Positions 1-64,000 of a DNA stretch of 64,000 bases are shown in pieces. The DNA comes from Streptomyces spinoverrucosus (GTDB taxonomy: Bacteria > Actinomycetota > Actinomycetes > Streptomycetales > Streptomycetaceae), in the NCBI RefSeq assembly GCF_015712165.1, contig NZ_JADPZX010000001.1:2728001-2792000 (forward strand). The letters run 5' to 3'. The notes below the pieces were generated by a model. That model worked only from the letters and a program-made list of their open reading frames with translations, made no database searches and was not told the DNA's origin. How positions within the stretch are numbered: the stretch's first letter is position 1; each line of letters starts with the position of its first letter. A program made the position numbers and the translations under genes.

Positions 1-2
1 AC

Positions 3-113
3 CTTGAGAGGTACTACGCCCGCGGTTCGAGCCGCTCGCTGCCGCCGACGCCGCTCCAGAAGATCAAGGCCAACATGTTGTCCCTCGGCCGCCCGAAGGG
101 AGGCATGGCATGA
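3..113 (+). CDS. amino-acid ABC transporter permease, C-terminal end (partial)
   Basis: Only the last 36 codons lie in the window, ending in the stop at 111-113. The tail reads [12 protein letters not shown] and ends KGGMA, which resembles the C-terminus of polar amino-acid (glutamine/glutamate type) ABC permeases. The stop overlaps the start of the next gene in an ATGA arrangement, so the two are translationally coupled and belong to one importer operon. The assignment rests mostly on this coupling to a GlnQ-type ATPase, because too little sequence is present to show a membrane domain. Confidence 0.65.
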
Positions 114-964
114 CCGACAAGACCGAGAACACCGAGAAGACAGAGAAGACAGAGAAGACCGAGAAGACCGACAAGGTGGACAAGGCAGCCGTCGAGGCCA
201 CCACGATCCCCATGGTCAAGGCGGAGGGCGTCCACAAGTCCTTCGGTCACGTCGAGGTCCTCAAGGGCATCGACCTGGAGGTGAAGACCGGCGAGGTCTT
301 CTGCCTGATCGGCCCCTCCGGCTCCGGCAAGTCGACCTTCCTGCGGTGCATCAACCACCTGGAGAAGATCAACGCCGGGCGGCTGTACGTCGACGGCGAG
401 CTCGTCGGCTACCGCCAGAAGGGCGACAAGCTGTACGAGCTGAAGGACAGCGAGGTCGCGCTGAAGCGGCGGGACATCGGGATGGTCTTCCAGCGCTTCA
501 ACCTGTTCCCGCACATGACGGCCCTGGAGAACGTCATGGAGGCGCCCATCCAGGTCAAGGGCACCAGCCGGGCCCAGGCCAAGGAGCGGGCGATGCAGCT
601 CCTGGACCGCGTCGGCCTGGCCGACAAGGCCGGGAACTACCCCTCGCAGCTCTCCGGCGGCCAGCAGCAGCGCGTCGCCATCGCCCGGGCCCTCGCCATG
701 GACCCGAAGCTGATGCTCTTCGACGAGCCGACCTCGGCCCTCGACCCGGAGCTGGTCGGTGACGTTCTCGACGTCATGCGCGACCTCGCCGAGTCCGGGA
801 TGACCATGATCGTCGTCACCCATGAGATGGGCTTCGCCCGCGAGGTCGGCGACAGCCTGGTCTTCATGGACGGCGGCGTGGTGGTCGAGTCCGGCAACCC
901 GAGGGACGTCCTGACCGACCCGCAGCACGAGCGGACGCAGGCGTTCCTGTCGAAGGTGCTGTGA
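110..964 (+). CDS. polar amino-acid ABC transporter ATP-binding protein (GlnQ-like)
   Basis: ATPase subunit of an amino-acid importer, 284 aa, acting at the inner face of the membrane. Walker [10 protein letters not shown] lies at about residues 68-76, Q-loop region near 128, ABC signature LSGGQQQR at 181-188, Walker B LMLFDEP at 201-207, and the switch histidine near 238. The family usually has about 240-260 aa. The excess is an N-terminal stretch of TEK triplets (residues about 5-20) encoded by a near-perfect 9-bp tandem repeat. The conserved fold begins at the internal ATG at 212 ([12 protein letters not shown]), so that codon is an alternative start, but the ATGA overlap with the upstream permease favours 110. 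It is the last gene of its operon and is followed by a tandem-repeat region. Confidence 0.92.
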
Positions 965-967
965 CGC

Positions 968-1372
968 TTCGCTGAGAAGGGGGCGGTGGGGACTTTCCGG
1001 ACCGCCGCCGAGAAGGGGACGGTGGGAACTTCCCGGACCGCCGCCGAGAAGGGGACGGTGGGAACTTCCCGGACCGCCGCCGAGAAGGGGGCGGAGGGAA
1101 CTTCCCGGACCGCCGCTGAGAAGGGGGCGGTGGGGACTTTCCGGACCGCCGCCGAGAAGGGGACGGTGGGAACTTCCCGGACCGCCGCTGAGAAGGGGGC
1201 GGAGGGAACTTCCCGGACCGCCGCTGAGAAGGGGACGGTGGGGATTTTCCGGACCGCCGCTGAAAAAGGGGCGGTCCGGATCTCTCCCTACCGCCGCTGA
1301 AAATGGGGCGATACGGGCTTTCCGGACCCCCGCTGAAAATGGGCGGTACGGAGAGATCCGTGCCGCCCCTTC
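968..1372. repeat. 36-bp tandem repeat array between convergent genes
   Basis: About eight to nine copies of a 36-bp unit (core GCCGAGAAGGGGACGGTG, then GGAACTTCCCGGACCGCC), with single-base variants, fill the gap between the transporter ATPase and a convergent methyltransferase. The copies decay toward the right end, where the last two or three are truncated and the GAGAAG core becomes GAAAAT. The unit is a multiple of three, so frames stay open on both strands (12-residue GTSRTAAEKG-type repeats on the plus strand), but no start signal or family resemblance supports a protein. No spacers are present, so it is not a CRISPR array. Confidence 0.9.
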
Positions 1373-1383
1373 TCCATGCCCCG

Positions 1384-2142
1384 TTACTTGAGCGCCAGCA
1401 GCAGCGTGTCCGACGGCGAGCACCACACCGGCCGTGCCTCCGCGAACCCCGTCTCGCGCAGCACGCGCGCGTGCCACGCCGCCGACGGCATGTCGCCTTC
1501 CGCGTGGTCGCCGTAGATCTCGAAGCGGCGGGCGGTGGGCTCGGCGAGGACGGGGTCGTTGGCGGCGAGCTGCCACCAGTCGACCCAGTCGAGGGCGCCG
1601 TCCTTCTGCGTCCGGTCCATGCGCGCGTGGCGCAGGGTGCGCTCGGCGACGTTGATGCGGGGCGTGGTGTCGTCGATCATGTGGTCGGCGTTCATGAAGA
1701 CGCCACCGTGCCGGACGAGCCCGGCGAGCCGGCCGTACAGCGCCTGGAGGGGTTCGGCGTGGAACCAGTGCAGGGCGGTGGCGGTCAGGACGGCGTCGTA
1801 CGTCTCGTGGGGCAGCCGCGTGGGCCAGTCGGGGTCCTTCAGGTCGGCCTCGACGAGGGTGACGCGGTCGTCGCCGTCGAAGGTGCCGCGGGCGATGGTG
1901 AGCAGGGCGGGGTCGAGGTCGATGCCGGTGCTGGTGGCGTCGGGGAAGCGGGCGAGCAGACGGGCGGTGATGGTGCCGGTGCCGCAGGCGAGGTCCAGCA
2001 CCCGCGGCGCGGTGCCGGCGAACGCCTCGACCATGTCCAGCATGACCCGGAAGCGCTCCTCGCGATCCGGCATGTACAACTCCTGCTGCCGGTCCCAGCT
2101 CTCCTGCCAGGCATTCCAGTCGGTGCCGATGCTCGTGGTCAC
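1384..2142 (-). CDS. class I SAM-dependent methyltransferase
   Basis: Cytosolic small-molecule methyltransferase, about 252 aa. Motif I VLDLACGTG is at about residues 48-56, the acidic residue of motif II follows in STGIDLDP, and the post-motif segment LVEADLKDP and the ALHWFH motif are typical of the Tam/UbiE-like Rossmann group. An upstream in-frame GTG at 2163 exists, but the GTG at 2142 (VTTSIGTDW) sits five bases after a strong AGAGGGGG ribosome-binding site and is preferred. The substrate cannot be told from sequence. The gene is divergent from the CGNR protein and converges on the 36-bp repeat array. Confidence 0.85.
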   Translation of the reverse strand: MTTSIGTDWNAWQESWDRQQELYMPDREERFRVMLDMVEAFAGTAPRVLDLACGTGTITARLLARFPDATSTGIDLDPALLTIARGTFDGDDRVTLVEADLKDPDWPTRLPHETYDAVLTATALHWFHAEPLQALYGRLAGLVRHGGVFMNADHMIDDTTPRINVAERTLRHARMDRTQKDGALDWVDWWQLAANDPVLAEPTARRFEIYGDHAEGDMPSAAWHARVLRETGFAEARPVWCSPSDTLLLALK

Positions 2143-2242
2143 GGAAACCCCCTCTTGAGTCACCCACGTAATACCCTGGAAGCACGATCAGCTGTTACGT
2201 GACCGCAGACACGACCATAGAGCCCCTCCGTAAGGACTACAA

Positions 2243-2872
2243 GTGGAACTGGCCTATTACTCGGACTATGCCGTACGACTCGTCAACAGCGAGGAGCCGG
2301 CCCGGGGCAAGGATTCGCTGACCTCGGTCGAGGCCGTCCGGGAGCTCTTCGGCGTCAACCAGTCGGCGGCCCGCCGCGCCACCGACGCGGACGTGACGCG
2401 GTTCCGCTCGGTCCGGGCCCGGCTGCGGGCGGTCTTCGAGGCGGCCGACAGCGGCGACGAGACCCTCGCGGTGGACCTGCTGAACTCACTGCTGCTGGAG
2501 TTCCCGGTGAGCCCGCAGATCTCCGGCCACGACTTCCGGGACGACGACGGCCGCCCCCTGTGGCACATGCACCTCGCGGACCACCCGTCGAACGCGACCG
2601 CCGGCTACGCGGCCATCGCGGCGATGGGCCTGGCGTTCCACCTCACCGAGTACGGCGTGGACCGCCTGGGCGTGTGCGAGGCGGCTCCGTGCCGCAACGC
2701 CTACCTCGACACGTCCACCAACCGCTCCCGGCGCTACTGCTCCGACCGCTGCGCCACCCGCGCCAACGTGGCCGCCTACCGGGCCCGCAAACGCCTGGAG
2801 GCCGACCGGTCGGAGAAGACGGGCCGGGCCGCCGACAGCGCCCAGCCCAGCAGCGCCAGCGGCGAGCGCTGA
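2243..2872 (+). CDS. CGNR zinc-finger (ABATE domain) protein
   Basis: A 209-aa probable transcription-associated protein. Residues about 1-140 correspond to the ABATE region and the C-terminal part carries the CGNR zinc finger: C..APCRNAYLD followed by SRRYCSDRCATRANVAAYRAR at about residues 154-190, giving four cysteines for zinc. Family members are thought to bind DNA; no target is known here. It starts with GTG at 2243 behind GTAAGGA. Its last 97 bp overlap the 3' end of sodX on the other strand, a tail-to-tail overlap worth noting because both reading frames look real. The low-complexity C-terminal 20 residues could vary between species. Confidence 0.85.
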   Translation: MELAYYSDYAVRLVNSEEPARGKDSLTSVEAVRELFGVNQSAARRATDADVTRFRSVRARLRAVFEAADSGDETLAVDLLNSLLLEFPVSPQISGHDFRDDDGRPLWHMHLADHPSNATAGYAAIAAMGLAFHLTEYGVDRLGVCEAAPCRNAYLDTSTNRSRRYCSDRCATRANVAAYRARKRLEADRSEKTGRAADSAQPSSASGER

Positions 2873-3210
2873 TCGGGCCGACGCGGCCGGTAGCGGAACC
2901 GGACCCGGCCCAGGACCAGCTCGTCGGGGACCACCCCGTAGTCGGTGCTGTCGCCGCCGGCGTACGCGTTGTCGCCGAGCACCCACCAGCCGCCGTCGCG
3001 GCGCTCCGCAGCCCGCTTGACCACGAGCAGGTCCTGCTGGAAGGGATGACGCAGGACGACGACGTCCCCCGGCCTGACCCGAACGCCGTAGCGCACCAGG
3101 AGCCGGTCGCCGTGGTACAGCGTCGGCACCATGGACGGCCCGGTCACCTCGGCCACTCCGAAGGGCGGGACGCCCCTTTCGCGCTCGGTCTCCTGCGACA
3201 GCTCCGGCAT
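2776..3210 (-). CDS. sodX: nickel superoxide dismutase maturation peptidase
   Basis: S26-family serine peptidase, 144 aa, thought to remove the 14-residue leader of SodN so that His1 of the Ni hook is exposed. The catalytic serine is Ser26 in GPSMVPTL and the general-base lysine is Lys65 in LLVVKRAAE, with LGDNAYAGGDS matching the conserved GDN-S box of signal peptidases. Unlike type I signal peptidases it has no clear N-terminal membrane anchor, as is usual for SodX. The ATG at 3210 is preceded by GGGGAGG. It is divergent from sodN with about 145 bp between them, the standard arrangement in Streptomyces. Its 3' end overlaps the CGNR gene. Confidence 0.92.
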   Translation of the reverse strand: MPELSQETERERGVPPFGVAEVTGPSMVPTLYHGDRLLVRYGVRVRPGDVVVLRHPFQQDLLVVKRAAERRDGGWWVLGDNAYAGGDSTDYGVVPDELVLGRVRFRYRPRRPDQRSPLALLGWALSAARPVFSDRSASRRLRAR

Positions 3211-3354
3211 GCCCGGCACCTCCCCGGTTCGATCCTCCACCAGTCTCAGTCTCACCCCGGACTTTTGTCCTAAGCCCATGGGGGCACTCGCGAAATCCCG
3301 TCCCTCAGGGAGTAATGTCCCCCTGAGAAGACGATCACGAGGAAGGAATGCTTC

Positions 3355-3750
3355 ATGCTTTCCCGCCTGTTTGCCCCCAAGGTCAAGGTCAGCGCGCACT
3401 GCGACCTGCCCTGCGGCGTGTACGACCCGGCCCAGGCCCGCATCGAGGCGGAGTCGGTGAAGGCCGTCCAGGAAAAGATGGCCGGCAACGACGACCCGCA
3501 CTTCCAGGCTCGTGCCACCACCATCAAGGAGCAGCGCGCCGAACTGGCCAAGCACCACGTCTCGGTGCTCTGGAGCGACTACTTCAAGCCCCCGCACTTC
3601 GAGAAGTACCCGGAGCTGCACCAGCTGGTCAACGACACCCTGAAGGCCCTCTCGGCCGCCAAGGCGTCCACCGACCCGGCCACCGGCCAGAAGGCCCTCG
3701 ACTACATCGCCCAGATCGACAAGATCTTCTGGGAGACCAAGAAGGCCTGA
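3355..3750 (+). CDS. sodN: nickel-containing superoxide dismutase
   Basis: Dismutates superoxide in the cytoplasm; the mature enzyme is a hexamer of four-helix subunits. The 131-aa precursor begins with a 14-residue leader MLSRLFAPKVKVSA, followed by the nickel hook HCDLPCGVY, in which His15, Cys16 and Cys20 of the precursor become His1, Cys2 and Cys6 after cleavage. Length and sequence match the family throughout. A GAGGAAGGA ribosome-binding site precedes the ATG. In S. coelicolor sodN is nickel-induced through Nur and its 3' UTR yields a small RNA acting on sodF; the downstream region here is compatible with that (see next entries). Confidence 0.98.
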   Translation: MLSRLFAPKVKVSAHCDLPCGVYDPAQARIEAESVKAVQEKMAGNDDPHFQARATTIKEQRAELAKHHVSVLWSDYFKPPHFEKYPELHQLVNDTLKALSAAKASTDPATGQKALDYIAQIDKIFWETKKA

Positions 3751-3835
3751 CGCCCCGCAATGGCCGGCGGTTGGTGCACCACCGCCTGTCAGGGGCAAGC
3801 GAAGGGGCCCGACCGGACTACCGGTCGGGCCCTTT
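3751..3835 (+). ncRNA. candidate 3'-UTR-derived sRNA of sodN (s-SodF-like)
   Basis: The 85 bases after the sodN stop end in a strong intrinsic terminator. In S. coelicolor a roughly 90-nt RNA cut from the sodN 3' UTR pairs with the sodF leader and lowers Fe-SOD when nickel is present. Position, length and terminator here fit that RNA. The pairing partner sodF is outside the window, so complementarity cannot be checked, and the call is by position and known biology. Confidence 0.55.
3805..3835 (+). terminator. sodN intrinsic terminator
   Basis: A perfect 12-bp stem (GGGCCCGACCGG with CCGGTCGGGCCC) around an ACTA loop, followed by TTT. It would end sodN transcription and form the 3' end of the candidate sRNA. 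Confidence 0.85.
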
Positions 3836-3879
3836 CAGCACCCATCGGCCCGGGCACCTCCGCGCCTACGATCATCGGC

Positions 3880-4614
3880 ATGACGATCCACTGGACGTAC
3901 GCCTTCATCGACCGCCCCGCCGAACTCCTCCCGGCCGCCGAGGAGTTCTGGACCGCCGTCACGGACACCCGGCTGTCCGCACGGCGGAGTGAGTTCATCA
4001 CCCTGGTCCCGGTCGAGGGGACGGACGCGTGCGTGAAGGTCCAGGGCGTCGACTCCGGCCGCGGCGGCGCGCATCTCGACTTCGCCGTCGACGACGTGGC
4101 CGGGTTCACCGCCTCGGCGGTGCGGGCGGGGGCCGAGGTGGCCGCCGAGCACGAGGGGTGGGCCGTACTGCGATCGCCCGCTGGCCTGCCGTTCTGTGCC
4201 GTGCCGTGGCACGAGGAGTCGGTGCGGCCGCCCGTCGTACGGGGCACCCGGCTCGATCAGGTGTGCGTCGACGTCCCGCCTTCGTCGTACGACACCGAGG
4301 TCGCGTTCTGGACAGAGCTGCTGGTGGGCTGGGCGTCCCTGCCCGGTTCTCTCCCGGAGTTCCACGTGCTCAGGCCGCCGACGGGGCTGCCGGTGCGCGT
4401 GCTGCTCCAGCGTCTCGGCACCGAACAGCCCCTCTCCGCCCACCTCGACCTGGCCTGCGCGGACATCGCGGCGACCCGCGCCGAACACGAGCGGCTCGGG
4501 GGCGCGTTCGTCGCCGCCGGGGCCCACTGGACGGTGATGCGCGACCCGGCGGGCGGCACGTACTGCCTGACCGGCCGGGACCCGGAAACGGGCGGGCTGC
4601 CTAGTCGTTCGTGA
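3880..4614 (+). CDS. VOC (glyoxalase-like) protein, two domains
   Basis: A 244-aa protein of two tandem vicinal-oxygen-chelate modules: residues about 1-115 (MTIHWTYAFIDRP ... GLPFCAVPW) and about 125-240 (LDQVCVDVPP ... DPAGGTYCLTGRDP). This resembles the Streptomyces glyoxalase-like domain family, whose ligands are mostly unknown. The frame is open upstream to 3760, but that stretch covers the sodN terminator, so the ATG at 3880 is the likely start; no strong ribosome-binding site precedes it. The last 14 bp overlap the 3' end of the small membrane protein on the opposite strand. A fosfomycin- or bleomycin-resistance role would be speculation. Confidence 0.82.
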   Translation: MTIHWTYAFIDRPAELLPAAEEFWTAVTDTRLSARRSEFITLVPVEGTDACVKVQGVDSGRGGAHLDFAVDDVAGFTASAVRAGAEVAAEHEGWAVLRSPAGLPFCAVPWHEESVRPPVVRGTRLDQVCVDVPPSSYDTEVAFWTELLVGWASLPGSLPEFHVLRPPTGLPVRVLLQRLGTEQPLSAHLDLACADIAATRAEHERLGGAFVAAGAHWTVMRDPAGGTYCLTGRDPETGGLPSRS

Positions 4615-4858
4615 CGATGCAGGAGTAGGCGTGTATACCGTCGTCGGTGGGCAGCGGCGTCGGCGGCGGGCACGCGGTGCTCGTGTCCAGCTGAAGCAGC
4701 GGCGCCGGGGGCGCCTCCTCCCAGCGAGACGGCCCCGGCGGCTCGGCCGACTCCCGCAACCACAGCGTCAGCCCACCCCCGACGGCCACGGTCACGGCCC
4801 ACACCAGCACGGCCCACCGCCATGCCCTACGACGCCCGCCCCCGGCCTCCGTCGTCAC
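4601..4858 (-). CDS. small single-pass membrane protein, unknown function
   Basis: An 85-aa protein with a basic N-terminus (TTEAGGGRRRAWRW), one membrane helix at about residues 14-33 (AVLVWAVTVAVGGGLTLWL) and a proline-rich outside segment with two cysteines (TACPP, YSCIV) that could form a disulfide. The frame is open to 4894, but the GTG at 4858 lies five bases after GGGGAGGG and is the better start. It lies downstream of the ECF42 sigma gene with about 37 bp between them and may be co-transcribed. No family is recognised. Confidence 0.65.
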   Translation of the reverse strand: MTTEAGGGRRRAWRWAVLVWAVTVAVGGGLTLWLRESAEPPGPSRWEEAPPAPLLQLDTSTACPPPTPLPTDDGIHAYSCIVTND

Positions 4859-4895
4859 GCCAACCCTCCCCGCACTCACGGCACTTGGGGTCACG

Positions 4896-6122
4896 CTAAC
4901 GCCTCAGCCGCGCCGCCCGCGCGTGCAGGTACCGCTGCTCCGGCAGGCTCAGCGCCTTTCCGGCCGCCGACTCGTAGGCGGCGCGGGCGGCCTCGTACTC
5001 CCCCGTCCGCTCCAGCAGATGCCCCCGCACCGCGTCCAGGCGGTGGCTGGTGCCCAGGTCGCCCGCCAACGCCTCCAGTTCGGCCAGGCCCTCGCGCGGG
5101 CCGTGGACCATGGCGACGGCGACGGCACGGTTGAGGCGTTCGACGGGACCGGGGACCAGGCGGACGAGGATGTCGTACAGGCCGAGGATCTCCCGCCAGT
5201 CGGTCGCCTGAGCCGACGGGGCCTCGTCGTGCACGGCGGCGATGGCGGCACGCAGCTGGTACGGGCCCGGGCGGCCGCCGGACAGCGCCCGGGTGACCAG
5301 GGCCACGCCCTCCTCGATCGCCGCCTTGTCCCAGCGGGCCCGGTCCTGCTCGTCGAGCGGGATCAGCTCCCCGTGCGACCCCGTGCGCGCCTCGCGGCGG
5401 GCGTCGGTGAGCAGCATCAGGGCCAGCAGACCGGCCACCTCGCCGTCGTCGGGGAGCAGCCCCTGGACCGTACGGGCGAGCCGGATCGCCTCACCGGCCA
5501 GTTCGCGGCGCTGGAGGGCCGCGCCGGAGGTGGCCGTGTAGCCCTCGTTGAAGATCAGGTAGAGGGTGTGCAGGACGGCGGGCAGCCGCTCCGCCCAGTT
5601 CTCCGGGCGGCCGAAGCGCACGCCCCGCACCTTCTGCTTGGCCCGGCTGATCTTCTGGGCCATGGTCGGCTCGGGCACCAGGTGGGCGCGGGCGATCTCC
5701 GCCGTCGTCAGGCCGCCGACCGCGCGCAGGGTGAGGGCGATCTGGGCGGGCGGGGTCAGGTCGGGGTGGCAGCACAGGAAGAGCAGCGTGAGGGTGTCGT
5801 CCTCGCGCGGCGACCGGTCCACGCCGGGCGGCGGTGCCATGAACGCGTCGCGCGGGGTGAGCGCCGCCGCCCGCTCCTCCCGCTGCCGCCGCGCCGCCTC
5901 ACTGCGCAGCGCGTCGGTCAGCCGCCGCGCCGCGACCTTGATCAGCCAGCCGCGAGGATTGTCCGGGATCCCGGCCGAGGGCCACTGCCCGGCCGCCGCG
6001 AGCAGCGCCTCCTGTACGGCGTCCTCGGCGGCGTCGAAATGCCCGTACCGGCGCACCAGCGCACCGAGGACCTGCGGCGCGTGCCGGCGCAGCAGGTCCT
6101 CGACCTCGTCGGTGCGGTGCAT
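4896..6122 (-). CDS. ECF sigma factor, ECF42 type with C-terminal extension
   Basis: RNA polymerase sigma factor of 408 aa. Sigma region 2 covers about residues 8-75 (DAAEDAVQEALL, WLIKVAARRLTDALR) and region 4 about 110-165 (LTLRAVGGLTTAEIARA, MAQKISRAKQKVR). Beyond it comes a helical extension of about 230 residues (FNEGYTATSG, DWREILGLYDIL, VERLNRAVAVAM) characteristic of ECF42 sigma factors and predicted to be TPR-like. ECF42 members have no classical anti-sigma factor and lie next to DGPF/YCII proteins, exactly as here: the DGPF gene ends 9 bp upstream. The C-terminal extension is known to be needed for activity in S. venezuelae. Confidence 0.92.
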   Translation of the reverse strand: MHRTDEVEDLLRRHAPQVLGALVRRYGHFDAAEDAVQEALLAAAGQWPSAGIPDNPRGWLIKVAARRLTDALRSEAARRQREERAAALTPRDAFMAPPPGVDRSPREDDTLTLLFLCCHPDLTPPAQIALTLRAVGGLTTAEIARAHLVPEPTMAQKISRAKQKVRGVRFGRPENWAERLPAVLHTLYLIFNEGYTATSGAALQRRELAGEAIRLARTVQGLLPDDGEVAGLLALMLLTDARREARTGSHGELIPLDEQDRARWDKAAIEEGVALVTRALSGGRPGPYQLRAAIAAVHDEAPSAQATDWREILGLYDILVRLVPGPVERLNRAVAVAMVHGPREGLAELEALAGDLGTSHRLDAVRGHLLERTGEYEAARAAYESAAGKALSLPEQRYLHARAARLRR

Positions 6123-6131
6123 GGGTGCCGC

Positions 6132-6548
6132 TCAGCAGATGTCGCCGGTGCCTTCCATGATCGGCCGGATCACCACCGGGTACTCCGGGGCGCCCGCGGG
6201 CTGCGGGCAGCGGGCCACCCGCTCGGCGATCTCCGTGACCCGCTCCAGGCTCGCGCAGTCCAGCACCCAGTAGCCGGCCAGCAGCTCCTTGGTCTCGCTG
6301 TACGGGCCGTCGGTGATCACCGGCTTGCCGTCGGTGTCCAGGCCGACCAGCCGGGTCCTGGCGGGCTCGGCCAGTCCCTGCCCGTCGACGAGTTCGCCGG
6401 TCTCGGCGAGGTCGTCGTTGATCGCGTTCATGTACGCGTACATGGCCTGGAGGTCCTGCTCGCTCCAGGCCGGCGAGTGCTCGGAGGCGTTGCCACGCAT
6501 CGCCTCGTAGTCCGCCTGCGTGCCCTGCACCATGACCAGGTACTTCAT
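6132..6548 (-). CDS. DGPF/YCII-domain protein, partner of the ECF42 sigma factor
   Basis: A 138-aa single-domain YCII-related protein. It has the start MKYLVMVQGTQADYEAM, the signature segment KPVITDGPYSETKELLAGYWVLD (residues about 74-96, with the DGPF-type motif as DGPY), and a C-terminal VVIRPIMEG. YCII proteins may be small enzymes with a His-Asp dyad; the function of DGPF members is unknown, but they are the typical target and companion of ECF42 sigma factors. The ATG at 6548 is preceded by GGAGACGACG. It is first in a two-gene operon with the sigma factor. Confidence 0.9.
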   Translation of the reverse strand: MKYLVMVQGTQADYEAMRGNASEHSPAWSEQDLQAMYAYMNAINDDLAETGELVDGQGLAEPARTRLVGLDTDGKPVITDGPYSETKELLAGYWVLDCASLERVTEIAERVARCPQPAGAPEYPVVIRPIMEGTGDIC

Positions 6549-6649
6549 CGTCGTCTCCTCGGGTCCGGGCCGCCCGGCGTGGGCGGCTCTCACCGGGGAC
6601 GTCGGAGCCGGCCGGGGATTCTCGACACGCGGTCGGAGTTTTTTTTGGC

Positions 6650-6883
6650 TCAGGACTTCTTCGCCACGGTTTCGGTGTCGGCTTCGGTGTTCTTGGTGGT
6701 GGCGGGCGTCGCCGGCCGCTCCTGCTCGGACACGGCACCTTCCGCGGCGTTCGCCTCGCACTTGGGATTCCGGCACGGTCCGGCCACCCACACCGGAACC
6801 CACGCGCCCAGCGTCTTGTGGCGCCGGACGACCGTATCGACGGGCTGTCCGCATACGGGACAGACATGTTCTGCGCTGTCCAT
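6650..6883 (-). CDS. small zinc-ribbon protein
   Basis: A 77-aa protein. An N-terminal pair CPVCG (residues 8-12) and a second pair C-x4-C in GPCRNPKCEA (about 36-45) could form a zinc ribbon. The C-terminal half is low-complexity, rich in T, E and K, and ends TVAKKS. A run of eight T on the plus strand (6639-6646 region) lies just past its stop. It is a typical conserved small Streptomyces protein; its role is unknown. Confidence 0.7.
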   Translation of the reverse strand: MDSAEHVCPVCGQPVDTVVRRHKTLGAWVPVWVAGPCRNPKCEANAAEGAVSEQERPATPATTKNTEADTETVAKKS

Positions 6884-7026
6884 GCCCCAAGCGTAGGGCG
6901 GACGGCGGCTCAGCGCTCCCTGCTGTACGTCCTCACGAGGACGCCGTTGCCCCGACGATGATCTCCACCTCGGGGCCGGGCGGACTCCGCCGGGCCTGAT
7001 CCACCACCGGCCCTGACGAAAGCGGG

Positions 7027-7053
7027 CCCCGCACACCGTGGGGATGTGCGGGA
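7027..7053 (-). terminator. possible terminator of the polyprenyl synthetase gene
   Basis: An imperfect inverted repeat, CCCCGCACACC with GGATGTGCGGG, lies about 100 bp past the stop of the polyprenyl synthetase gene. A second short GGCCGG/CCGGCC stem follows at about 7060-7074. There is no T tract, so the call is weak. Nothing else is recognisable in 6884-7150. Confidence 0.35.
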
Positions 7054-7150
7054 CCTGCCCGGCCGGAACCGGCCGCCGGCGTACGGGTCAGGAATCGCAC
7101 GCCCAGCCACTCCCGGGTTCTCTTCTCGCGGCGCGCCTGAGCGTCGGCGA

Positions 7151-8296
7151 TCAGGCGCTGCGGCGCGTCACGAACTCGGCGAGGGCGAGCAGCCCGCCCG
7201 CGGCCTCCGGGTCGGGAATCGCGCGGGACAGCTCCTGCATCGCCCGCGCCATCCGCTCGGACGCCTGGACCTGCGCCCAGTCCCGCCCGCCGGCCCGCTC
7301 CACGGCCAGCACCGTGGGCTCCAGATCACCGCCGTCGTACGGCACTTCGTACAACTCGGCGAGTTCTACGGCGGCCGGTGTCCCGGAGACCAGCGCGGCC
7401 ACCACCGGCAGGGACTTCTTGCGGGCCGCCAGGTCCGCTCCGACCGGCTTGCCGGTGCGGCCCGGGTCACCCCATATGCCGATGACGTCGTCGATGAGCT
7501 GGAAGGCGAGCCCGGCCTCCCGGCCGAACGCGTCCAGCGCCTCGACATCACCCGCGGCCGCCCCGGCGTACAGCGCGCCGAGCGCGCACGCGCACCCGAG
7601 CAGCGCCCCGGTCTTGGCCTCAGCCATGGCGAGCACCTCGTCGAGGGTGACCTCCGAGGGGCCGCGCCGCTCCATCGCCGTGTCGGCCTGCTGGCCCTCG
7701 CACAGTTCGACGACACAGGCCGCGAGCCGGGCGGCGGCGGCCGCGGACGCCGGGTGCGGATCCTCCGCGAGCAGCCGCAGGGCGAGCGCCTGGAGGGCGT
7801 CCCCGGCGAGGATCGCGGCGGTGTCGCCGAACACCGTCCACGCGGTCGCTCGGTGCCGGCGGGTGGTGTCCCGGTCCATCACGTCGTCGTGCAGCAGCGT
7901 GAAGTTGTGCACCAGCTCCACCGCCGCGGCCGCCCGCACCGCGCTCGCCTGTGCCCCGGGGCCGCCGAGCGCGGCGGCCCCGGCGAGGACGAGCGCCGGC
8001 CGGATCGCCTTGCCCGCGTTGCCGGTCGCCGGGGTGCCGTCCGCGTGCTCCCAGCCGAAGTGGTAGCGCGCGATCCGGCGCATCGCACCGGGCAACGAGT
8101 CGACCGCCGAGCGCAGTTCGGGGTCCACCGACGCCCGCGCACGCTCCAGGATCACCGCCGCCTCGGGACCGTCGAGCGGCCCCGGCCCGCTGTCCGCCTG
8201 GGTCGCGATGGAACTCCGCCTTTCGGACGCCCCGGCAGGACGCCGCCCGCGCTGCGCCGGGGGCTGGTTCGTCGACTCGGTCACGGACTCGGTCAT
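7151..8296 (-). CDS. polyprenyl synthetase, probable cargo of the adjacent encapsulin
   Basis: Trans-isoprenyl diphosphate synthase, 381 aa from the ATG at 8296. The first aspartate-rich motif is LLHDDVMDRDTTRR, the second is FQLIDDVIGIWGD, and GKAIRPALVLAG is the substrate-binding G-K-x-x-R-P box. Such enzymes condense isopentenyl diphosphate with an allylic diphosphate to give GPP, FPP or GGPP; the chain length cannot be read safely. The first 60-70 residues are disordered, rich in Pro, Ala, Ser and Arg, and absent from ordinary members, which is where encapsulin cargo-loading segments lie. The frame remains open to 8395, so a longer N-terminus is possible. It lies about 120 bp downstream of the shell gene on the same strand. 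Confidence 0.9.
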   Translation of the reverse strand: MTESVTESTNQPPAQRGRRPAGASERRSSIATQADSGPGPLDGPEAAVILERARASVDPELRSAVDSLPGAMRRIARYHFGWEHADGTPATGNAGKAIRPALVLAGAAALGGPGAQASAVRAAAAVELVHNFTLLHDDVMDRDTTRRHRATAWTVFGDTAAILAGDALQALALRLLAEDPHPASAAAAARLAACVVELCEGQQADTAMERRGPSEVTLDEVLAMAEAKTGALLGCACALGALYAGAAAGDVEALDAFGREAGLAFQLIDDVIGIWGDPGRTGKPVGADLAARKKSLPVVAALVSGTPAAVELAELYEVPYDGGDLEPTVLAVERAGGRDWAQVQASERMARAMQELSRAIPDPEAAGGLLALAEFVTRRSA

Positions 8297-8414
8297 GGGA
8301 TCGAGGTCCCCCCTCGGAGAGTCTGCGGACAGCGGCGCTTCCGCTCCGGCCGGGCGCGTACCCCGAGGTGTACCCACCCTGGCGGGCGGGGACACGACAC
8401 ACGGACCGGGAGGG

Positions 8415-9821
8415 TCACCGCCAGCGGCCGATCTCGACGTTCTCCAGCACGCCGAGCGCGTCCGGCACCAGAACCGCCGCCGAGTAGTAGGCCGTCACCA
8501 GGTACTTGATGATGGCCTGTTCGTTGATGCCCATGAACCGCACCGACAGGCTGGGCTCGATCTCGTCCGGGATGCCGGACTGGCGCAGACCGATCACACC
8601 CTGCTCCGCATCACCGAGGCGCATCGCGATGATCGAGCTGGTCCGGGCCTCGGTGACCGGGATCTTGTTGCACGGGTAGATCGGGACACCGCGCCAGGTC
8701 GGGATGCGGTTGCCGGCGACGTCGATCGTCTCGGGCACCAGGCCCCGCTTGTTGAGCTCACGGCCGAACGCGGCGATCGCGCGCGGGTGGGCCAGGAACA
8801 TCTTGGTGCCGCGCCGGCGGCTGAGCAGCTCGTCCATGTCGTCCGGGCTGGGCACCCCGTCGTGCGGCTGGATCCGCTGGTCGTACTCGCAGTTGTTCAG
8901 CAACCCGAACTCACGGTTGTTGATCAGCTCGTGTTCCTGGCGTTCCTTCAACGCTTCGACGGTCAGCCTGAGCTGCTGCTCGGTCTGGTTCATCGGCTGG
9001 TTGTACAGGTCGGCCACGCGCGTGTGGATGCGCAGCACGGTCTGGGCGATGCTCAGTTCGTACTCTCGGGGCCGGGCCTCGTAGTCCACGAAGGTGTGCG
9101 GGATGTCCGGCTCGCCCGCGTGACCGGAGGCGAGGTCGATCTCCTTCTCGCCGAACTTGTTGGTGCGCTGCTGCGGAATGGACCGCTGCTGCTCAAGGTG
9201 CTCGCGCAGCGAGTCCGCGCGCTCGGCGAGCTGCTCGACGTGCTGGCGGGTCAGGACAAGGATCGTGCAGGGCGTGATCGCGCGGGCCGTGTACTCCCAG
9301 ATGGCGTCCGGGTCGAGCAGCGCCTGCTCGCCCAGGTAGGCGCCGTCGGCGAGCACACCGAGGCTCTCGTCGTCGCCGTACGGGCCGGTGCCGATCTTCT
9401 CCACCCTGCCGTGCGCCAGCAGGTACACCTCGTCGGTCTGGTTGCCGAAGTCGGCGATGACCTCGCCAGCGGCGATCTCGCGCTGCTCACAGCGCTGAGC
9501 GAGCTCGGTCAGCACCTCCTCGTCCTCGTACGACCGCAGCGCCGGCAGCTCGCCCAGCTCCGCGGGGATGACCTCGACACGGTCGCCGGTCTTCACGAAG
9601 GTGATGCGTCCGTCACCCACGGCGTAACTGAGCCGCCGGTTCACGCGGTACGTGCCACCTTGCACGTCCACCCATGGCAGCATGCGCAGCAGCCAGCGCG
9701 AGCTGATCTCCTGCATCTGGGGTGCGGACTTGGTCGTGGTGGCCAGGTTCCGCGCGGCCGCCGTGCCGAGACTCTGCTGCGGCTTCGTCTGCTCCGTGCG
9801 GACCTCTTCGCCTACCGACAT
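8415..9821 (-). CDS. family 2B encapsulin shell protein with cNMP-binding-like insertion (EshA-like)
   Basis: Shell protein of a proteinaceous nanocompartment, 468 aa. The N-terminal arm and first HK97-type segment cover residues about 1-105 ([24 protein letters not shown]). A cyclic-nucleotide-binding-like domain is inserted at about 108-210 ([31 protein letters not shown]). The HK97 fold resumes from about 225 to the end ([58 protein letters not shown]). This is the architecture of family 2B encapsulins such as S. griseus EshA, which older annotations call cNMP-binding regulators. Known family 2 cargos include polyprenyl transferases and terpene cyclases, and the next gene is a polyprenyl synthetase. 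GGGAGGG precedes the ATG by nine bases. Confidence 0.93.
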
Positions 9822-10110
9822 AAGGAATTGCCCTCCCGGTCATGCCCTGGCAGCGGATTTCGCCGGGCACCGATCTCCGAGGGAAAGCCTTCCAGCACGG
9901 AGCGTGTTCGTGCTATTACACGAAAGAGCGGGAATGGATCAACTCCCGCTGGGCACACATGGGTTCCTCCTCGAGCGATGCACTGCGCCCTGACCGAATC
10001 GGCTCGTTCGCCGTGCGAACGGATGGTTCCGTTTCTCCGCGATTCGGTACAAGCAGCGTGTACGAGGCGGCCGCGACGGGCGGTCGTCGCGCCGCACGAA
10101 GGAGGCACTC

Positions 10111-10701
10111 ATGGCCTCACCCTTGTCCGCGAACCGTTTCCTCGACTGCCTGCGGGACGAAGGCCTCACCGTCGTCGAGGTGGGCGACTGGAGAGACCAC
10201 AACCGCAACCACGTGGGACCGTGGGGCCCCGTGCACGGCGTGATGATCCACCACACCGTGACCCGGGGCAGCGCCTACACGGTGGAGCTCTGCCGGAAGG
10301 GCTACGAGGGCCTGCCCGGCCCGCTGTGCCACGGCGTCATCACCAAGGACGGCAGGGTCCACCTCGTCGGCTACGGCCGCGCCAACCACGCGGGCCTCGG
10401 CGACGACGACGTCCTGCGCGCGGTGATCGCGGAGAAGGCACTGCCGCCGGACAACGAGAAGAACACCGACGGCAACCGCCACTTCTACGGCTTCGAGTGC
10501 GAGAACCTCGGCGACGGCGAGGACCCCTGGCCCGAGGCGCAGCTGGAGGCCGTCGAGCGGGGGGCCGCGGCGGTGTGCCGCGCGCACGGCTGGACGCACC
10601 GCTCGGTCATCGGTCACCTGGAGTGGCAGCCGGGGAAGGTGGACCCGCGCGGGTTCACGATGGACGCGATGCGCCGGCGGATCGCCGAGCGGCTGAAGTA
10701 G
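10111..10701 (+). CDS. N-acetylmuramoyl-L-alanine amidase (amidase_2/PGRP type)
   Basis: A 196-aa zinc amidase that would cleave the MurNAc-L-Ala bond of peptidoglycan. Likely ligands and active-site residues lie in VMIHHTVTRGS (residues about 44-54), in GRANHAGLGD, and in the C-terminal GHLEWQPGKVDPRGF. No signal peptide or cell-wall-binding domain is visible, so, like phage endolysins, it must reach the wall by another route or act on released fragments. No other phage gene is nearby. GGAGGCACTC precedes the ATG. It is divergent from the encapsulin gene; the 289-bp gap should hold both promoters. Confidence 0.88.
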   Translation: MASPLSANRFLDCLRDEGLTVVEVGDWRDHNRNHVGPWGPVHGVMIHHTVTRGSAYTVELCRKGYEGLPGPLCHGVITKDGRVHLVGYGRANHAGLGDDDVLRAVIAEKALPPDNEKNTDGNRHFYGFECENLGDGEDPWPEAQLEAVERGAAAVCRAHGWTHRSVIGHLEWQPGKVDPRGFTMDAMRRRIAERLK

Positions 10702-10722
10702 CCCACGGGCGACAATGGCCGG

Positions 10723-11625
10723 GTGACCAGCCCCGACACCCTCGCGACCCTGCACCCGCGGCTCCCCTCCCCGGTCCGGGAGGCGCACGACGACCGCTTC
10801 GCGCGGCGGGGCGTACGGCTTCTCCTCAAGCGTGACGACCTGATCCACCCCGACCTCATCGGCAACAAGTGGCGCAAGCTCGCGCCCAACCTCACCGCGG
10901 CGCACGGCCGCACGATCCTCACCTTCGGTGGCGCGTACTCCAACCATCTGCGCGCCACCGCCGCCGCGGGCCGCCTCCTCGGTCTCGCCACCGTCGGCGT
11001 GGTCCGCGGCCAGGAACTCGCCGACCGGCCCCTCAACCCCTGCCTCGCCCGGTGCGCGGCCGACGGCATGCTTCTGCAATTCGTCGACAGGTCGACGTAT
11101 CGCCGCAAGACCGACCCGGACACCCTCGCCGCCCTGCTGCGCGAGGTCGGCGCCGAGGACGCGTACGTGGTCCCCGAAGGCGGCAGTAACTCAGCGGCCG
11201 TACGCGGCTGCCGGGCTCTCGGCGAGGAGCTGCGCGGGCAGGCGGACGTCGTCGCGATCGCCTGCGGAACGGGCGGCACCCTTGCGGGGCTGGCGGCGGG
11301 GCTGGGCCCGGGGCAGCGGGCGCTGGGGATACCGGTGCTCAAGGGCGGCTTCCTGCCCGCCGACATACGGCACCTCCAGGCGGCCGCCTTCGGCGGGCCG
11401 CGCGGCGACTGGCACCTAGACGACCGCTTCCACTTCGGCGGCTACGCCCGCACCACCGACGAACTCGACTCCTTCGCCGCGGACTTCGAGAACCGGCACG
11501 GGCTGCCCGTCGAGCGTCTGTATGTCGCCAAAATGCTGTACGGACTTGCCGCCCTGGCCGAGGAGGGCGCCTTCGCGCGCGGGAGCACGGTCGCGGCCGT
11601 CGTCACCGGCCGGCCCTTTCCCTGA
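10723..11625 (+). CDS. PLP-dependent D-cysteine desulfhydrase / ACC deaminase family protein
   Basis: A 300-aa fold-type II PLP enzyme. The Schiff-base lysine is in LIGNKWRKL (near residue 48), the phosphate-binding glycine loop in ACGTGGTLAGL (about 184-194), and FGGAYSNHLRATAAAG is the family signature. The family contains D-cysteine desulfhydrases and 1-aminocyclopropane-1-carboxylate deaminases; which reaction is carried out here cannot be decided. It starts with GTG at 10723, about 20 bp after the amidase stop, so it may be co-transcribed with it. It converges on the antiporter gene with only 6 bp between stops. Confidence 0.88.
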   Translation: MTSPDTLATLHPRLPSPVREAHDDRFARRGVRLLLKRDDLIHPDLIGNKWRKLAPNLTAAHGRTILTFGGAYSNHLRATAAAGRLLGLATVGVVRGQELADRPLNPCLARCAADGMLLQFVDRSTYRRKTDPDTLAALLREVGAEDAYVVPEGGSNSAAVRGCRALGEELRGQADVVAIACGTGGTLAGLAAGLGPGQRALGIPVLKGGFLPADIRHLQAAAFGGPRGDWHLDDRFHFGGYARTTDELDSFAADFENRHGLPVERLYVAKMLYGLAALAEEGAFARGSTVAAVVTGRPFP

Positions 11626-11631
11626 ACCCGC

Positions 11632-13227
11632 TCAGGTCGTTTCCCGGTACGCCGCCGCCTCCTCCAGATCCAGCCGGCGCAGCAGCGTCCGCAGCATCTC
11701 GTCGTCGATATACCGACCGTCGCGCAGCTTCACGAACACCTCGCGCTCGGCGCTGATCATCTCGCGGGCGAGGCGGCGGTAGGTGTCGTCGGCGGTCTCG
11801 CCGGTGATGGGGTTGGGCTGGCCGAGGCGTTCCCAGACGGCGTTGCGGCGGCGTTCCAACACCGCGCGCAGCCGGGCGGCGAGCGGCTCGGGCAGGGCGT
11901 TGCGCTCGTCGGCGAGGAGTTCGTCGAGGCGCTGCTCGGCGACGCGGGACGCCTGGGCCTGGGCGTTGCCCTCGGCGAGTGTCTCGGCCTGGACGTCCCG
12001 GCCGGGCAGTTTCAGCAGCCGGATCAGCGGGGGCAGGCTGAGGCCCTGGAACACGAGGGTGCCGATGACCGTGGTGAAGGTCAGAAAGAGAATCAGGTTG
12101 CGGCCGGGGAAGGGCTCGCCGCCCTCCACGGTCTGCGGGATCGAGAAGGCGATGGCGAGCGAGACCACGCCCCGCATCCCGGCCCAGGAAATGATGAACG
12201 CGCCCTTCCAGGTGGGGTTCGCCTCGCGTTCCCGGATCCGCGCCGACAGCATCCGGGGCAGGAAGGCCGACGGATACACCCACACGAAACGGGCCACGAC
12301 GACCACCAGGAAAACGGCAACCGCGTACCAGGCGGCCTCCAGTCCCTCGTACTCCCCGAGCCCCTCGAGCACCACCGGCAGCTGGAGGCCGATGAGGGCG
12401 AAGACCGAGGACTCCAGGACGAAGGCGACCATCTTCCACACCGCGTCCTCCTGGAGGCGGGTGGCGAAATCGACCTCCCACGCGCGGTGTCCGAGAAAGA
12501 GGGCGACCACGACGACCGCGAGGACACCGGAGGCGTGCACCTCCTCGGCGACGGCGTACGCGACGAACGGGATCAACAGGGAGAGGGTGTTCTGGAGGAG
12601 GGGCTCCTTGAGGTGGGTGCGCAGCCAGTGGATCGGCACCATGAGGACGATTCCGACGCCGATGCCGCCGATCGCCGCGATCAGGAACTCGCCGATTCCG
12701 CCGGCCCAGGTGGCGCCCTCGCCGACGGCGGCCGCGAGGGCGACGCGGTAGGCGGTGATCGCCGTGGCGTCGTTCACCAGGGACTCGCCCTGGAGGATCG
12801 TGGTGATCCGGGACGGCAGTCCGACCCGGCGTGCGATCGCCGTGGCGGCGACCGCGTCCGGCGGCGCCACCACCGCGCCCAGCACCAGCGCCGCGGTCAG
12901 CGGCAGACCCGGGACGATCACATAGGCGGCCCAGCCGACGACGAAGGTCGCGAAGAGCACGTACCCGACCGACAGGAGCGCGACGGGCCGCAGTTGCGCG
13001 CGCAGGTCGAGGTAGGAGCTGTCGGTGGCCGCGGTGTGCAGCAGCGGCGGCAGGATCAGCGGCAGCACGATGTGCGGGTCGAGGTGGTAGTCCGGGACTC
13101 CGGGGATGTACGACACCGCGAGGCCGACCGCGACCAGCAGCAGCGGCGCGGGTACGGGGGTGCGCCGGCCGACCGCGGCGATCGCGGCACTGCCCGCCAC
13201 CAGCATCAGCAGTGGCATCACGTCCAT
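11632..13227 (-). CDS. Na+/H+ antiporter (CPA1/NhaP type)
   Basis: A 531-aa integral membrane cation/proton antiporter with about 12 hydrophobic helices from residue 4 (MPLLMLVAGSAAIAAV) to about 405. VVAPPDAVAATAIARR and ESLVNDATAITAYR contain the paired acidic residues of the CPA ion-binding site, and ISWAGMRGVVSLAIAF is the conserved late helix. A cytosolic C-terminal tail of about 120 charged residues follows (LAEGNAQAQASRVAEQRLDE). An open frame runs up to 13467, but the ATG at 13227 begins the first helix and is the natural start. It probably contributes to pH and sodium homeostasis. It is divergent from the UBP zinc-finger gene. Confidence 0.92.
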   Translation of the reverse strand: MDVMPLLMLVAGSAAIAAVGRRTPVPAPLLLVAVGLAVSYIPGVPDYHLDPHIVLPLILPPLLHTAATDSSYLDLRAQLRPVALLSVGYVLFATFVVGWAAYVIVPGLPLTAALVLGAVVAPPDAVAATAIARRVGLPSRITTILQGESLVNDATAITAYRVALAAAVGEGATWAGGIGEFLIAAIGGIGVGIVLMVPIHWLRTHLKEPLLQNTLSLLIPFVAYAVAEEVHASGVLAVVVVALFLGHRAWEVDFATRLQEDAVWKMVAFVLESSVFALIGLQLPVVLEGLGEYEGLEAAWYAVAVFLVVVVARFVWVYPSAFLPRMLSARIREREANPTWKGAFIISWAGMRGVVSLAIAFSIPQTVEGGEPFPGRNLILFLTFTTVIGTLVFQGLSLPPLIRLLKLPGRDVQAETLAEGNAQAQASRVAEQRLDELLADERNALPEPLAARLRAVLERRRNAVWERLGQPNPITGETADDTYRRLAREMISAEREVFVKLRDGRYIDDEMLRTLLRRLDLEEAAAYRETT

Positions 13228-13288
13228 GGTTCTCGCCCACCCTCGTTCTCGGCGCGACCTTCGCCACGCCCGTCGTAACCTGGCAATC

Positions 13289-13549
13289 ATGAAACAGTGC
13301 ACGCACTCCGACGAGCTGCCGCACCAGGAACCCGGCCCTCTCAGCGAGACCTGCCCCGTGTGTCTGGCGGAGGGAGTGCATCCCGTGCAGCTGCGGCTGT
13401 GTCTCACCTGCGGCTTTGTCGGCTGCTGCGACTCCTCACCGGGCCGGCACGCGACCGAGCATTTCAAGGAGTCCGGTCATCCGGTGATGAGGACGTTCGA
13501 ACCGGGGGAGAATTGGCGATGGTGCTTCGTGGACCACGTGCTCGTGTGA
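13289..13549 (+). CDS. UBP-type zinc-finger protein
   Basis: An 86-aa protein that is almost entirely a zf-UBP domain: CTHSDELP, CPVCLAEG, LRLCLTCGFVGCCDSS, HATEHFKESGHPV, and a terminal WRWCFVDHVLV. This gives the ordered Cys/His ligands of three zinc sites. In eukaryotes the domain binds the free ubiquitin C-terminus; in actinobacteria, which have no ubiquitin, the ligand is unknown. It often sits beside Na+/H+ antiporter genes, as it does here, divergently with 61 bp between starts, so shared regulation is likely. Confidence 0.85.
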   Translation: MKQCTHSDELPHQEPGPLSETCPVCLAEGVHPVQLRLCLTCGFVGCCDSSPGRHATEHFKESGHPVMRTFEPGENWRWCFVDHVLV

Positions 13550-13574
13550 CCGCCTCGTGACCTCCCGAACCGAC

Positions 13575-13600
13575 GGTTCGAGCGTCTGACGTGTGGGTAC
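13575..13600 (+). promoter_or_regulatory. SigB-type stress promoter upstream of ushX-sigH
   Basis: GGTT at 13575-13578, a 16-nt spacer, and GGGTAC at 13595-13600 match the Streptomyces SigB/SigH-group consensus GNNT-N14-16-GGGTAC/T exactly. It lies about 210 bp before the anti-sigma start. Autoregulation by this sigma group is known in S. coelicolor. Confidence 0.6.
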
Positions 13601-13667
13601 GTCAATCCGGCGCGCGCTCTTCCCAATTGGGGGCGCCCACCCTCTAGCCACTGTGCGTATTCATGTG

Positions 13668-13682
13668 TTTACTATGAGTGAC
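13668..13682. promoter_or_regulatory. BldD box upstream of ushX-sigH
   Basis: The 15-mer TTTACTATGAGTGAC matches nine of ten fixed positions of the BldD consensus nTnACnCWGnGTnAn. In S. coelicolor BldD, with its cofactor c-di-GMP, represses one of the sigH promoters, so position and sequence agree. Confidence 0.65.
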
Positions 13683-13809
13683 AGCAAGGGGTTGGGGTCC
13701 CGGGGACAGGTAGGTTCCTGGCGCGGTAGCGTCACCGCTGAACACACTTCGCGTTACCCCGAGGGGCGACCATCGGCCCCGTAGAGCTTGTACCACCTTG
13801 GAGGTGAGG

Positions 13810-14223
13810 GTGTCCCAGATCGCAGGCGAGCCCGCGACCCAGGACTTCGTGGAAGTCCGGCTGCCGGCCGCGGGTGCCTACCTGTCGGTGCTGCGGACGG
13901 CCACGGCCGGCCTCGCGGCCCGTTTGGACTTCACCCTCGACGAGATCGAGGACCTGCGCATCGCGGTGGACGAGGCCTGCGCGATCCTGCTCCAGCAGGC
14001 CGTGCCCGGCTCGGTGCTCAGCTGTGTCTTCCGGCTCGTCGACGACTCGCTGGAGGTCACCGTCTCGGCGCCCACGACCGACGGTCACGCCCCGTCGCGG
14101 GACACCTTCGCCTGGACCGTGCTGTCCGCCCTCGCGGGCAAGGTCTCCTCCGCCGTGGACGACGACAAAACCGTTTCGATCAGCCTCTACAAACAGCGCG
14201 GCGCGGGACCCGGGCCGGCGTGA
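13810..14223 (+). CDS. ushX: anti-sigma factor of the RsbW/HATPase family (UshX/PrsH-like)
   Basis: A 137-aa GHKL-ATPase-fold anti-sigma factor that should hold the downstream SigB-group sigma inactive. The N-box region is LRIAVDEACAILLQQAV (residues about 52-68), followed by a C-terminal FAWTVLSALAGKVSSAVDDD. The glycine-rich ATP lid is shortened, as in several Streptomyces homologues. The frame is open to a TTG at 13798, but GGAGG sits five bases before the GTG at 13810, which is preferred. The symbol rests on synteny with the S. coelicolor ushX-sigH pair as well as family membership. Confidence 0.85.
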   Translation: MSQIAGEPATQDFVEVRLPAAGAYLSVLRTATAGLAARLDFTLDEIEDLRIAVDEACAILLQQAVPGSVLSCVFRLVDDSLEVTVSAPTTDGHAPSRDTFAWTVLSALAGKVSSAVDDDKTVSISLYKQRGAGPGPA

Positions 14224-14292
14224 GGAACGGGGACGGGCCGGTGCGGGACGAAGAGCGCGGCACACGGGAGCTGCCGACGGGGGTGCCCTCGG

Positions 14293-14330
14293 GTACCCCT
14301 GGCTCGAGCGGAGCCGAGAGCTTGGGGGAC
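14293..14330 (+). repeat. dispersed palindromic repeat, copy A
   Basis: Contains CCCCTGGCTCGAGCGGAGCC then GAGAGCTTGGGGG, an interrupted palindrome of a type scattered through Streptomyces genomes. It lies between ushX and sigH. Confidence 0.7.
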
Positions 14331-14511
14331 GATCCGAGCGGTGCCCGTCGCATGACGGACGGCATCGACGGCATCCCCGAGCAGGCCCGGCCACACCCGG
14401 AGGACGACTCCGACTCGACGGAGGCCGGCTTCCTGGACGACGGGCAGCGGGATCAGGAGGGTGCCGTGCAGAGTACGCCTCTGGAGCGGCGGATCGGGGT
14501 GTCCCCTGGCC

Positions 14512-14552
14512 ATGGGGGTCCCCCGCTCGAGCGAAGTCGAGAGTGGGGGAGG
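14512..14552 (+). repeat. dispersed palindromic repeat, copy B
   Basis: TCCCCCGCTCGAGCGAAG followed by TCGAGAGTGGGGGA can fold into a hairpin (TCCCCC/GGGGGA plus CTCGA/TCGAG). It is related to copy A 220 bp upstream and lies 36 bp before the sigH ATG. Confidence 0.75.
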
Positions 14553-14587
14553 AGGCGAGGGCTCGGGGAAGGGCGACGGGCGGGACG

Positions 14588-15463
14588 ATGAGCGAGCACG
14601 AGCGATACGCGGAGCAGGACGTGCAGGACGTGCCCGACGCGCAGCACAACGCGCACGACACGCCTGACACGGCGGCCGCGCGCGGCGCACAGCCCACGCA
14701 CCACGATCCGCAGGACCGCAGCGGAGCGCGTGCGCTGTTCGTGGAGCTGCGCCGACTGAAGGACGGCAGCCCGGAGTACGCGGAGCTGCGCAACCAGCTG
14801 GTCCGGATGCACCTGCCGCTCGTCGAGCACCTCGCGCGCCGCTTCCGCAACCGCGGCGAGCCGCTGGACGACCTCACCCAGGTCGCCACCATCGGCCTGA
14901 TCAAGTCCGTCGACCGCTTCGACCCGGACCGCGGCGTCGAGTTCTCGACGTACGCGACACCGACGGTCGTCGGCGAGATCAAGCGGCACTTCCGCGACAA
15001 GGGCTGGGCGGTGCGCGTGCCGCGCCGGCTCCAGGAGCTGCGGCTGTCGCTGACCACGGCGACCGCCGAGCTGTCGCAGCTGCACGGCCGCTCCCCCACG
15101 GTCCACGAGCTCGCCGAGAAGCTGGCGATCTCGGAGGAGGAGGTCCTGGAGGGCCTGGAGTCCGCCAACGCGTACTCCACGCTGTCCCTGGACGTCCCGG
15201 ACACCGACGACGAGTCCCCGGCCGTAGCCGACACCCTCGGCGCGGAGGACGAGGCGCTGGAGGGCGTGGAGTACCGGGAGTCGCTCAAGCCGCTCCTGGA
15301 GGACCTCCCGCCGCGTGAGAAGCGGATCCTGCTGCTGCGCTTCTTCGGCAACATGACCCAGTCGCAGATCGCTCAGGAGGTCGGCATCTCGCAGATGCAC
15401 GTGTCCCGGCTCCTCGCCCGGACGCTGGCGCAGTTGCGGGAGAAGCTGCTGGTCGAGGAGTAG
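14588..15463 (+). CDS. sigH: stress-response sigma factor of the SigB/SigF group
   Basis: A 291-aa group 3 sigma factor controlling osmotic/stress and developmental genes. After an acidic 50-residue N-terminus come region 2 (LVRMHLPLVEHLARRF, LDDLTQVATIGLIKSVDRFDP, FSTYATPTVVGEIKRHFRD), region 3 (VRVPRRLQELRLSLTTATAEL) and region 4 (LPPREKRILLLRFFGNMTQSQIAQEVGISQMHVSRLLART), matching SigB-type proteins along the whole length. In S. coelicolor SigH is made as several N-terminal forms and processed by proteolysis, so upstream starts could be used. A frame in register is open further upstream but reads as non-protein sequence. It is controlled by UshX encoded upstream, the SigB-type promoter and BldD. 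Confidence 0.9.
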   Translation: MSEHERYAEQDVQDVPDAQHNAHDTPDTAAARGAQPTHHDPQDRSGARALFVELRRLKDGSPEYAELRNQLVRMHLPLVEHLARRFRNRGEPLDDLTQVATIGLIKSVDRFDPDRGVEFSTYATPTVVGEIKRHFRDKGWAVRVPRRLQELRLSLTTATAELSQLHGRSPTVHELAEKLAISEEEVLEGLESANAYSTLSLDVPDTDDESPAVADTLGAEDEALEGVEYRESLKPLLEDLPPREKRILLLRFFGNMTQSQIAQEVGISQMHVSRLLARTLAQLREKLLVEE

Positions 15464-15486
15464 CCGGCCGGTCGAGGCCGGCCGGC
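15463..15486. terminator. hairpin between convergent sigH and membrane-protein gene
   Basis: GCCGGCC and GGCCGGC form a stem around a six-base loop immediately after the sigH stop and before the stop of the convergent gene. No T run is present. It is plausibly a bidirectional terminator. Confidence 0.5.
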
Positions 15487-15487
15487 G

Positions 15488-15940
15488 TCACTTCTCCGCG
15501 TTGCCGGGTCCCCGGATTCCGAGGGCCCGGGTCGTCTCGGGGTTGAGCAGCAGGATCAGGGCGGCGACGGCGACGACCGCCAGCGCGATGCCGCCCGGGA
15601 TGGCGATGCTGTCGGCCTGCAGCAGGTTGTACGCCACCGGCAGCGAGATGATCTGCGTGATGAGGGCCGGGCCGCGGCTCCAGCTGCGCCGACCGAGCAG
15701 TCCGCGCGCGGCGATCAGCGGCAGCAGCGCGAGCACCATCAGCGTGACGCCTCCCGTCACGGCCTGCTGCCGGTCGTCCGGGTGCCCGGTCAGTCCGAGG
15801 ACCAGGATCCAGACGCCGCCGACCACCAGCGCGAGCCCCTCCAGCGCGGCCAGCGCCGCCGCCACGGTCAGCCGGACGGGACGGGGGCCGGCCTCTTCGG
15901 CGGCTTCGGAAGCGGGGGTGGGGTTCTGCTGAGAGCTCAC
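15488..15940 (-). CDS. conserved integral membrane protein, unknown function
   Basis: A 150-aa protein with a charged N-terminal tail (SSQQNPTPASEAAEEAGPR) and four predicted membrane helices at about residues 24-50, 62-82, 90-105 and 114-133. There is a cytosolic or external loop RRSWSRGP between helices 2 and 3. It matches a type of small actinobacterial membrane protein without known role. It converges on sigH and is divergent from the lipid kinase across 158 bp. Confidence 0.8.
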   Translation of the reverse strand: MSSQQNPTPASEAAEEAGPRPVRLTVAAALAALEGLALVVGGVWILVLGLTGHPDDRQQAVTGGVTLMVLALLPLIAARGLLGRRSWSRGPALITQIISLPVAYNLLQADSIAIPGGIALAVVAVAALILLLNPETTRALGIRGPGNAEK

Positions 15941-16098
15941 CCCTGAAGGGTAGCCCTCGCCTCACCGGCGCCTCGGAAGGCCCCGGGCACGTCCCGCGCA
16001 GGCGTCCGATCACCCGTGTCCAGGCTCACGCCTCGATCCCCCGACCGATCCCCGGTCCGGCCTGTGCCCGGTACCACCCAGTAGGTACCCTGCCAGTC

Positions 16099-17067
16099 AT
16101 GCGTGCACTTCTCGTGGTCAATCCGGCGGCAACCACCACAAGCGCACGTACGCGCGATGTCCTGATTCATGCCCTCGCCAGCGAGATGAAGCTGGAGGCG
16201 GTCACCACCGAGTACCGCGGGCACGCGCGCGACCTGGGCCGGCAGGCCGCGGAGAGCGACGACATCGACCTCGTGGTCGCCCTCGGCGGCGACGGCACGG
16301 TCAACGAGGTCGTCAACGGCCTGCTGCACAACGGCCCCGCCCCCGGCCACGTCCCCGGCCTCGCCGTGGTTCCCGGCGGTTCCACCAATGTCTTCGCCCG
16401 CGCCCTGGGTCTGCCCAACGACGCCGTCGAGGCGACCGGCGCCCTGCTGGACGCGCTGCGCGAGGGCAGCGAGCGGACCGTCGGACTCGGCCTGACCTCG
16501 GGCACGAGGGGCACCGAGGACGAGGCGGTGCCGTCCCGCTGGTTCACCTTCAACGCGGGGCTCGGCTTCGACGCCGGTGTCGTCGGCCGGGTCGAGCAGC
16601 AGCGCGAGCGCGGCCGGAAGTCGACGCACGCGCTTTACGTCCGTCAGGTGCTGCGCCAGTTGCTGGGCGAGCCGAGCCGCCGGCAGGGCGCGATCACCCT
16701 GGAGCGGGCGGGCGAGGACCCGGTGACGGATCTGCTGCTGTGCATAGCGTCGAACACCGCCCCCTGGACGTTTCTCGGCAATCGCCCGATGTACGCCTCG
16801 CCCAAGGCGTCGTTCGACACGGGACTCGATGTGTTCGGCCTCAGCCGGATGTCGACGGCCGCGGTTGCCCGGTATGGCACCCAGTTGCTTACTTCGTCCC
16901 CCGAGCGTGGACCCCGTGGCAAGCATGCCGTCTCGCTGCACGATCTGAGTGAGTTCACCTTGCATTCGAAGGTGCCGCTGCCCCTTCAGATGGACGGTGA
17001 CCACCTGGGACTGCGTACCAGCGTGACGTTCACAGGCGTACGCCGTGCACTGCGTGTGATTGTGTGA
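16099..17067 (+). CDS. diacylglycerol kinase-family lipid kinase
   Basis: A 322-aa kinase of the DAGK/YegS catalytic family. The nucleotide-binding signature LVVALGGDGTVNEVVNGLL is at about residues 58-76, PGGSTNVFARALGLP follows near 93-107, and the C-terminal beta domain ends with LQMDGDHLG, carrying the conserved acidic-Gly-Asp site. It probably phosphorylates diacylglycerol or a related lipid at the membrane. It starts with ATG at 16099 with only a weak upstream ribosome-binding site. The gene has its own promoter region and precedes wblE. Confidence 0.9.
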   Translation: MRALLVVNPAATTTSARTRDVLIHALASEMKLEAVTTEYRGHARDLGRQAAESDDIDLVVALGGDGTVNEVVNGLLHNGPAPGHVPGLAVVPGGSTNVFARALGLPNDAVEATGALLDALREGSERTVGLGLTSGTRGTEDEAVPSRWFTFNAGLGFDAGVVGRVEQQRERGRKSTHALYVRQVLRQLLGEPSRRQGAITLERAGEDPVTDLLLCIASNTAPWTFLGNRPMYASPKASFDTGLDVFGLSRMSTAAVARYGTQLLTSSPERGPRGKHAVSLHDLSEFTLHSKVPLPLQMDGDHLGLRTSVTFTGVRRALRVIV

Positions 17068-17388
17068 GCAGAAGGGGCTAAAGTCCTTTCACTCGAACGT
17101 TTAGGCCAGGGTCCACCCCATGGAAGTACGGCTGTGACCTAGTCGACACCGAGGAATCAAAAAAAACTTTCCGGAAGGGGTTGTATCCGCCGCCGAGGTT
17201 TGCGAGTCTCTACATGGCGATCGGGACGGCCCGCAACACCGGCCTCAACAGATCACCGGAACCCCTCTTCAAAACCAAGGACCACGCCGGGGAAGACTCG
17301 GCGGTCGGCCCTTCAGTTGTTGAGGGATTCGTGAAAGCGTTCACATTCACAAGCAATCTTCACGTAATACCAAGGAGAGGTAGCAGCC
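17068..17388 (+). promoter_or_regulatory. long leader/promoter region of wblE with inverted repeat
   Basis: The 321 bp hold no convincing gene although one frame stays open. They contain an A8 tract near 17159-17166 next to a TTCCGGAA palindrome (about 17170-17176), and a GTGAA-AGCG-TTCAC inverted repeat at 17331-17344, 45 bp before the wblE ATG. An AAGGAGAGG ribosome-binding site lies eight bases before the ATG. I could not fit a SigR promoter here: GGAAT and GTT are 22 bp apart. Confidence 0.5.
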
Positions 17389-17646
17389 ATGGACTGGCGT
17401 CACAACGCCGTTTGCCGCGAGGAAGACCCCGAGCTGTTCTTCCCCATCGGCAACACCGGTCCTGCGCTGCTGCAGATCGAGGAAGCCAAGGCCGTCTGCC
17501 GTCGCTGCCCGGTGATCGAGCAGTGTCTGCAGTGGGCGCTCGAGTCCGGCCAGGACTCCGGCGTCTGGGGTGGTCTCAGCGAGGACGAGCGCCGCGCCAT
17601 GAAGCGCCGCGCCGCCCGCAACCGGGCCCGTCAGGCCTCCGCCTGA
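17389..17646 (+). CDS. wblE: WhiB-family [4Fe-4S] transcription regulator
   Basis: An 85-aa WhiB-like protein. The cluster cysteines are Cys9, Cys37, Cys40 and Cys46 (CRRCPVIEQC), the turn GVWGG is at 58-62, and a basic C-terminus RRAMKRRAARNRARQ follows. These proteins bind an oxygen- and NO-sensitive iron-sulfur cluster and act with the principal sigma factor. Length and sequence (MDWRHNAVCREEDPELFFPI) match Streptomyces WblE, the equivalent of mycobacterial WhiB1. It is a single gene, closed by the terminator at 17746. Confidence 0.95.
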   Translation: MDWRHNAVCREEDPELFFPIGNTGPALLQIEEAKAVCRRCPVIEQCLQWALESGQDSGVWGGLSEDERRAMKRRAARNRARQASA

Positions 17647-17745
17647 CATACCCACCCCGCTGACAGCCTGAGCTTGGCGGCGCGTACAGCGAGTACGCAT
17701 CTCCCGCCCCCGAGCCGCAGCGCGCAGTACCCCGATGCGCACTGG

Positions 17746-17777
17746 CCCCGGACCGTTCCCACGGTCCGGGGTTCTTT
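17746..17777 (+). terminator. wblE intrinsic terminator
   Basis: CCCCGGACCGT and ACGGTCCGGGG form an 11-bp perfect stem with a TCCC loop, followed by TTCTTT. Two copies of TGTGCGGGTACGTC (near 17780 and 17855) follow in the otherwise empty gap before the kinase stop. Confidence 0.85.
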
Positions 17778-17867
17778 GCTGTGCGGGTACGTCGGTTCTG
17801 CTGCTTTGCAGGGCCGTCACGTCTGCCGTTTGGGCGGGGCCTTCACGTCTGCCGCTGTGCGGGTACG

Positions 17868-19334
17868 TCACTTCTGCGCGCGTACCGGGATGTCCAGGAT
17901 GACCTGCGTGCCGCGCTCCGGTGCCGGGACCATGTCGAACGTGCCGCCCAACTCGCCCTCCACCAGCGTCCGTACGATCTGCAGGCCGAGGTTGCCGGAG
18001 GTGCTCGGGTCGAAGCCCTCGGGCAGGCCGACCCCGTCGTCCTGCACCGTGACCAGCAGGCGGGCCTCCTTCGTCGTACCGCCCCGCACGGCCGACACCT
18101 CGACCGAGCCCGTGTCCCCTTCGCCGAAGCCGTGTTCCAGGGCGTTCTGCAACACCTCGGTGAGCACCATCGACAGCGGGGTGGCGACCTCGGCGTCCAG
18201 GATGCCGAAGCGGCCGCTGCGCCGGCCGGTGACCTTGCCCGGGGAGATCTCGGCGACCATCGCCAGCACCCGGTCGGCGATCTCGTCGAACTCCACCCGC
18301 TCGTCCAGGTTCTGAGAGAGCGTCTCGTGCACGATCGCGATCGAGCCGACCCGGCGTACCGCCTCTTCGAGGGCCGCGCGGCCGCGTTCGGACTCGATGC
18401 GCCGGGCCTGGAGGCGGAGCAGCGCGGCCACGGTCTGGAGGTTGTTCTTCACCCGGTGGTGGATCTCCCGGATGGTGGCGTCCTTGGTGATCAACTCCCG
18501 CTCGCGGCGGCGCAGTTCGGTGACGTCCCGGAGCAGGACGAGGGAACCGATGCGGGTGCCCTTGGGTTTGAGCGGAATGGCCCGGAACTGGATGACCCCG
18601 TCGTTGGCCTCGATCTCGAACTCGCGCGGCGCCCAGCCGCTGGCCACCTTGGCCAGCGCCTCGTCCACCGGGCCCCGGGTCGGGGCGAGTTCGGCGGTCG
18701 TACGGCCGAGATGGTGGCCCACGAGGTCGGCCGCGAGGCCCATGCGGTGGTAGGCGGACAGCGCGTTCGGGGAGGCGTACTGGACGATGCCGTCCGCGTC
18801 GAGCCGGATCAGGCCGTCGCCCACGCGCGGTGAGGCGTCCATGTCGACCTGCTGGTTCGCGAAGGGGAAGGCGCCGGCCGCGATCATCTGCGCCAGGTCA
18901 GAGGCGCTCTGGAGATACGTCAGCTCCAGGCGGCTCGGGGTGCGCACGGTGAGGAGGTTGGTGTTGCGGGCGATGACACCGAGGACGCGGCCCTCCCGTC
19001 GTACCGGAATCGACTCGACGCGGACGGGGACCTCCTCGCGCCACTCCGGGTCGCCCTCGCGCACGATCCGGCCCTCGTCCAGCGCCGCGTCCAGCATGGG
19101 GCGGCGGCCGCGCGGGACGAGGTGGCCGACCATGTCGTCCTGGTAGGAGGTGGGGCCCGTGTTGGGCCGCATCTGGGCGACCGAGACATAGCGGGTGCCG
19201 TCGCGGGTGGGGACCCACAGGACCAGGTCGGCGAAGGAGAGGTCGGAGAGCAGCTGCCACTCCGAGACCAGCAGGTGGAGCCACTCGAGATCGGAGTCGT
19301 CGAGGGCGGTGTGCTGGCGGACCAGTTCGTTCAT
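17868..19334 (-). CDS. pdtaS: PdtaS-like sensor histidine kinase (GAF, PAS, HisKA_2, HATPase)
   Basis: A 488-aa cytosolic sensor kinase. The N-terminal domain MNELVRQHTALDDSDLEWLHLLVSEWQLLSDLSFADLVLWV closely resembles mycobacterial PdtaS and fits a GAF-type fold to about residue 150. A PAS domain follows at about 175-280 (LIRLDADGIVQYASPNALSAY). The phosphoacceptor histidine is in EIHHRVKNNLQTVAALLRLQ (about 290-310), typical of HisKA_2. The ATPase has LTEVLQNALEHGF, DDGVGLP and GNLGLQIV boxes. PdtaS pairs with an ANTAR RNA-binding regulator encoded elsewhere. A GTG nine bases upstream (19343) is an alternative start. No membrane helix is present. Confidence 0.85.
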   Translation of the reverse strand: MNELVRQHTALDDSDLEWLHLLVSEWQLLSDLSFADLVLWVPTRDGTRYVSVAQMRPNTGPTSYQDDMVGHLVPRGRRPMLDAALDEGRIVREGDPEWREEVPVRVESIPVRREGRVLGVIARNTNLLTVRTPSRLELTYLQSASDLAQMIAAGAFPFANQQVDMDASPRVGDGLIRLDADGIVQYASPNALSAYHRMGLAADLVGHHLGRTTAELAPTRGPVDEALAKVASGWAPREFEIEANDGVIQFRAIPLKPKGTRIGSLVLLRDVTELRRRERELITKDATIREIHHRVKNNLQTVAALLRLQARRIESERGRAALEEAVRRVGSIAIVHETLSQNLDERVEFDEIADRVLAMVAEISPGKVTGRRSGRFGILDAEVATPLSMVLTEVLQNALEHGFGEGDTGSVEVSAVRGGTTKEARLLVTVQDDGVGLPEGFDPSTSGNLGLQIVRTLVEGELGGTFDMVPAPERGTQVILDIPVRAQK

Positions 19335-19423
19335 GGAGGGCACGTCTGCGAGCGTACCCGGCGGTTTGTGCAGGTCCTAAAAGTATCTGGACGGAGCCGG
19401 AAACACCCGCGGGCCGCGGCGCC

Positions 19424-19595
19424 TGGGAGGGACCCTCAACCCTCCCGGCACCGCAGCCCGGAGCAGCATCGGCCGTGGGGTGTGCGGTCCCGGTCGGCCG
19501 AAGGATGAGGAGCCGGAGCAGTCAGGGCAGAGAGCACCGGTTCCTCGGTCCGCCTTCCTGTGCGGGGAAGACGGAGGCTCTTCGTTTCTACGTCG
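19424..19595 (-). ncRNA. scr5239-like small RNA, DasR-controlled
   Basis: The gap 19344-19701 has no gene but holds an ordered set of RNA signals on the minus strand: a DasR operator at 19609-19624, a CCGTCTTCC/GGAAGGCGG hairpin with one G-U pair at about 19546-19572, and a terminator hairpin at 19425-19446. That defines a transcript of about 160-170 nt just upstream of the sensor-kinase gene. In S. coelicolor the 159-nt sRNA scr5239 lies at this locus, depends on DasR, and silences agarase and central-metabolism genes by base pairing. The exact ends here are inferred. Confidence 0.7.
19425..19446 (-). terminator. terminator hairpin of the scr5239-like RNA
   Basis: GGGAGGG and CCCTCCC form a perfect 7-bp stem around an eight-base loop, about 90 bp before the sensor-kinase start on the minus strand. 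Confidence 0.6.
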
Positions 19596-19608
19596 CGCTC
19601 CCACGCAT

Positions 19609-19624
19609 TGTGGACTAGACCACT
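19609..19624. promoter_or_regulatory. DasR operator (dre) before the scr5239-like RNA
   Basis: TGTGGACTAGACCACT, or AGTGGTCTAGTCCACA on the other strand, matches the dre consensus A(C/G)TGGTCTAGACCA(C/G)T at all but two or three positions. Confidence 0.85.
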
Positions 19625-19701
19625 ACCCGTGTCCATGCGTTGGGGCGGATTGTTGTTGAAGCCTGTGTGTTGTTGGCGCTTCGCAGCCTAACCCGCCTGG
19701 C

Positions 19702-20340
19702 TCACGTACGGGGCCAGATGGCCATGGCAATTTCCGCGAGAGCCTCCAGTTCCTCGCGACTCGCGCCGTCGCGCGCCTGTTGGGACATGCCCTGGATCAT
19801 CGCGCCGGTGTGACGGGCGAGGGCGGCGGCGTCGGCGCCGGGGGGTAGCTCGCCGGTGGCAATGTCCGCTTTTATGCGGGTTTCAAAGGCGGCGATGTTG
19901 GCGTTGCGCCGCTCCCGCAGGGACTGTTCGACCTCGGGGGTGGCGCAGTTGGCGGCGGCGTGGATGACGAGACAGCCATGCGGATGCCCCGGTTCCGTGT
20001 ACTGGACGGCGACTTCGCGCAGGGTCCGCTCTACGGCGGCCCGGGCGGTGGGCTCCTCGGTGAGGGCTCGGTCGACGACGAAGCCGTACCTCGTGCCGTA
20101 CTCCTGGACGACCTCCTCGAAGAGGGAGCGCTTGTCGCCGAAGGCCGCGTACAGGCTGGGGGCGCCGATGTCCATGACGCGGGTGAGGTCGGAGACGGAC
20201 GTGGCCTCGTAGCCGTGCTCCCAGAAGGCCAGCAGGGCCTTCTCCAGCGCGGTCGCGCGATCGAAGGAGCGGGGGCGGCCGCGGGGCCTGCCCTTCGTCT
20301 TGCTCTCCCCGACGTTCCCGGTCCCCTGACTGCTCACCAT
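19702..20340 (-). CDS. TetR/AcrR-family repressor
   Basis: About 212 aa from the ATG at 20340 (or 215 from the one at 20349). The helix-turn-helix is at about residues 35-70 (ALLAFWEHGYEATSVSDLTRVMDIGAPSLYAAFGDKRSLFEEV), with a basic KTKGRPRGRPR segment before it. The C-terminal ligand domain resembles the YxaF/LmrA-like group (HPHGCLVIHAAANCATPEVEQ). It is divergent from the SDR gene, and two TAGCG-type palindromes lie in the 88-98 bp between them, so it probably represses both itself and the SDR gene until an unknown ligand binds. Confidence 0.9.
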   Translation of the reverse strand: MVSSQGTGNVGESKTKGRPRGRPRSFDRATALEKALLAFWEHGYEATSVSDLTRVMDIGAPSLYAAFGDKRSLFEEVVQEYGTRYGFVVDRALTEEPTARAAVERTLREVAVQYTEPGHPHGCLVIHAAANCATPEVEQSLRERRNANIAAFETRIKADIATGELPPGADAAALARHTGAMIQGMSQQARDGASREELEALAEIAMAIWPRT

Positions 20341-20353
20341 GGAGGGCATTTTA

Positions 20354-20413
20354 TAGCGGCCACTAGAGAAATGTCGGCGGGTTGTTGTACGGTCTTTTCT
20401 GTAGCGATCGCTA
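20354..20413. promoter_or_regulatory. paired TetR operators
   Basis: TAGCGGCCACTA at 20354-20365 and the perfect palindrome TAGCGATCGCTA at 20402-20413 lie between the divergent TetR and SDR starts, 48 bp apart centre to centre. Both extend with CTAGA-type flanks. They are likely the binding sites of the adjacent repressor. Confidence 0.65.
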
Positions 20414-20437
20414 GAAAAATTCGAAGGGGGCGGCGGC

Positions 20438-21190
20438 ATGGGCATGCTCACGGGCAGGACGGCACTGGTCACGGGCGCGAGCAGGGGCATCGGGCGAGGA
20501 ATCGCCGAGCGGCTGGGGCGGGACGGCGCGCGGGTCGCGGTCCACTACGGAAGGAACGAGGCGGCGGCAAAGGAGACGGTGGCCGCGATCGAGGCGGCGG
20601 GCGGCTCGGCGTTCACGATCGGCGTGGAGCTGGGGCTGCCGGGGGACGCCGAGGCACTGTGGGCGGAGTTCGACCGGCACGCCGACGGACTGGACATCCT
20701 GGTGAACAACGCCGGTATCGGCAACACCCGCCCGATCGACGTGATCGCCGAGCAGGAGTACGACAAGGTCTTCGCGGTGAACGTGAAGGCGCCCTTCTTC
20801 ATCGTCCGCCAGGGCATGGCGCGACTGCGGGACGGCGGCCGGATCATCAACGTCTCGTCGGGGCTCGCCCGGACCGCGGTGATGCCGGACAACATGGCGT
20901 ACGCGATGACGAAGGGCGCGCTGGACGTCTTCTCCCGGGACCTGTCCAAGGTGCTCGGCCCTCGGGGCATCACGGTGAACTCGGTCGCGCCCGGGATCAT
21001 CGACACCGACAACACGGCCGGGCTGTTGTACGGAACCGAGGGCGGGTGGGCACAGGCCGCCGCGATATCGGCCCTCGGCCGGGTGGGCGAGAGCGCCGAC
21101 GTCGCGGATGTGGTGGCGTTCCTGGCCTCGGACGGGGGGCGGTGGGTGACCGGGAGTTGGGTGGATGCGACCGGGGGTTCGCTGACGTAG
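20438..21190 (+). CDS. SDR-family oxidoreductase
   Basis: A 250-aa classical short-chain dehydrogenase/reductase. The NAD(P)-binding motif TGASRGIGRG is at about residues 13-22, the NNAG motif is VNNAGIGN near 88-95, the catalytic serine lies in INVSSG near 142, and the YxxxK pair is in YAMTKGAL near 155-159. The basic residue after the glycine motif (HYGRN) suggests NADPH. The substrate is unknown. GAAGGGGGCGGCGGC precedes the ATG; a second ATG two codons on is equally possible. It is probably repressed by the adjacent TetR protein. Confidence 0.9.
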   Translation: MGMLTGRTALVTGASRGIGRGIAERLGRDGARVAVHYGRNEAAAKETVAAIEAAGGSAFTIGVELGLPGDAEALWAEFDRHADGLDILVNNAGIGNTRPIDVIAEQEYDKVFAVNVKAPFFIVRQGMARLRDGGRIINVSSGLARTAVMPDNMAYAMTKGALDVFSRDLSKVLGPRGITVNSVAPGIIDTDNTAGLLYGTEGGWAQAAAISALGRVGESADVADVVAFLASDGGRWVTGSWVDATGGSLT

Positions 21191-21197
21191 GTGTGCC

Positions 21198-21368
21198 CGC
21201 TTGGGTGCGCTCACGCCCGGTGCGCTTCCTTGGGTGCGCTCAGTCCCGGTGTGCCTTGGGTGCGCTCACGCCCGGTGCGCTTCCTTGGGTGCGCTCAGTC
21301 CCGGTGTGCCTTGGGTGCGCTCACGCCCGGTGTGCTCCCTTGGGTGCACTCACGCCCGGTGTGCTCCC
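21198..21368. repeat. tandem repeat of 26- and 29-bp units
   Basis: The gap between the SDR stop and the convergent SIS gene is filled by six copies of TTGGGTGCGCTCA followed by CGCCCGGTGCGCTTCC or GTCCCGGTGTGCC. The two forms alternate as a 55-bp super-unit at first, and the last two copies are both of the 29-bp form. No coding or terminator role is evident. Confidence 0.85.
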
Positions 21369-22457
21369 TCAGCGTGTCTCCGTCACCTTCGCCAGCGCCC
21401 GGGGTGCGTCCGGGTCCTGGCCGCGGGCGATGGTGACCTCGTGGGCCAGGAGCTGGAGCGGGATGATCTCCAGGATGGGCTGGACCTCCTCGGCGACGTC
21501 CTCGGTGGGCAGGACGAAACCGGCGGAGGCGCGTTCGACCTGGCTCCGGGGTCCGATGACGACCAGGTCGGCGCCTCGGCCGCGCAGCCGGTCGAGGACA
21601 GGCTGGAGCGCCTCCCCGCCCTTGCCGTCGGTGACGACCGCGATGACCGGGGAGACGTTGTCGACCATGGCCAGGGGGCCGTGCAGCAGATCGGCGCCGG
21701 AGTAGGAGAGGGCCGGGATGTAGCTGGTCTCCATCAGCTTCAGGGCGGCCTCCTTGGCCGTGGGGTAGCCGAAGCCGCGTGAGGTGATCACCATGCGTTC
21801 GGCGAAGCGGTAGCGGGCGGCGAGGGTGCGCACCTCGTCGTGCCGGGCGAGCAGGTGCTCGGCGAGACCGGGCAGCACCCTGGCCGGGGCGCCGTCGCCG
21901 CCGCGCAGGCCCTCGACGAAGAGGTACAGCGCGAGGAGGGAGGCCGTGTAGGTCTTGGTCGCGGGGAGCGCCTTCTCCGGTCCGGCCAGGATGTCGATGT
22001 GGTACTCGGAGACGCCGGCCAGTGCCGAGTCCCGGTTGTTGGTCACCGCCAGGGTGATCGCGCCGGCCTCGCGGGCGGCCCGGGTGGAGGCGACCAGGTC
22101 CGGGGAGCCGCCGGACTGGCTGACGGCGATGACGAGGACGTCGGTGAGGTCGGGGCGGGCGCCATAGGCCGTGGTGGTGGACATGGAGGTGAGGCCGCAG
22201 GGCAGGCCGAGGCGGACTTCGAGGAGGTACTTGGCGTAGAGAGCTGCGTTGTCAGAGGTGCCGCGGGCGGTCAGCAGGACGAAGCGGGGTTTGCGGGCGG
22301 CGATGTCCTGGGCCACCTGACGGATGGCGGGGGCGCCCTTCTCCAGGATGCGGCGCAGTACCGCGGGCTGCTCGGCCATCTCCCGCGCCATGATCCGGCC
22401 GGGGACCTCGCTGTGGGGGGCGTGGGGGTCGTGAGGGTACGGGGTCGTGGCGGTCAT
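21369..22457 (-). CDS. SIS-domain protein, GlmS-isomerase/amino-sugar-phosphate type
   Basis: A 362-aa protein with two sugar-isomerase domains (about residues 40-175 and 205-340) and no glutaminase domain. Conserved phosphosugar-binding segments are LTARGTSDNAALYAKYLLE, VIAVSQSGGSPDLVAS and VITSRGFGYPTAKEAALKLMET. Such proteins act as amino-sugar-phosphate deaminases/isomerases or related enzymes. Its divergence from nagB, with a dre site between, points to N-acetylglucosamine metabolism under DasR. The ATG at 22457 follows AGAGGAAC. The exact reaction is not determinable. Confidence 0.85.
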   Translation of the reverse strand: MTATTPYPHDPHAPHSEVPGRIMAREMAEQPAVLRRILEKGAPAIRQVAQDIAARKPRFVLLTARGTSDNAALYAKYLLEVRLGLPCGLTSMSTTTAYGARPDLTDVLVIAVSQSGGSPDLVASTRAAREAGAITLAVTNNRDSALAGVSEYHIDILAGPEKALPATKTYTASLLALYLFVEGLRGGDGAPARVLPGLAEHLLARHDEVRTLAARYRFAERMVITSRGFGYPTAKEAALKLMETSYIPALSYSGADLLHGPLAMVDNVSPVIAVVTDGKGGEALQPVLDRLRGRGADLVVIGPRSQVERASAGFVLPTEDVAEEVQPILEIIPLQLLAHEVTIARGQDPDAPRALAKVTETR

Positions 22458-22674
22458 GTGGGTTCCTCTGCGTCTCGGCCCTCTGTCGCTGGCTCGCTGA
22501 GTCACTTGCGCTGCTGTGCTGATGTGCTGCTGGGTGCTGGGGTGCGGTGATGTGGCGCTGTGGTGCCGTGTCTCCCGACAGGACCATTCCACTCCCCCGC
22601 CCGGGCTCCCGCCTCCGCGTGAACGAACCCTTCGGCTTGTCTTCACCTGGGGTCCGGGCACACCCCTCTGTTAG

Positions 22675-22690
22675 ATTGGTCTAAACCACA
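22675..22690. promoter_or_regulatory. DasR operator (dre) before nagB
   Basis: ATTGGTCTAAACCACA matches the dre consensus at 13 or so of 16 positions, about 50 bp before the nagB start and between nagB and the divergent SIS gene. Confidence 0.85.
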
Positions 22691-22741
22691 TGCCCCTTCC
22701 GGGTGCCCTTCGAGTCCCCTCTTCTGATCGGCAGGCCCAGC

Positions 22742-23527
22742 GTGGAAGTTGTCATCGTTCCCGACGCCAAGGCCGGCGGCGAGCTGATCGCCGAGGCCAT
22801 GGCGCAGTTGCTCCGGGCCAAGCCCGACGCCCTGCTCGGCGTGGCCACCGGATCGACGCCGCTGCCCATCTACCAGGCGCTGGCGGCCAAGGTGCGGGCC
22901 GGCGCCGTGGACGCCTCGCGGGCGCGGATAGCGCAGCTCGACGAGTACGTGGGGCTGCCGGCCGAGCATCCGGAGTCGTACCGGTCGGTGCTGCGGCGGG
23001 AGGTTCTGGAGCCGCTGGGGATAGGGATGGACGCGTTCATGGGGCCGGACGGTACGGCCCGGGACATCCCCGGTGCGTGCGAGTCGTACGACAGGGCGTT
23101 GGCCGCGGCCGGTGGCGTGGATCTGCAGTTGCTCGGGATCGGGACGGACGGGCACATCGGGTTCAACGAGCCGTGCTCGTCGCTGGCCTCGCGCACGCGG
23201 ATCAAGACGCTGACCGAGCAGACCCGCATCGACAACGCGCGGTTCTTCGACGGCGACATCGACCAGGTCCCGCACCACGTCATCACGCAGGGCATCGGGA
23301 CGATCCTGGAGGCGCGGCACCTGGTGCTGCTGGCGACGGGCGAGGGGAAGGCGGACGCGGTCGCGGCGACGGTGGAGGGGCCGGTCGCGGCGGTGTGCCC
23401 GGCGTCGGCGCTGCAGTTGCATCCGCACGCCACCGTGGTGGTCGACGAGGCCGCCGCGTCCGAGCTGAAGCTGGCGGACTACTTCCGGCACACGTACGCC
23501 AACAAGCCGGAGTGGCAGGGGATTTAG
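22742..23527 (+). CDS. nagB: glucosamine-6-phosphate deaminase
   Basis: Converts glucosamine-6-phosphate to fructose-6-phosphate and ammonia, feeding GlcNAc into glycolysis; GlcN-6-P is also an effector of DasR. 261 aa from the GTG at 22742 (VEVVIVPDAKAGG). Motifs are GVATGSTPLP, AQLDEYVGLPAEHPESY with the catalytic Asp, LGIGTDGHIGFNEP with the base His, and a C-terminal ASALQLHPHATVVVDEAAA. The frame is open to 22703, but homologues begin at the chosen GTG. It is controlled by the dre site upstream. Confidence 0.95.
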   Translation: MEVVIVPDAKAGGELIAEAMAQLLRAKPDALLGVATGSTPLPIYQALAAKVRAGAVDASRARIAQLDEYVGLPAEHPESYRSVLRREVLEPLGIGMDAFMGPDGTARDIPGACESYDRALAAAGGVDLQLLGIGTDGHIGFNEPCSSLASRTRIKTLTEQTRIDNARFFDGDIDQVPHHVITQGIGTILEARHLVLLATGEGKADAVAATVEGPVAAVCPASALQLHPHATVVVDEAAASELKLADYFRHTYANKPEWQGI

Positions 23528-23569
23528 CCGACGTGGAATGGTGATCGTCGGGCTGGTGGGGCCCGGCCG

Positions 23570-24022
23570 TGATCAGACCCGGTCTGTCACGTCCGGGACG
23601 TGTCCGTCGCGCCGGGCCGGGTCTTCACCGGGACCGGTTCGTCGTCGCCGGGATCGGTCCGTCGTTGCCGGGCCAGGTCCTCACCAGCACCGATTCGTCA
23701 TCACCGGGACCGGTCCGTCGTTGCCGGGATCGGTCCGTCGTTGCCGGGCCGGTCTTCACCGGGACCGGTTCGTCGTCGCGGGAACGGTCTGTCGTCGCCG
23801 GCACCCGTCTGTCGTCGCCGGGACCGGTCCGTCGTCGCCGGGCCAGGTCCTCACCAGCACCGATTCGTCATCACCGGGACCGGTCCGTCGTGCCAGGCCG
23901 GTCCTCACCGGCACCGATTCCTCGTCGCCGGGACCGGTCTGCCGTAACCGTAACCGGAACCGGCATCGGTGCGTAACCGGAACCGGCGTCGGTCCGTAAT
24001 CGGAACCGGCGTCGGTCGGGCG
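23570..24022. repeat. 21-bp tandem repeat region between nagB and doxX
   Basis: About 450 bp of imperfect copies of a roughly 21-bp unit (core GGGACCGGTCCGTCGTCGCC) with variants such as GGATCGGTCCGTCGTTGCC and a related CCAGGTCCTCACCAGCACC block. Toward the right it shifts to GTAACCGGAACCGGCGTCG copies. All six frames stay partly open because the unit is a multiple of three, but nothing looks like a protein. It separates two convergent genes. Confidence 0.85.
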
Positions 24023-24033
24023 CCGGTTGTGCC

Positions 24034-24591
24034 TCACAGGGCGAAGAGGACGACGAGTACACCTCCGAGTACGCCCAGGCCCAGTGCGACGAGGAACGGG
24101 ATCCACCCGCCGTCCCGCCACGGGAAGAAGGCGTCGAGCGAGAGGCGGCCGGGGCCCACGGCGGCGATGGCGAGCGCGCCGACGGCGAACAGCAAGGGAT
24201 GCGCGAACGACGGGGGCCCGGCAGGCCACAGGCTGTACTCGGGCGCCACCGCCATGGCGTTGATCATCACCCCGACCGTGGCGGCCGCGGCGAGCGGGGT
24301 GAGCAGCCCGACGGCCAGGCCCAGGCCACCGAGGACCTCGGAGGCTCCCGCCAGGCCGGCGAAGAAGACGCCCGGCTCGTACCCCTGCTGGGCGAATGCC
24401 TTCCCCGTGGCGTCCAGGCCCGGTCCGCCGAACATGCCGAACAGCTTCTGCGCGCCGTGACCCGCCAGGATCAGGCCCACCGCCAGCCGCAGAAGGAGTA
24501 CTCCCACGTCTGCGGCGCCCACCGGCCGCGGTGCCGGTCTTGTGCCGAGTGCCCCGGTGGAGAGGGGTGAGTGTTGAGTGGGGGGTGTCAT
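24034..24591 (-). CDS. DoxX-family membrane protein
   Basis: A 185-aa protein with four membrane helices. The DoxX signature is GVLLLRLAVGLILAGHGAQKLFGMFGG (residues about 31-57), and the second half is EVLGGLGLAVGLLTPLAAAATVG. The C-terminal helix, about residues 163-182, is all hydrophobic. DoxX proteins are linked with membrane redox or thiol-stress complexes in mycobacteria; no partner is present here. The ATG at 24591 sits nine bases after GGAGGTG, which makes it preferable to an upstream ATG at 24612. Confidence 0.87.
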   Translation of the reverse strand: MTPPTQHSPLSTGALGTRPAPRPVGAADVGVLLLRLAVGLILAGHGAQKLFGMFGGPGLDATGKAFAQQGYEPGVFFAGLAGASEVLGGLGLAVGLLTPLAAAATVGVMINAMAVAPEYSLWPAGPPSFAHPLLFAVGALAIAAVGPGRLSLDAFFPWRDGGWIPFLVALGLGVLGGVLVVLFAL

Positions 24592-24711
24592 CGCGGCATC
24601 ACCTCCGGGCACAGCCCTCGGTGCGGTCTCCCTTCCGATCCTCCTCTCCCTGGGAGGGAGCGTCCAATCCCTGGGAGGGGACGTCCAAAGGAGGGCCCGC
24701 GCCGCACCAGC

Positions 24712-26196
24712 TCACACCCCGGCGACGACCTCCGCCGCCGCCCGCCCGCACACCCGGGCCGCCCCGAATGTCGCGATGTGCAGCGCGCCCCGGGGGGCCG
24801 CCTGCGGAACGCCCATCTCGACCACGATCGTGTCCGGGCGTGCCCGGAGCAGCGTGTCGAGGGCCGCCGCCATCCACGGGTGCCGGTGTTCGTCGCGGAC
24901 GACCGCCACGATGCGGCGCTTCCCCGCCGCCGCCACGGCGGCGCTGCCCGCGTCCCCGGCCGTGAAGGTGCCGGAGTCCGTGCCGGGGAGGAGGACCGCC
25001 AGTTCCGCCGCGACGCCCCACGGGGTCTCGTCGCCGACGGCGATGTTGGCGACCGGCGTGAGGGCGGCGACGTAGGGCGCCTCGGTGAGCGGGGTGAAGG
25101 TGTCCCCCCGCGTCACCCGCAAGGCCCGCCGGGCCGCACGCAGGCCCACCTCGCTGTCGGCACCGCCCTGGCCGGCGGCCTTCGCCGAGGCCGTCCACGC
25201 CGCCAGCCGGCGGACCCGTTCCGCCGCGTCCGCCAGCCGCTCCTCGGCGAGTTCTCCGGCGCGCACCGCCGCCATGAGGGCGTCGCGCAGCCGCCGAACG
25301 GTCTCGTCGTCGGCCAGGCCGCCGCCCACGCAGATCGCGTCGGCGCCGGCCGCGACGGCGAGGACGCTGCCGCGTTCGATGCCGTACGTTCCCGCGATGG
25401 CCCGCATCTCCATGCCGTCGGTGACGATCAGGCCGTCGTAGCCGAGTTCGCCGCGCAGCAGTTCCGTGAGCACCCTGCCCGACAGCGTCGCCGGGCGGTC
25501 CGGGTCGAGGGCGGGGACGAGGATGTGGGCGCTCATCACCGCCCGTGTGCCCGCCGCTATCGCCGCGCGGAACGGGGCCAGTTCCCGGTCCGCGAGCACG
25601 GTCGGGTCGGCGTCGATGCGGGGCAGGGCGTGGTGGGAGTCGACGTTCGTGTCGCCGTGGCCGGGGAAGTGCTTGGCGCAGGCCGCCACCCCGGCCGACT
25701 GAAGGCCGGTGACGTAGGCGGCGGTGTGCCGGGCGACCAGCGCCGGGTCGGCGCCGAACGACCGCACGCCGATGACCGGGTTCCCCGGGTTGGAGTTCAC
25801 GTCCGCCGACGGGGCCCAGTTGAAGTTCACCCCGCACGCGGCGAGGCGGCGGCCCAGTTCGGCGGCCACCTCCCTCGTGAGCTCGACGTCGTCCACCGCG
25901 CCGAGGGCGTGGTTGCCGGGGAAGGAAGAGCCCGTGCGCACCTCCAGGCGTGTGACGTCACCGCCCTCCTCATCGATGGCGACCAGCACGTCGTCCCGTT
26001 CCGCGCGCAACTGGGCGGTCAGGGCGGTGAGTTGCTCGGGCGAGGAGATGTTGCGGCCGAACAGTCCGACCGAGGCGAGGCCCTCGCCGAGGCGGCGCAG
26101 CAGCCAGTCGGGGGCCGCGGTGCCGGTGAAGCCGGGCTGGAGGACCGTCAGCGCGTCACGTGTCAGTGTGTCGGTGCCGCTGGCGAATGTGGTCAT
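24712..26196 (-). CDS. dasD: GH3-family beta-N-acetylglucosaminidase
   Basis: A 494-aa glycoside hydrolase family 3 enzyme. The NagZ-like motif KHFPGHGDT with the following DSHHALP (residues about 170-185) holds the Asp-His acid/base pair, and the nucleophile is the Asp of IVTDGMEM (about 252-259). A C-terminal GH3 second domain is present. No signal peptide is seen, so it should act inside the cell on imported chitobiose or chito-oligomers, delivering GlcNAc. It is the last gene of the dasABCD operon, 8 bp after dasC. Confidence 0.92.
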   Translation of the reverse strand: MTTFASGTDTLTRDALTVLQPGFTGTAAPDWLLRRLGEGLASVGLFGRNISSPEQLTALTAQLRAERDDVLVAIDEEGGDVTRLEVRTGSSFPGNHALGAVDDVELTREVAAELGRRLAACGVNFNWAPSADVNSNPGNPVIGVRSFGADPALVARHTAAYVTGLQSAGVAACAKHFPGHGDTNVDSHHALPRIDADPTVLADRELAPFRAAIAAGTRAVMSAHILVPALDPDRPATLSGRVLTELLRGELGYDGLIVTDGMEMRAIAGTYGIERGSVLAVAAGADAICVGGGLADDETVRRLRDALMAAVRAGELAEERLADAAERVRRLAAWTASAKAAGQGGADSEVGLRAARRALRVTRGDTFTPLTEAPYVAALTPVANIAVGDETPWGVAAELAVLLPGTDSGTFTAGDAGSAAVAAAGKRRIVAVVRDEHRHPWMAAALDTLLRARPDTIVVEMGVPQAAPRGALHIATFGAARVCGRAAAEVVAGV

Positions 26197-26204
26197 CGAG
26201 GGTG

Positions 26205-27035
26205 TTATCCCTTCACCGCGCCGGCGGTCAGACCACTGACGGCCCTGCGCTGCAGGAAGACGAAGAGGATGAGGATCGGGATCGCGAACAGCGAGGACGC
26301 CGCCATGGTCGCGCCCCAGTCGTTGCCGAAGACGCTCTGGAAGCTGGTCAGCCACAGTGGCAGCGTCTGGGACTCGATGTCCTTGTTCAGTACCAGGACG
26401 AGGGGCAACTCGTTCCAGGCGGTGATGAAGCCGAACATCGAGGTCGCCATCAGGCCGGGCGCGAGCAGCGGCAGGATGACCCGGCGGAAGGCCTGGGCGC
26501 GGGTGCAGCCGTCGACCATCGCGGCCTCCTCCAGCTCCCTCGGCACGGCGGCGACGAAGCCGCGCAGCGTCAGGATGGTGAAGGGCAGGATCATCATCAT
26601 GTAGAAGGCCGTCAGCGGCACGAGGCTGTTCAGCATCGAGGCGTCGCGCACGATCATGTACATCGCGATGATCATGACTTCCCAGGGCGCCATCTGGGCG
26701 ACCATGAAGCCGACGACGAAGCCGCGCCGCCCCTTGAACCGCATCCGCGCCAGGGCGAAGGCGCCGGCCAGCGCGATGATCAGCGAGAAGACGACGGCGA
26801 GGACGGTGACGGTCAGCGAGTTGGTGACGAACGTCCAGAAGTGGTCGGCGTCGGTCGCTGTCCGGAAGTGCTTGAGGGTGACGTCGGTCGGGAACCAGAC
26901 CGGGTTCTCCGAGATGATGTCGCCGGTCGGTTTGAAGGCCGTGGCGAACATCCAGTACACGGGGAAGACGAAGCCGACGAACAGGACGACGGCCGTGATG
27001 TTCGGCCACAGGCGGCCGAAGAGCGAGCGCTTCAC
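26205..27035 (-). CDS. dasC: N,N'-diacetylchitobiose ABC transporter permease
   Basis: A 276-aa permease of the MalG/CUT1 type with six membrane helices. The EAA loop ELEEAAMVDGCTRAQAFRRVILPLLAPG is at about residues 180-207, where the ATPase docks. It starts with GTG at 27035, overlapping the dasB stop by 4 bp. No ATPase gene is in the operon; DasABC uses the shared MsiK ATPase encoded elsewhere. Confidence 0.95.
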   Translation of the reverse strand: MKRSLFGRLWPNITAVVLFVGFVFPVYWMFATAFKPTGDIISENPVWFPTDVTLKHFRTATDADHFWTFVTNSLTVTVLAVVFSLIIALAGAFALARMRFKGRRGFVVGFMVAQMAPWEVMIIAMYMIVRDASMLNSLVPLTAFYMMMILPFTILTLRGFVAAVPRELEEAAMVDGCTRAQAFRRVILPLLAPGLMATSMFGFITAWNELPLVLVLNKDIESQTLPLWLTSFQSVFGNDWGATMAASSLFAIPILILFVFLQRRAVSGLTAGAVKG

Positions 27036-28018
27036 AGCTCGTCCTCCTCTTGCTTGAGCACGATCCTGAGGTAGTAGGCCGTCAGCCCGAGCAGGATCAG
27101 GATGGTCAGGACGGCGATCGCGGCGCCCATGCCGTAGTGCTGGTTGCCGACGCCCTCGACGTAGGCGTAGACGGGCAGGATCTCGGTGAGCCGGTCCGGG
27201 CCGCCGCCGTTGATGGTGAAGACCTGCACGAACGCCTTGAAGACCCAGATGATCTCCAGGAACGTCGTCGCGTAGAGGAACGGCCGCAGGAACGGCAGGG
27301 TGACCGTCGTGAAGCTGCGCCAGGCGCCGGCTCCGTCGAGGGCCGCGGCCTCGTACAGCTCGTTCGGGATGGTGGTGGTCGCCGCGTAGAGGTTGAGCGC
27401 GACGAACGGGATCGACATCCACACGATGAGCAGGATGACGACGAAGAACGTCGACATCTGGCTGCTGGTCCAGCTGTAGTCGGCCATGGAGTGCCAGCCG
27501 AGCTTGTCCAGCACCCAGTTGACGACGCCGAAGCGCTGGGCGAAGAGCCACTGGTAGACGGTGCTCGCCGCGACCACGGGCATGGCCCAGGCCAGCACCA
27601 GGCCGATCATCAGCGTCACCCGCATCCGCCGGCCGAGGCGGGCGAGGAGCAGGCCGACCAGCGTGCCCAGGACCATGATCAGGGCGACGTTGACCGCCGT
27701 GAACAGGATCGAGCGCAGGGTGACCCGCCAGAAGTCCTCGCCGGTGAGGACCTTCTTGTAGTTGTCGACGCCGTTCCACTCGGTGACGTGCTGGATCAGC
27801 TGCGCCATGTTGAGGTTCTGGAAGGACAGCAGTACGTCCTTCAGCAGCGGCCAGCCGAGCAGCAGCACGGTGGCCGCGCAGGCCGGCAGCAGCAACAGGT
27901 ACGGGACGGCCGCCCCGAGGCGTCCCGCGGCGCGTGGCCCGGACCCGCCGGACCCCGAGGCGCCGGTTTTGAGCACCTCCACCGAACCGGAGGGCGGCCG
28001 TTCGGTCTGCACGGTCAT
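27032..28018 (-). CDS. dasB: N,N'-diacetylchitobiose ABC transporter permease
   Basis: A 328-aa permease of the MalF/CUT1 type. A cytosolic, Gly/Ser-rich N-terminus of about 35 residues precedes six membrane helices. The EAA loop is ELYEAAALDGAGAWRSFTTVTLPFLRP (about 215-241). It forms the membrane channel with DasC. It begins 74 bp after dasA and overlaps dasC by 4 bp. Confidence 0.95.
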   Translation of the reverse strand: MTVQTERPPSGSVEVLKTGASGSGGSGPRAAGRLGAAVPYLLLLPACAATVLLLGWPLLKDVLLSFQNLNMAQLIQHVTEWNGVDNYKKVLTGEDFWRVTLRSILFTAVNVALIMVLGTLVGLLLARLGRRMRVTLMIGLVLAWAMPVVAASTVYQWLFAQRFGVVNWVLDKLGWHSMADYSWTSSQMSTFFVVILLIVWMSIPFVALNLYAATTTIPNELYEAAALDGAGAWRSFTTVTLPFLRPFLYATTFLEIIWVFKAFVQVFTINGGGPDRLTEILPVYAYVEGVGNQHYGMGAAIAVLTILILLGLTAYYLRIVLKQEEDEL

Positions 28019-28092
28019 GCTCGCGATCTCTCTCTCGACCTACGTGAAGCACGGGGGTGGGAACCGGGCGACGGCTCCCACCCCCGATGCGC

Positions 28093-29376
28093 TCAGCTCT
28101 CCTGCGACAGCCGCTTGTTGAACTCGTCCTCGACCTGCTGGGCGGCCTCGGCCGGGGACTTGCCGTTCAGCACGGCGGTCATGTAGGTCTTGATCGGGTT
28201 GGGCGCGTTCTCGACCGCGGCCCACTCCGGGATCAGCGGCGTGGTGCCACCGCCCGCGGCGGCCGGCGCCATGGCCTCGGCGGCCAGGTTGCCCTTGACG
28301 TTGCTCTGCAGCGACTCCTTGTTCGGGATGACGCCGTTGAGCTTGGCCAGCTGCCCCTCGTACTCGTCGCTGAGGGCGATCTTCAGGAACTCCTTGGCCA
28401 GCTCCTGCTTCTGGCTGCCCGCGGCGACCGCGAGGTTGGAGCCGCCGAGGAAGACACCCTCGGGCTTGTCGGCCGCGGCGCCCGGGATGGTGAAGTAGCC
28501 GATCTCCTTCTCGATCTTCGGGTTGGCCTCGATCGCGATCCCGGCCTCCCAGCCCATGCCGATGAACGCGCCGACGTTGCCCTTGCCGAAGACCTCACCC
28601 TGCTGCGGGGTGGCCTCGTCCTTGTCCTTGGGCGCCTTGGACAGGGCCTGGAACTTCTTGTACGTCTCCATGGCGGCGGCGACCTTCGGGTCGGCGAGGT
28701 TGGAGACGTACTTGTCGCCGTCCTTCTTGACCAGTTCGCCGCCCTCGCCGACCACCAGGCCGACGAAGTGGTACCAGTTCTGGCCGGGCAGGTAGATCGG
28801 CTCGGCGTCGGTCTTCTCGCCGATCGTCTTCAGGGCGTCGTAGAACTCGTCGCGGGTCTTGGGCGTCTCGTTGATGCCGGCGTCGGCCCAGACCTTCTTG
28901 TTGTAGATGACGACACGGTTGGCGAAGTACCAGGGCGCCGCGTACTGCTTGCCCTCGAACACCGAGGAGTTGTTCAGCGACTCGGTCCAGTCGGCGCCGA
29001 TCTCGGACTTGAGGTCGGCCAGGTCGGCGAGGCCGCCGGTCTTGGCGTAGGCCGGGGTCTGGGTGTTGCCGATCTCGAAGACGTCCGGCGGGTTCTCCTC
29101 GGACAGGGCGGTGGTCAGCTTCTGCTGGATGCCGTTCCACTGCTGGATCTCGAACTTGACCTTCGCCTTGGTCTTCTTCTCGAAGGCGGCGGTGACGTCC
29201 TTCTGCCACTGGTCCGGCGAGGAGCCGTCCATCACCCACACGGTGAGCGTCTGGCCCGCGTAGCCGTCCGCCCCGGCCTTGCCCTCGTCGCCACCGTCGC
29301 CGTTGTCGCCCCCGCACGCCGCAATGGAGACCATCATCGCCGCGACACCGATCGCGGATATCAGCTTGCGCTTCAC
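28093..29376 (-). CDS. dasA: chitobiose-binding lipoprotein of the Das transporter
   Basis: Extracellular solute-binding lipoprotein, 427 aa, CUT1 family. The signal peptide MKRKLISAIGVAAMMVSIAACGG has the lipobox IAAC with the lipidated cysteine near residue 21. The mature protein begins with a GDNGDGGDEGK linker, then the binding fold (LTVWVMDGSSPDQWQKDVTAAF, APWYFANRVVIYNKKVW, GMGWEAGIAIEANP). It captures N,N'-diacetylchitobiose. The GTG at 29376 is preceded by GGAGGAGGG. Two dre sites lie upstream. Loss of dasA is known to affect development in S. coelicolor. Confidence 0.95.
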   Translation of the reverse strand: MKRKLISAIGVAAMMVSIAACGGDNGDGGDEGKAGADGYAGQTLTVWVMDGSSPDQWQKDVTAAFEKKTKAKVKFEIQQWNGIQQKLTTALSEENPPDVFEIGNTQTPAYAKTGGLADLADLKSEIGADWTESLNNSSVFEGKQYAAPWYFANRVVIYNKKVWADAGINETPKTRDEFYDALKTIGEKTDAEPIYLPGQNWYHFVGLVVGEGGELVKKDGDKYVSNLADPKVAAAMETYKKFQALSKAPKDKDEATPQQGEVFGKGNVGAFIGMGWEAGIAIEANPKIEKEIGYFTIPGAAADKPEGVFLGGSNLAVAAGSQKQELAKEFLKIALSDEYEGQLAKLNGVIPNKESLQSNVKGNLAAEAMAPAAAGGGTTPLIPEWAAVENAPNPIKTYMTAVLNGKSPAEAAQQVEDEFNKRLSQES

Positions 29377-29455
29377 GCCACCCTCCTCAGGGATGCCACA
29401 AACCCCCCTCGTCCCCGCGGTGACTGCGTACCGCCCTGGGGCCGGGACCTGGACC

Positions 29456-29471
29456 AATGGTGTAGACCAGT
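29456..29471. promoter_or_regulatory. DasR operator (dre) of dasA, site 1
   Basis: AATGGTGTAGACCAGT fits the dre consensus with few mismatches and lies 80 bp upstream of dasA. Confidence 0.82.
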
Positions 29472-29479
29472 ACGGGGAG

Positions 29480-29495
29480 CTTGGCCCAGACCATA
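29480..29495. promoter_or_regulatory. DasR operator (dre) of dasA, weaker site 2
   Basis: CTTGGCCCAGACCATA is a degenerate dre with one intact AGACCA half, centred 24 bp from site 1. Confidence 0.55.
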
Positions 29496-29564
29496 GGGCG
29501 TGTCAAGGGTCTCGAGTACGCCCCGACCAGCCGTTATGGGACCTACATATGCAGGAACCTTTAA

Positions 29565-30806
<1,242 letters not shown>

Positions 30807-30912
30807 CCGTCGCGCTGTAGCGCCCGAGACGTAACCGCACCCGTGGTGTAGCGCGGGTCACATCACCCGTCTTACCGTCGTCCCCTCATCGCATACGACG
30901 GGAGGACGACCC

Positions 30913-33054
30913 GTGCGCACAGCGAACGCCCGAACCATCGTCATCTGGACCCTCGTCGCCCTCGTCGGCGCCGCCGGCTGGGTCGTGCTCGCGCTGTCGC
31001 GCGGGGAGGAGGTCTCGGCCGCCTGGATGGTCGCGGCCGCCCTCGGCTCGTACGCGATCGCCTATCGCTTCTACGCCAAGTTCATCGCGTACAAGGTCCT
31101 CAAGGCCGACAAGACCCGCGCCACCCCGGCCGAGCGCCTGAACAACGGCATCGACTTCCACCCCACCGACCGCCGTGTCCTGCTCGGCCACCACTTCGCG
31201 GCGATCGCCGGCGCAGGACCGCTGGTCGGCCCCGTGCTCGCCGCCCAGATGGGCTATCTGCCCGGCACTATCTGGATCATCGCCGGCGTGATCTTCGCGG
31301 GCGCCGTGCAGGACATGGTGGTGCTGTTCTTCTCGACCCGCCGGGACGGCCGCTCGCTCGGCCAGATGGCCCGGGAGGAGATCGGCCCGTTCGGCGGCGC
31401 CGCCGCGCTGCTCGCCGCGTTCGCCATCATGATCATCCTGCTCGGCGTGCTGGCCCTGGTCATCGTCAACGCCCTCGCGGAGTCCCCCTGGGGCACCTTC
31501 TCCATCGCGATGACCGTCCCGATCGCCCTGCTGATGGGCTTCTACCTGCGCGTTCTGAGGCCGGGCCGGGTCGCCGAGGTGTCGTTCATCGGCGTCGGCC
31601 TGCTGCTGCTCGCGCTGATCGCGGGCCGCTGGGTCGCCGAGTCGTCCTGGGCCGAGGCCTTCACCCTCGCCCCGTCGACGCTGGTCATCTGGCTGGTGGC
31701 GTACGGCTTCATCGCGTCGATCCTGCCGGTGTGGATGCTGCTCGCGCCCCGCGACTACCTCTCCACCTTCATGAAGATCGGCACCATCCTGCTGCTCGCC
31801 CTCGGTGTCGTCATCACGCTGCCGACGCTGAGGATGGACGCGGTCACCGACTTCGCCTCGCGCGGCGACGGCCCGGTCTTCGCGGGCTCGCTCTTCCCCT
31901 TCGTCTTCATCACCATCGCCTGCGGTGCCCTGTCCGGCTTCCACTCGCTCATCTCGTCCGGCACGACACCGAAGATGATCCAGAAGGAGACGCAGGTCCG
32001 GATGATCGGCTACGGCTCCATGCTGATGGAGTCGTCCGTCGCGGTGATGGCGCTGATCGCGGCCAGCATCATCGACCCCGGCCTGTACTTCGCGATGAAC
32101 GCGCCCGCCGGTGTCATCGGCACGACCGTGGAGAACGCCTCGCAGGTGGTGAGCGGCTGGGGCTACCAGATCTCCCCGGCGGACCTCGCCGCCGCGGCCG
32201 CGAGCGTCGAGGAGTCGACGTTGCTGTCCCGCACCGGCGGCGCGCCCACGCTCGCGGTAGGCGTCTCGGAGATCTTCTCCACTGTCACGGGCGACGGCCT
32301 CAAGGCGTTCTGGTACCACTTCGCGATCATGTTCGAGGCGCTGTTCATCCTGACCGCGCTGGACGCCGGCACGCGCGTGGGCCGGTTCATGCTCCAGGAC
32401 ACCCTCGGCAACGTCTACAAGCCCTTCAAGAACGTCAGCTGGAAGCCCGGCCTGATCATCACCAGCGCGATCGTCTGCGGTATGTGGGGCTACTTCCTCT
32501 GGGTCGGCGTCCACGAGCCCCTCGGCGGCATCAACCAGCTGTTCCCGGTCTTCGGCATCTCCAACCAGCTGCTGGCCGCCGTGGCACTGGCGGTGTGCAC
32601 CACGCTCCTGATCAAGTCCGGCCGTCTCAAGTGGGCCTGGATCACCGGAGTCCCGCTCGTCTGGGACGCGGTCGTGACCCTGACCGCGAGCTGGCAGAAG
32701 GTCTTCTCCAGCGACCCCAAGGTCGGCTTCTTCAAGCAGCGCCAGGTGTTCCAGGACGCCATCGACCGGGGCGAGGTCCTGGCGCCGGCCAAGTCCATGG
32801 AGGACATGCACACCGTCGTCACCAACTCCACGGTGGACGGCGTCCTGACCGCCGTCCTCGCCCTGCTGATCGTCGTCGTGATCGTGGACGCGGCCCGGAT
32901 CTGCGTCCGGCACCTGCGCCGGCCCGCGCTCACCACGAGCAGCGAGGCGCCGTACGTCGAGTCGAAGCTGGTGGCACCGGCCGGCCTGTTCGCCACGCGG
33001 GAGGAGAAGGAGGAGCGCCGTGCGACCGTCAGCACTGCTGCGCCGGGTGACTAG
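30913..33054 (+). CDS. cstA: CstA-family carbon-starvation transporter
   Basis: A 713-aa integral membrane protein with about 16 helices. CstA/BtsT proteins import pyruvate or peptides. Family landmarks are YRFYAKFIAYKVL, HFAAIAGAGPLVGPVLAAQMGYLPG, FSTRRDGRSLGQMAREEIG and FHSLISSGTTPKM. The GTG at 30913 is preceded by GGGAGGACGA. The 3' end overlaps ybdD by 35 bp, as is usual for cstA-ybdD pairs. Confidence 0.95.
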   Translation: MRTANARTIVIWTLVALVGAAGWVVLALSRGEEVSAAWMVAAALGSYAIAYRFYAKFIAYKVLKADKTRATPAERLNNGIDFHPTDRRVLLGHHFAAIAGAGPLVGPVLAAQMGYLPGTIWIIAGVIFAGAVQDMVVLFFSTRRDGRSLGQMAREEIGPFGGAAALLAAFAIMIILLGVLALVIVNALAESPWGTFSIAMTVPIALLMGFYLRVLRPGRVAEVSFIGVGLLLLALIAGRWVAESSWAEAFTLAPSTLVIWLVAYGFIASILPVWMLLAPRDYLSTFMKIGTILLLALGVVITLPTLRMDAVTDFASRGDGPVFAGSLFPFVFITIACGALSGFHSLISSGTTPKMIQKETQVRMIGYGSMLMESSVAVMALIAASIIDPGLYFAMNAPAGVIGTTVENASQVVSGWGYQISPADLAAAAASVEESTLLSRTGGAPTLAVGVSEIFSTVTGDGLKAFWYHFAIMFEALFILTALDAGTRVGRFMLQDTLGNVYKPFKNVSWKPGLIITSAIVCGMWGYFLWVGVHEPLGGINQLFPVFGISNQLLAAVALAVCTTLLIKSGRLKWAWITGVPLVWDAVVTLTASWQKVFSSDPKVGFFKQRQVFQDAIDRGEVLAPAKSMEDMHTVVTNSTVDGVLTAVLALLIVVVIVDAARICVRHLRRPALTTSSEAPYVESKLVAPAGLFATREEKEERRATVSTAAPGD

Positions 33055-33226
33055 CGGGGTGCGCTGGTACGTCCGTGAGCTGACCGACGAGTCGGCTTAC
33101 GGCCGCTATGTCGCGCATCTCCGCAAGGACCACCCGGAGGCGGAGGTACCGTCCCGGCGGGAGTTCGAGCGGATGCGGACAGACCGGCAGGAAAGGGACC
33201 CCCGGCAGGGCTTCCGCTGCTGCTGA
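33020..33226 (+). CDS. YbdD/YjiX-family small protein
   Basis: A 68-aa CstA companion. The conserved core is VRWYVRELTDESAYGRYVAHLRKDHPEAEVPSRREF, and the protein ends in FRCC, the hallmark of the family. YbdD-type proteins are needed for CstA-type transport in enterobacteria. AAGGAGGAG precedes the GTG at 33020, which lies inside the end of cstA. Confidence 0.9.
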   Translation: MRPSALLRRVTSGVRWYVRELTDESAYGRYVAHLRKDHPEAEVPSRREFERMRTDRQERDPRQGFRCC

Positions 33227-33325
33227 GGTACCGGTATGTGAACAAGGGCTTCCGGTGGCGGTACACCGTGACCTAGATTGCCTGCGCGTTACACCAGGTG
33301 ATCAGCGAGGGGACGGAGCCGTCCG

Positions 33326-33589
33326 ATGTCAGATGCCCCAGATGTGAACAGAGGGCCGGTGGTGACGCCTGTGCGCGTCATCATCGCCCTCTGCCTGATA
33401 GCACCGTTCGTGTCCATGCTCTGGGTGAGCTCGTACGCGAAGACGGAGCCCACTTTCATCGGCATTCCGTTCTTCTACTGGTACCAGATGGCCTGGGTCG
33501 TGATCTCCACGGCGCTCACCATGATCGCGTACCAGCTGTGGCAGCGTGACCAGCGCGCCCGCAAGGCTCAGGGGGGTGCCGGAGCATGA
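33326..33589 (+). CDS. DUF3311 small membrane protein (MctB-like symporter accessory)
   Basis: An 87-aa protein with two membrane helices, at about residues 15-35 and 49-68 (PTFIGIPFFYWYQMAWVVISTALTMIAYQLW). DUF3311 proteins accompany sodium:solute symporters and probably assist their assembly or function. Its ATG at 33326 follows AGGGGACGGAG. It overlaps the symporter start by 4 bp. Confidence 0.9.
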   Translation: MSDAPDVNRGPVVTPVRVIIALCLIAPFVSMLWVSSYAKTEPTFIGIPFFYWYQMAWVVISTALTMIAYQLWQRDQRARKAQGGAGA

Positions 33590-35196
33590 AGGACGGCGTG
33601 AACGGCGTCGCACTCGCCGTATTCATCCTCTTCTTCGTCGCCGTCACGGTGATGGGCTTCCTGGCCGCGCGCTGGCGCAAGGCCGAGAACGAGCACAGCC
33701 TCGACGAATGGGGCCTGGGCGGCCGGTCGTTCGGCACCTGGATCACCTGGTTCCTGCTCGGCGGCGACCTCTACACGGCGTACACCTTCGTCGCCGTACC
33801 GGCGGCGATCTACGCCGCGGGCGCGGCCGGCTTCTTCGCGGTGCCGTACACGATCCTCATCTACCCGATGATGTTCGTCTTCCTGCCCCGCCTGTGGTCC
33901 GTCTCGCACAAGCACGGATACGTCACCACCTCGGACTTCGTCCGGGGCCGCTTCGGCTCGAAGGGCCTCTCCCTCGCGGTGGCCGTCACCGGCATCCTCG
34001 CGACGATGCCGTACATCGCGCTCCAGCTGGTCGGCATCCAGGCCGTGCTGGACGTGATGGGCATCGGCGGTGGCGAGGACACCAACTGGTTCATCAAGGA
34101 CCTGCCGCTGCTGATCGCCTTCGGCGTGCTGGCCGCGTACACCTACTCGTCGGGTCTGCGGGCACCGGCCCTGATCGCGTTCGTGAAGGACGCGCTGATC
34201 TACATCGTCATCGCCGTCGCGATCATCTACATCCCGATCAAGCTGGGCGGCTTCGACGACATCTTCAGCGCGGCGAGCGACAAGTACGAGGCAGCCGGTG
34301 CGGGCGGACTCATACCGAACGCGGCCTCGCAGTGGACCTACGCCACGCTGGCGCTGGGCTCGGCGCTCGCGCTGTTCATGTACCCGCACAGCGTGACGGC
34401 GGTCCTCTCCAGCCGCAGCCGGGACGTGATCCGCCGCAACTCCACGATCCTGCCGCTGTACTCGCTGATGCTGGGCATGCTGGGCCTGCTCGGCTTCATG
34501 GCGATCGCGGCCGGTATCAAGGTGGAGAACGGCCAGCTGGCGATCCCGCAGCTGTTCGAGAACATGTTCCCGGACTGGTTCACGGGCGTCGCGTTCGCGG
34601 CGATCGGCATCGGCGCGCTGGTCCCGGCGGCCATCATGTCGATCGCGGCCGCGAACCTCTTCACCCGCAACATCTACAAGGACTTCCTGAAGCCGGACGC
34701 CACGCCCGCACAGGAGACCAAGGTCTCCAAGATGGTGTCCCTGCTGGTGAAGGTCGGCGCCCTCGTCTTCGTCCTCGGCATGGACAAGACGGTCGCGATC
34801 AACTTCCAGCTGCTGGGCGGCATCTGGATCCTGCAGACCATGCCCGCCCTGGTCGGCGGCCTGTTCACCCGCTGGTTCCACCGCTGGGCCCTGCTGGCCG
34901 GCTGGGCGGTCGGCATGATCTACGGCACGGTCGCGGCGTACGGCGTCGCCTCCCCGACCCAGAAGCACTTCGGCGGCTCGTCGGCGGAGATCCCCGGCAT
35001 CGGCGAGATCGGCTACATCGGCCTCACCGCGTTCGTCCTCAACCTGGTGGTGACGGTGGTCCTCACCTTCGTCCTGAGGGCGGCGAAGGCCCCCGAGGGC
35101 ATCGATGAGACGAAGCCCGAGGACTACACCGCGGACGCCGGAGACCCGGGAGTCCAGGTGGAGCTTCCCCCGGCAACGGCTGGGGCAAGCCACTAA
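33586..35196 (+). CDS. sodium:solute symporter, monocarboxylate type
   Basis: A 536-aa SSS-family symporter with 13 expected helices. The second segment SLDEWGLGGRSFGTWITWFLLGGDLYTAYTF is typical of acetate/pyruvate/propionate symporters such as MctC and ActP. ALFMYPHSVTAVLSSRSRD and AAIMSIAAANLFTRNIYKDF are the conserved sodium-site region. With DUF3311 it forms an MctBC-like pair, and next to cstA it makes a carboxylate-uptake cluster. Confidence 0.9.
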   Translation: MKDGVNGVALAVFILFFVAVTVMGFLAARWRKAENEHSLDEWGLGGRSFGTWITWFLLGGDLYTAYTFVAVPAAIYAAGAAGFFAVPYTILIYPMMFVFLPRLWSVSHKHGYVTTSDFVRGRFGSKGLSLAVAVTGILATMPYIALQLVGIQAVLDVMGIGGGEDTNWFIKDLPLLIAFGVLAAYTYSSGLRAPALIAFVKDALIYIVIAVAIIYIPIKLGGFDDIFSAASDKYEAAGAGGLIPNAASQWTYATLALGSALALFMYPHSVTAVLSSRSRDVIRRNSTILPLYSLMLGMLGLLGFMAIAAGIKVENGQLAIPQLFENMFPDWFTGVAFAAIGIGALVPAAIMSIAAANLFTRNIYKDFLKPDATPAQETKVSKMVSLLVKVGALVFVLGMDKTVAINFQLLGGIWILQTMPALVGGLFTRWFHRWALLAGWAVGMIYGTVAAYGVASPTQKHFGGSSAEIPGIGEIGYIGLTAFVLNLVVTVVLTFVLRAAKAPEGIDETKPEDYTADAGDPGVQVELPPATAGASH

Positions 35197-35213
35197 GAAG
35201 CGCGAGAACAACG

Positions 35214-35292
35214 CCCTCAGGGGCGCGGGGCTGTATCGATATGCGGCTCCGCCGCGTGGGCGCGAGAACCCACCACAACCCGCAGCGGGCCG
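35214..35292 (+). repeat. dispersed Streptomyces intergenic repeat, copy 1
   Basis: CCCTCAGGGGCGCGGGGC, then ATATGCGGCTCCGCCGCGTG and GGCGCGAGAACCCACCACAA. It includes the hairpin GCGGC-TCC-GCCGC and follows the symporter stop. A close copy lies at 44207-44290 and a fragment at about 51526. Confidence 0.8.
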
Positions 35293-35338
35293 CCGGCATC
35301 GAGCCATACGGCGGCCCGCTGTCGTACACACTCCCCCC

Positions 35339-35845
35339 ATGGACATCGTCATCCGCCCCGCCATCCCCACCGAATACGACGCCCTCGGCGACATCACGGC
35401 CCAGGCCTATCTCCAGGACGGCCTACTGGACTTCGGGGAGAGCGACGAATACCTCGGGGAACTCAACAACGTAGCGAAGCGGGCGGCCGCCGCAGAGGTA
35501 CTGGTAGCCGTCGAGCACGAACGCGTCCTGGGCGGCGTGACCTTCGTCCCCTCCGGCGGCCCCATGGCCGACATAGCGGGCCTCGGAGAGGCCGAGATCC
35601 GCATGTTGGCCGTAGCGCCGGAGGCCCGCGGCCGAGGCGTCGGCGAGGCCCTCGTACGCGCCTGCATCGACCGCGCACGCACCGCCGACGGCTGCACCGG
35701 CATCGTCCTCTCCACCCAGCGCACCATGCACACAGCCCACCGCATCTACGAACGCCTCGGCTTCACCCGCACACCCGACCGCGACTGGAACCCCATCCCC
35801 CACCTCGACGACATCACGCTTCTCACCTACCAGTTGACGCTCTGA
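35339..35845 (+). CDS. GNAT-family N-acetyltransferase
   Basis: A 168-aa acetyltransferase. The acetyl-CoA-binding motif A is MLAVAPEARGRGVGEALVRACID (residues about 88-110, containing R-G-x-G-V/I-G), and motif B is AHRIYERLGFTRTPDRDW. The N-terminal IRPAIPTEYDALGDITAQAY is typical of the family. The acceptor substrate is unknown. The frame is open upstream across the dispersed repeat, but the ATG at 35339 starts the recognisable domain. Confidence 0.85.
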   Translation: MDIVIRPAIPTEYDALGDITAQAYLQDGLLDFGESDEYLGELNNVAKRAAAAEVLVAVEHERVLGGVTFVPSGGPMADIAGLGEAEIRMLAVAPEARGRGVGEALVRACIDRARTADGCTGIVLSTQRTMHTAHRIYERLGFTRTPDRDWNPIPHLDDITLLTYQLTL

Positions 35846-35856
35846 AGTCATCGGCG

Positions 35857-35903
35857 ACACAACATATGGGGGTGCCTTCCGCACCCGGCACTAGATGTAT
35901 GCT
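35857..35903. promoter_or_regulatory. tandem NrdR boxes before nrdA
   Basis: ACACAACATATGGGGG (35857-35872) and a second box containing CACTAGATGTATGC (35888-35903) resemble the 16-bp NrdR consensus. They are separated by 15 bp, the usual NrdR spacing. NrdR is known to control this operon in S. coelicolor. Confidence 0.6.
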
Positions 35904-35910
35904 CATGCTC

Positions 35911-36053
35911 GCTGTCGCCGCAGGGGAATCCGGTGCGAATCCGGAACTGTCCCGCAACGGTGTACTTGTGCATGTCTGTTCCCACAGACGCCGTGCACAG
36001 GAGTCAGTCCGAGGACCTGCCGACAGCGCACCCGGCCCGTCCGGTCCGGGTGC
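35911..36053 (+). promoter_or_regulatory. adenosylcobalamin riboswitch of the nrdAB operon
   Basis: The P1 stem is closed by GCTGTCG (35911-35917) and CGACAGC (36021-36027). Inside are GGGGAATCCGGTGCGAATCC and CTGTCCCGCAACGGTG, and the 3' box GAGTCAGTCCGAGGACCTGCC-type motif ends the aptamer. The next bases form GCACCCGG/CCGGGTGC (36028-36035 with 36046-36053), a likely expression-platform hairpin. GCACCCGG also occurs at 35881-35888 and could compete. In S. coelicolor this riboswitch lets vitamin B12 switch off the class Ia reductase. Confidence 0.93.
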
Positions 36054-36162
36054 CCGACGTCCGGGCCTCGTGGAATGGGCCGGTGGACGCGACGCCGCGT
36101 GCGCTCGTGTGCTGCCCCCTGCCCTCCGCAAGGCCCCTGTGCCGAGCGAGGGAGAGCCCCAC

Positions 36163-38526
36163 ATGACCATCGCGCCAGCCGAACCGGCCAAAGCGACTCC
36201 GGTGGAAGTGGAAACCGACGGTCCCGGAACCGCGTTGCTGCGGACCCTGACCGAGCTGACCGCCGACCTCCCCGACGCCGACCCCGGCCGGGTCGCCGCC
36301 GCCGCGCTGCGCGGCCGCTCCGCCCGGGCGGACGAGGCGGAGCTGCGCGAGCTGGCCACGGAGGCCGCCGCCGGCCTCATCTCCGAGGACCCCGCCTACT
36401 CCCGGCTGGCCGCCCGGCTGCTGACCATCTCCATCGCCGCCGAGGCCGCCTCCCAGGGCGTCACGTCCTTCACCGAGTCCGTCGCCGTGGGGCACCGGGA
36501 GGGTCTCATCGCCGACCGCACGGCCGACTTCGTACACCGGCACGCCGACCGCCTGAACGCCCTGATCGACCCGAACGCCGACGACCGCTTCGGCTACTTC
36601 GGCCTGCGCACCCTGCACAGCCGCTACCTGCTCCGGCACCCGATCACCCGCAGGGTCATCGAGACGCCCCAGCACTTCATGCTGCGCGTCGCCGCCGGCC
36701 TCGCCGAGGACGACACCCCCCGGTCGGTGGACGAAGTCGCCGCGCTCTACGGGCTCATGAGCCGCCTCGACTACCTCCCCTCCTCCCCCACCCTGTTCAA
36801 CTCCGGCACCCGGCACCCCCAGATGTCGTCCTGCTACCTCCTGGACTCCCCCAAGGACGAGCTGGACTCCCTCTACGAGCGCTACCACCAGGTGGCCCGG
36901 CTCTCCAAGCACGCCGGCGGCATCGGGCTTTCGTACTCCCGGATCCGTTCCCGCGGCTCCCTGATCCGCGGCACCAACGGCCACTCCAACGGCATCGTCC
37001 CGTTCCTGAAGACCCTCGACGCCTCCGTCGCCGCCGTGAACCAGGGCGGCCGGCGCAAGGGCGCGGCCGCGGTCTACCTGGAGACCTGGCACTCCGACAT
37101 CGAGGAGTTCCTGGAGCTGCGCGACAACACCGGCGAGGACGCCCGCCGTACGCACAACCTCAACCTCGCGCACTGGATCCCGGACGAGTTCATGCGCCGG
37201 GTGAACGCGGACGCGCAGTGGTCGCTGTTCTCGCCGTCGGACGTGCCCGAGCTGGTCGACCTGTGGGGCGAGGAGTTCGACGCCGCCTACCGCGAGGCCG
37301 AGGCGCGGGGCCTGGCGAAGAAGACGCTGCCCGCCCGCGAGCTGTACGGCCGGATGATGCGCACCCTCGCGCAGACCGGCAACGGCTGGATGACCTTCAA
37401 GGACGCCGCCAACCGGACCGCCAACCAGACCGCCGAGCCGGGCCACGTCGTGCACTCCTCGAACCTCTGCACGGAGATCCTGGAGGTCACCAGCGACGGG
37501 GAGACGGCCGTCTGCAACCTGGGGTCGGTGAACCTGGGCGCCTTTGTCGACACGGCGACTCAAGACATCGACTGGGAGCGGCTGGACGCCACCGTCCGCA
37601 CCGCCGTCACCTTCCTCGACCGCGTGGTCGACATCAACTTCTACCCGACCGAGCAGGCGGGCCGCTCCAACGCCCGGTGGCGTCCCGTCGGCCTCGGCGC
37701 GATGGGCCTGCAGGACGTCTTCTTCAAGCTGCGGCTGCCCTTCGACTCGCCCCAGGCGAAGGCCCTGTCCACCCGGATCGCCGAGCGCATCATGCTCGCC
37801 GCGTACGAGGCGTCCGCCGACCTCGCCGAGCGCAACGGGCCGCTGCCCGCGTGGGACAAGACCCGTACCGCCCGGGGCGTGCTGCACCCCGACCACTTCG
37901 ACGTCGAGCCGGCGTGGCCGGAGCGCTGGGCCGCCCTGCGCGAGCGGATCGCCTCCGTCGGCATGCGCAACTCCCTGCTGCTGGCCATCGCGCCCACCGC
38001 GACCATCGCCTCGATCGCCGGTGTCTACGAGTGCATCGAGCCGCAGGTGTCGAACCTGTTCAAGCGCGAGACCCTGTCCGGCGAGTTCCTCCAGGTCAAC
38101 TCCTACCTGGTGCAGGAGCTGAAGGCCCTCGGCGTCTGGGACGCCCGCACCCGTGAGGCGCTGCGCGAGGCGAACGGCTCGGTGCAGGACTTCGCCTGGA
38201 TCCCCGAGGACGTACGTGCGCTCTACCGCACGGCGTGGGAGATCCCGCAGCGCGGGCTGATCGACATGGCGGCCGCACGCACCCCGTTCCTCGACCAGGC
38301 CCAGTCGCTGAACCTCTTCCTGGAGACGCCGACCATCGGCAAGCTCTCCTCGATGTACGCGTACGCCTGGAAGTCCGGCCTGAAGACGACGTACTACCTG
38401 CGCTCGCGCCCGGCGACCCGGATCGCCCGCGCGGCCCGAGCCACCATCCCCGTACAGCAGTCGGCACCCGAAGACGCGGTCGCCTGCTCCCTGGAAAACC
38501 CCGAGTCCTGCGAGGCCTGCCAGTAA
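36163..38526 (+). CDS. nrdA: class Ia ribonucleotide reductase, large subunit
   Basis: Reduces ribonucleoside diphosphates for DNA synthesis, 787 aa. Catalytic cysteines lie in QMSSCYLLDSP, SSNLCTEIL and AVCNLGSVNLG. The loop NQGGRRKGAAAVYLETWHSDI is conserved, and the C-terminal pair NPESCEACQ re-reduces the active site. An N-terminal stretch of about 100 residues precedes the catalytic core. Upstream in-frame codons cover the riboswitch, so the ATG at 36163, behind GAGGGAGAG, is the start. It is controlled by the cobalamin riboswitch and NrdR, allowing a B12-dependent class II enzyme encoded elsewhere to take over. Confidence 0.97.
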   Translation: MTIAPAEPAKATPVEVETDGPGTALLRTLTELTADLPDADPGRVAAAALRGRSARADEAELRELATEAAAGLISEDPAYSRLAARLLTISIAAEAASQGVTSFTESVAVGHREGLIADRTADFVHRHADRLNALIDPNADDRFGYFGLRTLHSRYLLRHPITRRVIETPQHFMLRVAAGLAEDDTPRSVDEVAALYGLMSRLDYLPSSPTLFNSGTRHPQMSSCYLLDSPKDELDSLYERYHQVARLSKHAGGIGLSYSRIRSRGSLIRGTNGHSNGIVPFLKTLDASVAAVNQGGRRKGAAAVYLETWHSDIEEFLELRDNTGEDARRTHNLNLAHWIPDEFMRRVNADAQWSLFSPSDVPELVDLWGEEFDAAYREAEARGLAKKTLPARELYGRMMRTLAQTGNGWMTFKDAANRTANQTAEPGHVVHSSNLCTEILEVTSDGETAVCNLGSVNLGAFVDTATQDIDWERLDATVRTAVTFLDRVVDINFYPTEQAGRSNARWRPVGLGAMGLQDVFFKLRLPFDSPQAKALSTRIAERIMLAAYEASADLAERNGPLPAWDKTRTARGVLHPDHFDVEPAWPERWAALRERIASVGMRNSLLLAIAPTATIASIAGVYECIEPQVSNLFKRETLSGEFLQVNSYLVQELKALGVWDARTREALREANGSVQDFAWIPEDVRALYRTAWEIPQRGLIDMAAARTPFLDQAQSLNLFLETPTIGKLSSMYAYAWKSGLKTTYYLRSRPATRIARAARATIPVQQSAPEDAVACSLENPESCEACQ

Positions 38527-39536
38527 TGCCCAGCAACCAGAACCTGCTCGACCCCGGCTTCGAGCTGACTCTCCGCCCCATGCGCTACCCGGACTTCTAC
38601 GAGCGCTACCGGGACGCCATCAAGAACACCTGGACCGTCGAGGAGGTCGACCTCCACTCGGACGTCGCCGACCTCGCCAAGCTCAGCCCCGCCGAGCAGC
38701 ACCTCATCGGCCGCCTGGTGGCCTTCTTCGCGACCGGCGACTCGATCGTCGCGAACAACCTGGTGCTGACGCTGTACAAGCACATCAACTCCCCCGAGGC
38801 GCGGCTCTACTTGAGCCGTCAGCTCTTCGAGGAGGCCGTCCACGTCCAGTTCTACCTGACCCTGCTGGACACGTATCTCCCCGACCCGGACGACCGGGCG
38901 GCGGCCTTCGCGGCGGTCGAGAACATCCCGTCCATCCGCGAGAAGGCCGAGTTCTGCTTCAAGTGGATCAACGAGGTCGAGAAGCTGGAGCGCCTGGAGA
39001 CCAAGGCCGACCGCCGTCGCTTCCTGCTCAACCTCATCTGCTTCGCCGCGTGCATCGAGGGCCTGTTCTTCTACGGCGCCTTCGCGTACGTCTACTGGTT
39101 CCGCAGCCGGGGCCTGCTGCACGGCCTCGCGACCGGCACCAACTGGGTGTTCCGCGACGAGACCATGCACATGAGCTTCGCGTTCGACGTGGTCGACACC
39201 GTCCGCAAGGAGGAGCCGGACCTCTTCGACGACCAGCTCCAGCAGCAGGTCACCGACATGCTCAAGGAGGCCGTCGAGGCCGAGCTGCAGTTCGCGCGCG
39301 ACCTGTGCGGTGACGGCCTCCCGGGCATGAACACCGAGTCGATGCGGCAGTACCTGGAGTGCGTCGCCGACCAGCGCCTGACGCGGCTCGGCTTCGCCCC
39401 GGTGTACGGCTCCGAGAACCCCTTCTCCTTCATGGAGCTCCAGGGGGTTCAGGAGCTGACCAACTTCTTCGAGCGGCGTCCCTCGGCGTACCAGGTGGCC
39501 GTGGAGGGCACGGTCGACCTGGACGAGGACTTCTGA
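38526..39536 (+). CDS. nrdB: class Ia ribonucleotide reductase, small subunit
   Basis: A 336-aa ferritin-like subunit that houses the metal cofactor and radical. Metal ligands appear in FFATGDSIVANN, RQLFEEAVHVQFYLTLLDTY and WVFRDETMHMSFAFDVV, and the helix ENIPSIREKAEFCFKW is typical. The C-terminal tail (VEGTVDLDEDF) is the segment that docks into NrdA. The ATG overlaps the nrdA stop by one base (TAATG), ensuring coupled expression. Confidence 0.96.
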   Translation: MPSNQNLLDPGFELTLRPMRYPDFYERYRDAIKNTWTVEEVDLHSDVADLAKLSPAEQHLIGRLVAFFATGDSIVANNLVLTLYKHINSPEARLYLSRQLFEEAVHVQFYLTLLDTYLPDPDDRAAAFAAVENIPSIREKAEFCFKWINEVEKLERLETKADRRRFLLNLICFAACIEGLFFYGAFAYVYWFRSRGLLHGLATGTNWVFRDETMHMSFAFDVVDTVRKEEPDLFDDQLQQQVTDMLKEAVEAELQFARDLCGDGLPGMNTESMRQYLECVADQRLTRLGFAPVYGSENPFSFMELQGVQELTNFFERRPSAYQVAVEGTVDLDEDF

Positions 39537-39691
39537 TCCTCCTTCTCCCTGAGGTGGTCCTGGGCCTCCCTGATCTCCCGGTCGACGCGCCGGTCGTGCG
39601 CCATGCCGAAGAGAGCGGGGAGGACCATGATCGCGAAGAGGGCGACGACGGCCAGCATTCCGATGAGTGCTTCGATCTGGTTTCCGTTCAT
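39449..39691 (-). CDS. possible small membrane protein overlapping nrdB antisense
   Basis: An 80-aa frame beginning MNGNQIEALIGMLAVVALFAIMVL, with one clear membrane helix (residues about 7-28), followed by a charged helix RRVDREIREAQDHLREKED. The last 88 bp lie inside the 3' end of nrdB on the other strand, where the translation becomes serine-rich and unremarkable. The N-terminal part looks like a genuine small membrane protein of Streptomyces; the overlapping tail is unusual. Confidence 0.55.
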   Translation of the reverse strand: MNGNQIEALIGMLAVVALFAIMVLPALFGMAHDRRVDREIREAQDHLREKEDQKSSSRSTVPSTATWYAEGRRSKKLVSS

Positions 39692-39784
39692 GGACACCAC
39701 TGTCGCGCCGGATACTCCTTACCGACAGTGGCAGGACTGTCGTAGACCCTCGATTTACTGCCACCGCTGAGGCACACTGGTCGC

Positions 39785-40747
39785 ATGCTTCAGAACGTGG
39801 CCGCCGTCCTCGTCGACGGGGTGAACCCCTTTGAGCTGGGCGTGATCTGCGAGGTCTTCGGCATCGACCGCAGCGACGAGGGTCTGCCGGTGTACGACTT
39901 CGCGGTCGCCTCCGCCGAGGGTCCGGTGCTGCGATCCAACGCAGGCTTCTCCATGCAGGTCGAGCACGGGCTGGAGCGCCTGGAGAGCGCCGACCTGATC
40001 GCCGTACCGGCGGGCTCGCGCTACGACTCGCGGACCTTCCCGCCCGAGATGCTCGACGCCCTGCGCCGAGGCGTCGAGCGTGGTGCGCGAGTACTCAGCG
40101 TGTGCTCCGGGGTCTTCGTGCTGGGCGCCGCGTGGCTGCTGGACGGGCGGCGGTGTGCCGTGCACTGGCGGCACGCCGGCGAGCTGGGGCGGCAGTACCC
40201 GCGGGCGATCGTCGAACAGGACGTGCTGTACGTCGACGAGGACCCGGTGATCACCTCGGCCGGTACGGCCGCCGGCATCGACGCCTGCCTGCACATCGTG
40301 CGCAAGGAGCAGGGGCCGGAGGTCGCCAACAAGATCGCCCGGCGGATGGTGGTGCCGCCGCACCGGGACGGCGGTCAGGCCCAGTACATCGAGCGCCCGC
40401 TGCCCCGCTCCGAGGGTGACACGGTCGCCGAGGTGCTGGTGTGGATGGAGCGCAACCTCGACCAGGACGTCACCGTCGAGCAGCTCGCCGCCCGCGCCCT
40501 GATGTCCCCGCGCACCTTCGCCCGCCGCTTCCAGCAGGAGACGGGGACCACTCCGTACCGCTGGATCCTGCGCCAACGAGTGCTGCTGGCCCAGCGGTTG
40601 CTGGAAGCGACGGACGAGACGGTGGACGCGATCGCCGGTCGAACGGGGTTCGGCAACGCGGCCGCACTGCGCCATCAGTTCGTCCGGGCGCTGGGGACCA
40701 CCCCCAACGCCTACCGGCGCACGTTCAGGGGCCCGGAAGCCGCCTGA
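39785..40747 (+). CDS. nrdS: GlxA-type AraC regulator of the nrd operon
   Basis: A 320-aa regulator. The N-terminal DJ-1/PfpI-like domain (residues about 1-185; VAAVLVDGVNPFELGVICEVFGI, VLSVCSGVFVLGAAWLLDGR) is followed by a C-terminal AraC DNA-binding domain with two helix-turn-helices (VEQLAARALMSPRTFARRFQQETG, VDAIAGRTGFGNAAALRHQFVRALG). Position after nrdAB matches nrdS of the S. coelicolor nrdABS operon. The 248-bp gap to nrdB, containing the antisense small frame, suggests it may also have its own promoter. Its target genes are unclear. Confidence 0.88.
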   Translation: MLQNVAAVLVDGVNPFELGVICEVFGIDRSDEGLPVYDFAVASAEGPVLRSNAGFSMQVEHGLERLESADLIAVPAGSRYDSRTFPPEMLDALRRGVERGARVLSVCSGVFVLGAAWLLDGRRCAVHWRHAGELGRQYPRAIVEQDVLYVDEDPVITSAGTAAGIDACLHIVRKEQGPEVANKIARRMVVPPHRDGGQAQYIERPLPRSEGDTVAEVLVWMERNLDQDVTVEQLAARALMSPRTFARRFQQETGTTPYRWILRQRVLLAQRLLEATDETVDAIAGRTGFGNAAALRHQFVRALGTTPNAYRRTFRGPEAA

Positions 40748-40751
40748 CCGC

Positions 40752-42131
40752 TCACCTCGGGACGGGCGTGAGCAGCAACTTGTGCGGGCGGAGCGTGATG
40801 CCGACCCGGGTGGTGTCGTTGGACCCGGGCACCTGCTCGAAGCGGTACTTCGTCGCGACCGCCGCCGTGATCAGCGTCAGCTGGGCCATCGAGAAGTGGT
40901 CGCTCGGGCACTTGCGATTACCCACGCTGAACGGACTCATGGCATATTTCGGCACGTCTTTGGCGCGCTCCGGAAGCCATCGGTCCGGGTCGAACTCCAG
41001 GTTGTCCGCGTACGATCGCGCATCGCGCTGTATCGCGTACGGACTGTAGATGATGTCCGCCCCGGCCGGAATGCGATAGCCGCCGAGTTCCGTCTCGGTG
41101 ACCGCCCGCCGCGTCAGTATCCATACGGCGGGACGCAAACGCATCGCCTCCACGACGACATTGTTCGTGTGGGTGAGCCCCCGGACATCCGCGAATGCGA
41201 CGGGCCGGCCGCCGGTCACGGATTCGACTTCGTCCCGGACCCGGTCCGCGTGTTCCGGATGCTCGGCGAGCACCTGGAGCAGCCACATGATCGTGGAGGC
41301 CACGGTTTCGCTCCCCGGGGTGAGTATCGCGACCACCTGGTCGTGGATCTCCTGTTCCCCGATGGGCTCGCCATTCTCGTCCTTCGCTGCCAGCAATGCC
41401 GTCAGCAAATCGTCCGGCTTTTGACCGGATGCCCGGCGTTCGGCCACGATCTCGTCGACCAGGAGATGCAAATCGGCCAGCGCCCGGTTGAATTCACGGT
41501 TGGCGGGCAGCGGCAGCCGGTACAGCGGCCCGAGCGGGATCACCATCCGCTGGTACATACCGCGGAACACGGTGGCGAGGGCGAGGCACAGCCGCTCGGC
41601 GCGCTCGTCCATGTACTGGCCGCGCAGCAGACAGCGGGCCGCGATGCGCACGGCGACCCGGAAGGACTCGGAGGTGCAGTCGATGGTCTCGCCGGGCTGC
41701 CAGCGGGTGGTGAGTCCGTGCGCCTCCTCCTCCATGATCGGCCCGTAGGCGGGGATCGCGTCGAGCCGGAACGCGGGCTGGATGGTGCGGCGTTGACGCC
41801 GGTGGCGGGGCCCGTTGGCGGTGGCCACGCCCTCCTTGCCGAGCAGGCCCTCCAGGGACTCCCACAGCGGGCCGTCGATCTTGTAGTCGGGGCTCAGCGC
41901 CAGCGCGCCGGTGAGCGCCGGGGTGGTGACGGCGTACACCGTCTTCGGGCCGAGCCGCAGCCGGACCACGTCACCGTGGTCGCGCAGCTGGGACATGAAG
42001 GCCAGGGGATCTCGCACCAGCTTCAGGCCGTGACCGAGAAGCGGGAACCCACCGCCCGCGAGGGGCGGTTCACGCAGCTCCGACGCCTGCCCGTGTTCCT
42101 GGGCCTCGGGCTTCACAGACTCGACGGTCAT
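40752..42131 (-). CDS. cyp170A1: cytochrome P450 CYP170A, albaflavenone synthase
   Basis: A 459-aa P450 that oxidises epi-isozizaene to albaflavenone. The heme-binding region is FSVGNRKC at about residues 401-408 with the ligand Cys408, an unusual variant because Pro replaces the Gly normally found two positions later. The ExxR pair is in EAMR (328-331). The I-helix reads [12 protein letters not shown], lacking the usual acid-Thr form. S. coelicolor CYP170A1 also has a moonlighting farnesene synthase site. The ATG overlaps the stop of the cyclase gene (ATGA), so the two proteins are made together. Codon use is less GC-rich than in its neighbours. Confidence 0.93.
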
Positions 42132-43213
42132 TTCTCACCTGCCGTTTCGTTGTTGACGTACGGGGGCGTGGACCGGTCGTCCCAGCTGTCGACCATGTAG
42201 CGGCCGGACTCGTGGTGGAACCAGTAGACGGAACTGAACCAGTTCCGCATATTCCCGAGGCAGGCGCGCACGGCAGCGCTCAGTTCCTTTCCGCGTACCG
42301 TGCCGTCGGCGAGAGCATCCGCAAAGCGTAAGCCCTCCCGTTCGGCGACGAGGAAGTCGGCTATGCATTCCTCGACGCGCCGCCGGACTTCGACGACTGC
42401 CTCTTCGAGAGTCAGCCCCTCATGGGTGATGAGACTGATTCCGAGATTGTGCACCTCATCGCCCGCGATTTCCTTGGGCAAGGAACAGAGGTCGTTGTAC
42501 CAGGCGGCGAATTCCTGGCTCAGCAGCGCCGCCTTCCGATAGGCCGGGTGCTTGCGCACGGCGTCCGGGAGTTCCTGTCCGGCGCTCGGCTCCAGCAGGT
42601 CGGTCCATATCCAGTGCGCGAACGTGAGCCGGCGCAGCGCCAGGTATTCCTCGACCGTCGGGACAATACCTTCGGTACGGTTGCGGAATTCCTTGTCGTA
42701 CGCCTCGATCACCGCGTGGAAATGCCGGGTGAACCGCTCGTTCCAGGTGCGGGGCAGGAACGAGTACAGCCGCAGCACACTGTCCGCGAACCCCGCGACC
42801 AGCGGGTCCCCGTGGTGCAGATGTTTCTGGGGGGAGTCGAGCGCCTCGTGCAGTCGGGCCCGTAGCCGGCGCCAGGCGACGGGGCGGTGGTGGACGATGT
42901 CACGGTCGTGCCGGTCGTCCCAGACGAAGAACCACGCGCTGTAGTCCGCTATCGCCTGCAGGACATCGTCGGGGGCGCCAATGTAGTACCCCGCCATGAG
43001 ATCGGTGTAGCACAGGCCGTCGGCATATTCCTCAATCTTGTCCGTCGGCATGAGCCGCTTTTCCAGGAGCCACGTGCGGGTCTTCTCCTGGAGCCTGGGC
43101 CAATACGGGTGCAATTGCCTGGGAAACGCCGCCTCGATCACCGGAAGAGACAGCGAGGGTGGGATCGCGATCGCGGTTGCGGTCGCTGTGGTGCTGTGTG
43201 GGAAAGCAGGCAC
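42128..43213 (-). CDS. epi-isozizaene synthase (sesquiterpene cyclase)
   Basis: Cyclises farnesyl diphosphate to epi-isozizaene, the first step to the antibiotic albaflavenone. From the GTG at 43213 it is 361 aa, the same length as the S. coelicolor enzyme, with the aspartate-rich motif DDRHD at 99-103 and the NSE motif NDLCSLPKE at 240-248. GAGAGGGG lies seven bases before this GTG, which decides against the longer open frame to 43306. Leu295 is encoded by TTA (42329-42331), the rare bldA-dependent codon. The 279 bp upstream hold the promoter and no gene. Confidence 0.95.
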
Positions 43214-43492
43214 GAACAAACCCCTCTCAGCCGCCGGTCGGGCACGCCCCGTCCGCTGTGCCGGGCGTGCGCCGTTGCGTATCCCGCACTTCCCATTCAG
43301 CACCACAACTGACCGCTATGGGAACGGATTTGCTTCATTCACTACCCCACAGTGCCGAGATTCTCCCGCCACTTGACTGGTTTTGGATCACTCGCGGCAC
43401 ACAACCGATCGAACATGCGTCGGACAGACGAACGGCGCCCGATCGGGCCGGGCAACCCGATCAGACGCCGTACGTGGGAGAACGGTGAGGTG

Positions 43493-44143
43493 TCAGTCGT
43501 TCGCGACCACGGGGTAGCGGGGCTCGTTCTCGGCCATCTGCCGCAGCGCGTCCTTGCGTTCGCGCTTGGAGAGCCGGTCGATGTAGAGGTAGCCGTAGAG
43601 GTGGTCGGTCTCGTGCTGCAAACACCGAGCGAAGTAACCGGTGCCGCGGACCTTGATCGGGTTGCCCCGCTCGTCCTGCCCGGTCACCTCGGCGTAGTCG
43701 GGGCGGGCCAGCGGCATGTACGCCGTCGGCACCGACAGGCAGCCCTCGTTGCTGTCGTCCAACCGGCGCTTGTCGGCGGGCAGTTCGACGAGCTTGGGGT
43801 TGCAGACCACGCCGACGTGCCGCACGCCCTCGTCGTCCGGGCAGTCGTAGACGAACACCTTCCGGTCGACGCCGATCTGGTTGGCGGCCAGGCCCACGCC
43901 CTCGGCGGTGCGCTGGCTGGCGAACATGTCCGCGACCAGCTGCTGGAACTCCTCACCGAAGTCGGTGACGTCCTCGCACTCCTTGTGCAGCACCGGGTTC
44001 CCGACCACGGTGATCGGCCGCGAGGTGCCCCGCTCACGCCAGGCCGCCTCGCGCTCCTCGCACTCCTCGGTGTCGACGACGAAGCCCTCGTCGTCCACGG
44101 GGAGCACGCCCGCGTGCTGCTGATCGGTGTCCTGCTGCGCCAT
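43493..44143 (-). CDS. def: peptide deformylase
   Basis: Removes the formyl group from nascent N-terminal fMet, 216 aa. The three family motifs are present: [17 protein letters not shown] and QHETDHLYG with the HExxH metal site. An N-terminal extension of about 45 acidic residues ([24 protein letters not shown]) is common in actinobacterial paralogues. It is one of probably several deformylases. It converges on nothing: the next gene downstream on its strand is epi-isozizaene synthase after a 279-bp gap. Confidence 0.95.
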
Positions 44144-44206
44144 GACCGACGTACGCCTTCCTAGAAAAATGGGGGTGTGATGCTGATACAGGGTACGGGG
44201 GTCGTG

Positions 44207-44290
44207 CCCCCCTCAGGGGCGCGGGACTGTGTCCGATATGCGGCTCCGCCGCGTGGGCGCGACCAGCCACGACGAACCCGCACCCGGCCG
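44207..44290 (+). repeat. dispersed Streptomyces intergenic repeat, copy 2
   Basis: CCCCCCTCAGGGGCGCGGGA, then CGATATGCGGCTCCGCCGCG and GCGCGACCAGCCACGACGAA. It shares the GCGGC-TCC-GCCGC hairpin with copy 1. It lies between the TPR gene stop and the deformylase start. Confidence 0.8.
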
Positions 44291-44296
44291 CGCGTC

Positions 44297-45379
44297 CTAG
44301 CACACCTCTTCCAGATCCCGCCAATCCCGAGAATCCGGCGAATCCGCAACCCACCCGTCCAGCAACCCCCGCACCAACGAAGCCGGGGCGGCAACGCCAC
44401 ACTCCCGCTCCGGCACCCACAACTGCCCGTCCGTGCGATGCCCCAGCGGCCCCGGATGCCCGGGCTCGCTGTGATCGTGCGGGTCCAGATGCTCCCCGTC
44501 GCCCTCGTCCGCCGGCATCCGTGACTCGGAGCACAGCCGGCACAGCAGCCGCACGGACGACGACCAGTCCTCCGCGGCGAACCCGGCGTCGGCGGCGAGC
44601 TGCTCCAGGGCGTCCCGGTCGGCCTCGGTGGCGGCCTCCAGCAGCACCACCCAGGTGGGCACGGGCGAGGGCGCCCACAGCTCGATCTCGTCGAAGACCG
44701 GATACGAGTGCCCGGCGGCGGTCGTCCGCTCCCCGTGCGGCACCCCGTCGTGCAGCACGACCTCACCCCAGCGCCGCCCCGACGACGGCAGCGGGATGGA
44801 CAGCACCTCGATCCGCGCGGGATCCAGCCGCCGTCCCCACACGACCTCGGCCTCCCCCTCGGGCGACAGCCGTACGGCCGCGCTGCCCAGCTCCATGCCG
44901 ACGGGCTCGCCGGAGCCCGTGGCACTGCCGGGCACATGCAGCCCGTAGGCCTGCCAGGCGCGCCGGGCCAGCGGCCAGTCCTGTAGGGCGGTCGCGGCGA
45001 TGCCGACGTTCCACCAGTCGGGTGCGCCGGTCTCCCGGTCGAGCAGGGCGACGGCCCTGAGGCCGGCCGCCCGGGCCTGCTCCCAGTCGTGCCGGAACTT
45101 GTGCAGCAGGGCGAGGTTGAACCAGGACTCCGACAACCAGGGCTCCAGATCGGCGGCCCGCGTCAGCAGCGCCCCCGCGTCCTCGTACCGACCGTCCCCG
45201 ATGAGCGTGAACGCCCGGTCGGTGGCCTGCCGCCAGGAGGCGGAGGGCCGGTGCCGTCCCTTGCCGAAGATCCTCACGATTCCCGCCTGCCAGTTCCGTG
45301 GAGTGGGCTGGCCTGTGCCCCCGGACACCTTCTCCTTCGCATCCAACCACGTGCGGCTGGAGGGGCGCTCATTACCCAT
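44297..45379 (-). CDS. TPR-repeat protein, unknown function
   Basis: A 360-aa protein. Residues about 45-150 form tetratricopeptide repeats (ATDRAFTLIGDGRYEDAGALLTRAADLEPW, SWFNLALLHKFRHDWEQARAAGLRAVALLD). A conserved C-terminal domain of about 200 residues follows with no recognised family (WGRRLDPARIEVLSIPLPSSGRRWGEVVLHDG). A CRLC segment might bind metal or be redox-active. The ATG lies 3 bp after the stop of the HD-domain gene, so it is the third gene of a coupled operon. Confidence 0.78.
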   Translation of the reverse strand: MGNERPSSRTWLDAKEKVSGGTGQPTPRNWQAGIVRIFGKGRHRPSASWRQATDRAFTLIGDGRYEDAGALLTRAADLEPWLSESWFNLALLHKFRHDWEQARAAGLRAVALLDRETGAPDWWNVGIAATALQDWPLARRAWQAYGLHVPGSATGSGEPVGMELGSAAVRLSPEGEAEVVWGRRLDPARIEVLSIPLPSSGRRWGEVVLHDGVPHGERTTAAGHSYPVFDEIELWAPSPVPTWVVLLEAATEADRDALEQLAADAGFAAEDWSSSVRLLCRLCSESRMPADEGDGEHLDPHDHSEPGHPGPLGHRTDGQLWVPERECGVAAPASLVRGLLDGWVADSPDSRDWRDLEEVC

Positions 45380-45382
45380 GGG

Positions 45383-46621
45383 TTACCCAGCCGAGGGCAG
45401 GGTCAGACCCTCCCTCGACAGCACCCGGGCCAGCGCCTCGACGACCTCGGGAGCGTAGTCCCCCGCGGCCCCCAGCCGCAGCTCCTCCAACGCGGTCAGC
45501 GGCCCCCCGGGGCCCGTGCCCCGCGCCTTCTCCTCGTATGCGTTCACCGCCCGCACGATCCGCGCGGCCCGCGGCTGCTCAGGGTATGGATCGGCCTGCC
45601 GCTCCACCACCACGGCGACCTCGGCGTCCACCCCGGTCTGCCGTACGACCGCCCCGCCCAGCAGCGCGATCCGCCGCTGTTCGGCGCCGGGCAGCCCGGC
45701 CGTGGCCCCGGCCGGCACCGGGTCGACGAGGCTCAACTGCCCGATGTCGTGCATCAGCGCCGCGTACTCCAGCACGGTGAGCTCCGGCTCGCTCAACCCC
45801 AGGTCCCGCCCGACGGCCCGGCTCAGCGCGGCGACCCGGCGCGCGTGCCCGGGCGGGGTGTACCCCGCGATCTCGGTGGCCCGGGCCAGCGAGGCGATGG
45901 TCTGCCGGTACGTCGTCCGGACGGCGGCGTACCGGCGCAGGGACACCTGCGTGAGCAGCAGCGGCAGACAGAACACGGGCAGCGCCCACAGGCCGACGAC
46001 CGCGACCGCGAGCGCCATCACGGCCCCGGTCGCACACACCGCCGACCCGATCCCGAGCATGCCCCGCAGCTCGTCCCGCAGCAGCGGCCCGAACGGCCAC
46101 CCGGTGCGGGAGTGCGCCAGCGCGGCGGCGAGCACGGCGTCGCACAGCGCGGTGAGGGCGAGCAGCGCGACGAGCAGCAGCGCGTAGGCGGGGCCGCTCC
46201 AGTCCGCGAACGTGCCGCGGTTGTACAGCGGTTGGAAACACACGGCGGCGAACCCGACGGTCAGCATCCGCCGCGCCAGATGGTCGAACACGGGCCCACG
46301 CCCCTGCGCGACGTGCGGCACGCATCCGACGAGCGAGGCGGCGAGCACGACGCTCACCACCTGGGCGGCCCCGTGGGTGGTGGCTCGCCCGGCGTCCTCC
46401 CCGAGCAGGGCGTACGACAACGCCCCGGCGGCCCCGAGCGGGGCGGCCTCCCTGACGTGCGGTCCGTACCAGCGGGTGAGCTCTCCGAGGGCGACGAGCA
46501 CCCCGAAGGCGAGCGCGACACCGCGTTGCTCGACGCCGGTCGAGAAGGTGACGCCGAGGGACACGAGGGCGAGGAGGACGGCGGCGCCGTGGATCAGGAC
46601 GAGAATCCGACCGCCTTTCAA
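45383..46621 (-). CDS. membrane HD-domain protein, degenerate HD-GYP
   Basis: A 412-aa protein. About six membrane helices occupy residues 1-225, followed by a cytosolic HD domain (RQTIASLARATEIAGYTPPGHARRVAAL, LEYAALMHDIGQLSL). The HD pair is kept (MHDIG), but the downstream HH..DGxGYP signature of c-di-GMP phosphodiesterases is missing, where VVVERQADPYPEQPR stands instead. It may have lost hydrolysis or act on another ligand. It overlaps the HD-GYP gene by 4 bp (ATGA at 46618-46621). Confidence 0.82.
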   Translation of the reverse strand: MKGGRILVLIHGAAVLLALVSLGVTFSTGVEQRGVALAFGVLVALGELTRWYGPHVREAAPLGAAGALSYALLGEDAGRATTHGAAQVVSVVLAASLVGCVPHVAQGRGPVFDHLARRMLTVGFAAVCFQPLYNRGTFADWSGPAYALLLVALLALTALCDAVLAAALAHSRTGWPFGPLLRDELRGMLGIGSAVCATGAVMALAVAVVGLWALPVFCLPLLLTQVSLRRYAAVRTTYRQTIASLARATEIAGYTPPGHARRVAALSRAVGRDLGLSEPELTVLEYAALMHDIGQLSLVDPVPAGATAGLPGAEQRRIALLGGAVVRQTGVDAEVAVVVERQADPYPEQPRAARIVRAVNAYEEKARGTGPGGPLTALEELRLGAAGDYAPEVVEALARVLSREGLTLPSAG

Positions 46622-47922
46622 CGGTTCGCTCCTGTCCGACTGGAAACAGGTGGGCGAACGTGAGGGGACCGCACGCCGTCAGCGGTGACGACCGGGTCCC
46701 ATCCGGACCGCCGTACCACCCGCACCAGCGCCGCGACCATCACCGGATCGAACTGCCGCCCCGCACACCGCTCCAGCTCCTCCAGAGCGACGGAAACCGG
46801 CCGCGCCCGGCTGTAGGACCGCGTGGACGTCATCGCGTCGAACGCGTCGGCCACCGCCACCACCCGCGCGGACTCGGGAATCTGGCTCCCCACGAGCCCG
46901 TACGGGTACCCGCTCCCGTCCAGCCGCTCGTGATGATGCAGTACGGCGGCCCGGGCCTCCCCGAGGAACGAGATCCCCCGCACCATCTCGTGCCCGTACT
47001 CCGGATGCAGCTCGATCACCCGCCGCTCCTCGGGCGTCAGCGGACCGTCCTTGCGCAGCAGCCGGGTGGGCACGCCCAACTTCCCCACGTCGTGCAGGAT
47101 TCCGGCGAACCGCAGCACCTCGACCCGCTCGTCGTCCATGCCCAGCTCACGCGCGATCAGCATGGAGGCCTGTCCGACCCGCTCGCTGTGCCCGCGCGTG
47201 TACTCGTCCTTGATGTCGACGGCCTGCACCAGCGCCCGGATGGTCGCCTGATGGGCCCCGCGCTCCCGGTGGTACTGGGCGAACGCCCACCAGGACACGC
47301 CCATCGGCAGCAGCACGAGCAGCGCGGCCACGGGCCCGTACGGGCTGCGCCACAGCACGGCCATCATCAGCCCGGCGAGCCCGTGCACGCCGACCGGTGC
47401 CAGCGAGCGCGGCAGCAGACCTCGCCAGGCCCGCCGTACCGGCACCCGCTCGGCTACGACGAGGATCCCGCCGTCGAGCAGGGTCAGCACCGCGCAGAAG
47501 GCCAGGACCGCGGCCGCCGCCGGGCCGAGCGCGTACGCGACGTCGGACGCCACCACGGCGTCCCGGCCGCCCAGCGCCCGGAACACCTGCCCGGCCGCCC
47601 ACACGGCGACCACCAGCTCGGCCGCCCGCCAGACCCGCCGCAGCCGGGCGGGGCGCTGCTCGACGGGCGACAGCAGCGCGCCCGGCAGCGCGACCAGCGC
47701 GGCGGCGGGCGGGGGCAGCAGGAACACCCCGGCGAGCAGGACGGGGTAGAAGGTGCCGGGGAACCGCCTGCGGGCGAGCCACTCCCCGCCCGCGTACAGG
47801 ACGGCCAGCAGCGTCATCGCCCACCAGGGTGTCCGCAGCGTGGGCAGCGGCAGCAGGCACACCAGCGCGCCGAGGACGACACAGGCCACATACGCGCGTG
47901 CCCGTGCCGGAACCGCCTCCAT
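46618..47922 (-). CDS. membrane HD-GYP domain protein, putative c-di-GMP phosphodiesterase
   Basis: A 434-aa protein. Six or so membrane helices occupy residues 1-215. The HD-GYP domain at about 225-400 keeps GHSERVGQASMLIARELG, FAGILHDVGKLGVPTRLL, HPEYGHEMVRGI and HHHERLDGSGYPYGL, including the HD pair and the GYP signature. It would hydrolyse c-di-GMP, the cofactor of BldD. No separate sensor domain is visible, so the membrane part probably senses the signal. It is first in a three-gene operon with the degenerate HD protein and the TPR protein. Confidence 0.88.
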   Translation of the reverse strand: MEAVPARARAYVACVVLGALVCLLPLPTLRTPWWAMTLLAVLYAGGEWLARRRFPGTFYPVLLAGVFLLPPPAAALVALPGALLSPVEQRPARLRRVWRAAELVVAVWAAGQVFRALGGRDAVVASDVAYALGPAAAAVLAFCAVLTLLDGGILVVAERVPVRRAWRGLLPRSLAPVGVHGLAGLMMAVLWRSPYGPVAALLVLLPMGVSWWAFAQYHRERGAHQATIRALVQAVDIKDEYTRGHSERVGQASMLIARELGMDDERVEVLRFAGILHDVGKLGVPTRLLRKDGPLTPEERRVIELHPEYGHEMVRGISFLGEARAAVLHHHERLDGSGYPYGLVGSQIPESARVVAVADAFDAMTSTRSYSRARPVSVALEELERCAGRQFDPVMVAALVRVVRRSGWDPVVTADGVRSPHVRPPVSSRTGANR

Positions 47923-48055
47923 GAACGACGCCCTCCCCCAGTCCCGTGCCTGTCCAGGCTCCGGAGCCTAGGGCGGTGCGGAGGGGGCGCGGGCCGACGG
48001 TGGGCCGATTAACGCATTCGGGTGACGGAGAGGCCTCGCACCCGGGTACGCGGAG

Positions 48056-48358
48056 TCAGGACTCCTGCGCAGTGGCCGTCACGTCGTGCTCGGGCACGGC
48101 CTGCCCGGAGCGGATCAGGTCGATCCGCCCCATCACCTTGGCGCGCAGGTCGGTGGGCACGTCGTCATGCCCGCAGCACCGCTTGACCAGCTTCTTCACG
48201 GCCTGCTCCAGGCCGTACTTCTCCAGGCACGGCGAGCATTCCTCGAAGTGGTGCTGGAACTTCTCGCGATCGACGTCCGGCATCTCGCTGTCGAGGAACT
48301 CGTACAGATGGTCGAGGACCTCACTGCAGTCCGTCTCGTGCGGCTCTCCGCAGCTCAT
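48056..48358 (-). CDS. rsrA: zinc-binding redox-sensing anti-sigma factor
   Basis: A 100-aa ZAS-family anti-sigma factor. Cys11, His37, Cys41 and Cys44 (HHFEECSPC) and the pair Cys61-Cys62 (KRCCGH) fall at the same positions as in S. coelicolor RsrA. When reduced it holds zinc and binds SigR; disulfide stress forms a disulfide, releases zinc and frees SigR, and thioredoxin resets the switch. The ATG overlaps the sigR stop by four bases (ATGA), coupling their synthesis. Confidence 0.97.
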
Positions 48359-49038
48359 GAGCCCGAGCCTTTCGCTTCGTTCGACTCTCCGGCGCCGGCC
48401 GGGACCAGCCCGCGCTCGCGGGCGTAGTCCTCGAGCATGCCGCGCAGCTGACGGCGGCCCCGGTGCAGCCGGGACATCACCGTACCGATGGGTGTCCCCA
48501 TGATGTCCGCGATCTCCTTGTACGCAAAGCCCTCGACGTCCGCGAGATAGACGGCGATGCGGAATTCCTCGGGGATCGCCTGCAGCGCTTCCTTCACGTC
48601 CGAGTCGGGCAGGTGGTCGAGCGCCTGCGACTCGGCGGAGCGCAGGCCCGTCGACATGTGCGACTCGGCGCGCGCGAGCTGCCAGTCCTCGATCTCCTCG
48701 GCCGCACTGCGCTGGGGCTCGCGCTGCTTCTTGCGGTACGAGTTGATGAAGGTGTTGGTGAGGATCCGGTACAGCCACGCCTTGAGGTTGGTGCCCTCGC
48801 GGAACTGGTGGAAGGACGCGTACGCCTTGGCGTACGTCTCCTGCACCAGGTCCTCGGCATCGGCCGGGTTGCGCGTCATGCGCAGCGCGGCCGAGTACAT
48901 CTGGTCGAGGAATTCGAGCGCGTCCCGTTCGAAGCGCGCGCTGCGCTCCGCGGTCGTCTCCGCGCTGTTGCCCCGGCCCTCGGGCAGCTCCGCCTGGCCG
49001 TAGTCGGTCCCTGCGTCGTTACCGGTGACCGGACCCAC
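48355..49038 (-). CDS. sigR: thiol-stress ECF sigma factor SigR
   Basis: A 227-aa sigma factor directing the disulfide-stress regulon (thioredoxin, mycothiol genes). Region 2 is [31 protein letters not shown] and region 4 is [48 protein letters not shown]. The start is the GTG at 49038 ([10 protein letters not shown]), giving exactly the S. coelicolor length. The frame continues upstream to an ATG at 49203, which adds 55 residues and corresponds to the unstable isoform SigR' made from the stress-induced promoter. It is controlled by RsrA encoded immediately downstream. Confidence 0.97.
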
Positions 49039-49203
49039 CTCCTCAGGAATCTGGGCAGGGCTGATGGCGACCCCACCAGAATCGGAGGATAGACGACGAT
49101 CCGCACCCGCCGCCGCCCGAATAGGGGCGGTCTTGGCCGCATGCAGCACCGTCCAGTCCAGGTCAGTGCGGCTGCTGCGGCTCGGGCAGAAGGTCGAACC
49201 CAT
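49039..49203 (-). other. N-terminal extension of the SigR' isoform
   Basis: Fifty-five codons in frame with sigR, from the ATG at 49203 ([15 protein letters not shown]) with GGAGAGG about ten bases upstream. In S. coelicolor the same 55-residue extension makes a short-lived SigR' that gives positive feedback and is removed by Clp protease. Confidence 0.8.
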
Positions 49204-49261
49204 GCGGCGGACTTCCTCTCCTACGACGTCGGTGCTGGTCATCAGCACTTACGTCCGCCTC

Positions 49262-49287
49262 AACAGTGGTCGGGGTCCCGGCATTCC
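49262..49287 (-). promoter_or_regulatory. SigR-dependent autoregulatory promoter
   Basis: On the minus strand GGAAT (49287-49283), an 18-nt spacer, and GTT (49264-49262) match the SigR consensus GGAAT-N18-GTT exactly. It lies between the hydrolase stop and the SigR' start, matching sigRp2. Confidence 0.92.
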
Positions 49288-49294
49288 CGGATCC

Positions 49295-49921
49295 TCACCC
49301 CAGTGACCCGGTCCACTTCACCACCGCGTCCGTGATGATCCCCACCGCGTCCTGCTGACTGATCTCCGCCCGCTTCGGCACGGCGAAGCCATGATCGCCG
49401 TACGGCACCTCGACCAGCTCGTACTCCCCGTCCGGGAACTCCTCCGGCCTCCCGAACGGATCGTTCCCCCCTTGTACGACGAGGGTGGGCACCCCCGCGC
49501 CGAGCAGTTCCTCGGCGCGGGACTTCTCCGGCTTGCCCGGCGGGTGCAACGGAAAGCTGAGGGCGAGGACGGCCGCCGCGCCCAGCTCCGTCGCCGTACG
49601 GCAGGCGACCCGGGCGCCCGCGCTGCGCCCGCCGGAGACCACCGGCAGCCCCGGCGCGGTCAGCGTGGGCCAGATGCCGCGCCAGCCGACGTCCAGCGTC
49701 TTCGGCGCCGGTGCCACCTTCTTGCCGGCGACCCGCCAGGGCTGCTCGACCCGCGCCACGGTCACGCCGTGTCCGGGCAGCACCTCGGCCAGCGCCGTCA
49801 GGTCCCGCGCCTCGATGCCGCCGCCCGCGCCATGACTGACGGCCAGGACGAACCTGGGGCGCTTCGCCCTGTGCCAGGTGATGCGCGCGGCCCCGGCCTC
49901 GGTCTCGATGATCTCGCTCAC
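49295..49921 (-). CDS. alpha/beta-fold family hydrolase
   Basis: A 208-aa hydrolase of the dienelactone-hydrolase/KANL3-Tex30-like group. The nucleophile elbow is SGGRSAGAR (residues about 95-103), the acid lies in VVQGGNDPFG, and the histidine in VPYGDHGF. The substrate is unknown. It starts with GTG at 49921, one base after the SRAP stop (TGA-T-GTG), so the two are coupled. It lies directly upstream of the sigR promoter; read-through could add basal sigR expression. Confidence 0.85.
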   Translation of the reverse strand: MSEIIETEAGAARITWHRAKRPRFVLAVSHGAGGGIEARDLTALAEVLPGHGVTVARVEQPWRVAGKKVAPAPKTLDVGWRGIWPTLTAPGLPVVSGGRSAGARVACRTATELGAAAVLALSFPLHPPGKPEKSRAEELLGAGVPTLVVQGGNDPFGRPEEFPDGEYELVEVPYGDHGFAVPKRAEISQQDAVGIITDAVVKWTGSLG

Positions 49922-49922
49922 A

Positions 49923-50738
49923 TCAGAAGAGTGTGCCCTCCACCGGTCCCTCCAGCTCCTTGAGCAGCTCCGGGCCGTTGTTGCGGACGTTGGAGACGGC
50001 CGTGGTCACCGGGTAGGCGCGCATCAGGCCGGGTGCGGGCGGGGCGAGCAGCTCGCGCAGGTCGTCGGGGTCGGTGCGGGCCGGGTCGAGCCAGGCGTCC
50101 CAGCGGTCGGGGGTGAGCATCAGCGGCATCCGGGGGTGGATGTCGGCGAGCGTGTACGGGCCTTCGGCGGGCGCCACCGCCAGCGGGCTGCTCTCGGCCT
50201 CGGTGGTGAGCACCGAGCAGGTCGCCCACCAGGCCTGCGGGTGGTCGTCGGGCAGCGTCCGGTCCCGCCAGAACTCGTACAGCCCCGCCATCGCGAAGAC
50301 GGACCCGTCGGCGGGCAGCACGAAGTACGGCTGCTTGCGCGGCCGCTTTTTCCTGCCCTCGACCTCCAGGTCCCGCTCCTGCTGGCCGGTGACCCACTCG
50401 TAGTAGCCGTCGGCGGGCAGGATGCAGCGGCGGGCGGCGAAGGCGCGGCGGTAGGCGGGCTTCTCGTGGACCGTCTCGGCCCGCGCGTTGATCATCCGGG
50501 CGCCGCCCTCGGGCGTCTTGGCCCAGGACGGGACGAGTCCCCACTTGAGCTTGCGCAGCTGCCGAACCGGGCGCGGGTCGGCCACGTCTTTCAGAGGACG
50601 GTCGAGGACGGCGTAGACCTCCTTGGTGGGCGCCACGTTGTAGTCGGGCTCCAGGGTCTCCTCCGGCTCCCACTTCTCGATCTCAAAGATTCCTGCGAGA
50701 TCCTCGGGCCTACGACTCGCTGCATACCGTCCGCACAT
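49923..50738 (-). CDS. SRAP/HMCES-family abasic-site DNA-protein crosslink protein
   Basis: A 271-aa SOS-response-associated peptidase family protein (YedK type). These proteins use Cys2 to form a stable thiazolidine link with abasic sites in single-stranded DNA. The start must therefore be MCGRYAAS at 50738, not the GTG three codons upstream. Other conserved parts are YNVAPT, WGLVPSWA, INARAETV, RRCILPADGYYEW and the C-terminal HPRMPLML with the catalytic His. It is expressed with the alpha/beta hydrolase. Confidence 0.93.
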   Translation of the reverse strand: MCGRYAASRRPEDLAGIFEIEKWEPEETLEPDYNVAPTKEVYAVLDRPLKDVADPRPVRQLRKLKWGLVPSWAKTPEGGARMINARAETVHEKPAYRRAFAARRCILPADGYYEWVTGQQERDLEVEGRKKRPRKQPYFVLPADGSVFAMAGLYEFWRDRTLPDDHPQAWWATCSVLTTEAESSPLAVAPAEGPYTLADIHPRMPLMLTPDRWDAWLDPARTDPDDLRELLAPPAPGLMRAYPVTTAVSNVRNNGPELLKELEGPVEGTLF

Positions 50739-50787
50739 ACGTGCCACACTGCCAGACTCCGCCGATCAGAGGGAGCGACCCACAGAC

Positions 50788-51501
50788 ATGGACAGCACGA
50801 CAGCCACCTCTCTCTGGGACGAGCTCGTCGGCACCCAGCCCGACCCGGACCTGTGGGTGGTGCTCGCCACCCTGGCCGCCGCCCTCGCCGTGGTCGCCCC
50901 GCACGGGCTGTGGCGCGTCGCGCGCAACGCCATCACCATCGCCCACGAGGGCGGTCACGGTCTGATCGCGCTGCTCACGGGCCGCACGCTGACCGGCATA
51001 CGCCTGCACTCCGACACCAGCGGTCTCACGGTCAGCCGGGGCAAGCCGTACGGCATCGGCATGATCCTCACGGCCGCCGCCGGGTACACCGCTCCCCCGC
51101 TGCTGGGCCTCGGCGGTGCCGCGCTGCTCGCCACCGGGCACATCACGCTGCTGCTGTGGGTGGCGACGGCCCTGCTGGTGGCGATGCTGGTGATGATCCG
51201 CAACGCGTACGGCGTACTGACCGTCTTCCTGGCCGGCGGCGCGTTCCTGCTGGTCTCCTGGCTGGCCGGGCCCCAGGTGCAGGCGGCGTTCGCGTACGTC
51301 GTGGTGTGGTTCCTGCTGCTCGGCGGGGTGCGCCCGGCGTTCGAGCTCCAGGCGAAGCGGCGGCGGGGCGGCGCGGGCGACTCGGACGCGGACCAGCTGT
51401 CGCGGCTGACGAACGTACCGGCGGGGCTGTGGCTGTTCCTCTTCCACGCGGTGTCGCTGAGCTCGCTGATCGGCGGCGGGCGCTGGCTGTTGGAGGTGTG
51501 A
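50788..51501 (+). CDS. M50-family membrane metallopeptidase
   Basis: A 237-aa intramembrane zinc protease. HEGGH (residues about 53-57) is the HExxH site inside a hydrophobic helix, with six or more further membrane segments. The second metal-ligand motif expected in site-2 proteases is probably in IRNAYGVLTVF, where the usual N/D-x-x-P-G form is not kept. It may cut an anti-sigma factor or another membrane regulator; no partner is adjacent. It is divergent from the SRAP gene. Confidence 0.85.
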   Translation: MDSTTATSLWDELVGTQPDPDLWVVLATLAAALAVVAPHGLWRVARNAITIAHEGGHGLIALLTGRTLTGIRLHSDTSGLTVSRGKPYGIGMILTAAAGYTAPPLLGLGGAALLATGHITLLLWVATALLVAMLVMIRNAYGVLTVFLAGGAFLLVSWLAGPQVQAAFAYVVVWFLLLGGVRPAFELQAKRRRGGAGDSDADQLSRLTNVPAGLWLFLFHAVSLSSLIGGGRWLLEV

Positions 51502-51525
51502 GCGCCTCGCGACGGCCCGGGTGAC

Positions 51526-51562
51526 TCCCCGACCAGCCACAACGCACCCGCACCCGAACCAC
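51526..51562 (+). repeat. fragment of the dispersed intergenic repeat
   Basis: CCCGACCAGCCACAACGCAC then CCGCACCCGAACC corresponds to the right half of copies 1 and 2. It lies in the gap before aroA. Confidence 0.55.
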
Positions 51563-51585
51563 CGCCTCCTACTAGAGTGGGGCCC

Positions 51586-52902
51586 ATGGCGCAGAACCCC
51601 GCAGACCCCGCCCTCTGGCCCGCCCCGCACGCGAGCGGAGCCGTCGACGCGACGGTCCATGTGCCCGGGTCGAAGTCGGTCACCAACCGGGCCCTGGTGC
51701 TCGCCGCCCTCGCCTCCGAGCCCGGCTGGCTGCGCCGCCCGCTGCGCTCCCGCGACACGCTGCTGATGGCCGGTGCGCTGCGGGCGATGGGCGTCGGTAT
51801 CGAGGAGGGCGTCGGCCCGGACGGCACCGGTGAGGCGTGGCGCGTGCTCCCGGCAGGCCTGCGCGGTCCGGCCACGGTCGACGTCGGCAACGCCGGCACG
51901 GTGATGCGCTTCCTGCCGCCGGTCGCCGCGCTCGCCGACGGCCCCATCCGCTTCGACGGCGACCCCAGGTCGTACGAGCGTCCCCTGAACGGCGTCATCG
52001 ACGCGCTGCGCGTGCTCGGCGCCCGGATCGACGACGACGGCCGCGGCGCGCTGCCGCTGACCGTGCACGGCGGGGGCGCGCTGGACGGCGGCCCGGTCGA
52101 GGTCGACGCCTCGTCGTCGTCCCAGTTCGTCAGCGCCCTGCTGCTCTCCGGCCCGCGCTACAACCAGGGCGTCGAGGTCCGCCACATCGGCTCCACGCTG
52201 CCGTCCATGCCGCACATCCGGATGACCGTCGACATGCTGCGCGCGGTCGGCGCCCAGGTCGACACCCCGGAGTCGGGCGGCGAGCGCAACGTCTGGCGGG
52301 TCACGCCGGGCGCCCTGCTCGGCCGGGACCTGACGATCGAGCCGGACCTGTCCAACGCCCAGCCGTTCCTGGCGGCGGCCCTGGTCACTGGCGGCAAGGT
52401 GCTGATCCCGGACTGGCCGTCCCGCACCACCCAGCCCGGCGACCGGCTGCGCGAGATCTTCACCGAAATGGGCGGCTCCTGCGAGCTGACCGACTACGGA
52501 CTGGTCTTCACCGGATCGGGCGGGATCCACGGCATCGACGTGGACCTCGGCGACGTGGGCGAGCTGACGCCCGGCATCGCGGCGGTCGCCGCCCTCGCCG
52601 ACTCCCCGTCCACACTGCGGGGCGTGGCGCATCTGCGGCTGCACGAGACGGACCGCCTGGCCGCGCTCACCAAGGAGATCAACGAGCTCGGCGGTGACGT
52701 CACCGAGACCGCCGACGGTCTGCACATCCGCCCGCGCCCGCTGCACGGCGGGATCTTCCACACGTACGAGGACCACCGCATGGCCACCGCCGGCGCGATC
52801 ATCGGCCTCGCGGTGGAGGGCGTGCGGATCGAGAACGTGGCGACGACGGCGAAGACCCTGCCGGACTTCCCCGAACTGTGGACCGGGATGCTCGGGGCGT
52901 AG
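51586..52902 (+). CDS. aroA: 3-phosphoshikimate 1-carboxyvinyltransferase (EPSP synthase)
   Basis: Shikimate pathway enzyme joining PEP to shikimate-3-phosphate, 438 aa. It has the N-terminal [16 protein letters not shown] (residues about 25-40), [42 protein letters not shown] and the C-terminal [16 protein letters not shown]. The ATG at 51586 is chosen; a GTG three codons earlier is possible. It lies 10 bp before rsgA, in one operon. Confidence 0.96.
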
Positions 52903-52912
52903 GGGTCACGCC

Positions 52913-53923
52913 ATGCGCCGCTACGGCAAGCACACCGACGAGGACGACATCCGCTCCCGCCCCAACCGCAAGGGCAACCGGCCGCGTACGAACATCCGCC
53001 CGAAGCACGAGGACGCGGCCGAGGGCATGGTCCTCACCGTCGACCGGGGCCGCCTGACCTGCCTCGTCGAGGACCGGATCGTGCTGGCCATGAAGGCCCG
53101 CGAGCTGGGCCGCAAGGCGGCGGTGGTCGGCGACCGGGTGGCCCTCGTCGGCGATCTGTCCGGCAAGAAGGACACCCTCGCGCGGATCGTGCGCATCGAG
53201 GAGCGCACGTCGGTGCTGCGCCGCACCGCGGACGACGACGACCCCTTCGAACGCGTGGTCGTCGCCAACGCCGACCAGCTCGCCATCGTCACCGCCCTCG
53301 CCGACCCCGAGCCGCGCCCGCGCCTGATCGACCGCTGCCTGGTGGCGGCCTACGACGGCGGCCTCGACCCGCTCCTGGTGCTGACCAAGTCGGACCTCGC
53401 CCCGGCCGACGAGCTCCTGGAGCTCTACGGCGACCTGGACATCCCGTACGTCGTCACCAGCCGTGAGGAGTTGGAGAGCGGCGACGCGGCGGAGCGGGTG
53501 TTCGAACAGCTCGACGGCAAGGTCACGGCGTTCGTCGGACACTCGGGCGTCGGCAAGACGACCCTGGTCAACGCGCTGGTGCCGGAGGAGCGACGGCGGC
53601 TGACGGGGCGGGTGAACGCGGTGACCGGACGCGGCCGGCACACCACCACGTCGGCGCTCGCCCTGCCGCTGACCGGCACGGAAGGCTGGGTGATCGACAC
53701 GCCGGGCGTACGGTCGTTCGGGCTCGCGCACATCGACCCGTCCCGGGTCATCCACGCCTTCCCCGACCTGGAGCCGGGCACGGAGGGCTGCCCGCGCGCG
53801 TGCAGTCACGACGAGCAGGACTGCGCGCTGGACGAGTGGGTGGCCGAGGGGCATGCCGACCCCGCCCGGCTGTACTCGCTGCGGCGGCTGCTGGCGACGC
53901 GGGAGCGGAAGGAAGGGGACTGA
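52913..53923 (+). CDS. rsgA: ribosome small-subunit-dependent GTPase A
   Basis: A 336-aa circularly permuted GTPase that assists 30S maturation. An OB-fold at about 35-105 is followed by G4 TKSD, G1 GHSGVGKTTL (P-loop), G2 near GRGRHTTT, and G3 DTPGVRSFG, in the permuted order. The C-terminal zinc site is CPRACSHDEQDC. The ATG at 52913 starts the protein in a good context, coupled to aroA. Confidence 0.95.
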   Translation: MRRYGKHTDEDDIRSRPNRKGNRPRTNIRPKHEDAAEGMVLTVDRGRLTCLVEDRIVLAMKARELGRKAAVVGDRVALVGDLSGKKDTLARIVRIEERTSVLRRTADDDDPFERVVVANADQLAIVTALADPEPRPRLIDRCLVAAYDGGLDPLLVLTKSDLAPADELLELYGDLDIPYVVTSREELESGDAAERVFEQLDGKVTAFVGHSGVGKTTLVNALVPEERRRLTGRVNAVTGRGRHTTTSALALPLTGTEGWVIDTPGVRSFGLAHIDPSRVIHAFPDLEPGTEGCPRACSHDEQDCALDEWVAEGHADPARLYSLRRLLATRERKEGD

Positions 53924-54058
53924 GCCCCGCGTTGTTTCTCTTCATGTGGGGTTTGTCCGACTGCGGGTTCGGTAAGGGCATAATCGCAAAGCCGGATCCA
54001 AGCCTGAGCACAGTCTGACAAGCGGTCACCGTACGTGGACAAACGGGGAGGACAGCAC

Positions 54059-54382
54059 ATGGCGTGGCTGCTGGTCATCGTGGCCGGGTTGCTCGAAACC
54101 GGCTTCGCGGTCTGTCTGAAGCTGTCGCACGGCTTCACCAGACTCTGGCCGACCATCGCGTTCTGCGTCTTCGCGCTCGGCAGCTTCGGTCTGCTGACGC
54201 TGTCCCTGAAGAAGCTCGACGTGGGTCCCGCGTACGCGGTGTGGACCGGCATCGGCGCGGCCGGGACGGCCATCTACGGCATGATCTTCCTCGGTGACAT
54301 CGTCTCCACGCTGAAGATCGTGTCGATCAGCCTGGTCATCATCGGCATCATCGGGCTGCAGCTGTCCGGCTCCGCGCACTGA
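54059..54382 (+). CDS. SMR-family multidrug/guanidinium exporter
   Basis: A 107-aa protein with four membrane helices. The essential membrane glutamate of the SMR family is Glu13 in VAGLLETGFAVCLKLS, and KLDVGPAYAVWTGIGAAGTAIYG is the family signature, closer to SugE/Gdx (guanidinium exporters) than to EmrE. The ATG at 54059 follows GGGGAGGACA. The 135-bp upstream region shows no guanidine riboswitch that I can recognise. Confidence 0.92.
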   Translation: MAWLLVIVAGLLETGFAVCLKLSHGFTRLWPTIAFCVFALGSFGLLTLSLKKLDVGPAYAVWTGIGAAGTAIYGMIFLGDIVSTLKIVSISLVIIGIIGLQLSGSAH

Positions 54383-54421
54383 GGCGCTACGGGCGTCGCG
54401 GGCTTCAAGGGCGTCGCGGGC

Positions 54422-55027
54422 TCACACCGGCTGCCGGTGCAGGGCGCCGCGCACCAGGTCGGCGACGCCGCCGCCGTCGGGCGGCGCGGCCACGCAGGAC
54501 AGCGCGAGACGGACGACGAGCTCGCAGGAGCGGGCCAGGTCGGCGGTGTCCGCCCTGGGCACACCGGGTCCGGCCAGCACCGCGACGGCACGGTCGCGGA
54601 CCAGCGTCACGAAGTCGCCGGGCGAGGGCAGCGGGCCGTCGGCGCGGCGCTGTGCGGGGACTGCGGAGGAGGACGGCACCGCTGTGAGGGTCGGTGAGGG
54701 CAGCCGCTCGCTCCAGCAGCCGGTGAGCATGGCGCGCACGAGCGCGTTCTCGCGGGCGGCCGCGGTGGTCCACTCGGCGGCCGCCATCAGCCGCTCGCGG
54801 GGGTCGCTCTGCACGGTGAGGGCCCGGTCGACGCCGGCGAGATACCCGTCGGCCTCCCTGCGCACCAGCGCCCGGGCAAGCCCTTCCTTGCTGCCGAACT
54901 CGTTGTACAGCGTCTGCCGGGACACCCCGGCCGCCGCGGCCACGTCCACCATCCGCACCGCGGCCCACGGCCGCCGCGCGAGCGCCGTGTAGGCGGCGTC
55001 CAGCAGGGACTCCCGGGCAGCAGGCAT
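54422..55027 (-). CDS. TetR-family regulator
   Basis: A 201-aa TetR regulator. The helix-turn-helix is at about residues 5-50 ([51 protein letters not shown]). The ligand domain is not assigned. Two adjacent ATGs exist at 55030 and 55027; GGGAGG lies only two bases before the first and five before the second, so the second is preferred. It converges on the SMR pump gene and is divergent from hisN; it may regulate the pump. Confidence 0.88.
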
Positions 55028-55201
55028 CATCGCCTCCCTGGGGGGACGGACTCTGCGCCCAGATTTGACGGGTGTGGGGGCACTGTCAAGGGTTCGTGCA
55101 GATCGCCGGGCGCACTCCGCCCGCGCCCCCGGCGCATGCCGCAACCCGCCACCACCGCCCCCTGTAGCCCCGTACCGACCACGACAGATACCGTTCCTCA
55201 C

Positions 55202-56002
55202 ATGCCCGACTATCTCGACGACCTGCGTCTTGCCCACGTCCTCGCGGACGCCGCCGACGCCGCGACGACGGACCGCTTCAAGGCCCTCGACCTGAAGGTC
55301 GAAACCAAGCCCGACATGACGCCGGTCTCCGAGGCCGACCGGGCCGCCGAGGAACTCATCCGTGGCCACCTCCAGCGCGCCCGCCCGCGCGACGCGATCC
55401 TCGGCGAGGAGTACGGCGTCGAGGGCACGGGCCCCCGTCGCTGGGTCATCGACCCCATCGACGGCACCAAGAACTACGTACGCGGCGTCCCCGTCTGGGC
55501 GACCCTGATCTCCCTGATGGAGGCGGCGGAGGGCGGCTACCAGCCCGTCGTCGGCGTCGTCTCCGCCCCCGCCCTCGGCCGCCGCTGGTGGGCCGCGAAG
55601 GGCCACGGCGCCTTCAGCGGCCGCAGCCTCACCTCCGCGAGCCGGCTGCGGGTCTCCCGCGTGTCCAAGCTCTCGGACGCCTCCTTCGCGTACTCCTCCC
55701 TCTCCGGCTGGGAGGAACAGGGCCGCCTGAACGGCTTCCTGGACCTCAGCCGCGAGGTGTGGCGCACGCGCGCGTACGGCGACTTCTGGCCGTACATGAT
55801 GGTCGCCGAGGGCTCGGTCGACATGTGCGCCGAACCCGAGCTGTCGCTGTGGGACATGGCCGCCAACGCCATCATCGTCACGGAGGCCGGCGGCACCTTC
55901 ACCGGCCTCGACGGCCGCCCCGGCCCGCACAGCGGCAACGCGGCGGCGTCGAACGGCCTGCTGCACGACGAGTTGCTGGGCTACCTCAACGAGCGTTACT
56001 GA
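55202..56002 (+). CDS. hisN: histidinol-phosphatase (inositol-monophosphatase family)
   Basis: Removes phosphate from histidinol phosphate in histidine synthesis, 266 aa. The metal sites are ILGEEYG (with the first Glu), [15 protein letters not shown] (residues about 81-95) and the C-terminal [16 protein letters not shown]. The ATG at 55202 is the first codon of the conserved protein ([19 protein letters not shown]). Identity as HisN rather than a general inositol phosphatase is supported by sequence and synteny. Confidence 0.9.
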
Positions 56003-56121
56003 CCGCCCACTTGTTGACCCCCGCTTTACCTGCCACCCTGAGAGTCCCCCCACTTGTGAACTTGTGAAACGCTGAACAATCGGAAGCAACGGCGGGGACA
56101 CTCCAGGAGGTGGCTCCATCC

Positions 56122-56514
56122 ATGCTCGTACGTGACGCCATGAGCACAGTCGTCCTCACCATCGGCCCCACCCACACCCTGCGCCAGGCCGCCGCGCTGA
56201 TGTCCGCCCGCCGGGTCGGCGCGGCCGTGGTGTACGACCCCGACGCCGGCGGCATCGGCATCCTCACCGAACGCGACATCCTGAACTCCGTCGGCCTCGG
56301 CCAGGACCCCGACACCGAACACGCCGACGACCACACCACCACCGACGTCGTGTTCGCGGCCCCGGCGTGGACCCTGGAGGAGGCGGCTCGCGCCATGGCG
56401 CACGGCGGCTTCCGGCACCTCATCGTCCTCGACGGCGGCGAGCCCGTCGGCATCGTCTCGGTCCGCGACATCATCCGCTGCTGGGCGCCGGTACGGCAGC
56501 AGGTACCGGCCTGA
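56122..56514 (+). CDS. CBS-domain protein
   Basis: A 130-aa protein of two CBS motifs (residues about 5-58 and 70-125) forming one Bateman module. Each has the typical ending GIGILTERDIL and GIVSVRDII. Such modules bind adenosyl nucleotides and often act as small stress or dormancy proteins. A GTG four codons upstream is possible; AGGAGG lies 11 bases before the ATG at 56122. It is closed by the shared terminator. Confidence 0.88.
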   Translation: MLVRDAMSTVVLTIGPTHTLRQAAALMSARRVGAAVVYDPDAGGIGILTERDILNSVGLGQDPDTEHADDHTTTDVVFAAPAWTLEEAARAMAHGGFRHLIVLDGGEPVGIVSVRDIIRCWAPVRQQVPA

Positions 56515-56533
56515 GCACACGCCTGAAACAGAC

Positions 56534-56588
56534 GGACGGGCCGGATCCCCTCGTACGGAAGTCGTACGGGAGACCCGGCCCGTCCTTT
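56534..56588. terminator. bidirectional terminator between CBS gene and katA
   Basis: GGACGGGCCGG and CCCGGCCCGTCC form the outer stem and TCGTACGG with GTCGTACGGG an inner stem, followed by TTT on the plus strand. It serves both convergent genes. Confidence 0.8.
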
Positions 56589-56614
56589 CGGCAAGCGGTC
56601 CAGTGCTGGTTGTG

Positions 56615-58069
56615 TCAGCCGCGCAGGGCCTGGACCGCGGCCTCCAGCCGCTTGCCGAAGTCGGCGTCCGCCTGACGGAAGTTGTCGATCGCGCGCTCGA
56701 CGATCTCCTCGCGCGAGACTCCCGAGATGGCGCCCGCCAGGTTGTTGATCAGGCGCTCCTTCTCGTCCTCCGACATCAGCCGGTACAGGTTGCCCGCCTG
56801 GACGAAGTCGTTGTCCTCGGCGTGCGCCGGGGCCGGGTGGTTTCCGGTGCCGGCGGTGAAGCCGTCGAACGGCTGCCACAACGCACGGCCGGTCTGGGCC
56901 GGGCCCCCGAAGCTGTTCGGCTCGTAGTTCTTCGCACCACCGTGCCTGCCGTCGTACAGGAAGCCGTCACGGGAGTTGGTGCGCGCCTCGGTGGCGTGCG
57001 GACGGTTCACCGGCAGCTGGTCGGCGTTGATACCGACGCGGTAGCGGTGGGCGTCGCCGTACGCGAAGAGGCGACCCTGGAGCATCTTGTCCGGGGACGG
57101 TCCGATGCCCGGCACGAAGTGGGCGGGGCTGAAGATCGACTGCTCGACCTCGGCGAAGACGTTCCGCGGGTTGCGGTTGAGCTCGAGCCTGCCGATCTCG
57201 ATGACCGGGTAGTCCGCGTGCGGCCACACCTTGGTCAGGTCGAACGGGTTGAAGCGGTACGTCGCCGCGTCGGCCGCCGGCATGATCTGCACGCCCACGG
57301 TCCAGGTCGGGTACTCGCCCCGCTCGATGGCCTCACGCAGGTCGCGCTGGTGCGAGTCGGGGTCCTTGCCCGCGAGGATCTCCGCCTCCTCGGCGGTGAG
57401 GTTCTTGATCCCCTGGTCGGTCTTGAAGTGGTACTTGACCCAGAAGACCTCGCCGGACTCGTTGTTCCACTGGAAGGTGTGCGAACCGAAGCCGTCCATG
57501 TGGCGGTACGAGGCGGGGATGCCGCGGTCGCCGAACAGCCAGGTCACCTGGTGCGTGGACTCGGGAGACAGGCTCCAGAAGTCCCAGACGTTGTCCGCCT
57601 CCTGCGAGCCGGTGTACGGGTCGCGCTTCTGGGTGTGGATGAAGTCCGGGAACTTGATGGCGTCCTTGATGAAGAACACCGGGGTGTTGTTGCCGACGAG
57701 GTCGTAGTTGCCCTCCTCGGTGTAGAACTTCAGCGAGAAGCCACGCGGGTCGCGGACGGCGTCCGCCGCGCCGAGGTTGCCGGCCACGGTCGAGAACCGC
57801 AGGAACACCTCGGTCTCCTTGCCGACCTCGGAGAGGAACTTGGCCCGCGTGTACTTCGTGACATCGGCGGTCACCGTGAAGGTGCCGTAGGCGCCGGCGC
57901 CACGGGCGTGCACGACACGCTCCGGGATGCGCTCGCGGTTGAAGTGGGCCAGCTTCTCCAGCAGGAGCTGGTCCTGAATGAGCATCGGGCCGCCGACACC
58001 CGCGGTCTCGCTGTTCTGGTTGTCGGCGACCGGAGCACCGGCCTCCGTCGTGAGCGGTCCCTGAGTCAC
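56615..58069 (-). CDS. katA: monofunctional heme catalase
   Basis: Breaks down hydrogen peroxide, 484 aa. The active-site His is in [12 protein letters not shown] (residues about 55-66), the essential Asn in [14 protein letters not shown], and the proximal Tyr ligand in [14 protein letters not shown]. The start is the GTG at 58069 ([20 protein letters not shown]), five bases after AGGAGG; an ATG six codons upstream overlaps that ribosome-binding site and is less likely. Divergent from catR, with a Fur-type operator on its promoter. Confidence 0.97.
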
Positions 58070-58145
58070 GTGCGCCTCCTGCGTCATGCCTTGCGTGTTC
58101 CTGCTCCTCGGCCGACTTCCTGTCCCTCGGCCAGAACCGAACTCG

Positions 58146-58173
58146 ATCCTACAATGGACTTTGTCTAAGTCAA
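58146..58173 (-). promoter_or_regulatory. katA promoter with CatR operator
   Basis: On the minus strand TTGACT (58173-58168), a 16-nt spacer and TAGGAT (58151-58146) form a near-consensus principal-sigma promoter. The inverted repeat GACTT-AGACA-AAGTC (58157-58171) covers the -35 region and most of the spacer, a position where CatR binding would block polymerase. Confidence 0.75.
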
Positions 58174-58250
58174 GTGCCCTTCCAAAGTCGCAAGACCTCC
58201 AAACTCACACCTGTTCGGAATTTGTTCCCCCTGCTGCTAGGCTGGGCCTC

Positions 58251-58667
58251 ATGAGTGACCTTCTGGAACGGCTGCGCGGACGCGGATGGCGGATGACCGC
58301 GCAGCGGCGTGTTGTGGCCGAGGTCCTCGACGGCGAACACGTCCATCTGACGGCCGACGAGGTGCACGCCCGGGCTGTCGTGAAGCTGCCCGAGATCTCG
58401 CGGGCGACCGTCTACAACACACTGGGCGAGCTGGTCTCCCTCGGTGAGGTGCTCGAGGTCACCACGGACAAGCGCGCCAAGCGGTACGACCCGAACGCGC
58501 GCCGCCCGCACCACCACCTGGTCTGCGCCCAGTGCGGCGCGATCCGCGACGTCCACCCCACGGGCAACCCCCTGGCCGACCTCCCCGACTCGGAACGCTT
58601 CGGCTTCACGGTGTCGGACGTCGAGGTGACGTACCGCGGCGTGTGCCCGAACTGCGCATCGGCGTAA
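58251..58667 (+). CDS. catR: Fur/PerR-family peroxide-sensing repressor
   Basis: A 138-aa regulator that represses katA. The winged helix covers residues about 1-80 (RMTAQRRVVAEVL, SRATVYNTLGELVSLGEV), and the metal-binding half has HHHLVCAQCGAIRD and the C-terminal GVCPNCAS, giving two CxxC structural-zinc pairs. The regulatory metal site is in the His-rich middle part, where iron-catalysed oxidation is the expected peroxide signal. No ribosome-binding site precedes the ATG, and a TTCGGA-N18-TAGGCT promoter ends eight bases before it, so the mRNA is probably leaderless. Confidence 0.93.
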   Translation: MSDLLERLRGRGWRMTAQRRVVAEVLDGEHVHLTADEVHARAVVKLPEISRATVYNTLGELVSLGEVLEVTTDKRAKRYDPNARRPHHHLVCAQCGAIRDVHPTGNPLADLPDSERFGFTVSDVEVTYRGVCPNCASA

Positions 58668-58715
58668 GCACGCGGGTTTCCGCAGCGGCGGCAACCGGCG
58701 GCAACAGCACAAAGA

Positions 58716-58754
58716 CCGAGGGCCGGAATCCAGTGACTGGATTCCGGCCCTCGG
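58716..58754. terminator. terminator of the first tRNA-fMet, shared with catR
   Basis: A perfect 18-bp inverted repeat (CCGAGGGCCGGAATCCAG and its complement) with a 3-base loop lies 7 bp past the tRNA 3' end. On the minus strand it is followed by TCTTTG. It also closes catR from the other side. Confidence 0.88.
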
Positions 58755-58761
58755 CTCTTAG

Positions 58762-58835
58762 TAGCGGGGACAGGATTTGAACCTGCGACCTCTGGGTTAT
58801 GAGCCCAGCGAGCTACCGAGCTGCTCCACCCCGCG
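58762..58835 (-). tRNA. initiator tRNA-fMet (CAT)
   Basis: A 74-nt cloverleaf on the minus strand beginning CGCGGGGTGGAGC and ending CCCCGCTA. The anticodon is CAT in CTCATAA. Two initiator hallmarks are present: an unpaired C1-U72 end and three consecutive G-C pairs in the anticodon stem (GGG/CCC). The T arm reads CAGGTTCAAATCCTG. CCA is not encoded. A second identical copy lies at 61344-61417. Confidence 0.97.
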
Positions 58836-58889
58836 TCGGTGAATGCAACGTTACGTCAAGGACGCGGACAGAAGCAAATCACTTAAGAA

Positions 58890-59195
58890 CCCCACGCAGC
58901 TGCGGGCAGTCGTGCCGCCGGGGACGACTGCCCACCCGGCATCGCCCCACGTAGCTGCGGGCAGTCGCGCCACCAGAGACGACACCCCACCCAGCATCGC
59001 CCCACGTAGCTGCGGGCAGTCGTGCCGCCGGGGACGACATCCCACCCAGCAGCGGCCCGAAACCGCGCAGCTGCGGGCAGTCGTGCCGCTGGGGCGGCAC
59101 GGGTGGGCGCAGCGGCACCCCGCCGGCGCGGGCGAGCGAACCCACCCCCGCCCAGCACCAGCACCAGCACCAGCACCAGCACCAGCACCAGCACA
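58890..59195. repeat. 55-bp tandem repeat and CAGCAC microsatellite
   Basis: In the 458-bp gap 58836-59293, units built on GTAGCTGCGGGCAGTCG and GCCGCCGGGGACGAC recur at 58898, 58953, 59008 and 59069 (55, 55 and 61 bp). At about 59152-59193 a perfect hexanucleotide CAGCAC is repeated about seven times. Frames stay open through both because of the periodicities, but no gene is supported. Confidence 0.85.
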
Positions 59196-59293
59196 GGGCA
59201 ACCAGTCACCCCACCCCGCACCACGCCGGGCGACCACTCACCGACCCCGACACCCACGCCGGCCACCAGCCCCCGGCACCACCCAGCGGAGCG

Positions 59294-61117
59294 TCACGCC
59301 GACAGCTCCTCCCGCAGCGCATCCCGCAACCGCGCCGCCCGCTCAGCCACCTCCCCGGGCCCCAACGACACCGCCCGGTCGGCCCACCGCTGCCCCTCCG
59401 CCAGCTCCCCCCGACGCGTGTAGACGAGGGCCAGCCGCAACGCCGCCCGCCCATGCCCCGCATCGGCCGCCCGCGTCCACCACACCGCCGCCTCCGGCTC
59501 ACTCCCCTCCCGAGCCAGCAGCAGCCCCAGATTGAACGCCCCGTTCCGCGACCCCGCCTCGGCCGCCTCCCGGTACCACCGAGCCGCCTCGACCACGTCC
59601 CCGCGCGCCGCCGCGAGCATCCCGACCCGCACCTGCGCCCGCCGATGGCCCTGCATCGCCGCCCGCTCGTACCACTCCTCGCACTCGGACTTCTCGTGCG
59701 ACGGCTCCCCCAGCTCATGCGGCGACACCGGCGGCCGCCGGGCGTCGAGCACGGCCGCCAGCCGATACGCCGCCTCCGCGCTGCCGCCCCCCGCCGCGCA
59801 CCGCAGATGCCGCTCCGCCTCCAGCTCGTCCCCGTCCCGCAGCCGCGCGATCCCGACCTGCAACGCCGCCTCGGTGTGCCCGGCGGCCGCCGCCCGCTCG
59901 TACCACCGCAGCGCGGCCGTGTCCTCGCCCCGCTTGGCGTACAGGATCCCCAGGTTGAAGGCGGCATCGACGCTCCCCGCCTCCGCCGCCTTGGAGAACC
60001 ACGGCTCCGCCCCGGTCTCGTCGCCCCCCTGGAGCAGCAGAATCGCCAGGGCGTTCGCCGCCTCCCGGTGCCCGGCGTACGCCGCACGCCGGTACCACTG
60101 CTCGGCCTGCCCGATCCGCCCCTGCTCGGCGCAGAGCAGCCCGAGGTTGTACGCCCCGTTGACGTCCCCGGCGTCCATGGCCGCCCGGTACCACCGCTCG
60201 GCGGTCTGCGTCTGCCCCCGCTCGGCGTGCAGCGCGCCCAGCGCGTTCGCCGCGTTGCCGTCACCGTCCTGCGCGGCCCGCAGCCACCACACGGCGGCGC
60301 TCTCCTCGTCTCCCGCGTCCCGCAGCAGGAATCCGAGCGCACAGGCGGCCCGCGGCTCCCCGTCCTTGGCGGAGGTCAGATACCAGCGCCCGGCCTCCTT
60401 CAGCTCCCCGCGCTTCTCCAGGATCGCCCCGAGATGCAGCGCGGCCCGCCGATGCCCGCGCGCGGCGGCCTGCCGGTACCACTGCTCGGCCTCCTCCGCA
60501 GCGGCGCCGTCCGCGGCCCCGACACCGTTGTCAGCCCCGGCCCCGTCCTCGCACGCCCCTCTGCGATCAAGCGTCCGCGCCAGCCGGTACGCCGCCTCCC
60601 GGTGCCCCCGCTCGGCGGCGACCCGCATCCACTGCTCGGCGTCGTCCCCGCGGTGCTCCAGCAGGTCGGCCAGCGCGTACGCCCCCAGGACGTGCCCCTG
60701 CTCGGCGGACTGCCGCAGCCAGTACTCGGCGGCCGGCTCGTCGCCCCGCTCCCGGTGATGCCGCCCGAGCGCGTGCGCGGCGGCCGCGCTGCCCGCGACG
60801 GCGGCGATCCGCCACCATCCGGCGGCCTCGTCGGCGTACCCCCGCTGGTGCAGCAGGACGCCCAGATTGTTCGCGGCGGCGCGGTCGCCCTCGGCTGTCG
60901 CGGCACGCAGATGGGGTTCGGCTCCGTCGAGATCGCCACGGCGCAGCAACATGGCCCCGAGGACGCTCATCGCCTCGACGTCACCGGCCTCGGCGGCGAG
61001 CCGCTGACGCGCCTCCTCGGCTGCCTCGCCCGTTTCGTCCCGGGTCTCCTCCTGACCGGCAGGCTGCACAAATCGCCCTGTCTCGAACAGAGTTGCCTTG
61101 TCCCCCATAACGTCCAT
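59294..61117 (-). CDS. Sel1/TPR-repeat protein, unknown function
   Basis: A 607-aa cytosolic scaffold made almost wholly of about 15 Sel1-like repeats of 35-37 residues, each with an A-x-W/Y-x-R-x-A-A-x-x-G-H core (EQWYRQAAARGHRRAALHLGAILEKRG, ERWYRAAMDAGDVNGAYNLGLL). An insertion of Gly/Ala-rich sequence interrupts one repeat (about 190-210). Such proteins usually mediate protein-protein contacts. AGGTGG precedes the ATG at 61117; a second ATG three codons on is possible. It stands alone between two tRNA genes. Confidence 0.85.
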   Translation of the reverse strand: MDVMGDKATLFETGRFVQPAGQEETRDETGEAAEEARQRLAAEAGDVEAMSVLGAMLLRRGDLDGAEPHLRAATAEGDRAAANNLGVLLHQRGYADEAAGWWRIAAVAGSAAAAHALGRHHRERGDEPAAEYWLRQSAEQGHVLGAYALADLLEHRGDDAEQWMRVAAERGHREAAYRLARTLDRRGACEDGAGADNGVGAADGAAAEEAEQWYRQAAARGHRRAALHLGAILEKRGELKEAGRWYLTSAKDGEPRAACALGFLLRDAGDEESAAVWWLRAAQDGDGNAANALGALHAERGQTQTAERWYRAAMDAGDVNGAYNLGLLCAEQGRIGQAEQWYRRAAYAGHREAANALAILLLQGGDETGAEPWFSKAAEAGSVDAAFNLGILYAKRGEDTAALRWYERAAAAGHTEAALQVGIARLRDGDELEAERHLRCAAGGGSAEAAYRLAAVLDARRPPVSPHELGEPSHEKSECEEWYERAAMQGHRRAQVRVGMLAAARGDVVEAARWYREAAEAGSRNGAFNLGLLLAREGSEPEAAVWWTRAADAGHGRAALRLALVYTRRGELAEGQRWADRAVSLGPGEVAERAARLRDALREELSA

Positions 61118-61280
61118 CGTCGCACCACCTGCAACCTGGGTACACCTGGTATACCGCAGCCATTGAGGTCACTTCAGCGTTTTGTCGACATGCCCACAGA
61201 GAGACAAGTCAAACACAGATCTCCCAACTCCCCACGGCGGCACGGCGACACCGCACGTCGGCACATGCGTTCGCACACCA

Positions 61281-61316
61281 CGAAGGCCCGGATCCCTTGG
61301 AGGATCCGGGCCTTCG
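61281..61316 (-). terminator. terminator of the second tRNA-fMet
   Basis: CGAAGGCCCGGATCC and GGATCCGGGCCTTCG form a perfect 15-bp stem with a 6-base loop, about 28 bp past the tRNA 3' end. Confidence 0.85.
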
Positions 61317-61343
61317 TCTGGGCCGACATCGCGTCGACTTCAG

Positions 61344-61417
61344 TAGCGGGGACAGGATTTGAACCTGCGACCTCTGGGTTATGAGCCCAGCGAGCTACCG
61401 AGCTGCTCCACCCCGCG
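61344..61417 (-). tRNA. initiator tRNA-fMet (CAT), second copy
   Basis: The 74 bases are identical to the copy at 58762-58835, with the same CAT anticodon, C1-U72 mismatch and GGG/CCC anticodon stem. The flanking sequences and terminators differ, so the two are separate transcription units. Confidence 0.97.
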
Positions 61418-61461
61418 TCGTTGTTGTGCAACCGTATCACGACGCGGGAGGAGCTTTTCGA

Positions 61462-64000
61462 TCAGCCGCTCTGCGGACTGCCGGTGGGACTCGGACTGCT
61501 GGCGGGACTCGGACTGCCGGTGGGACTCGGACTGCTGGTGGAACCGCCGTTGTCACCGCCGGATCCGCCGGTACCGCCGGCCCGCGTCTGCGCCTCCTCG
61601 GCCCGCTGCAGCGCCGCCTCCAGGTCCTCCTGCGCCCGGCCGTACGCCTCCCAGTCGCCCTTGCTCAAGGCTTCCTGTCCGGCCTCGAAGGCCTTCTGGG
61701 CGTCGTTGAGCGCCTCCTGGACCGTCGGGTTCTCCGTCGTCGGCGGCGGTGTCGTCGTCTCACCGTCGCCCTCGCCGGTGTCCTCCGGCGGCGGGGCCGA
61801 ACCCTCCGCCCCGAACACCTTGTTGAGGGCCTCGTCGAGGGTGTCCTCGAACGCGGTGTTGCCGCCGTAGCTCACCAACACCTTGCGCAGCAGCGGGTAC
61901 TGGAGTCCACCACCGCGGACGTAGACCGGCTCCACGTAGAGCAGACCGCCGTCCAGCGGCACCGTCAGCAGGTTGCCGTACTCCACCTCCGAGTCGCCGC
62001 CTCTCAGCAGCCGGATGGATTCGGCGATGTCCTGTTCGGAGTTGAACTGGCTCTGTACCTGCTTGGGTCCGTTGACCGTGGTGCTCGTCGGCAGTTTCAG
62101 GATTCTGATCTTGCCGTAGTCACTCTTGCCGGCCTCGGCGTCGACCGCCATGAACGCGCTGAGGTTGTCCCGGCCGTTGGGCGTGAAGGTCGTCGTCAGC
62201 GAGAACGCCTGTTCCTTCTGGTCGGGCATCTTCATGCTGAGGTAGTACGGCGGCACCGCGTCGCCCGACTTGTTGGTCGGGTCGTCCGGCACCTGCCACA
62301 CCTCGCTGCCGCTGAGGAAGGTGTTGGCGTCCTTCACGTGGTAGCGCGTCAGCAGCTCACGCTGGACCTTGAACAGGTCCTGCGGGTAGCGGAGATGGTC
62401 CATCAGGTCGCCGGAGATCTCGCTCCGGGGCTCGACCGTGCCGGGGAACGCCTTCATCCAGGTCTTCAGGACCGGATCCTGGGTGTCCCACTGGTAGAGC
62501 TTGACCTCGCCGGTGTACGCGTCGACAGTCGCCTTCACCGAGTTGCGGATGTAGTTGACCTGGTTCTGCTGGGCCACCACCGTGCGCTGGTCGTTGGTCG
62601 CGGTCAGCGAGTCGGCGGTGGTGTCACCGAGGGTCGTACGCGAGGCGTACGGGTATCCGTTCGTGGTCGTGTACGCGTCGACGATCCACTGGATCCGCTT
62701 GTTGACGACCGCCGGGTAGGCGTCGCCGTCGATGGTCAGCCACGGGGCGACCGCCTCGACGCGCTCCTTGGGCGTGCGGTTGTACAGGATCCGCGAACCC
62801 TCGCCGATCGCACCGGAGTAGAGGATCTGCGGCTCGTTGAGCGCCACCGCGTAAGCGGCCCGGTTTATCGGGTTCTCGAGATCGACTCCGCCGTTGCCCT
62901 CGTAGCTGTAGGTCTTCTCACCGCTGTCGTCGGAGTAGTCGATCTCCTTCTGGGGACCGCCGACGATCGAGTACGTGTTGGTCTTCTCGCCGTAGTAGAT
63001 CCGCTGCTCGTACGTGCCGAGCTGGCCCTTGGACGGCAGGTCGGACTCGGTGAACACGGGGCGGCCCTCGGTGTCCACGGCGGTGCCCTTCGCGGCGACC
63101 GCGCCGTAGCCGTGGGTGTAGCGGAAGTGGTTGTTGATCCAGTTCTTCTTGTCGATGCCCGCGTAGTTCAGCTCGCGCAGACCGATGACCGTGTCCTGCT
63201 CCCGGCCCTCCGCGCTGTAGCGGTCGACGTCCAGGTTGGTCGGGAACGCGTAGTACTTCCGCATCTGCTGCAGTTGCTGGAAGGTCGGCGAGATGATGTT
63301 CGGGTCCATGATGCGGATGCTCGCCGTGGAGTCGACGTCGTCCCGCAGCTTGCTGGCGTCCTTGGTGTTGGACGTGCCCGAGTACTCGGTGACCTGCGTG
63401 CCGCCGATGCCGTACGCCTCACGCGTCGCCTTGAGGTTCTTCTCGACGTACGGGGCTTCCTTGGCCTGCTCGTTCGGCTGGACCTGGAACTTCTGCACGA
63501 TCGCCGGGTACAGCCCGCCGATCAGGATCGCCGAGAGCACCATCAGGCCGAAGCCGATCAGGGGCAGCTGCCAGGTGCGCCGCCAGATCGTGGAGAAGAA
63601 CAGCAGGGCGCAGATGACGGCGATGCAGAACAGGATCGTCTTGGCCGGCAGGTAGGCGTTGGCGTCGACGTACCTCAGGCCCGTCCAGTTGTCCGTCGCC
63701 TTGAAGTCGCTGGACTTGACCGCCAGGCCGTACCGGTCGAGCCAGTAGGCGACCGCCTTCAGCGCGACGAAGAAACCGATCAGCATCGACAGATGTCCGG
63801 TCGCGGCGGCCGTGGCGCGCGCGCCCGGGCTGGTGACGCGCAGCCCGCCGTACAGGTAGTGCGTGAGCGCGGCGGCGATCAGGGAGAGGATCGCGGCGGC
63901 GAAGCCGAAGCCGAGCAGGAACCGGTACCAGGGCAGGTCGAAGGCGTAGAACGCGACGTCCAGCTTGAACTGGGGGTCCTTCTGGCCGAACGGCACGCCG
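61462..64000 (-). CDS. UPF0182-family large membrane protein (partial, N-terminus beyond window)
   Basis: About 845 C-terminal residues of a protein that is normally near 980 aa; the frame runs off the right edge. Three to four membrane helices appear in the first 180 residues shown ([63 protein letters not shown]), followed by a large outside domain ([62 protein letters not shown]). The C-terminus has a glutamate/alanine-rich helix, then a Gly-Ser-Pro tail ([13 protein letters not shown]). It is widespread in actinobacteria; no function is known. Confidence 0.93.

Follow-up and report, generated by a model that had tools for sequence, protein, structure and literature searches.

Results

Gene content of the locus

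The window, a stretch of 64,000 nucleotides of Streptomyces spinoverrucosus DNA, contains a unit of two minus-strand open reading frames, shell and then polyprenyl synthase, at the places where the first-pass annotation had put them. The unit, which is of a kind already named in databases and in print, is preceded by a conserved element:

8415..9821, minus strand: family 2B encapsulin shell, probable EshB (SCO5249) orthologue, 468 aa (NF041163, PDB matches, gene order)
7151..8296, minus strand: polyprenyl (short-chain trans-prenyl diphosphate) synthase, 381 aa from its likely ATG (NF041169, PF00348)
9915..9941, minus strand: conserved upstream element TGATCCATTCCCGCTCTTTCGTGTAAT (78-sequence alignment)

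The family 2B encapsulin identity that had been proposed for the shell is borne out, and at the level of sequence it stands far beyond chance: the product scores 771.7 bits with the NCBIfam model encap_f2b (NF041163; cut-off 400 bits), its residues 216-466 match the SrpI-like family PF19307 (E 2.4e-137), and the solved shell 9bhu aligns with residues 7-467 (655 bits), followed by 9bix and 9bje as further near full-length matches. A PF00027 domain is placed between the N-terminal shell part and PF19307, as seen at the sequence level, with its insertion in the E-loop assigned by homology. The structure model of the shell, built from a 16-sequence alignment, has a mean pLDDT of 36.9, and the HK97 fold is assigned purely by homology. 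Three features of the shell are of interest for its function:

9219..9482, minus strand: inserted cNMP-binding-like domain, shell residues 114-201 (PF00027, E 6.7e-16)
9297..9299, minus strand: Trp175, approximately where nucleotide-binding domains have the Arg that binds phosphate (aligned column)
8688..8735, minus strand: luminal-loop region of 16 residues, candidate cargo contact (same site as luminal diagnostic motif 2 in the S. lydicus shells)

In nucleotide-binding domains, the Arg at the column of Trp175 binds phosphate. This Arg, by which a functional cyclic-nucleotide sensor would be recognized, is absent from the shell, and the column holds Trp in all 93 distinct shells compared, the second shell of the genome among them, as well as in the 18 cyclase-linked shells that could be resolved out of 20 looked at. 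A CBD protein elsewhere in the genome reads GELSLFDPGPRTA at this site, in an alignment that has a one-residue gap there. According to the accessible text of PMC12407261, a cNMP-like domain of this kind has been shown not to bind cyclic nucleotides. Because Trp replaces Arg, and because of this published report, cyclic-nucleotide sensing by the shell domain is unlikely, and the earlier suggestion of a ligand-responsive insertion is weakened as far as cyclic nucleotides are concerned; another ligand is possible.

The position of the luminal loop was taken from the luminal diagnostic motif 2 of the S. lydicus shells, as given in the accessible part of PMC12407261. The loop mostly opens with PE[TS][IV][DE] in synthase-linked shells, mostly reads PESVDIGGHHVPAWRG in the shells of the group with short synthase tails described below, and often reads PDHVDxGGQxVPAWRG in cyclase-linked shells. 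Its variation follows cargo class, as would be expected of a cargo contact, but also ancestry, and we regard the loop as a candidate contact.

The upstream element TGATCCATTCCCGCTCTTTCGTGTAAT spans 27 bp, and some 95 bases separate it from the shell ATG. Most of its bases are identical in at least 90% of the 78 aligned sequences, the window included, and it is the single site within three mismatches in its own genome. A 25-base version occurs once each in 22 of 61 genomes, always just upstream of a shell gene, and is absent from the other 39, some of which have the synthase unit. By these features the element looks like a dedicated promoter or operator. A promoter scan flagged a terminator-like hairpin at 9927-9950, which overlaps the element, and found no sigma-70-type site near the locus; a search for tandem repeats near the locus gave three weak matches only, of about two copies each.

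The synthase and its start

Directly downstream of the shell gene and on the same strand lies the polyprenyl synthetase gene that had been recognized before; its product contains PF00348 and passes NF041169, the named encapsulin-cargo family, with 487.8 bits (cut-off 450). The features used below are the following:

7874..7888, minus strand: first Asp-rich motif DDVMD, with Phe at position -5 (motif alignment)
7478..7492, minus strand: second Asp-rich motif DDVIG (motif alignment)
8168..8296, minus strand: N-terminal tail of about 43 residues, probably disordered (model pLDDT, comparison)
8204..8224, minus strand: ERRSSIA, an instance of E[RH][RLHK]..I (motif search, minority of relatives)
8159..8173, minus strand: DGPEA, where the first catalytic helix begins (conservation among shell-linked synthetases)

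The first-pass annotation had the gene begin at the GTG at 8395, which would give 414 aa and a tail of 76 residues. In several relatives (L052, L075 and L094) the frame is closed a short distance upstream and the protein begins with MGE, a start whose aligned counterpart in the window is the ATG at 8296; this ATG opens MTESVTES, and starts of relatives such as MGEFMTET align with it. Because of these closed-frame relatives, the GTG start is probably wrong, and the synthase probably begins at ATG 8296, with 381 aa and a tail of about 43 residues. A small Cys-containing open reading frame at 6650-7036 (minus strand; likely ATG near 6882; CPVCGQPV...; no Pfam match), which is present in 49 of 60 fully flanked loci, was considered as a third gene of the operon and is not counted in the unit, its likely ATG lying about 270 bases beyond the synthase.

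Both Asp-rich motifs are retained throughout, the first as FTLLHDDVMD or a close variant and the second as the DDVIG type, each in 111/111 synthases. The structure model (pLDDT 82.7) has a trans-polyprenyl-synthase fold, with the S. coelicolor structure 3nf2 as its best PDB match. An aromatic residue five positions before the first Asp-rich motif is suggestive of C15-C20 products, and the match to the GGPP synthase model IdsB (360 bits) lies below the cut-off of 475; together, this chain-length rule and the sub-cut-off match suggest that the product is C15-C20. The genome contains seven PF00348 genes, this synthase counted, and a private prenyl diphosphate pool is plausible on the basis of its gene content. 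As a side observation, one shell-linked synthase (L168, G045:C11:219910-220779), whose start DAQDAEELL is divergent, attains the family cut-off only when its neighbours are included in the frame.

The N-terminal tail and its motifs

A disordered extension of about 65 residues had been described for the synthase. The disorder agrees with the model, in which residues 1-42 have a pLDDT below 50 and the first helix begins at residue 44; the length does not, being about 43. We compared 111 synthases, of which 106 are distinct (window included) after removal of five with identical first 300 residues, and took as a possible start every ATG, GTG or TTG, beginning 20 bases ahead of the shell stop. The tail before the conserved domain is at most 15 residues long in 13 of the 106 and at most 30 in five more. 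Seven of these 13 synthases have no earlier start anywhere in the open frame, and the other six have earlier starts only far within the shell gene, from which the tails would be at least 131 residues long. Tails of more than 100 residues are possible in other relatives, and the length is otherwise hypervariable. The accessible text of PMC8346489 describes disordered N-terminal domains of 50-100 residues on polyprenyl transferases, without a targeting motif, and suggests them for loading; against this range, the tail here measures about 43 residues from the ATG and 76 from the GTG.

The short tails imply either that loading works otherwise or that the species concerned do not load their synthase. 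The idea that the extension is a conserved loading segment does not survive this comparison, in which neither its length nor its sequence is conserved; the first-pass annotation had itself named such a lack of conservation as an observation that would speak against its reading. There is no support for a long conserved loading tail, and a long tail appears unlikely to be needed for loading in general. A long tail, then, cannot be the general answer to how family 2B encapsulins take up polyprenyl synthases, and the natural synthases with tails of at most 15 residues are ready-made test objects for loading.

The first-pass annotation had also proposed to look for short conserved motifs in the tail; a motif of the ERRxxI type exists in a minority of relatives. 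E[RH][RLHK]..I is present in 30 of the 106 distinct synthases, compared with a mean of 0.12 in shuffles that keep composition and do not correct for shared ancestry, and a variant of it in 32 synthases. The segment around DGPEA is far more widespread. The pattern [DE]G[HQPR][ED]A..xL is found in 85 of the 106 synthases; loosening it brings the number to 99, and 105 have [EDK]A..[ILV]L. The first of these patterns is found in none of 19 paralogues whose fetched surroundings contain no shell, which proves little, as these controls are only 43-54% identical. The plain reading of the segment is that it marks the edge of the folded domain; a loading tag is possible. The tail of the window synthase does not contain a cyclase motif of the GPTGLGTSAAR type, and GPTG was rejected as a motif of synthase tails, its 3 occurrences in 106 being near chance (1.78 expected).

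Distribution and chromosomal setting

The cargo family is found above its cut-off in 227 of 295 Streptomyces genomes. A shell gene, or its visible part, stands beside the synthase gene in 109 of 110 loci, which were picked by synthase similarity; the exception is a locus (L042) whose contig begins 21 bases before the match. At E 1e-100, at least one family 2B shell is present in 59 of 61 genomes and exactly one in 23. Among these single-shell genomes, 19 of 23 have a best synthase match at E 1e-140 or better, the two genes adjoining in the 13 of the 19 for which both positions were listed, and 16 of the 19 are free of an NF041167 cyclase at E 1e-60 (the NF041168 cyclase family being left out of this count). 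Consistent with these numbers, the accessible text of PMC8346489 counts 900 polyprenyl-transferase operons, 888 of them in Actinobacteria, and 165 systems that have a terpene cyclase too, and that of PMC8049743 names the polyprenyl diphosphate synthase gene as the most frequent neighbour of family 2b shells. Because of the cyclase-free single-shell genomes and these published counts, a synthase-only compartment, as predicted from the gene content, is the ordinary case. The description of the locus as synthetase-only was right, this being the usual form and no oddity. It was likewise correct that no terpene cyclase is adjacent; an epi-isozizaene synthase with its P450 is present in the window, at a distance of more than 30 kb. 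That pair, epi-isozizaene synthase and albaflavenone monooxygenase (40752-43306, minus strand; both above their NCBIfam cut-offs), lies outside the unit.

Beyond the shell gene follow, in this order, genes for an amidase (PF01510), a PALP enzyme (PF00291), a Na/H exchanger (PF00999) and a UBP-type zinc finger protein (PF02148), then a short open reading frame without Pfam match, interpreted by us as encoding an anti-sigma factor, and finally the gene of a sigma-70-type factor. In the 60 loci with both flanks complete, the exchanger and the PALP enzyme are present in all 60, the zinc finger in 59 and the amidase in 46; judged by this gene order, the locus is mostly fixed in the chromosome, and it is common in the Streptomyces genomes searched. 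A plasmid search, among the ten matches listed of 32, gave only more distant shells of 43 to 65% identity. In two other Streptomyces genomes, matches to the shell gene (G037:C45:110223-111566 and G036:C2:833342-834277) contain an internal stop and are perhaps decaying copies.

SigH and its anti-sigma factor are SCO5243 and SCO5244 (PMC9739823), and eshB is SCO5249 according to the accessible text of PMC3878966. The step from shell to sigma factor is six genes here and likewise six by the SCO numbers (SCO5249 to SCO5243). Because this spacing agrees, the shell is probably the orthologue of EshB, as counted by gene order against the SCO numbers in these papers.

The second shell of the genome and the cyclase motif

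A second shell gene is located elsewhere in the genome, at C1:6100589-6101938 (plus strand), and is followed by a cyclase gene, whose product passes NF041167 with 544.6 bits (cut-off 400), and by a gene for a geranyl diphosphate 2-C-methyltransferase; by its enzymes, this unit is probably of the 2-methylisoborneol type. The HK97 parts of the two shells are 65-67% identical and the inserted domains 43%. The cyclase of the second unit carries GLGTSAAR and GQGTSAAR, which leads to a further feature of the shell in the window:

9750..9773, minus strand: N-arm SLGTAAAR, shell residues 17-24, resembling the cyclase cargo motif GLGTSAAR (sequence comparison)

Among 93 shells (92 of them synthase-linked), the N-arm is SLGTAAAR in 61 and SLGTSAAR in 22. 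In 20 cyclase-linked shells, six of which were read by eye from the sequences, it is SLSTAAAR (6), SLGTAAAR (5), SLGIAAAR (4), SLATSAAR (2), SLGTSAAR (2) or SLSTSAAR (1). On the cargo side, T[AS]AAR occurs in 8 of 30 cyclase loci compared with 0.13 in shuffles, and the residue after G[LI]GT is A or S in 24 of the 30 and a different one in five, one locus having no G[LI]GT. The likeness of the cyclase cargo motif GLGTSAAR to the shell N-arm, S-L-x-[TI]-[AS]-A-A-R, was noted between window 9750-9773 and L014:15606-17327. A search of the literature, with subscription papers outside it, gave no mention of LGTAAAR or SLGTSAAR, and GPTGLGT and GLGTSAAR only in PMC8346489, whose accessible text uses them to describe cyclases.

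It is conceivable that there are two loading codes, in which cyclases would dock by a copy of the N-arm (GLGTSAAR), and synthases by way of [DE]G[HQ]EA or the clade-specific ERRxxI, with the long tail dispensable; we regard this as speculative and rather improbable. The exact string LGTSAAR is not commoner in cyclase-linked shells (2/20) than in the mostly synthase-linked ones (22/93), which counts against mimicry, as do the outward-pointing N-terminus of the solved family 2A shell (accessible text of PMC8346489) and the limited distinctiveness of short strings rich in Ala. The likeness between cyclase motif and N-arm is one at the level of the family and not specific to cyclase shells.

Discussion

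Proposed function and alternative explanations

What the sequences provide directly is a family 2B shell of the EshB type and a synthase of the named cargo family that keeps both Asp-rich motifs. We propose, and consider reasonably probable, that this EshB-type shell encloses the synthase and maintains a private pool of short prenyl diphosphate, loading in general not depending on a long tail. Like the S. lydicus shell, it would form a T=1 particle, with the synthase inside. IPP and an allylic primer would enter through the two-fold pores, which are described in the accessible part of PMC12407261 along with the position of the cNMP-like domain over the two-fold pore; there, the domain probably does not sense cyclic nucleotides. 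The short (C15-C20) prenyl diphosphate pool would be kept apart from the other polyprenyl synthetases of the genome, and would be made during development, when eshB is up-regulated: as far as the accessible texts go, the eshB promoter is up-regulated in development (PMC3878966) and a study of differentiation lists SCO5249 with positive log2 values (PMC3610822). Loading would proceed by a short element near the first helix, by the folded synthase itself or by the clade-specific ERRxxI motif, each of which seems more likely than a long tail.

The synthase might instead be loaded by its N-terminal disordered extension, the relatives with very short tails having lost loading or using a remnant. 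This reading, suggested in the first-pass annotation and in the 2021 survey (PMC8346489), is unlikely, but it has some backing: of the 105 synthases with the shell stop in view, only 13 do not allow a tail of more than 15 residues, and the enrichment of E[RH][RLHK]..I is accompanied by its being kept while the linker changes (L029, L103 and L079). However, the motif is absent from 76 of the 106 synthases, related patterns are absent from all 16 synthases examined at the loci with short tails and at their neighbours, the shuffles that make it stand out ignore shared ancestry, and 13 of the 106 tails are no longer than 15 residues.

Two further explanations question the compartment itself or its composition. 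In the older EshA literature, such a protein is a regulator that acts on ppGpp accumulation and antibiotic production, and the adjacent synthase would then be incidental. EshA does affect development and antibiotic production, as reviewed in PMC6627660 (accessible text), but these phenotypes belong to the paralogue EshA, the cNMP pocket of the shell here has no Arg, and the synthase adjoins the shell in 109 of 110 loci, though these were picked by synthase; we regard a regulator as highly improbable. The least probable reading, to which we give very little credence, is that the shell mixes with the second, cyclase-type (probably 2-methylisoborneol) shell in one particle and passes GPP directly to the cyclase pathway. 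The genome does hold that second shell with its geranyl diphosphate methyltransferase and cargo-type terpene cyclase, and two distinct S. lydicus shells co-assemble according to the accessible text of PMC12407261; on the other hand, the HK97 parts here are only 65-67% identical, the window synthase has no cyclase motif, and mixing is not needed where a single shell accompanies the synthase. Mixed EshA/EshB shells were rejected as a requirement in view of the single-shell genomes that have a synthase and, at E 1e-60, no NF041167 cyclase.

Comparison with known systems

The family 2B systems with polyprenyl transferase cargo, as surveyed in the accessible text of PMC8346489, have in common with the present unit the cNMP-like insert, the adjacent synthase, a disordered N-terminus (probable here) and the lack of a known targeting motif; they differ in tail length, 50-100 residues in the survey compared with about 43 here and at most 15 in some relatives. 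The two-component family 2B shell of S. lydicus (9bix and 9bje, which we take to be the shells of PMC12407261) is alike from end to end in both sequence and order of domains, but that system has two shells, whereas the unit described here has one shell gene and no second shell. The S. griseus shell 9bhu has the same architecture, and there too Trp takes the place of the cNMP Arg. We assume it to be the 2-methylisoborneol shell EshA, with a terpene cyclase as cargo and not a polyprenyl synthase. In the accessible text of PMC12407261, 9BHU is the family 2B encapsulin of S. griseus. Closest in setting is EshB (SCO5249) of S. coelicolor, to which the shell is likened by SCO numbering and not by sequence. 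The partner synthase of EshB is presumably SCO5250. The latter is named among the isoprenoid-pathway genes in PMC7494193, and EshB itself lies six genes from SigH (SCO5243), just as the shell of the window lies six genes from its sigma factor.
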